In this document: piece after piece, positions 1 to 20,820 of the stretch
How the letters are laid out: the number at the start of each line of letters is the position of its first letter
Position numbering within the stretch: position 1 is the first letter of the stretch
The notes under the pieces: generated by a model
Told to the model about the DNA's origin: nothing
Database searches by the model: none
The model's input: only the letters and a program-made list of their open reading frames with translations
Position numbers and translations under genes: made by a program
Source of the DNA: a virus
Reading direction: 5' to 3' (one strand)
DNA: 20,820 bases
Virus record (IMG/VR): IMGVR_UViG_3300025892_002243
Coordinates: 1 to 20,820 of that record

Positions 1-1
1 A

Positions 2-1105
2 TTTTGGGATCTAACAGACTTGTTTGATAATACTGTTCAGAACGATATGGTGTGGTATTTGAATTCAACCGGCGATGGATACGGTGACGGTGACATTGAC
101 GCACAAGAAGTTATCGAACACGTATTCCATACACTTCATATGCACGGTTTACCTGCAGACGACATAAAACTATATCAGTTCTTAGCCTCTGACTGGCAGA
201 CAGGTGATTTGTATGCGGCAATGGAAGAAGCATACGATGCCAGCAAGTGGGATCCATCAGGTTATCAAGAAAATTCAGATGATTGGAAAACAGATTCAGA
301 TGCATTTGAAGTAGCCGCAAAAGAATACTTGTACTTGTTAAACTTTGCTATGTTTGAATACACAGAATTATGGGACGGTGGAAGTCTTGCTCCAGAATGG
401 ACAGACGATATGCGTACCCAAGCAGGTATACAATCAAATAACCCATTAGGTTATGCGTTCCACAACACATATATCGCTCCAGTAATTAGTAAGCCATCAC
501 TCGCAACAATTAGAAGCATATTCCAAGATGGTAACACACCAGCACAAGACAATCCAGCACTAGCAGGAGCGTCAGGATATGTTGTAACATCTGTTGGCAG
601 TAGTCTGGGACAATATGCTCTAGACGGCACAATAGTTGTAGGAGCGTTTGGTAATTATACTTTCTTAGATGAAAAGCCAGCTGATTACAGTGATAGAGGC
701 CCAGGTATAACTTTATGGGCTCCTGGAACTTATATTCAAAGTTCTTATTCTTCTGCTAGTTCTTATGGTGATCCTAGAAACTCAACTTATAAACTAGGAA
801 AAATTTCAGGAACAAGTATGGCAAGTCCACAAGTAGCAGGTGTTCTTGCTTGTTTACTTGAAACATACCCAGAAATGACTCCATTAGAAGCAAAAAATTT
901 ACTTGTTAGCCTTGCTAGTAAAGATGATATACTTGATTCAGGTACAAGCAATTATGAGGATAATCAAGCACTATTAGGTAGCCCTAATTTATTATTAAGA
1001 TACGTTCAACAAAGAAAAGCAGTCGGCACCGCTTTTCCTAAAAGAAACTTTAAACAAAGACCAACAAGCGGAGTTGCTTATCCAAGGACTCGAATTAGAC
1101 GTTAG
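2..1105 (+). CDS. Subtilase-family (S8) structural protein, 5'-truncated
   Basis: The reading frame is open to the window edge, so the true start lies upstream and the TTG at 20 is not a convincing start. The C-terminal third is recognisably subtilase: a YSDRGPG..LWAPG block followed by GTSMASPQVAGV, whose Ser codon (815-817) is the expected nucleophile. A GN pair near 535 may be the oxyanion-hole Asn. The catalytic Asp and His blocks are not visible and would be upstream. The first 150 or so residues do not look like subtilase: they hold a Ca-site-like Asp/Gly stretch, then an HVFHTLHMH cluster (119-145), then a helical region rich in acidic and aromatic residues. The tail after the protease fold is short and basic, ending YPRTRIRR, and may anchor the protein to the virion. 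Its place before tail genes suggests a virion-associated or maturation protease. The family call is secure for the C-terminal part; activity is inferred. Confidence 0.8.
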   Translation, partial: FWDLTDLFDNTVQNDMVWYLNSTGDGYGDGDIDAQEVIEHVFHTLHMHGLPADDIKLYQFLASDWQTGDLYAAMEEAYDASKWDPSGYQENSDDWKTDSDAFEVAAKEYLYLLNFAMFEYTELWDGGSLAPEWTDDMRTQAGIQSNNPLGYAFHNTYIAPVISKPSLATIRSIFQDGNTPAQDNPALAGASGYVVTSVGSSLGQYALDGTIVVGAFGNYTFLDEKPADYSDRGPGITLWAPGTYIQSSYSSASSYGDPRNSTYKLGKISGTSMASPQVAGVLACLLETYPEMTPLEAKNLLVSLASKDDILDSGTSNYEDNQALLGSPNLLLRYVQQRKAVGTAFPKRNFKQRPTSGVAYPRTRIRR

Positions 1106-1113
1106 GATAAATA
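1106..1113 (+). promoter_or_regulatory. Candidate T4-type late promoter box GATAAATA
   Basis: GATAAATA matches the NATAAATA late box of T4-like phages. It lies in the 25-base gap after the subtilase gene and 17 bases before the ATG at 1131. A Shine-Dalgarno AGGAG (1120-1124) follows it. The seven-base core will also occur by chance in DNA this AT-rich, so position is the main support. Confidence 0.5.
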
Positions 1114-1130
1114 GTTAGTAGGAGCATTTA

Positions 1131-1808
1131 ATGGCAATTCAAGAAATTAATATCGGTAACCTAGTAAACGACGGTACTGGAGATGATATAAGAACAGCGT
1201 TCAATAAAGTTAACGCCAACTTCACATCTTTAAGTAATGAACTAGCAGTTACTGGACAAAATTTAGGATCCGGTTCTAGTGTATTTGTTGAAAAAACAAA
1301 TAACATACTTAAACTGAGATCGATTGCTGCCGGCCCGAATATCAGTGTTACACAGAATACAGATGATATTACAATTGGAACTACACTACAAAATGTATTT
1401 GGCTCTATTGTAACTAATAACGGAACAGCAGTGGCAACAACTGCTAATGACACATTACAACTTTTAGAAGGCGCGAATGTAACTATCCAAACAAGCGGAA
1501 AAACAGTTACTATCAGTGCCGATCTTGTCAACGCACAACTTACAGGACCTTTAGATTTGAATGGTCAAAGTATTGTAGGTACAGGATCTATTAATATTAC
1601 AGGCGGAGTAACCTCAACAAATTTTGTAGGTAGCTACGGTGGTGCGACACAACCAAGTATACTCAACGCACTGTTCAATAACGACTTTGGAGGAATTAAC
1701 GCAAATCCTCAAAACGCAGTTCAAGCACTTTATCAAATTTCAGACTACGATTACGGTACAATCTTAGCACCATCTGATAATAGTGTTGACCTGGGAACGA
1801 TAACATAA
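1131..1808 (+). CDS. Small virion structural protein (tail/baseplate adaptor-like)
   Basis: A 225-residue protein with a strong AGGAG ribosome site six bases before its ATG. The N-terminus (residues about 8-35, with GNLVNDGTGDD then RTAFNKVNANF) is a block I recognise from structural proteins of marine T4-like phages, where it looks like a helical attachment module. The rest is Thr/Asn/Gly-rich and beta-strand-like (for example NVTIQTSGKTVTISADL), as expected for a fibre or baseplate decoration, and it ends in a DLGTIT motif. It is followed after 16 bases by the tail-fibre gene, so the two are probably co-transcribed and may assemble together. The exact virion position cannot be assigned from sequence. 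No enzymatic motif is seen. Confidence 0.7.
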   Translation: MAIQEINIGNLVNDGTGDDIRTAFNKVNANFTSLSNELAVTGQNLGSGSSVFVEKTNNILKLRSIAAGPNISVTQNTDDITIGTTLQNVFGSIVTNNGTAVATTANDTLQLLEGANVTIQTSGKTVTISADLVNAQLTGPLDLNGQSIVGTGSINITGGVTSTNFVGSYGGATQPSILNALFNNDFGGINANPQNAVQALYQISDYDYGTILAPSDNSVDLGTIT

Positions 1809-1824
1809 CGGAGATAAAAAACAA

Positions 1825-3240
1825 ATGGCCTTAAGAATCAGAAGAGGAACCGACGCAGAGAGATTAACAATCACTCCAGAAAACGGCGAACTCATTTATA
1901 CAACAGATACAAAAGCACTATACGTTGGTGACAATACAACAGTAGGTGGTAAATTACTTGCTAGTGGAAGCGCAGTAATCAGCAATATAGATCTAAACTC
2001 TAACAATATTATTGGGAATGGTAATATTGACATAACTGGTAACATTGATGTTGCTGGTAATATACATGCTACAGGAAATATTACAGCAGATGGAAACCTA
2101 ACACTAGGTGATGCTGACACCGATTCAATTACTATTAATGCTGACATGGCATCTAATTTGAATCCTGATGTTACTGATACATACGCACTTGGATCAACAC
2201 TTAAAAGATGGAATGTTGCTGTTATTAAAAGCGTTGAGGCCGACGCTATCACAGCTAACACTATCGCAGGTACGATAGACGGTGATGTTAAAGGTTCAGT
2301 ATTTGGCGAAGATTCTACTCCGTTAATCGACGCCATTGCTAGTAAAGTAATTGGTCCTATTCAAAATGCTAGTACCGCAGTGTTTACAGGATCAGTGGAT
2401 ATGACCGGTGCTACAGTAACTGGTGATGTTACTGGTAACGTTGTTGGTAACGTTGTTGGTAATGTAACAGGTGATGTTACTGGTGACTTGACTGGTAGAA
2501 TAACTGACGCCGGCGGCAATGTTGTAGTTTCAATTGACGAGCCAACAGCCTCTGGAAATACGTTATTCACTGGATCTTTCTTAGGAGACCTAAGAGGTTC
2601 TATCTTTGGTGACGATTCAACTTTATTGATTGATCAAACTGAATCAGCAATTAACTTAGATGGTACTATTGTAAGCAACATCAGACCAGACGGCGACGGT
2701 ACTATTGAACTAGGCGGATCACTCAACGGTTTCTCCGATGCTCACATCAGAGGTAAGATTTATATTGGCACATACGACAATGTAAATTTACGTGTAGAAA
2801 ATCTTTTAAGTGTTGATCGATTAAGTGTTAAAGGTGGTATTGTTACAAGACCACCAGTAGTTACTACACTTAACGGTAACATTCCAACAGGTGTTGGTAG
2901 AACTACTGTTGCTGTTAATAACGATTCAAATATCCAAACCGGTGCTATATTTAGACTACCAGGTACAAACGAACTTGTAGTTCAAAGTGTTGCGGCAGGA
3001 GTTGTAACAACCACAACTACATTTACAGCATCTGGCGGTAGTGGCGGTGACGCAATTATATTCTATAATCCAGCAGTAGCTAACAATGTTTATACTGATA
3101 GTGCTCCTGCGTCCGGTGTTGGTAAACCAGGCGATGGACAAGGATTAACATTTGCTGACGCTAACTACAATTATATTTGTAGAGGCTCTTATGATGGTGT
3201 CACAGAGATCTGGACTAGATCAGCGCATGTTGCTTGGTAA
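1825..3240 (+). CDS. Tail fibre protein with Mtd-like N-terminus and short tandem repeats
   Basis: The N-terminus (residues 1-45: MALRIRRGTDAERL, then ITPENGELIYTTDTK and LYVGDNTTVGG) matches the attachment module shared by phage tail fibres and hyaluronidase-like fibres, similar to the Bordetella phage Mtd N-domain. The middle contains two tandem-repeat stretches, one of six-residue GNI units and one of four-residue TGDV/VGNV units, which should form a beta-helical or trimeric shaft. A longer motif occurs twice: GDVKGSVFGEDSTPLID near residue 152 and GDLRGSIFGDDSTLLID near residue 254. The C-terminal 150 residues (Gly/Thr/Val-rich, ending IWTRSAHVAW) are the likely tip. A GGAG ribosome site lies at 1811-1814. 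Its probable role is host recognition. Confidence is high for structural fibre and low for the receptor. Confidence 0.8.
   Translation: MALRIRRGTDAERLTITPENGELIYTTDTKALYVGDNTTVGGKLLASGSAVISNIDLNSNNIIGNGNIDITGNIDVAGNIHATGNITADGNLTLGDADTDSITINADMASNLNPDVTDTYALGSTLKRWNVAVIKSVEADAITANTIAGTIDGDVKGSVFGEDSTPLIDAIASKVIGPIQNASTAVFTGSVDMTGATVTGDVTGNVVGNVVGNVTGDVTGDLTGRITDAGGNVVVSIDEPTASGNTLFTGSFLGDLRGSIFGDDSTLLIDQTESAINLDGTIVSNIRPDGDGTIELGGSLNGFSDAHIRGKIYIGTYDNVNLRVENLLSVDRLSVKGGIVTRPPVVTTLNGNIPTGVGRTTVAVNNDSNIQTGAIFRLPGTNELVVQSVAAGVVTTTTTFTASGGSGGDAIIFYNPAVANNVYTDSAPASGVGKPGDGQGLTFADANYNYICRGSYDGVTEIWTRSAHVAW
2020..2109 (+). repeat. 18-bp tandem repeat, five degenerate units, within the tail-fibre gene
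   Basis: Units start at 2020, 2038, 2056, 2074 and 2092, each beginning GGT or GGA and encoding a six-residue module of the form GN(I/L)xxx. The units differ at third positions and in the variable residues, so this is a protein-level repeat under selection, not a recent DNA duplication. Confidence 0.8.
2419..2502 (+). repeat. 12-bp tandem repeat, seven degenerate units, within the tail-fibre gene
   Basis: Seven 12-base units encode TGDV, TGNV, VGNV, VGNV, TGDV, TGDL and TGRI. The central copies are nearly identical: GGTAACGTTGTT occurs twice in direct succession at 2434-2457. That makes this stretch prone to replication slippage and hence to length variation of the fibre shaft. Confidence 0.85.
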
Positions 3241-3252
3241 GGATTTATTTAA

Positions 3253-5817
3253 ATGGCGATTACATGGAACATTCCGTCAGGCTCGTTAGGAACTATTAAC
3301 GAGAGACAGAAGCAAGATATCTTATTAGATGCTGGTTCCGATCAAGGTATTTTTACTACCAAAGTAATTGCTGGAAGTATACCCAAAGGCCTTCGAATCG
3401 AAAATAATCGAATTGTAGGAACTCCTCTAGAAGTAAAGAAAGAAACTATCAGTAAGTTTGTTATTAGAGCAAGTGATGATAATGATATTTCTGATCGCAC
3501 TTTTACACTAACAGTACAAGGAGCCGATGAACCATCTTGGGCAACTCCGGAAGGTTTATTACCAGTAGGTCCTAATGACACTTTATTTGTGCTAGACAAC
3601 GATAAAGTTGACTTTCAATTACAAGTTTTAGATCCTGATATTCCAGCAGGCGATACTATTGAATACTATATTCCATTTAATGGCGGGTCTTTACCACCCG
3701 GACTATCACTATCTAAGACAGGTAAAATAAGTGGATTTACTGATCCTATTTTTAGTTTAGAATATAAGATACTTAGTGGTAACTTTGATTTAAACTTATT
3801 TGATACAGAACCATATGACCTAGGAACAAGACCCGACAGCGGTTTTGATACATTTGATTTTGATGGCGCAACATTTGATTACTTTGAAGAGACAAAATTT
3901 CCTCGCAGACTAACAAGGTACTATCAATTTACTATTGCAGCAACTGACGGTATACACGAGATACGTAGAACATTTCAAATTTATGTTGTAAGTGAAAGTT
4001 TTTTAAGATCAGATAATACTATAATGCAAGTAGCAACTGGAGTGTTCCGTGCTGATAATACGTTCTACAGAAACCCTGTATGGATTACTGATCCAGACCT
4101 AGGCATCAAAAGAGCAAATAATTATGTTACAGTTTTCTTAGATGTGTATGATCCTCCGACAATGTCAGGATTAATCACATATCAATTTGAAACAGTAAAT
4201 CCTCAGATAAACGCCAAAACACTTGGCATTAGTTTGTACGATAGAACTTACTTAGATATTGAAATTGAAACTGATGCCAAAGGCAGATGGGAAATGCCTA
4301 AGCGAAATCAAAAAGTTGCTGTTAAAGATGTATATGATTTTACAGATAGCACATTAGGTACATATACTATTAATAATGTTGAAACTCTCAACGAAGCAAA
4401 AAGACAATTTAGAATTTACATCGATCCACAGTTGGTAGAAAAGATTGGTAAAAATGTAGAAATCATTATTGGAGATACTAGTGAACTGCCTCCAGGGTTA
4501 ACTGTTGATACGCTCAATGGTGAACTTACTGGACAGATACCATACCAGCCTAGACTTACTACAGAATACAAATTTACTGTAACAGCAAAAGCAAGTTATG
4601 AAGGAGTAGTAAAAGCAAGTACTCCTAGAACATTTACTATAAAGATTGTTGGCGAAATTGAAAGCGGCATTGAATGGATTTCAAACTTGAATTTAGGAAC
4701 ACTGTCTCCTAACACAGATAGTAATCTGTTTGTTGATGCTGTTAGTACCTTACGTGGAGGATCTACTGTGTTTATACTAGAGTCAGGTACATTGCCTCCA
4801 GGGCTTACACTAATAACCAGCGGTGATATAGTTGGTAAGGTCAATCAAATTGGGAACAGTACACTTAATGGTGTTACAAGATTCTTTAATTGGGATGGCA
4901 GTAGTGCTAAAGATTTCGCAACTACAACATACGATAGTGACCTAACATCGTTTGATAGAGTTTACACATTTGTAGTATCTGCTAGAGATATCTTTAACTA
5001 TACTGAAAGTGCTAAAACTTTCCAAATTACTGTTAATAGTTCTGCTGATACAAGTTTCAGTAACTTATCCTTTAAAGTTTTACAAAAGCAAAGTAAAAGA
5101 ACTAAATTTAATAACTTTATAAACGATATAAGTGTATTTGATCCTACTAAGATTTACAGATATGGCGACCCGGCATTTGGTGTTCAAAATGAATTAAAAA
5201 TGTTGATGTATGCTGGTATTGAATCTAAAGATGCTTACACATTTATTAATGCTATGACTAGAAATCATTGGAATAAAAGATTAAAGTTTGGAAAAATAAA
5301 AAAAGCCTTAGCGAAAAGTCAAATCACACAAGAAGTAGAATATGAAGCAGTCTATGTTGATATAATTGACGATATGGAAAAGAACGGAAAATCAATTAGT
5401 GCTGTTATCAACCTACCAGAAAAAATTAATAGTCCTGTAAGAATTGATGTTAATAACATCAGCGTTGACAGCGATATACAATTAGCAAGTAATAGAGATC
5501 ATCAACGAGTTTGGCCAAACAGTATCAAGAACATGCGCAAAAGAATTAAAAGCATAGGTAAAAGAGACAGGTTATTTTTACCTTTATGGATGCGCAGTAT
5601 CCAAGAAGATAGTTTCGTTGAACCAGGGTTTGTAAGTGCAATGCCAATTTGTTACTGTAAACCAGGTATGGCCGACGATATCATATTAAATATAACAAAC
5701 AGCGGATTTGATTTCAAAATAATGGATTTTGTAGTCGATAGGTACCAGATTGACAATCTTGACACAGTAGCAGGTGATAAATATCTTGCATTTCCGCAAC
5801 GTGGAGAAAAAGTATAA
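3253..5817 (+). CDS. Large virion protein with Ig-like (He_PIG/cadherin-type) modules
   Basis: An 854-residue protein. At least three modules show the putative-Ig hallmark, a PPGL turn followed by a G.(I/L).G strand: around residues 144 (SLPPGLSLSKTGKISG), 411 (LPPGLTVDTLNGELTG) and 514 (LPPGLTLITSGDIVG). The first, near residue 44, is variant (SIPKGLRIENNRIVG). Each ends in a FT(I/V)...A or TFTLTV strand. The C-terminal 250 residues are different: basic and helical (KRIKSIGKRDRLFLPLWM), then a compact domain with CYCKPG, which probably attaches the protein to the tail or baseplate. The ribosome site is weak (GGA about ten bases upstream). The neighbours are fibre and adaptor genes, and the downstream gene overlaps by one base (TAATG), indicating coupled translation. 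Its role is probably surface adhesion or tail/baseplate architecture; no enzyme motif is seen. Confidence 0.75.
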   Translation: MAITWNIPSGSLGTINERQKQDILLDAGSDQGIFTTKVIAGSIPKGLRIENNRIVGTPLEVKKETISKFVIRASDDNDISDRTFTLTVQGADEPSWATPEGLLPVGPNDTLFVLDNDKVDFQLQVLDPDIPAGDTIEYYIPFNGGSLPPGLSLSKTGKISGFTDPIFSLEYKILSGNFDLNLFDTEPYDLGTRPDSGFDTFDFDGATFDYFEETKFPRRLTRYYQFTIAATDGIHEIRRTFQIYVVSESFLRSDNTIMQVATGVFRADNTFYRNPVWITDPDLGIKRANNYVTVFLDVYDPPTMSGLITYQFETVNPQINAKTLGISLYDRTYLDIEIETDAKGRWEMPKRNQKVAVKDVYDFTDSTLGTYTINNVETLNEAKRQFRIYIDPQLVEKIGKNVEIIIGDTSELPPGLTVDTLNGELTGQIPYQPRLTTEYKFTVTAKASYEGVVKASTPRTFTIKIVGEIESGIEWISNLNLGTLSPNTDSNLFVDAVSTLRGGSTVFILESGTLPPGLTLITSGDIVGKVNQIGNSTLNGVTRFFNWDGSSAKDFATTTYDSDLTSFDRVYTFVVSARDIFNYTESAKTFQITVNSSADTSFSNLSFKVLQKQSKRTKFNNFINDISVFDPTKIYRYGDPAFGVQNELKMLMYAGIESKDAYTFINAMTRNHWNKRLKFGKIKKALAKSQITQEVEYEAVYVDIIDDMEKNGKSISAVINLPEKINSPVRIDVNNISVDSDIQLASNRDHQRVWPNSIKNMRKRIKSIGKRDRLFLPLWMRSIQEDSFVEPGFVSAMPICYCKPGMADDIILNITNSGFDFKIMDFVVDRYQIDNLDTVAGDKYLAFPQRGEKV

Positions 5818-6425
5818 TGGCAAGTAATGTAAACGCAACACCAATTGACGAAACATATCCTATCGCAGGACAGGATAACGATACACAGGGGTTTAGAGAT
5901 AATTTTAATTATATCAAAACTGCTATAACAACTACCGGTACTGAAATTACCGCACTACAAAACAAAACAGCTGGCTTGAATGTTAGCTCTATTGCTGATG
6001 GTGGTAACTTTAACGGACAGATTATTAGCGGTGCTGTGCTAAAAGAAAATAGTAAGAGCATTGTTAACGGAGGCGGAGTAACACAGGCAGCCGTAACATT
6101 AGATCACGGACAGGGTGACTATCAAGTTTATCAATTACAAGAAAACGTAACATTTAGTTTTCAAGTAAGTGATTTTGCTGATGATGGTAACTTACAAGAA
6201 TTTGAAGTTGAATTACGTGGAGACGGTACTCAAAGAACAGTAACCTTTTCAACTAACGGCGACTATGTTCTATTGAAAGACAATAACTTTCCGGCTTCGT
6301 TCACTGTAACAAGTTCTAGTGAAATACATATTGTAAAAGTTAAGTTCCGTAAAAGACAAGACGGAACAGCATTTCCGCTGGCGGCCACGGTACTATTAAA
6401 ATACGAAGGGTCGTACGCAGTCTAA
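5817..6425 (+). CDS. Small virion structural protein, adaptor-type N-terminus
   Basis: A 202-residue protein whose ATG shares one base with the previous stop (TAATG), so translation is probably coupled. Residues about 13-40 (YPIAGQDNDTQGFRDNFNYI) form a block I recognise from marine T4-like phage structural proteins. It resembles the attachment block of the protein at 1131 (GDD..RTAF.KVNANF), suggesting a shared docking role. The remainder is a beta-rich domain: GGGVTQAAVTLDHGQGDY, then strands such as VTFSFQVSDF and FEVELRGDGTQRTVTF, ending LLKYEGSYAV, which looks like a jelly-roll or receptor-type fold. It closes the structural cluster. The virion location is unknown. Confidence 0.7.
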   Translation: MASNVNATPIDETYPIAGQDNDTQGFRDNFNYIKTAITTTGTEITALQNKTAGLNVSSIADGGNFNGQIISGAVLKENSKSIVNGGGVTQAAVTLDHGQGDYQVYQLQENVTFSFQVSDFADDGNLQEFEVELRGDGTQRTVTFSTNGDYVLLKDNNFPASFTVTSSSEIHIVKVKFRKRQDGTAFPLAATVLLKYEGSYAV

Positions 6426-6426
6426 T

Positions 6427-6675
6427 ATGCTACATCCATTAAGCCAGGATTTATCACAACTGAAAGATCAAGAAATTGAAATGAAAATTTCGGAACTTTC
6501 TAACAAATATCTAGTCGCCCAGCGAATTGGTAATCATGAGCTATTGACACAAGTACAAACATTTGTTACAATATACAGAGAAGAGATGTCTCGAAGGTAT
6601 AGGAAAACAATGAAAACATCTTCACAGGAAATGGAGAATGGTGACTTGGATCAATTAGTAAATGTTGACAAATAA
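6427..6675 (+). CDS. Small conserved phage protein, unknown function
   Basis: An 82-residue hydrophilic protein starting one base after the previous stop. It is predicted to be almost entirely alpha-helical (DLSQLKDQEIEMKISELSNKY, then a helix through LLTQVQTFVTIYREEMSRRY), consistent with a helical hairpin. I recognise the pattern of short LKD.E(I/L)...I.EL..KY proteins from marine myoviruses but know of no function. Its 3' end overlaps the next gene by 14 bases, which suggests translational coupling to the DnaE-like fragment. No signal peptide, membrane span or metal-binding motif is visible. Confidence 0.65.
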   Translation: MLHPLSQDLSQLKDQEIEMKISELSNKYLVAQRIGNHELLTQVQTFVTIYREEMSRRYRKTMKTSSQEMENGDLDQLVNVDK

Positions 6676-7141
6676 AGATAAAGACTTAATTACAGGAATA
6701 TTAACACATGGGCCTGATGTTCTAGAGTCAGCCTATACTAAGGATATTAGTGAAAATATCCAAAAGTATGTTGATAGATGTATAAAAGAAAAATTAAACT
6801 ATCCTATGCCTATGGTAGACATACCTACGGAAAGAGACTGGTTTATTCCAAACGAATATAAACAAATAGATATTCGTAATTGGTTACTATCAAAATGTAC
6901 TTCCCAAGAACAAACAGATCGTGTAGAACTTGAACTATCATTGTTTGAAAAACAAGGCATGACAGATATTCTAAATGTTATGATATATGTTGTAGATACA
7001 CTAAGATCACAAAACATTGTATGGGGTGTAGGAAGAGGCAGTTCCGTTTCTTGCTACTGTCTGTACCTGATTGGGATACATAAGATTGATAGTTTAAAAT
7101 ACGATCTACCAATTAACGAATTCTTTAAAGAAGGAGACTAA
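6662..7141 (+). CDS. Stand-alone DNA polymerase III alpha (DnaE/PolC)-like palm fragment
   Basis: A 159-residue protein. Its C-terminal 37 residues (VWGVGRGSSVSC, then YLIGIHKIDSLKYDLPINEFF) align by eye with the palm block of bacterial replicative polymerase alpha subunits, of the type GPGRGSAAGSLVAY..GIT.IDPL.Y.L.FERFLN. In DnaE the next segment is the PDFDID motif carrying the catalytic aspartates; this protein stops just before it (EGD, stop), and neither the following bases nor the next gene encode that motif. The upstream half (PTERDWFIPNEYK...DIRNWLLSKC, then a helix running into DTLRSQNI) resembles the region leading into the DnaE palm. It overlaps the gene before it by 14 bases. It cannot be a polymerase alone. 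It may bind DNA or dNTPs, or interact with host replisome parts, but that is inference. Confidence 0.65.
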   Translation: MLTNKDKDLITGILTHGPDVLESAYTKDISENIQKYVDRCIKEKLNYPMPMVDIPTERDWFIPNEYKQIDIRNWLLSKCTSQEQTDRVELELSLFEKQGMTDILNVMIYVVDTLRSQNIVWGVGRGSSVSCYCLYLIGIHKIDSLKYDLPINEFFKEGD

Positions 7142-7142
7142 T

Positions 7143-7385
7143 ATGTCAAAAACAGTAAGAACTATGCAAGGTAAAGAAATTGATATGGAGAAGCTTCAAA
7201 TGGCAAACGAACTTACTCCAGCAGTTGGCAATGTGAAAGTTAATGCTCGCGGTGATGAACTTGGCCCGGGCGGCAAAATTATTAAAACCCGCGAAGAAGT
7301 TATGGGTGATTTTTATAAGCGTAACAAAAACTCTGTACAGCCAGATGAACTTGTGAAAAACGAAAAAACAGACGACGGAGAATAA
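7143..7385 (+). CDS. Small conserved phage protein, unknown function
   Basis: An 80-residue, charged, probably largely disordered protein preceded by AAGGAGAC about six bases upstream of the ATG. Its core is AVGNVKVNARGDELGPGGKI followed by a helical TREEVMGDFYKRN stretch. I recognise this core from small hypothetical proteins encoded next to structural or chaperonin genes in marine T4-like phages; no function is known to me. It is followed after three bases by the co-chaperonin gene, so the two are very likely translated from one message. There are no Cys, no signal peptide and no membrane span. The acidic tail (NEKTDDGE) carries the GGAG ribosome site for the next gene. Confidence 0.65.
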   Translation: MSKTVRTMQGKEIDMEKLQMANELTPAVGNVKVNARGDELGPGGKIIKTREEVMGDFYKRNKNSVQPDELVKNEKTDDGE

Positions 7386-7388
7386 TTA

Positions 7389-7790
7389 ATGGTTACAATT
7401 CGAAATAAAACGATCAAACCAATCAAGGATCGAGTACTAGTTTCAGATATGGATTTTGGAGAACAAACTACAAAAGGCGGTATCATTATTAATTCAGATG
7501 ATGGCAAAGCACACGGTGTGTATCCACGTTGGGGTAGAGTGTTTGCTACTGGTCCAGCACAAACAGATGTGAAAGTAGGCGAGTGGGTATTAATCGCACA
7601 TGGCCGATGGACACGTGGTATGGATCTTATTAATGATGTTGACGGCGAAGAAGTTACAACAACAATTCGAATGGTTGAAAACGAAGCAATGTTAGCAATC
7701 TCAGATGAGAAACCAACAGGACATCAAATTGGAAAAGAATTCACTGATGGACCAGCAACAATACGTCCGGAAGAATTTGGCGCAAATTAA
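7389..7790 (+). CDS. GroES-like co-chaperonin (functional analogue of T4 gp31)
   Basis: A 133-residue protein with the GroES fold signature: an N-terminal strand IKPIKDRVLVSDMD, then a predicted mobile loop GEQTTKGGIIINSDDGKA in which GGIII corresponds to the hydrophobic tripeptide that GroES inserts into GroEL. The barrel strands WGRVFATGP and VKVGEWVLIAHGRW follow. Host GroES is about 97 residues and T4 gp31 about 111; the extra length here lies partly in the longer mid-protein insertion and partly in an acidic C-terminal extension (GHQIGKEFTDGPATIRPEEF). In T4, gp31 replaces host GroES so that GroEL can fold the major capsid protein, and the same role is inferred here. It sits in a string of small genes just after the structural cluster. 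The GGAG ribosome site is eight bases upstream. Confidence 0.85.
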   Translation: MVTIRNKTIKPIKDRVLVSDMDFGEQTTKGGIIINSDDGKAHGVYPRWGRVFATGPAQTDVKVGEWVLIAHGRWTRGMDLINDVDGEEVTTTIRMVENEAMLAISDEKPTGHQIGKEFTDGPATIRPEEFGAN

Positions 7791-7801
7791 TAGAGGTATA
7801 A

Positions 7802-8158
7802 ATGACTAATCCATTTAAAGATATCGATACTTTCCAACAGGCATGTGATCAAGAGCCTAGTGAAGCAAACTACAAAATGTATCTTGATTTGATCCGTGAA
7901 GAAACAGACGAGCTAGAAGAAGCTATTCAAGATAACGACAAAGTAGAACAACTAGACGCACTAGTTGACATTTTAGTTGTTACTATGGGCGCAATACGAT
8001 CCGCTGGCTGGGATAGCGAAGGTGCTTGGAAAGAAGTAATGGATACAAACTTTGCTAAGATTAATCCAGACACAGGCAAAGTTCGCAAACGTGAAGATGG
8101 TAAAGTGCTAAAGCCAGAAGGTTGGAAAGCACCTGAATTGGCACAATTCATAAAATAA
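7802..8158 (+). CDS. MazG-like / phosphoribosyl-ATP-type NTP pyrophosphohydrolase
   Basis: A 118-residue all-alpha pyrophosphohydrolase. The metal-binding helices are clear: EETDELEEA (residues about 33-41) supplies the EExxE motif, and EQLDALVD (about 48-55) supplies the partner ExxD motif, followed by a hydrophobic helix ILVVTMGAI and then SEGAWKEVMDTNFAKI. The C-terminal VRKREDGKVLKPEGWKAPEL tail is typical of the phage/HisE-related branch. MazG-type enzymes in marine phages hydrolyse nucleotides to monophosphate and PPi and have been proposed either to clean dNTP pools or to affect ppGpp signalling; the substrate cannot be read here. It is preceded by a GAGG ribosome site. It is followed by the main early-type promoter, so it is probably the last gene of its transcription unit. 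Confidence 0.82.
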   Translation: MTNPFKDIDTFQQACDQEPSEANYKMYLDLIREETDELEEAIQDNDKVEQLDALVDILVVTMGAIRSAGWDSEGAWKEVMDTNFAKINPDTGKVRKREDGKVLKPEGWKAPELAQFIK

Positions 8159-8172
8159 TATTAATTTAAGAC

Positions 8173-8201
8173 TTGACTCCTAGCAGTTTATACGCTATAA
8201 T
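8173..8201 (+). promoter_or_regulatory. Near-consensus sigma70 promoter
   Basis: A -35 box TTGACT (8173-8178) and a perfect -10 box TATAAT (8196-8201) are separated by the optimal 17 bases. Transcription should start near 8208, about 20 bases before the ATG at 8229. It lies in one of the few real gaps of the window and drives the nucleotidyltransferase / clamp loader / ferredoxin operon. This is what host RNA polymerase would use early in infection. Confidence 0.85.
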
Positions 8202-8205
8202 AGTA

Positions 8206-8213
8206 TATAAATC
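8206..8213 (+). promoter_or_regulatory. Weak late-promoter-like box TATAAATC
   Basis: TATAAATC differs from the T4 late consensus TATAAATA only in the last base. It lies just downstream of the sigma70 -10 box, so transcription from it would also reach the operon starting at 8229. It could keep these genes on late in infection, or be chance in an AT-rich gap. Confidence 0.25.
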
Positions 8214-8228
8214 ATTAGGAGTTTTCTT

Positions 8229-8411
8229 ATGAAAATTTTTGTAGTATACATTTGGATGACTATGGCTTATCAGCCGTGGGATATTGTTAAGGTGGGCGAG
8301 TTCGCAAACTGTGAGCAAGGTATTGCTACAGCAAATAATTTATATCCGGGATACGTAGCACTACATTGTATCACACCTGACTTAGTACCTCCTGGAGGTA
8401 CAGGCGCATGA
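8229..8411 (+). CDS. Small protein with hydrophobic N-terminus, unknown function
   Basis: A 60-residue protein with a good ribosome site, AGGAG at 8217-8221, seven bases before the ATG, directly behind the sigma70 promoter. It therefore should be the first and strongly expressed gene of the operon. The N-terminus is hydrophobic (residues 3-14, IFVVYIWMTMAY) but short for a membrane span and lacks a clear cleavage site. Two Cys (in NCEQGIATANNLYPGY and VALHCITPD) flank a compact core. The stop overlaps the next start (ATGA), coupling it to the nucleotidyltransferase. I do not recognise the family with certainty. Early small proteins of this kind often target host functions, but nothing in the sequence shows that. 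Confidence 0.6.
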   Translation: MKIFVVYIWMTMAYQPWDIVKVGEFANCEQGIATANNLYPGYVALHCITPDLVPPGGTGA

Positions 8412-8815
8412 ATACTGGAATAACATTCTCATCATTCGATTTATTCCATAGTGGACATGTTGCTATGCTCAAAGAAGCACGAAGCAACTGCGACTATCTC
8501 ATAGTAGGACTACAAACAGATCCAACTATAGATAGGCCTGAAAAGAATCAACCAATCCAAAGTGTATTTGAACGCTATGTACAACTTGAAGGTTGTAAGT
8601 ACATTGATGAAATTATTCCATACGCTACAGAGCAAGATCTTGTTGACATACTTTTAACCTATAAAATAGATATGCGATTTATTGGTGAAGAATACAAGCA
8701 AGAAAACTTTACCGGAAAGCAGATATGTGTTGACAAAGGCATAGAATTATACTATAATAAGAGACAACATTCATTTAGTACAAGTGGACTAAGGAAAAGG
8801 ATAGAACAGGCATGA
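8408..8815 (+). CDS. Nucleotidyltransferase, glycerol-3-phosphate cytidylyltransferase (TagD)/RfaE-like
   Basis: A 135-residue single-domain protein of the HxGH nucleotidyltransferase superfamily. The nucleotide-binding motif is H14-S-G-H17 in FDLFHSGHVAML. It is followed by YLIVGLQTDPT, the conserved R-Y-V-Q-L-E-G-C block with DEIIPYATEQDLVDIL, then MRFIGEEY, and the C-terminal STSGLRKRI that corresponds to the ISTT.L/I..I signature. Length and motifs fit the TagD/Ept/RfaE C-domain group, which transfers CMP or AMP onto a phosphorylated polyol, sugar or alcohol. The acceptor cannot be deduced; phage copies may act on envelope precursors or on glycerol phosphate. It is joined to both neighbours by ATGA overlaps and so co-regulated with replication genes. 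Confidence 0.8.
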   Translation: MNTGITFSSFDLFHSGHVAMLKEARSNCDYLIVGLQTDPTIDRPEKNQPIQSVFERYVQLEGCKYIDEIIPYATEQDLVDILLTYKIDMRFIGEEYKQENFTGKQICVDKGIELYYNKRQHSFSTSGLRKRIEQA

Positions 8816-9726
8816 AAAAATTATGGGTAGAAGCATACCGTCCTAAAACTGTAGACGGTTATGTGTTTAGGGATCAAGGACAAAAGAGACAGATTGAAAC
8901 TTGGATTAAAGATAAAAGTATTCCACATTTGTTGTTTAGTGGTTCAGCAGGCATTGGTAAGACAACACTTGCTAAAATGCTAATTAGCGAACTAGATATA
9001 CAAGACTTTGATGTATTAGAAATTAACGCAAGTCGTACTAACTCAGTAGATGATGTACGTGATAAAATTATAAACTTTGTACAAATGATTCCGTTTGGTG
9101 ACTTTAAAGTTGTGCTACTTGATGAGGCTGATTACTTGAGTCCAAACGCACAAGCCGCATTACGTGGTGTAATGGAAGAGTATCATAGCACAGCAAGATT
9201 CATGTTAACCTGTAACTATCCTAACAGAATTATTCCTGCTATTCATTCACGTTGTCAAAACTTTCACTTTGAAAAAATTGATCAAACAGAATTTACAGCT
9301 CGAGTAGCAACTATCCTTGTTGAAGAAAACGTTGAGTTTGATTTAGATGTGCTAGACACTTATGTTAAAGTAACATACCCAGACTTACGTAAATGTATCA
9401 ATATGGTACAGCAGAGTGTTATCGAAGATAAACTTGTTGCTCCTAATCAAAGTGATGCTGGCGAAAGCGAGTGGAAGTTTGAAATGGTTGATTTGTTTAA
9501 AGCAGGTAAGATCAATGAAGCACGTAAGATGCTTTGTGGTAAGTTACGTGCCGAAGAGATGGAAGAAGTATTCCGTTGGTTATATGATAATATTGATATA
9601 TTTGGTGAGGAAGACAATCAGCAAAAAGCCATTTTACTAATTAAACAAGGTTTAGTTGACCACACACTTATTAGCGATCCAGAGATTAATCTCTCTGCTA
9701 CATTGATCAAGTTGGGAAGGATATGA
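8812..9726 (+). CDS. 44: Sliding-clamp loader large subunit (T4 gp44-like)
   Basis: A 304-residue AAA+ ATPase close in length to T4 gp44 (319). Near the start it has W-V-E-A-Y-R-P-K, typical of RFC/gp44 proteins. Walker A is GSAGIGKT (residues 44-51), Walker B is VVLLDEAD (D104-E105), sensor 1 lies in LTCNYPNRI, and the arginine-finger SRC motif is at 146-148 (HSRCQ). A C-terminal collar domain follows. It should load the gp45-type clamp onto primed DNA in an ATP-driven complex with the small subunit gp62; neither gp45 nor gp62 lies in this window. It starts by ATGA overlap with the nucleotidyltransferase and ends by ATGA overlap with the ferredoxin. Unlike many T4-like genomes, clamp-loader partners are not adjacent, at least on this side. 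Confidence 0.93.
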
Positions 9727-10052
9727 CATACTTAGTAAATGATAGTTGTATTAAATGTAAACACACAGACTGTGTAGAAGTGTGTCCAGTTGATTGTTTC
9801 TACGAGGGTGAAAACATGCTAGTAATTAGTCCAGACGAATGTATTGATTGCGGTGTATGCGTACCTGAATGTCCTGAAGATGCTATTATTTCAGACAATG
9901 ATGACAGCCTCAAAGAATCTTCTGTAGATTGGCTAGCATACAATACAAATAAATCTGCTGAGTGGCCGAACATTACTGAAAAGCAAGATCCGTATCCCGA
10001 ATACGAAAAGTACCAGATAATGGAAGACCGTATCAAATTTTTAGATGAGTAG
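9723..10052 (+). CDS. fdxA: 7Fe ferredoxin (FdxA-type, [3Fe-4S][4Fe-4S])
   Basis: A 109-residue protein of the usual length for bacterial 7Fe ferredoxins (about 106-112). All nine cysteines match the Azotobacter FdI pattern shifted by one: C9, C12, C17, C21, C25, C40, C43, C46 and C50, with the typical [28 protein letters not shown] text. C9, C17 and C50 should bind the 3Fe cluster and C21, C40, C43 and C46 the 4Fe cluster. The C-terminal half keeps the helical W.NIT...P.P extension of the family. It would be a cytoplasmic low-potential electron carrier. The redox partner is not encoded here. Its start overlaps the clamp-loader stop (ATGA), so the two are translated together, an unexpected pairing. 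It appears intact and functional. Confidence 0.93.
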
Positions 10053-10071
10053 TGCTGTTTCCAGCACTACT
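10048..10071 (+). terminator. Hairpin terminator between convergent ferredoxin and phoH genes
   Basis: A perfect 10-bp inverted repeat (AGTAGTGCTG at 10048-10057, CAGCACTACT at 10062-10071) with a TTTC loop, followed by T-rich TTGATTTAT. It begins within the ferredoxin stop region and lies nine bases from the end of phoH. The U-tract is good on the + strand and poor on the - strand, so it mainly ends the rightward operon. Confidence 0.75.
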
Positions 10072-10080
10072 TTGATTTAT

Positions 10081-10854
10081 CTAAGTTATATGTAATTCTC
10101 CATAAATTGCTAACACTTCCTTGACAGCTTCGTGCCTTTCAATGTCATCTGATGTAAAGCGACAAACGTCAATGCGTTTTTGTGATTCAAAATTGTTATA
10201 AAGATTTAAAAATTCCAACAACCCATTCTTGTCTGGTCTGTCAGCCTGTTGTAAATCTCCAGTAACGATCATAGATGAACCGGTACCGAGTCTAGTCAAA
10301 AGCATCTTCATCTGACTAGGAGTAGCGTTTTGCATTTCGTCTGCTATAATAATACTATTCTTAAAAGTTCTACCACGCATATATGCTAATGGTGAAATTT
10401 CAAGAACTCCTTCAGCTATGAAACCTTGGATTTCTTTCGCATAAAAGTACTCTTCAAACACATCAAAAATCGGTCTTGTCCACGGAGCCATTTTTTCATT
10501 TAAGTCTCCAGGTAAAAACCCATGTTGTTCATCCACACTTACAGCGGGTCTTGTAACAACTACCTTATCTACTTCACCTTCTTGGAACATCTTTACTGCT
10601 TGTTGACAAGCAATCATTGTTTTGCCTGTACCCGCTGGGCCAATAGCAAAAACAATATCTTTTGATTGATCTTGTAACTTGAGTAAGTAATCTTCTTGAT
10701 TTAAGTTTTTAGGATATATTGTTACTTTATTTTTTTTTCGTGGAAGGAATTGTTTAAATTGTACTACGTTTTGGTCTTGGTTTACAGCTAATTTAGCCGC
10801 TTTTTTCTTCTTTCTCAAAGGATAGCCTCCTATTTTGAATAATAGTGCCGGCAT
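10081..10854 (-). CDS. phoH: PhoH-like P-loop ATPase
   Basis: The only minus-strand gene. Using the ATG at 10854 it encodes 257 residues. Walker A is GPAGTGKT (residues 72-79 in this numbering). It is followed by VVVTRPAVSVDEQHGFLPGD, the Walker B-like IIIADEMQN, and TGDLQQADR, all diagnostic of PhoH. I prefer this start because GGAGAG lies a few bases upstream, whereas the upstream in-frame ATG at 10926 has no ribosome site and would add a 24-residue leader unlike PhoH. The N-terminus has a basic RKKKKAAK patch. PhoH is very common in marine phages; in bacteria it is linked to phosphate starvation and RNA metabolism, but the phage role is unsettled. An eight-A run (10731-10738) encodes Lys/Asn without disturbing the frame. 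Confidence 0.9.
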   Translation of the reverse strand: MPALLFKIGGYPLRKKKKAAKLAVNQDQNVVQFKQFLPRKKNKVTIYPKNLNQEDYLLKLQDQSKDIVFAIGPAGTGKTMIACQQAVKMFQEGEVDKVVVTRPAVSVDEQHGFLPGDLNEKMAPWTRPIFDVFEEYFYAKEIQGFIAEGVLEISPLAYMRGRTFKNSIIIADEMQNATPSQMKMLLTRLGTGSSMIVTGDLQQADRPDKNGLLEFLNLYNNFESQKRIDVCRFTSDDIERHEAVKEVLAIYGELHIT

Positions 10855-10936
10855 GAACTCTCCGTATATTTCATCTTCGTATTCATATCCGAACACAAAA
10901 ATATTTACGTTTAAAGAACATATCATAAAAACTAAC

Positions 10937-10964
10937 TATATAGATTACTAGTTGATAAATACAA
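10937..10964 (-). promoter_or_regulatory. Possible sigma70 promoter for phoH
   Basis: On the minus strand TTGTAT (10964-10959) and TATATA (10942-10937) are 16 bases apart. A start near 10930 would give a leader of about 75 bases to the preferred phoH ATG at 10854. The match is modest. It overlaps the rightward late box, so early leftward and late rightward transcription could exclude each other. Confidence 0.35.
10954..10961 (+). promoter_or_regulatory. Candidate T4-type late promoter box GATAAATA
   Basis: GATAAATA lies in the gap between the divergent phoH and the gene at 10988, 26 bases before that ATG. It is the most plausible promoter for the two unknown genes and perhaps the lysis genes that follow, since no terminator intervenes. 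Confidence 0.55.
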
Positions 10965-10987
10965 TATAACAAATAAGCGAGAAATAG

Positions 10988-11512
10988 ATGGCTGATATTA
11001 AAACAATCATTAGTACAGTAGAGAACGTATACAACGATAATAATGCGTTAAACATACTTAAAGACTACGAGCGTGTTTTAGACGAACTAGGCGTGTACGT
11101 TTACGAGAACTGGGAAGATGGTGAACTAGTTGCTGGTCCGCATGATCAGAAATACTTTGTAGCTTGTCAATGGATGTGGCCAGAAAAAGACATGCCTAAT
11201 CCTAAAGGAGGCCAGCGTTTACTAGACTATGGCTGTAAGGTTACATTTAAGAAAGACGAAATTAAATCAGTGAGAAAAATTAAGACACCAGCTGATATTA
11301 GACCAGGAACTAAAAAAGGTAAAATTGACTTAGAAACTATTTGGGTAGTTGAAGTGTCAATTCCAAAGAAATTAATGTTTGATATTAACAAAGGCTATAG
11401 AGGGCTTGATGCTAACACTAAAGAGATGTCTACACCAACACCTAGTATTGATAGTTCCGACGATTTAATTCAAGCACCAGAAGCATCAGAAGTACCAGCA
11501 GGAGCTGAATAA
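10988..11512 (+). CDS. Conserved marine-myovirus protein, unknown function
   Basis: A 174-residue soluble protein. Its first 140 residues look like a compact alpha/beta domain: a helix with NILKDYERVLDELGVYVYENW, then DGELVAGPHDQKYFVACQWMWP, then GGQRLLDYGCKVTFKKDE, and a final strand TIWVVEVSIPKKLMFDI. The last 35 residues are Pro/Ser/acidic and probably disordered (from about KEMSTPTPSIDSSDD). I recognise the NW.DGEL..GP...YFV.C..MWP...MP.P.G..RLL.YGC pattern from marine T4-like phages as a hypothetical protein, with no known function. It is followed without a gap by the next gene (TAATG), and the two are probably a functional pair. The late promoter box upstream suggests late expression, so a virion or assembly role is possible. 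Confidence 0.65.
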   Translation: MADIKTIISTVENVYNDNNALNILKDYERVLDELGVYVYENWEDGELVAGPHDQKYFVACQWMWPEKDMPNPKGGQRLLDYGCKVTFKKDEIKSVRKIKTPADIRPGTKKGKIDLETIWVVEVSIPKKLMFDINKGYRGLDANTKEMSTPTPSIDSSDDLIQAPEASEVPAGAE

Positions 11513-12231
11513 TGGGATTAAGAGCAGGCGACCTTAAAGATTTAGTTTTAAATACATTCGAAGTTGATAACTTCCAAAGCAAAATGGGAGAAGACAGAGA
11601 TGTATGCGTTGTATCTTTTATAGCAAGACAGCGAGCACCAGCAAGAGATATGATGGAGTTTATTGAAAAAGGCTACAACTTTGTACTTGATAGTGATGTA
11701 AGCGCAGGCGAAGATAGAGATGGAAACTATCACGTGTTTGTTGAACTAGAAAGAGACGGTCAGCTACCAAGAAATATTGAAGAATTAACAGATGGTGTTT
11801 CTAAACTATGCGGATTAGAAAATTGGAAGTTTAAACATTATAAAAATAACAAGTCATTTGAACTTGGTGCGTTAAGTGAAGTAATTAGTAAGTCACCAAT
11901 TGAATACGATTCTATGATGGAAAACATTAGAGTAGAAAGTATTAATCGGTTCTTTGGTAAAACATATAAAGATGAAATTGTTGTTGAAGGCAATTCAGTA
12001 ACAATTAAAAAGGCTTTTGGAGTTTCATTTAACTTTGCTATTGAGACTTTTGGAAATAAAAAAGACATAGACAAAGACCTATCAGAAACAATTAAGATTG
12101 ATACAAAAAGCACAGCTGAAGTATTGTGGTTAACAAAACTGCTAGGCGAAATGAATATTACAAAATACGGCGATAGCTTTGTACTTGAAAACGGCAATAG
12201 AGCTATGAAAATTAATATAGAAAGGTTTTAA
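11512..12231 (+). CDS. Conserved marine-myovirus protein, unknown function
   Basis: A 239-residue protein whose ATG shares one base with the previous stop (TAATG), implying coupled translation and probably a shared complex. The N-terminal half (DVCVVSFIARQRAPARDMMEFIEKGYNFVLDSDVSAGEDRDGNYHVFVELER, seen here as consecutive short blocks) is strongly patterned alpha/beta and familiar to me from marine myoviruses, again without a function. The C-terminal half contains alternating strands (IVVEGNSVTIKKAFGVSF) and ends KINIERF. There is no signal peptide, membrane span, P-loop or metal motif. It ends three bases before the endolysin ATG, so it is part of the transcription unit leading into the lysis cassette. 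Confidence 0.65.
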   Translation: MGLRAGDLKDLVLNTFEVDNFQSKMGEDRDVCVVSFIARQRAPARDMMEFIEKGYNFVLDSDVSAGEDRDGNYHVFVELERDGQLPRNIEELTDGVSKLCGLENWKFKHYKNNKSFELGALSEVISKSPIEYDSMMENIRVESINRFFGKTYKDEIVVEGNSVTIKKAFGVSFNFAIETFGNKKDIDKDLSETIKIDTKSTAEVLWLTKLLGEMNITKYGDSFVLENGNRAMKINIERF

Positions 12232-12234
12232 CTT

Positions 12235-13092
12235 ATGCTAACAGCAGAGCAATTTAAAGAACTATTTCCAAGATGCGCAGATCCAGATGGTTGGGTTGAT
12301 GCGATGAACGAAGTATTTCCTAAGTACGAAATTAATACACCACAACGTATTGCGGCATTTATTGCGCAGTGTGGTCATGAATCAGGCGGTTGGAGAGTGT
12401 TCTCTGAAAACCTAAACTACAGCGCAAAAGCTCTCAATGCTGTATTTGGAAAATATTTTGCAAGAGCTGGAAGAGATGCTGATGAGTATCATAGACAACC
12501 CGAAAAAATTGCTAACGTTGTATACGCTAATCGTATGGACAATGGTGATACTGATAGTGGTGATGGCTGGCGTTTTCGTGGACGTGGACCTATCCAGCTA
12601 ACAGGAAAACACAACTATGCTAAGTTTTCTGAAGACATGGACGTAGATGCTGTTGATAATCCAGATATAGTTTCAGAAGATAAAGAGGTAGCACTAATGA
12701 GTGCTATTTGGTATTGGAATTCAAATAACTTAAACCGTTATGCTGATAACAGTGATATTAAAACACTTACTAAACGTATCAACGGCGGATATATTGGTCT
12801 TGAAGATCGTATACATCATTGGGAAATGGCGCTAGAAGCACTAGGCGAAGAAGTAGAAACACACCATGGTAGTGAAGATGAAGACGATTCATTTGATCTA
12901 GATGAGATTGGTGTACTACGCAAAGGTGCTAGAGGCGATGGTGTTAAGATGATGCAAGAAGCATTAGGTATTGGAGCAGACGGAGTATTTGGTCCAGGTA
13001 CTGAACGTGCTTTAAAAGAATGGCAAAGTGCTAACGGCTTAACTGCTGATGGTATTGCTGGTCCAGCCACATTAGGCGAATTACTTAACTAA
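12235..13092 (+). CDS. Endolysin: GH19 chitinase-like domain plus peptidoglycan-binding domain
   Basis: A 285-residue modular endolysin. Residues 1-200 form a GH19/chitinase-like lysozyme domain: catalytic E49 lies in QCGHESGGW, the second acid is E58 in SENLNY, and the conserved FRGRGPIQLTGKHNY and YIGLEDRI blocks follow. After an acidic linker (EDEDDSFDLDE) residues about 222-285 form a PG_binding_1 domain: GVLRKGARGDGVKMMQEAL, then ADGVFGPGTERALKEWQ and DGIAGPATLGELL. It cleaves host peptidoglycan glycan strands at the end of infection. There is no signal peptide, so it would need the holin to reach the wall. It is the first gene of the lysis cassette, three bases after the previous gene and eight before the i-spanin. 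Confidence 0.92.
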   Translation: MLTAEQFKELFPRCADPDGWVDAMNEVFPKYEINTPQRIAAFIAQCGHESGGWRVFSENLNYSAKALNAVFGKYFARAGRDADEYHRQPEKIANVVYANRMDNGDTDSGDGWRFRGRGPIQLTGKHNYAKFSEDMDVDAVDNPDIVSEDKEVALMSAIWYWNSNNLNRYADNSDIKTLTKRINGGYIGLEDRIHHWEMALEALGEEVETHHGSEDEDDSFDLDEIGVLRKGARGDGVKMMQEALGIGADGVFGPGTERALKEWQSANGLTADGIAGPATLGELLN

Positions 13093-13100
13093 ATACACAT

Positions 13101-13526
13101 ATGTTCAGTTCAATTAAAATAGCGTTTGTTCTTGTAATCATTGGTCTTGCTGGTGGCGGATTTCTCTATGTTAAAAAATTACAAAGTGATTTAGAAACTG
13201 CTAGAGCAAATGTTGCTAAGATGGAAATTGCTGTACAAACTAGCGAACAAAGTTTAAAACTAGTACAAAACGAAACTGTAAGACTTGGCAAATTAAACAC
13301 TCAACTAGGTGCTACTTTACAAAAGTCAGAGCAGTACGGAGATGAACTTCGTGCTACTCTAAACAAACATAACTTAACACACTTGGCTAACAAAAAGCCA
13401 GGACCAATTGAAAAGAGGATGCAAAATGCGACTAATAAGCTATGGCGCGATCTTGAGTCTATTACTACTGTCCCTTCAGGGGTGCAGTCTACTGAGACCG
13501 GAACCGCAGATACAAGTAGTAACTAA
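13101..13526 (+). CDS. i-spanin (Rz-like inner-membrane spanin subunit)
   Basis: A 141-residue type II membrane protein: a short N-terminus, one membrane span at about residues 6-24 (IAFVLVIIGLAGGGFLY) followed by KK, and a long periplasmic coiled coil (KLQSDLETARANVAKMEIAVQ and on to ELRATLNKH). The C-terminus is polar and Ser/Thr-rich. This is the typical inner-membrane spanin architecture. Assignment rests on topology, on position directly after the endolysin, and on the overlapping lipoprotein gene at its 3' end (shared bases 13426-13526). Together the two would bridge the periplasm and fuse the inner and outer membranes, implying a Gram-negative host. The start ATG at 13101 has a weak ribosome site, so coupling to the endolysin stop is possible. 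Confidence 0.82.
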   Translation: MFSSIKIAFVLVIIGLAGGGFLYVKKLQSDLETARANVAKMEIAVQTSEQSLKLVQNETVRLGKLNTQLGATLQKSEQYGDELRATLNKHNLTHLANKKPGPIEKRMQNATNKLWRDLESITTVPSGVQSTETGTADTSSN

Positions 13527-13809
13527 CACTGTAAAAACTACTGTACCAATCGTTTCACATCCAAAACCCGTACAAATGAACGACATAAAAATTTATGTTG
13601 TAGCACCTGGTGAAAATTTAGAAGAATTTAAAAAAGAGTTTGAAGCAAAGAACGGCGGAGATGCCTATATTGCTATTAGTATAAAAGATTACGAAAATCT
13701 ATCAAAAAACTTTGCCGAACTAAGACGCTATATAGAACAGCAAAAAGCAATCATATTGTATTATGAAGACGCAGTAAAACCAGAAAAGAAACCATCTAAA
13801 ACAGAATAA
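13426..13809 (+). CDS. o-spanin (Rz1-like outer-membrane lipoprotein)
   Basis: Starting at the ATG at 13426 this encodes 127 residues in the +1 frame relative to the i-spanin, overlapping it by 101 bases. The N-terminus is a lipoprotein signal: MRLISYGAILSLLLLSLQGC, with the lipobox LQGC placing the lipidated Cys at residue 20. I chose this start over the TTG at 13408 because AGAGG lies seven bases upstream and the signal peptide is then normal. The mature part begins Pro-rich, contains IKIYVVAPGENL, and ends in a coiled-coil-like helix (ENLSKNFAELRRYIEQQKAII) and a basic tail. It is longer than lambda Rz1. Partner: the i-spanin. Confidence 0.85.
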   Translation: MRLISYGAILSLLLLSLQGCSLLRPEPQIQVVTNTVKTTVPIVSHPKPVQMNDIKIYVVAPGENLEEFKKEFEAKNGGDAYIAISIKDYENLSKNFAELRRYIEQQKAIILYYEDAVKPEKKPSKTE

Positions 13810-13812
13810 ATA
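13805..13812 (+). promoter_or_regulatory. Candidate T4-type late promoter box AATAAATA
   Basis: AATAAATA spans the stop of the o-spanin gene and lies 23 bases before the ATG at 13836, with AAGGAG in between. It would give the holin candidate, and possibly the dnaJ-def-clpA operon, its own late transcription. It overlaps coding sequence at its left end, so chance is possible. Confidence 0.4.
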
Positions 13813-13835
13813 TTTTTGTCATAAGGAGCGATTAA

Positions 13836-14165
13836 ATGGACGAAGAAATTAAAGCATCAGGTCACCATCCAGCAGATACAAACGGCGATGGTAAAGTAAG
13901 TGAAAAAGAGCAAGCAATGTATCTAGAGTTCAAACGTAAAGAACTTGAAGATGCCGATGCGATGCGTGACGCACAACGCAATATGGCATGGTTCGCATTG
14001 TTTGGTATGTTACTATACCCGTTTGCTGTTGTTCTAGCAGTTCTTATTGGTTTAGACCAAGCAAGTAAAATTCTTGGTGACATGGCTAGTGTATACTTCG
14101 TTTCAGTTGCAGCTATTGTAGCGGCATTCTTTGGAACACAAGCAATGGGCAGTAAGAAAAAGTAA
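13836..14165 (+). CDS. EF-hand membrane protein, candidate holin
   Basis: A 109-residue protein with an AAGGAG ribosome site. Residues 14-25 (DTNGDGKVSEKE) form a complete EF-hand calcium loop, with D14, N16, D18, K20 (backbone), S22 and E25 in the six coordinating positions. An amphipathic charged helix (about 27-48) follows, then two membrane spans, about 51-73 (WFALFGMLLYPFAVVLAVLIGL) and 83-103 (MASVYFVSVAAIVAAFFGTQA), and a basic KKK tail. Two spans with a charged tail, placed directly after the endolysin and spanins, fit a class II holin; no other holin is seen in the window. The EF-hand suggests that calcium might influence assembly or timing, which is inference. It could also be an unrelated small membrane protein. 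Confidence 0.7.
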   Translation: MDEEIKASGHHPADTNGDGKVSEKEQAMYLEFKRKELEDADAMRDAQRNMAWFALFGMLLYPFAVVLAVLIGLDQASKILGDMASVYFVSVAAIVAAFFGTQAMGSKKK

Positions 14166-14183
14166 TTCAAGAAATAAAATACT

Positions 14184-14249
14184 AAACGCCTAGAGTGCTA
14201 AGTAATTGTATGGATTACTATGATACCTTAGGCGTTTCTAAGAACGCCT
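14184..14249 (+). promoter_or_regulatory. Nested and alternative hairpins around the dnaJ start codon
   Basis: Three arms are visible. A (AAACGCCTA, 14184-14192) pairs with B (TAGGCGTTT, 14229-14237). B alternatively pairs with C (GAACGCCT, 14242-14249), leaving a CTAA loop. Inside A-B, AGTAAT (14201-14206) and ATTACT (14214-14219) form a second stem whose seven-base loop contains the start ATG (14210-14212). The A-B form buries the start region; the B-C form frees it. The complementarity is visible in the sequence; the regulatory role is inferred. Confidence 0.5.
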
Positions 14250-15040
14250 CCGATAAAGAAATTAAAACAGCATTTCGCAAACTTGCGGGACAGCATCACC
14301 CCGACAAAGGCGGTGATCATAAAAAGTTTGTAGAAATAAAAGAAGCATACGAAGGTCTAAGTGATCCACAAAAAAGACAAATGTATGATCAATTCGGAAC
14401 AACTAATCCCCAACAAAGGCAACGCCAATATACGTCACAAAATTTTCACGGTGGCGGAATGGATGATATTTTTAATCAAATGTTTGGCAACTTTGGTATG
14501 GGGCAAAGACAACGTAGCAATAACACTATCCAAGCAGACGTACAAATTGAACTTGAAGATGTATTATACGGTAAATCAATTGATGCTGAAGTAGGCTTTA
14601 AAAACGGACATACTAAGTTAGTTACTATTAATATACCAAAAGGCGTGTATCATGGTAGTCAAATTAGATATCAAGGAATGGGCGATCACAGCAATCCTAA
14701 GTTACCTCCCGGTGACTTAATTGTACGTGTTAATGTTAAACAACATTATCAGTTTAAAAGACAAGAAGACAACCTTTATATTGATCAACACATAAGCGTA
14801 TATGATGCTATACTAGGTACTGACATAAAAGTAACAACATTAGATAGAAAAACATTTACTGTAACAGTACCAGCAGGGTCACAACCAGACACTGTTCTTA
14901 GTTGTAAAGGAGAAGGCTTACCCAACCCTCACAACAATAACAGGGGTAACTTGTTAATTAGAGTTAAGGTAACAGTTCCAAAAGGACTATCAAAGAAACA
15001 TATTAGAACATTGGCGGATTTAAGAGATGGCAGAATTTAA
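14210..15040 (+). CDS. dnaJ: DnaJ/Hsp40 co-chaperone, type II (CbpA-like, no zinc domain)
   Basis: Starting at the ATG at 14210 this encodes 276 residues. I prefer it to the GTG at 14195 because J-domain proteins begin exactly at MDYYDTLGVSK. The J domain spans residues 1-65 with the HPD motif at 30-32. A Gly/Gln/Phe-rich linker follows (HGGGMDDIFNQMFGNFGMG). Two CTD-type beta domains come next, with no CxxCxGxG zinc repeats: ADVQIELEDVLYGKS, then DLIVRVNVKQHYQFKRQEDNLY, PAGSQPDTVLSCKGEGLP and LLIRVKVTVPKGL. It would stimulate the DnaK ATPase; no DnaK is in the window, so the host's is presumably used. It overlaps the deformylase gene by 14 bases. The start region is structured, with no strong ribosome site. 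Confidence 0.9.
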   Translation: MDYYDTLGVSKNASDKEIKTAFRKLAGQHHPDKGGDHKKFVEIKEAYEGLSDPQKRQMYDQFGTTNPQQRQRQYTSQNFHGGGMDDIFNQMFGNFGMGQRQRSNNTIQADVQIELEDVLYGKSIDAEVGFKNGHTKLVTINIPKGVYHGSQIRYQGMGDHSNPKLPPGDLIVRVNVKQHYQFKRQEDNLYIDQHISVYDAILGTDIKVTTLDRKTFTVTVPAGSQPDTVLSCKGEGLPNPHNNNRGNLLIRVKVTVPKGLSKKHIRTLADLRDGRI

Positions 15041-15539
15041 ATTAGGACAGCACGAATCACTTTATCAAAAAAGCGAGCCTTGGAACTTTGACCGTGATAC
15101 TGATGCTGTAAAATTAGAAAAAGACATGTGCGAATTTATGATTGAAAATAAAGGCATTGGACTTTCAGCAAATCAAATAGGATTGCTTAAAAGAGTTTTT
15201 GTAATGGGCAGTACAAGTATTCCAGGATTTCCTAAACCTTTTGCAGTTTTTAATCCAGAAATTACAAATTACAGTAATACTAATATATCAGACGAGGAAG
15301 GATGTTTAAGTTTTCCAGGTTTGTATTTTAAAGTTTCTAGGCCTGAATGGATAGAAGCAAAGTTTCAGGATAGAGAAGGCAATGTACATGAAGTGAAAAT
15401 GGATGGATATGTTGCTAAATGTTTCCAACATGAGCTTGATCATTTAGAAGGAATATGTTATACTGATAGAGTTAGTAAATTAAAAATAGATCTTGCTATT
15501 AAAAAGATGAGGAAAAAGAATAAACATGCTAGAACCTAG
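15027..15539 (+). CDS. def: Peptide deformylase
   Basis: A 170-residue protein of the usual deformylase length. All three family motifs are intact: motif 1 GIGLSANQ (residues 43-50), motif 2 EGCLSFP (E91-G-C93-L-S), and motif 3 HELDH (135-139). Metal ligands are C93, H135 and H139, and the catalytic Glu is E136. It removes the formyl group from new polypeptides, the step before methionine excision, using host ribosomes as its site of action. Phage copies are known from marine myoviruses and are thought to keep translation of phage proteins, or of photosystem proteins in cyanophages, moving. It overlaps dnaJ upstream and clpA downstream by 14 bases each and has no obvious ribosome site of its own, so it is probably translated by coupling. 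Confidence 0.93.
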   Translation: MAEFKLGQHESLYQKSEPWNFDRDTDAVKLEKDMCEFMIENKGIGLSANQIGLLKRVFVMGSTSIPGFPKPFAVFNPEITNYSNTNISDEEGCLSFPGLYFKVSRPEWIEAKFQDREGNVHEVKMDGYVAKCFQHELDHLEGICYTDRVSKLKIDLAIKKMRKKNKHART

Positions 15540-17865
15540 TGATAAATTACAGGCAATATTTGAACATGCCATTACAACCGCTCGAAAGTTAAAACACGAG
15601 TATGTTACAATTGAACATCTAATGTTTAGTATTATGTGCGACAGCGACACATATAGATCACTAGAAGAGTTCGGTGCGAAGTCTGATTACATTAAAGCTA
15701 ATCTAGAACATTATTTAAAAAACAATTTAACTGATTTGGTAACTGAAAGTACAGAAAAGCCAAAACGTACAAACAGTGTAGAACGTGCTTTAAATAGAGC
15801 GTTTACACAAACATTATTCAGTGGAAGAAATAGAATTGAAATCGAAGATATGATACTGTCTGTGTTAGGTGAAAAGAAAAGTTTTGCTTACTACTACTTA
15901 ACCAAAGGCAATATTAATAAAGATAAGTTTTTAGAATACTTTACTGATCGCTTTGAAGGCGAACTACTTGAACATGAAGATGAACAAAAACTTTCACAAG
16001 GGCAGTTAGATAAAATTCTGAATTCATATTGTGATAATTTAACACTTAAAGCAAAGCAAAAGAAAATTGATCCTCTTATTGGTCGTGCTACAGAACTTGA
16101 GGATATTCAATTAGTACTAGCAAGACGTATGAAGTCTAATGTACTTCTAATTGGAGAGCCAGGTGTAGGTAAAACTGCCCTTGCTGAAGGACTTGCTTTA
16201 AAAATTGTACAAGGAAAAGTTCCTTCATTTATTAAAAATCATGTAGTATGGACACTTGATATTTCAGCACTACTAGCAGGAAGCAAGTATAGAGGTGACT
16301 TTGAAGAAAGACTAAAAGCAGTTCTTAAAGCATTAGAAAAGAAAGGCAATGTGATCTTATTCATTGACGAAGCACATATGATGGAAGGTGCGGGTGCGGC
16401 AAATGGTAGTTCAAATGATCTAGCAAACATGTTAAAGCCAATGCTAACTAAGGGAACTATGAAAGTTATTGCTTCGACAACTTGGGAAGAGTATCGCAAG
16501 CACTTTGAAAAAGATCGTGCGCTTATGCGTAGATTCCAGCGTGTAACAGTTGACGAGCCTAGTTCAGAACTTACAGTTAAAATTATACGTGGTCTTAGAC
16601 GTTACTACGAACAGTTTCATAAAGTTAAAATTACAGACGGCGCTATTGACCAAGCAGTTAAGATGTCTGTAAAGTATATGACAGACAAAAAATTACCAGA
16701 CAAAGCAATTGATATTATTGATTGTGCGTGTGCTAGATATAAAGTTAAAGATGTAGATGTAGGGGACGAAGTTAATTTTGTTGACATTGAACAAATCATG
16801 TACGAAGTTAGTAAGATGACTAATATTCCAATGGAGAATGTGTCACAAAGAGAAAGTGAAACACTTGCTAATCTAGAACACAGTCTTAAAAACAGTGTGT
16901 TTGGACAAGACGTAGCAATTGAAAACTTGCTTGATAAAATCTTTGTATCACAATCAGGTATGAAAGCAAACGACAAACCTATTGGTTGTTTCTTGTTTGT
17001 TGGACCTACAGGTTGTGGTAAAACTGAAACAGCAAAACAACTTTCAGAAAAGATGAGTATGCCCTTAGTACGTTTTGACATGAGTGAATATCAAGAAAAA
17101 CACAGCGTTGCTAAACTAATTGGTTCGCCTCCAGGGTATGTAGGATACGAAGAAGATGCTGGTCAGCTTATTACACAACTACAAGAAAATCCTAATTGTG
17201 TACTATTGTTAGACGAAGTAGAGAAAGCACACAAAGATGTGTCAAACATCTTATTACAAATTATGGATAACGGATTTGTTACAGGCGGCAACGGTAAAAA
17301 AGCAGATGCTCGTAATTCTATTGTTATTATGACATCAAACTTGGGTGCGGCAGATAACGAACGCAACAGTATTGGCTTTGACGATCTTGAAGTAAACGAC
17401 GAAGATCTAAAAGCAGTTAAAAAATATTTTGCTCCGGAGTTTAGAAACAGACTAGACTCAGTTGTACGTTTTGAAAAACTTGCTCCAGAAAGTGTACGTG
17501 TTATTGTAGATAAGTTTATCAAAGAACTTAATGATCAAATCAAAGACAAGCATGTTGAGATTATTTTAGATGGACCATCAAGAGAATGGTTGTCTGAAAA
17601 AGGATACAGTCCTAAAATGGGTGCTAGACCTTTGAGTCGAATCATTGATAAAAATATTAAATCACCGCTTAGTAGACGTATGCTATTTGGAGATTTAAAA
17701 GAAGGTGGACGAGTGTTTGTTACTATTAAAGATAACGAGCTTGCTTTTGATATTGTTAACTTAGGTGATGAATTAGATAAGTTTCAAAGACGAGCTTTAA
17801 AAGGCCACAATAGAATACAGAAAGGGAATCTGTTACCAAATGCCGTTAGTACACAAAGAAACTAA
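15526..17865 (+). CDS. clpA: ClpA-like AAA+ unfoldase with two ATPase domains and IGF loop
   Basis: A 779-residue protein close to E. coli ClpA (758). Order: an N-domain (residues 1-150, starting in [27 protein letters not shown]), AAA1 with Walker A GEPGVGKT (210-217) and Walker B ILFIDEAH (D281-E282), then AAA2 with Walker A GPTGCGKT (493-500), Walker [11 protein letters not shown] (D563-E564), and the EFRNRLD arginine-finger region. There is no long coiled-coil M domain between the two ATPase domains, which argues against ClpB and ClpC. The tripeptide IGF at 616-618 sits where ClpA has its IGL ClpP-docking loop. No clpP is in the window, so docking onto host ClpP is inferred. It overlaps the deformylase gene by 14 bases and the next gene by 26. 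Confidence 0.93.
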
Positions 17866-18523
17866 AAAACTTTTCTATAACAAATGGATCTATAAGATTG
17901 GATTAAGTATCCAAGGTTGTAGCATTCTCCGAATGAAAACTGGGCAAGCCCTAGAAGATTTTTTAAGTGAACTACCTTTTAGCTTTCCAGGATTACAACA
18001 TTCTGGTAGCTTACAAGCAAGAGCTATGAATTCAAAAGGCACACTAATTAAATTAAACTTGCTATTACAATCATACGACAAGAAAACATACTCTAGAAGA
18101 ATAGAAGGTGAATTCTTTGACATATACACAAACAATAAAAATATTATTTCAGAAATCCAAAGAGAGTTTGCCACATATGTTAGATTAATATCAAAACCAA
18201 AAGTTAAAAATATTGATCTTTTATTAAAAAACGAACATTCGATTTTTGTACGCTCTTTGCCTAAAGAAAAATACGAATACAGAGTATATCTTAAACCGCA
18301 TAGAGTTGACCAAGACAAGAAGTCCAGTTTCTTATCTTGGTTAGAAACACAAGGAGATGCTACATCTATTAGTCCAAGTTTGATTGATTGGTTTACTAAG
18401 TGTAGTATGAACTGGGACAGACGCTATATTTTAGTCGACAATGATAAAACACTGTTAATGATTAAGTTACACACACCAGACGCAGTAGGCACAGTGTACA
18501 AATACCAAGTAACGGATAAATAA
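17840..18523 (+). CDS. Protein of unknown function
   Basis: A 227-residue basic protein starting inside the end of clpA (26-base overlap); AAAGGGA about a dozen bases upstream is the only ribosome-site candidate. I do not recognise its function. Visible traits: an N-terminus [19 protein letters not shown], a central alpha/beta part with IEGEFFDIYTNNKNIISEI, then YRVYLKPHRV, a helix with SFLSWLETQG, and the conserved-looking end WDRRYILVDNDKTLLMIKL followed by GTVYKYQV. The pattern of strands and the RYI.VDNDKTLLMIKL block suggests a nucleic-acid-binding or nuclease-like alpha/beta protein, but no catalytic motif is clear. It lies between the proteostasis operon and a structural gene. Confidence 0.6.
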   Translation: MPLVHKETKKLFYNKWIYKIGLSIQGCSILRMKTGQALEDFLSELPFSFPGLQHSGSLQARAMNSKGTLIKLNLLLQSYDKKTYSRRIEGEFFDIYTNNKNIISEIQREFATYVRLISKPKVKNIDLLLKNEHSIFVRSLPKEKYEYRVYLKPHRVDQDKKSSFLSWLETQGDATSISPSLIDWFTKCSMNWDRRYILVDNDKTLLMIKLHTPDAVGTVYKYQVTDK

Positions 18524-18527
18524 TAGT

Positions 18528-18878
18528 ATGCCAACACAAAGTATTGTATTATTAACGAACGAATCAACAGAAGCAGTAAACAGCGCCACCTACTCTTATT
18601 CAGAGAAACAAAAAGGCGATGGTTACTATAATCTAGGTGACGGGTTACATACTGTAACTTACCGTACAGATTCCTTTGAAGGAACTATTAAGATTCAAGG
18701 AACACTTGCTATGACACCTACAGACGATGATTGGTTTGATATTACAGGTACTGATTTTGGAACAGACAGCACTTCCGAAACGTCAGCATATCGTAACTTT
18801 ACAGGCAATTTTGTATGGGTTAGAGCCGCATATAACATTGTTGATGGAACAATTTCCGAAATCCGTTATAATCACTAA
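18528..18878 (+). CDS. Small beta-rich protein, probable virion structural
   Basis: A 116-residue protein with almost entirely beta-strand character: SIVLLTNESTEAV, YYNLGDGLHTVTYR, FEGTIKIQGTLAMTPTDDDW, then a NFTGNFVWVRAAYNI strand and IRYNH. The FEGTIKIQGTL...P..DDWFDI.....NFTG.FVWVRA pattern is one I recognise from marine myovirus proteins annotated as structural; it resembles a jelly-roll decoration or tail-completion fold. It starts four bases after the previous stop, with no strong ribosome site. The next gap (52 bases) contains a late promoter box. There are no Cys, no signal and no membrane span. The structural call is by pattern and context only. Confidence 0.6.
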   Translation: MPTQSIVLLTNESTEAVNSATYSYSEKQKGDGYYNLGDGLHTVTYRTDSFEGTIKIQGTLAMTPTDDDWFDITGTDFGTDSTSETSAYRNFTGNFVWVRAAYNIVDGTISEIRYNH

Positions 18879-18890
18879 CTGCGCAACGAC

Positions 18891-18898
18891 GATAAATA
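18891..18898 (+). promoter_or_regulatory. Candidate T4-type late promoter box GATAAATA
   Basis: GATAAATA lies in the 52-base gap 32 bases before the ATG at 18931, with AGGGGA (near 18915) as the ribosome site. It is fully intergenic, which makes it, with the one at 10954, the best late-promoter candidate in the window. Confidence 0.55.
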
Positions 18899-18930
18899 TA
18901 GTATAACATAACCTTAGGGGACTTTATACA

Positions 18931-20703
18931 ATGCGCGACATTATTCAAAAACTCAAGCAAATTGAGGAGTCACAAACAGAATCAGCGGGGCCACAGGTTG
19001 GCGACGAGTTTGGACTTAGTTTTTCAGAAAATTTAGAAATTTCAACCACTATTACAGATGTATTAGAGGACGGCATCGTTGTTGACATGGACGACGAAGC
19101 ACTAGCACACGTTCAAGAAAACGGTGCTTTTTTATATGACGGGGAAGTATTCGAACAAGAAATCGAAGAAGGCGAACGTCATGGTAATGATAGTATGTAC
19201 GATAAGTGTCTTAAAGGTTGGCGCAAAAAGCCAGGAGCAACACGCGGCTCTAAAGGGTCTTGTATTAAAGATGATATACAAACCGAAGCAGTTTCTATTG
19301 ATAAACCTGCTGACAGAGACAACCCATGGTATAAGTTAGCATTATTATTATCAGAAGAAGGTGAAAAGATTCCATTAAAGACTGACGAAGGTATTAAACT
19401 ATCAGACGATGTTTTAAAACTTGCCGGTATGATGAATCAAGATCAAATCCAATCTCAAAAAGGTATGGTAGCATTTATTAAACAATCCAGTGATCCTAAG
19501 GCACTTGGAGAAATTGTTAATAAAACTATTAGAGAGTTTAAAGCAGGCAGAGAAATGGATCGTACTAGAGTTAAAGAGCCAGCTGATTCAGATGCTTATC
19601 AAGGTATGGAAGGTGTACAAACTGAGAATGATTTAGCAAATGTTCCTTTAGATGATTACTTAAAAAGATTTGAAGTAGGTGATACCGTAATTCCAAAAGA
19701 AGAAGGCCCAGATCAAGCACCAGGTAAATGTATTAAAGTTAAAGGCGACAAGTGTATGGTTAAGTTCGCAGACGGTTCAACCAAAGTATTTTCACATGAT
19801 GAATTAGAACCTACTGATGCTAAAAACTTACCTAATATGAAAAACGAAGATGACATGGAACGTGGCATGGGGGCTTTAGATAAATTTAGAGAGTTACATA
19901 GAAAAGGTATTGGCTCAAATGATGACGAAGTTGTTTTGAAAGAGTTGATTGAAGTAATTAATGATGATGCTTTATTTGCAGATGAATTTCCAGAACTTAA
20001 AGCATTTACAAGTGCATCAGAGTTTGACGACTCAGAGATAGTAACAGCAAAAGATGTACCTGGTGATACTGCTGATGAAAAAATTGAGTCACTTGTAAAA
20101 GCAATTGGTGATGATTCATGGGTAGATGATTTCGCTCAAGGGTTAATGAAAGATTTTAACATGGGAGAAAACGCAGAACTTGATAGAATCAAAGAACTTT
20201 CTGGTTTAAAAACAGAAGGACATGGTCCTGAAATTGATGCTTTCTTTGAAAAAGTTGCGGCGGCTGACGATGGGGCTTATGATATGCTACAAGATGCTGT
20301 GTCAGGAAAATATGGTGAACAGATTATGAATGCCTGTACAGATATGTACAGCGATATTGCCAGTGACAACGGTTATCATCATGATGATGATTTTGAAAAA
20401 ATCTATGATCGTATGATAGATAATATTCAAGATGATTATGGCAAAAAAGAAAGTACTGTTGATGAAGCAGAATACCAAGGACGTAAAGTTTCTTTAGGCA
20501 AGCCAACAAGTGGCGATGTTAAAAAGTTTAAAGTATATGTAAAGAATCCAAAAGGCAATGTTGTAAAAGTTAACTTTGGTGATCCTAACATGAGAATTAA
20601 AAAGTCTAATCCGGCAAGACGTAAAAGTTTCCGTGCTAGACACAACTGCGCAAATCCAGGGCCAAGACACAAAGCACGTTATTGGAGTTGTAGAAAATGG
20701 TAA
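18931..20703 (+). CDS. Large acidic modular phage protein, probable structural
   Basis: A 590-residue, very acidic protein with a basic C-terminus. Visible modules: an N-terminal helix MRDIIQKLKQIEESQ; a beta domain with VGDEFGLSF...TTITDVLEDGIVVDM (residues about 22-60); a two-Cys motif YDKCLKGWRKKPGATRGSKGSC (about 90-111); a helical region (140-220); an SH3/KOW-like module FEVGDTVIPKEEG...GKCIKVKGDKCMVKFADGS (about 246-293); helical acidic stretches; and a conserved basic end (about 515-590) with KVNFGDPNMRIKK, RRKSFRARHNC and KARYWSCRKW. I recognise the last block and the two-Cys motif from several marine T4-like phage proteins of unknown role. A late promoter box precedes it. The mosaic build suggests a virion or assembly scaffold; no enzyme motif is seen. 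Confidence 0.7.
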   Translation: MRDIIQKLKQIEESQTESAGPQVGDEFGLSFSENLEISTTITDVLEDGIVVDMDDEALAHVQENGAFLYDGEVFEQEIEEGERHGNDSMYDKCLKGWRKKPGATRGSKGSCIKDDIQTEAVSIDKPADRDNPWYKLALLLSEEGEKIPLKTDEGIKLSDDVLKLAGMMNQDQIQSQKGMVAFIKQSSDPKALGEIVNKTIREFKAGREMDRTRVKEPADSDAYQGMEGVQTENDLANVPLDDYLKRFEVGDTVIPKEEGPDQAPGKCIKVKGDKCMVKFADGSTKVFSHDELEPTDAKNLPNMKNEDDMERGMGALDKFRELHRKGIGSNDDEVVLKELIEVINDDALFADEFPELKAFTSASEFDDSEIVTAKDVPGDTADEKIESLVKAIGDDSWVDDFAQGLMKDFNMGENAELDRIKELSGLKTEGHGPEIDAFFEKVAAADDGAYDMLQDAVSGKYGEQIMNACTDMYSDIASDNGYHHDDDFEKIYDRMIDNIQDDYGKKESTVDEAEYQGRKVSLGKPTSGDVKKFKVYVKNPKGNVVKVNFGDPNMRIKKSNPARRKSFRARHNCANPGPRHKARYWSCRKW

Positions 20704-20820
20704 AAACAGTAGCAGAGGAAATTAGAGAACTAGGCGATCGTTTGATGGCAATACAGGAAGGTCCAGAAATGTGTCCAGAAGCATGTTGCGGCAAGCCTGT
20801 AACAGAATGTAAGTGCGGAC
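20697..20820 (+). CDS. Start of a Cys-rich phage protein, cut by the window edge
   Basis: An ATG at 20697-20699 overlaps the end of the previous gene and opens a frame that runs to the window edge (41 complete codons). It begins with a helix VAEEIRELGDRLMAIQE, followed by CPEACCGKPVTECKCG, which has five Cys in 15 residues and could bind a metal. The N-terminal helix ending in an acidic IQE is similar in style to the start of the 590-residue protein (IIQKLKQIEESQ), so both may use the same docking element. There is no clear ribosome site; coupling to the upstream stop is likely. Partial gene; function unknown. Confidence 0.55.
   Translation, partial: MVKTVAEEIRELGDRLMAIQEGPEMCPEACCGKPVTECKCG

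Follow-up and report, generated by a model that had tools for sequence, protein, structure and literature searches.

What does a hairpin around the start codon of a phage dnaJ gene do? The question is raised by an uncultured phage (IMG/VR record IMGVR_UViG_3300025892_002243), of which positions 1 to 20,820, referred to here as the window, were analyzed. The original prediction proposed a candidate regulatory RNA structure at the dnaJ start, in the form of an RNA thermometer or a bistable three-arm switch. Here, we consider the structure, its conservation and the promoters that surround it, and then weigh what its function may be.

The hairpin and its conservation

The three arms proposed for this locus match the sequence exactly, both in position (A, 14184-14192, AAACGCCTA; B, 14229-14237, TAGGCGTTT; C, 14242-14249, GAACGCCT) and in the nine-base complementarity of A and B. 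The A-B stem comprises 10 bp, nine of them Watson-Crick pairs and the other G14193·U14228. Folding confirms that the AUG lies in the loop of a further stem inside A-B; this inner stem has 7 bp, and its loop of five nucleotides (14208-14212) reads GUAUG (Table 1). An upstream in-frame GTG at 14195 was considered as an alternative start. It is TTG in the closest relative (L002) and is replaced by a non-start codon in L126; hence, we take the ATG as the dnaJ start.

Table 1. Features of the dnaJ region, in window coordinates
Feature	Position	Strand	Basis
Holin-like small membrane protein gene, co-directional; putative read-through source	13836..14165	+	by inspection; no family match
Arm A, 5′ arm of hairpin, non-coding	14184..14193	+	pairs with 14228-14237; co-varies with arm B in relatives
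Candidate T4-late-like promoter element GCTAAGTA	14197..14204	+	5 nt before ATG; NTAAGTA-N5-ATG in 29/30 class loci
Inner stem, 5′ side	14201..14207	+	fold; not kept as such in L002, hence secondary
dnaJ (DnaJ and DnaJ_C domains)	14210..15040	+	Pfam
dnaJ AUG in 5-nt loop; putative transcription start of leaderless mRNA	14210..14212	+	fold; NTAAGTA 5 nt upstream in 29/30 class loci
Inner stem, 3′ side, codons 2-4	14213..14219	+	fold
Arm B, 3′ arm, dnaJ codons 7-10 (Leu-Gly-Val-Ser)	14228..14237	+	synonymous GGC/GGT change compensated in arm A
Arm C, able to pair with 14230-14237; mostly coding by-product	14242..14249	+	fold and codon-usage expectation
Peptide deformylase and ClpA-type ATPase genes, downstream of dnaJ	15027..17865	+	Pfam

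The predicted free energy of the 57-nt hairpin is -20.3 kcal/mol. None of 200 shuffled sequences (mean, -8.95 kcal/mol) is as stable, giving a z-score of -4.73. Pairing across the start, between the 50 nt before it and the 42 nt after it, amounts to -21.0 kcal/mol for dnaJ, whereas the remaining 23 window genes range from -3.7 to -14.8 kcal/mol. Among 551 further starts taken from related contigs, just 0.5% reach -21. By the cost of opening the whole initiation region (-20 to +15 and similar stretches), dnaJ ranks merely third to fifth among the 24 window genes, which is high but not extreme.

Relatives were drawn from viral contigs and include one close locus (L002, DnaJ 78% identical) and many at about 35-50% identity, for 111 distinct dnaJ starts. 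In L002, where arm A is AAACACCTA and arm B is TAGGTGTTT, a G-C pair of the window is replaced by an A-U pair. The outer stem of L002 is one pair longer than that of the window, and its inner stem is partly broken. In alignment A9, which has the window among its 20 loci, the outer stem is paired in 90.2% of cells, as compared to 25-48% when the register is slid. Four pairs of this alignment are changed on both sides, and the covariation score is reached by none of 500 shuffles, which ignore relatedness. The same covariation picture emerges from a gapless alignment of sigma70-class loci (A8), and RNAalifold finds two similar nested helices unprompted. On the DnaJ tree, three independent comparisons show a change of the Gly codon between GGC and GGT. 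Arm A has changed to match in two of these, and in the third the stem survives through a G·U pair; compensated changes at this best pair are thus few (two of three independent), and a sign test on them is unable to reach significance.

Stems built from other sequences are also seen, and these too bury the AUG. The different arms of L126 pair over 13 bp, with the AUG inside the stem (z = -7.3), and those of L121 pair over 12 bp (z = -6.0); in L131, several pairs of the retained stem are G·U. Conservation of the inner stem is weaker than that of A-B, and no clear A-B stem is apparent in the related loci L006, L007, L013 and L034. In the named phages Atu_ph07 and Phosso, cross-start pairing is ordinary or only moderate (-11.1 and -15.8 kcal/mol, respectively). 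When arms were swapped between loci, the mean favored a locus's own pairing (-18.8 versus -14.1), yet the arm of another locus frequently paired better still, as arms are shared among close relatives. We rely on the covariation counts instead. By the change in L002, the counts in A9 and the DnaJ tree, arm A co-varies with arm B among relatives; the original prediction had named a lack of such covariation as its refutation, and it withstands that test. This covariation and the stability of the hairpin support the idea of a regulatory RNA structure at the dnaJ start, and the modeled hairpin is, as an observation, real.

Gene neighborhood and promoters

Upstream of dnaJ and transcribed in the same direction are genes for an endolysin, Rz-like spanins and the small holin-like membrane protein. 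The stop codon of the last lies 44 nt before the dnaJ ATG in the window, and the corresponding distance is 34-51 nt in most hairpin loci. No terminator-like site was found in 13700-14400, and A-B itself, when considered as an intrinsic terminator, has no U-run. The dnaJ, peptide deformylase and ClpA-type ATPase genes probably constitute an operon. The order dnaJ-def-clpA (14210-17865 in the window, and also in L180) is common to Sinorhizobium phage Phosso, at less than 46% protein identity; dnaJ and clpA are neighbors in both Atu_ph07 and Phosso, with def between them in the latter. Elsewhere in the window, an ORF with two 4Fe-4S-type cysteine clusters (ferredoxin-like) lies between the clamp-loader gene and phoH (9723-10052), and the protein encoded at 20-1105 carries a subtilisin-like GTSMASP motif, its PHROGs matches being protease and tail fibre families.

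Most hairpin loci lack a terminator upstream of dnaJ, whereas another, hairpin-less clade has terminators there that overlap the promoter (for example, L010, L033, L046 and L138), as though this position had been given another kind of insulator. Intrinsic terminators (AAAGGTATAGTAT...ACTATACCTTTTTT) overlap the dnaJ promoter region in L010, L032, L033, L046, L055, L138, L139, L146 and L149, and in several of these loci a TATAAT-like hexamer falls within the terminator's own stem and loop. A further arrangement is found in L095, L098, L104, L112 and L129, where the dnaJ leader AGGATTGCTTAAGGAGGATCCT forms a short inverted repeat with a strong Shine-Dalgarno (SD) sequence in its loop and 3′ arm. 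This leader is possibly another start-masking device.

The promoters before dnaJ fall into two classes. In the sigma70 class of 53 loci, a perfect TTGACA with a 17-nt spacer is present in 35, a perfect TATAAT in 40, and the -10 element ends 6-7 nt before the ATG in 50; the promoter of L022 matches at 12/12 positions. Where these loci have the hairpin, arm A sits in the spacer of TTGACA-17-TATAAT. The second class, NTAAGTA, comprises 30 loci including the window, and in all but one of them the motif stands exactly 5 nt from the ATG. The window's own late-type element is non-consensus, and no sigma70 promoter was found before dnaJ in the window. In both classes, no SD-like 4-mer is present at -16 to -4 of dnaJ, whereas many other window genes do have an SD. 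Given a promoter at a fixed distance and no SD, the gene's own mRNA should be leaderless, probably starting at or beside the A of the ATG and thus without arm A. In that case, whether A-B forms would be decided by the transcript that is made, rather than by refolding.

The motif ATAAATA, which precedes other ATGs in the same contigs, would provide independent support for leaderless starts. It occurs 27 times at a spacing of 5 nt (21 and 6 in the two classes), versus 0-3 and 0-1 cases in the two classes at other spacings. The starts with 5-nt spacing mostly precede ORFs of at least 70 codons, and no strong hairpin is seen at them. In the window, ATAAATA or CTAAATA is found exactly 5 nt before the ATG at 13089-13103 (Rz-like spanin) and 18516-18530 (virion-type protein), and such sites recur in many of the other loci. 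The pattern suggests that leaderless late transcripts may be routine in these phages.

Possible functions of the hairpin

We consider it probable that the dnaJ hairpin is a transcript-selective translational silencer or insulator, much like that of T4 gene e but acting with a leaderless mRNA. Transcripts that run on from the lysis genes upstream would carry arm A and fold A-B around the SD-less AUG, and dnaJ would not be translated from them. The gene's own promoter appears to be nested in the hairpin, with its element or spacer overlapping or abutting arm A. The first nucleotide transcribed from this promoter would be the A of the ATG or an immediate neighbor, yielding a leaderless mRNA that lacks arm A and can be translated. 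As a consequence, dnaJ, and probably def and clpA behind it, would be timed by their own promoter, independently of the lysis cassette. What the analysis shows is a predicted hairpin with its covariation, promoter-like sequences at a fixed distance from the ATG, a missing SD and the order of the genes; we infer where transcription starts, that translation is leaderless, that transcription reads through from upstream and that the hairpin represses. At 20 °C, the predicted cost of opening +1 to +15 in 20 loci is 3.9-17.7 kcal/mol in read-through RNA versus 1.0-5.7 kcal/mol in leaderless RNA. In T4-like phages, sigma70-type promoters are used early and lysis genes are expressed late, so the device would prevent synthesis of DnaJ alongside the lysis proteins. 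The timing of dnaJ is less clear in the lineage of the window itself, given its late-like element.

Other functions can be envisaged. One, which we regard as unlikely, is that the inverted repeat acts as DNA, its arms being operator half-sites to either side of the promoter and transcription start. A repressor encoded by the phage or the host would bind them, perhaps with formation of a loop. Operators are commonly situated between -35 and -10, and this is where arm A lies in sigma70-class relatives; the arm sequence AAACGCCTAA is also fairly constant in that group. However, the dnaJ arms conserve neither the sequence nor the spacing of half-sites. The distance from arm start to arm start is 45 nt in the window and 49 nt in the sigma70 group, and pairing persists in L126, L120, L079, L131 and L121 even though their arm sequences differ. 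Wherever a transition has altered just one side of a core pair, a G·U pair is left, which also argues against an operator, albeit as a weak test, since five of the seven sites could only give G·U. The inner stem, moreover, adds to the RNA fold. A specific candidate, the CIRCE/HrcA operator, was considered as well: GAGTGCTAA at 14193-14201 is identical to the right half of CIRCE. However, the window has no counterpart of the left half, GAGTGCTAA is not kept in L002, and the likeness is probably due to chance.

A role in RNA processing or stability rather than in translational silencing, with the hairpin serving as an RNase III site or protecting the 3′ end of the upstream lysis transcript, is likewise improbable in our view. 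A long imperfect hairpin about 20 nt past the upstream stop codon could be cut by RNase III, which may also separate the cistrons. Yet arms of differing position and sequence all enclose the AUG (L126, L120 and L020), something that processing does not require, and nothing like the U-run of a terminator is present.

The proposal of an RNA thermometer or a bistable three-arm switch fares worse still, and we see very little likelihood in it. dnaJ is a heat-shock-type gene, and folding bears out that A-B and B-C, the latter a hairpin with a 4-nt loop inside the coding sequence, exclude each other. However, in shorter folds that start at or near arm A, no melting of A-B is predicted over the range 15-60 °C. 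A longer fold of 131 nt has B-C as the preferred helix at 15-30 °C, which gives way to A-B upon further warming; heat induction would call for the opposite. In read-through RNA, the start becomes gradually easier to open, at a cost of 8.6 kcal/mol at 5 °C and 4.0 kcal/mol at 50 °C, with no thermometer-like transition. Known RNA thermometers have imperfect stems that melt gradually; the A-B stem is long and contiguous. Like the ROSE and fourU elements, dnaJ is a heat-shock-type gene with its start region in a hairpin, but this hairpin has no SD to mask, no predicted melting in the biological range and no Rfam match, with no Rfam family (ROSE and fourU included) at gathering score anywhere in the window. 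The gene's own transcript, furthermore, would lack arm A altogether. With respect to the switch, B-C pairs in relatives average 5.37 of 6, somewhat more than the 4.46 expected from codon usage. This pairing is largely a by-product of the codons for G-V-x-x-N-A, in line with the earlier caution that some of the complementarity could stem from coding, and the partly broken inner stem of L002 weakens the three-arm scheme further. Finally, chance complementarity combined with coding constraint is scarcely credible: arm B encodes the conserved LGVS and would be constrained anyway, but the low z-score, the rarity of starts as strong among the background and the covariation of the non-coding arm A all speak against it.

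Implications and comparison with known systems

Returning to the transcript-selective silencer, we lean, by a modest degree, toward a wider version of it. A broad family of uncultured phages may insulate its chaperone operon from the lysis genes by means of a leaderless promoter nested in a start-codon hairpin, with the DNA of the promoter spacer also encoding the arm that silences read-through RNA; this device may alternate across the family with terminators fused to the same promoter position. If so, the T4 gene e device would have a general counterpart that acts on leaderless mRNA. A compact genome would thereby separate two adjacent, co-directional gene groups without a terminator, a single stretch of DNA would serve as both promoter spacer and RNA silencing arm, and a directly testable fate would be assigned to RNA that reads into phage genes. 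Routine leaderless transcription of the late type, from ATAAATA 5 nt before the ATG, would change how starts and promoters are annotated in these phages. Our survey of the open-licence literature found no report of leaderless or hairpin control of a phage dnaJ.

Late promoters provide one point of comparison. Those of T4 have the sequence TATAAATA and those of cyanophage S-PM2 NATAAATA (PMC2984593). Several GATAAATA sites precede genes of the window in like manner, with the element at a fixed distance from the start. The dnaJ element differs in that it is an NTAAGTA variant placed exactly 5 nt before the ATG, and this placement implies leaderless transcripts.

The closest parallel is T4 gene e, which encodes lysozyme. 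Its long early transcripts are silenced by a start-sequestering hairpin and its short late ones are translated, with repression having been measured; soc, gene 49 and I-TevI of T4 likewise carry start-sequestering hairpins (PMC3014915). As in gene e, the initiation region of dnaJ would be buried in a helix when the RNA is initiated upstream (this helix being predicted, and conserved with covariation), and a candidate promoter, recognized by its sequence, lies within the region of the 5′ strand, such that a short RNA would lack that strand. There are also clear differences. The gene here is dnaJ, located behind a lysis cassette, and in many of its relatives the 5′ arm forms the spacer of a sigma70 promoter, which stands in place of a late one. 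The T4 RNAs retain a ribosome binding site upstream of the AUG, whereas dnaJ has no SD and its short RNA would be leaderless. With no SD before dnaJ to be either sequestered or kept, the hairpin is therefore best described as a variant of the T4 gene e type rather than a strict member of it.
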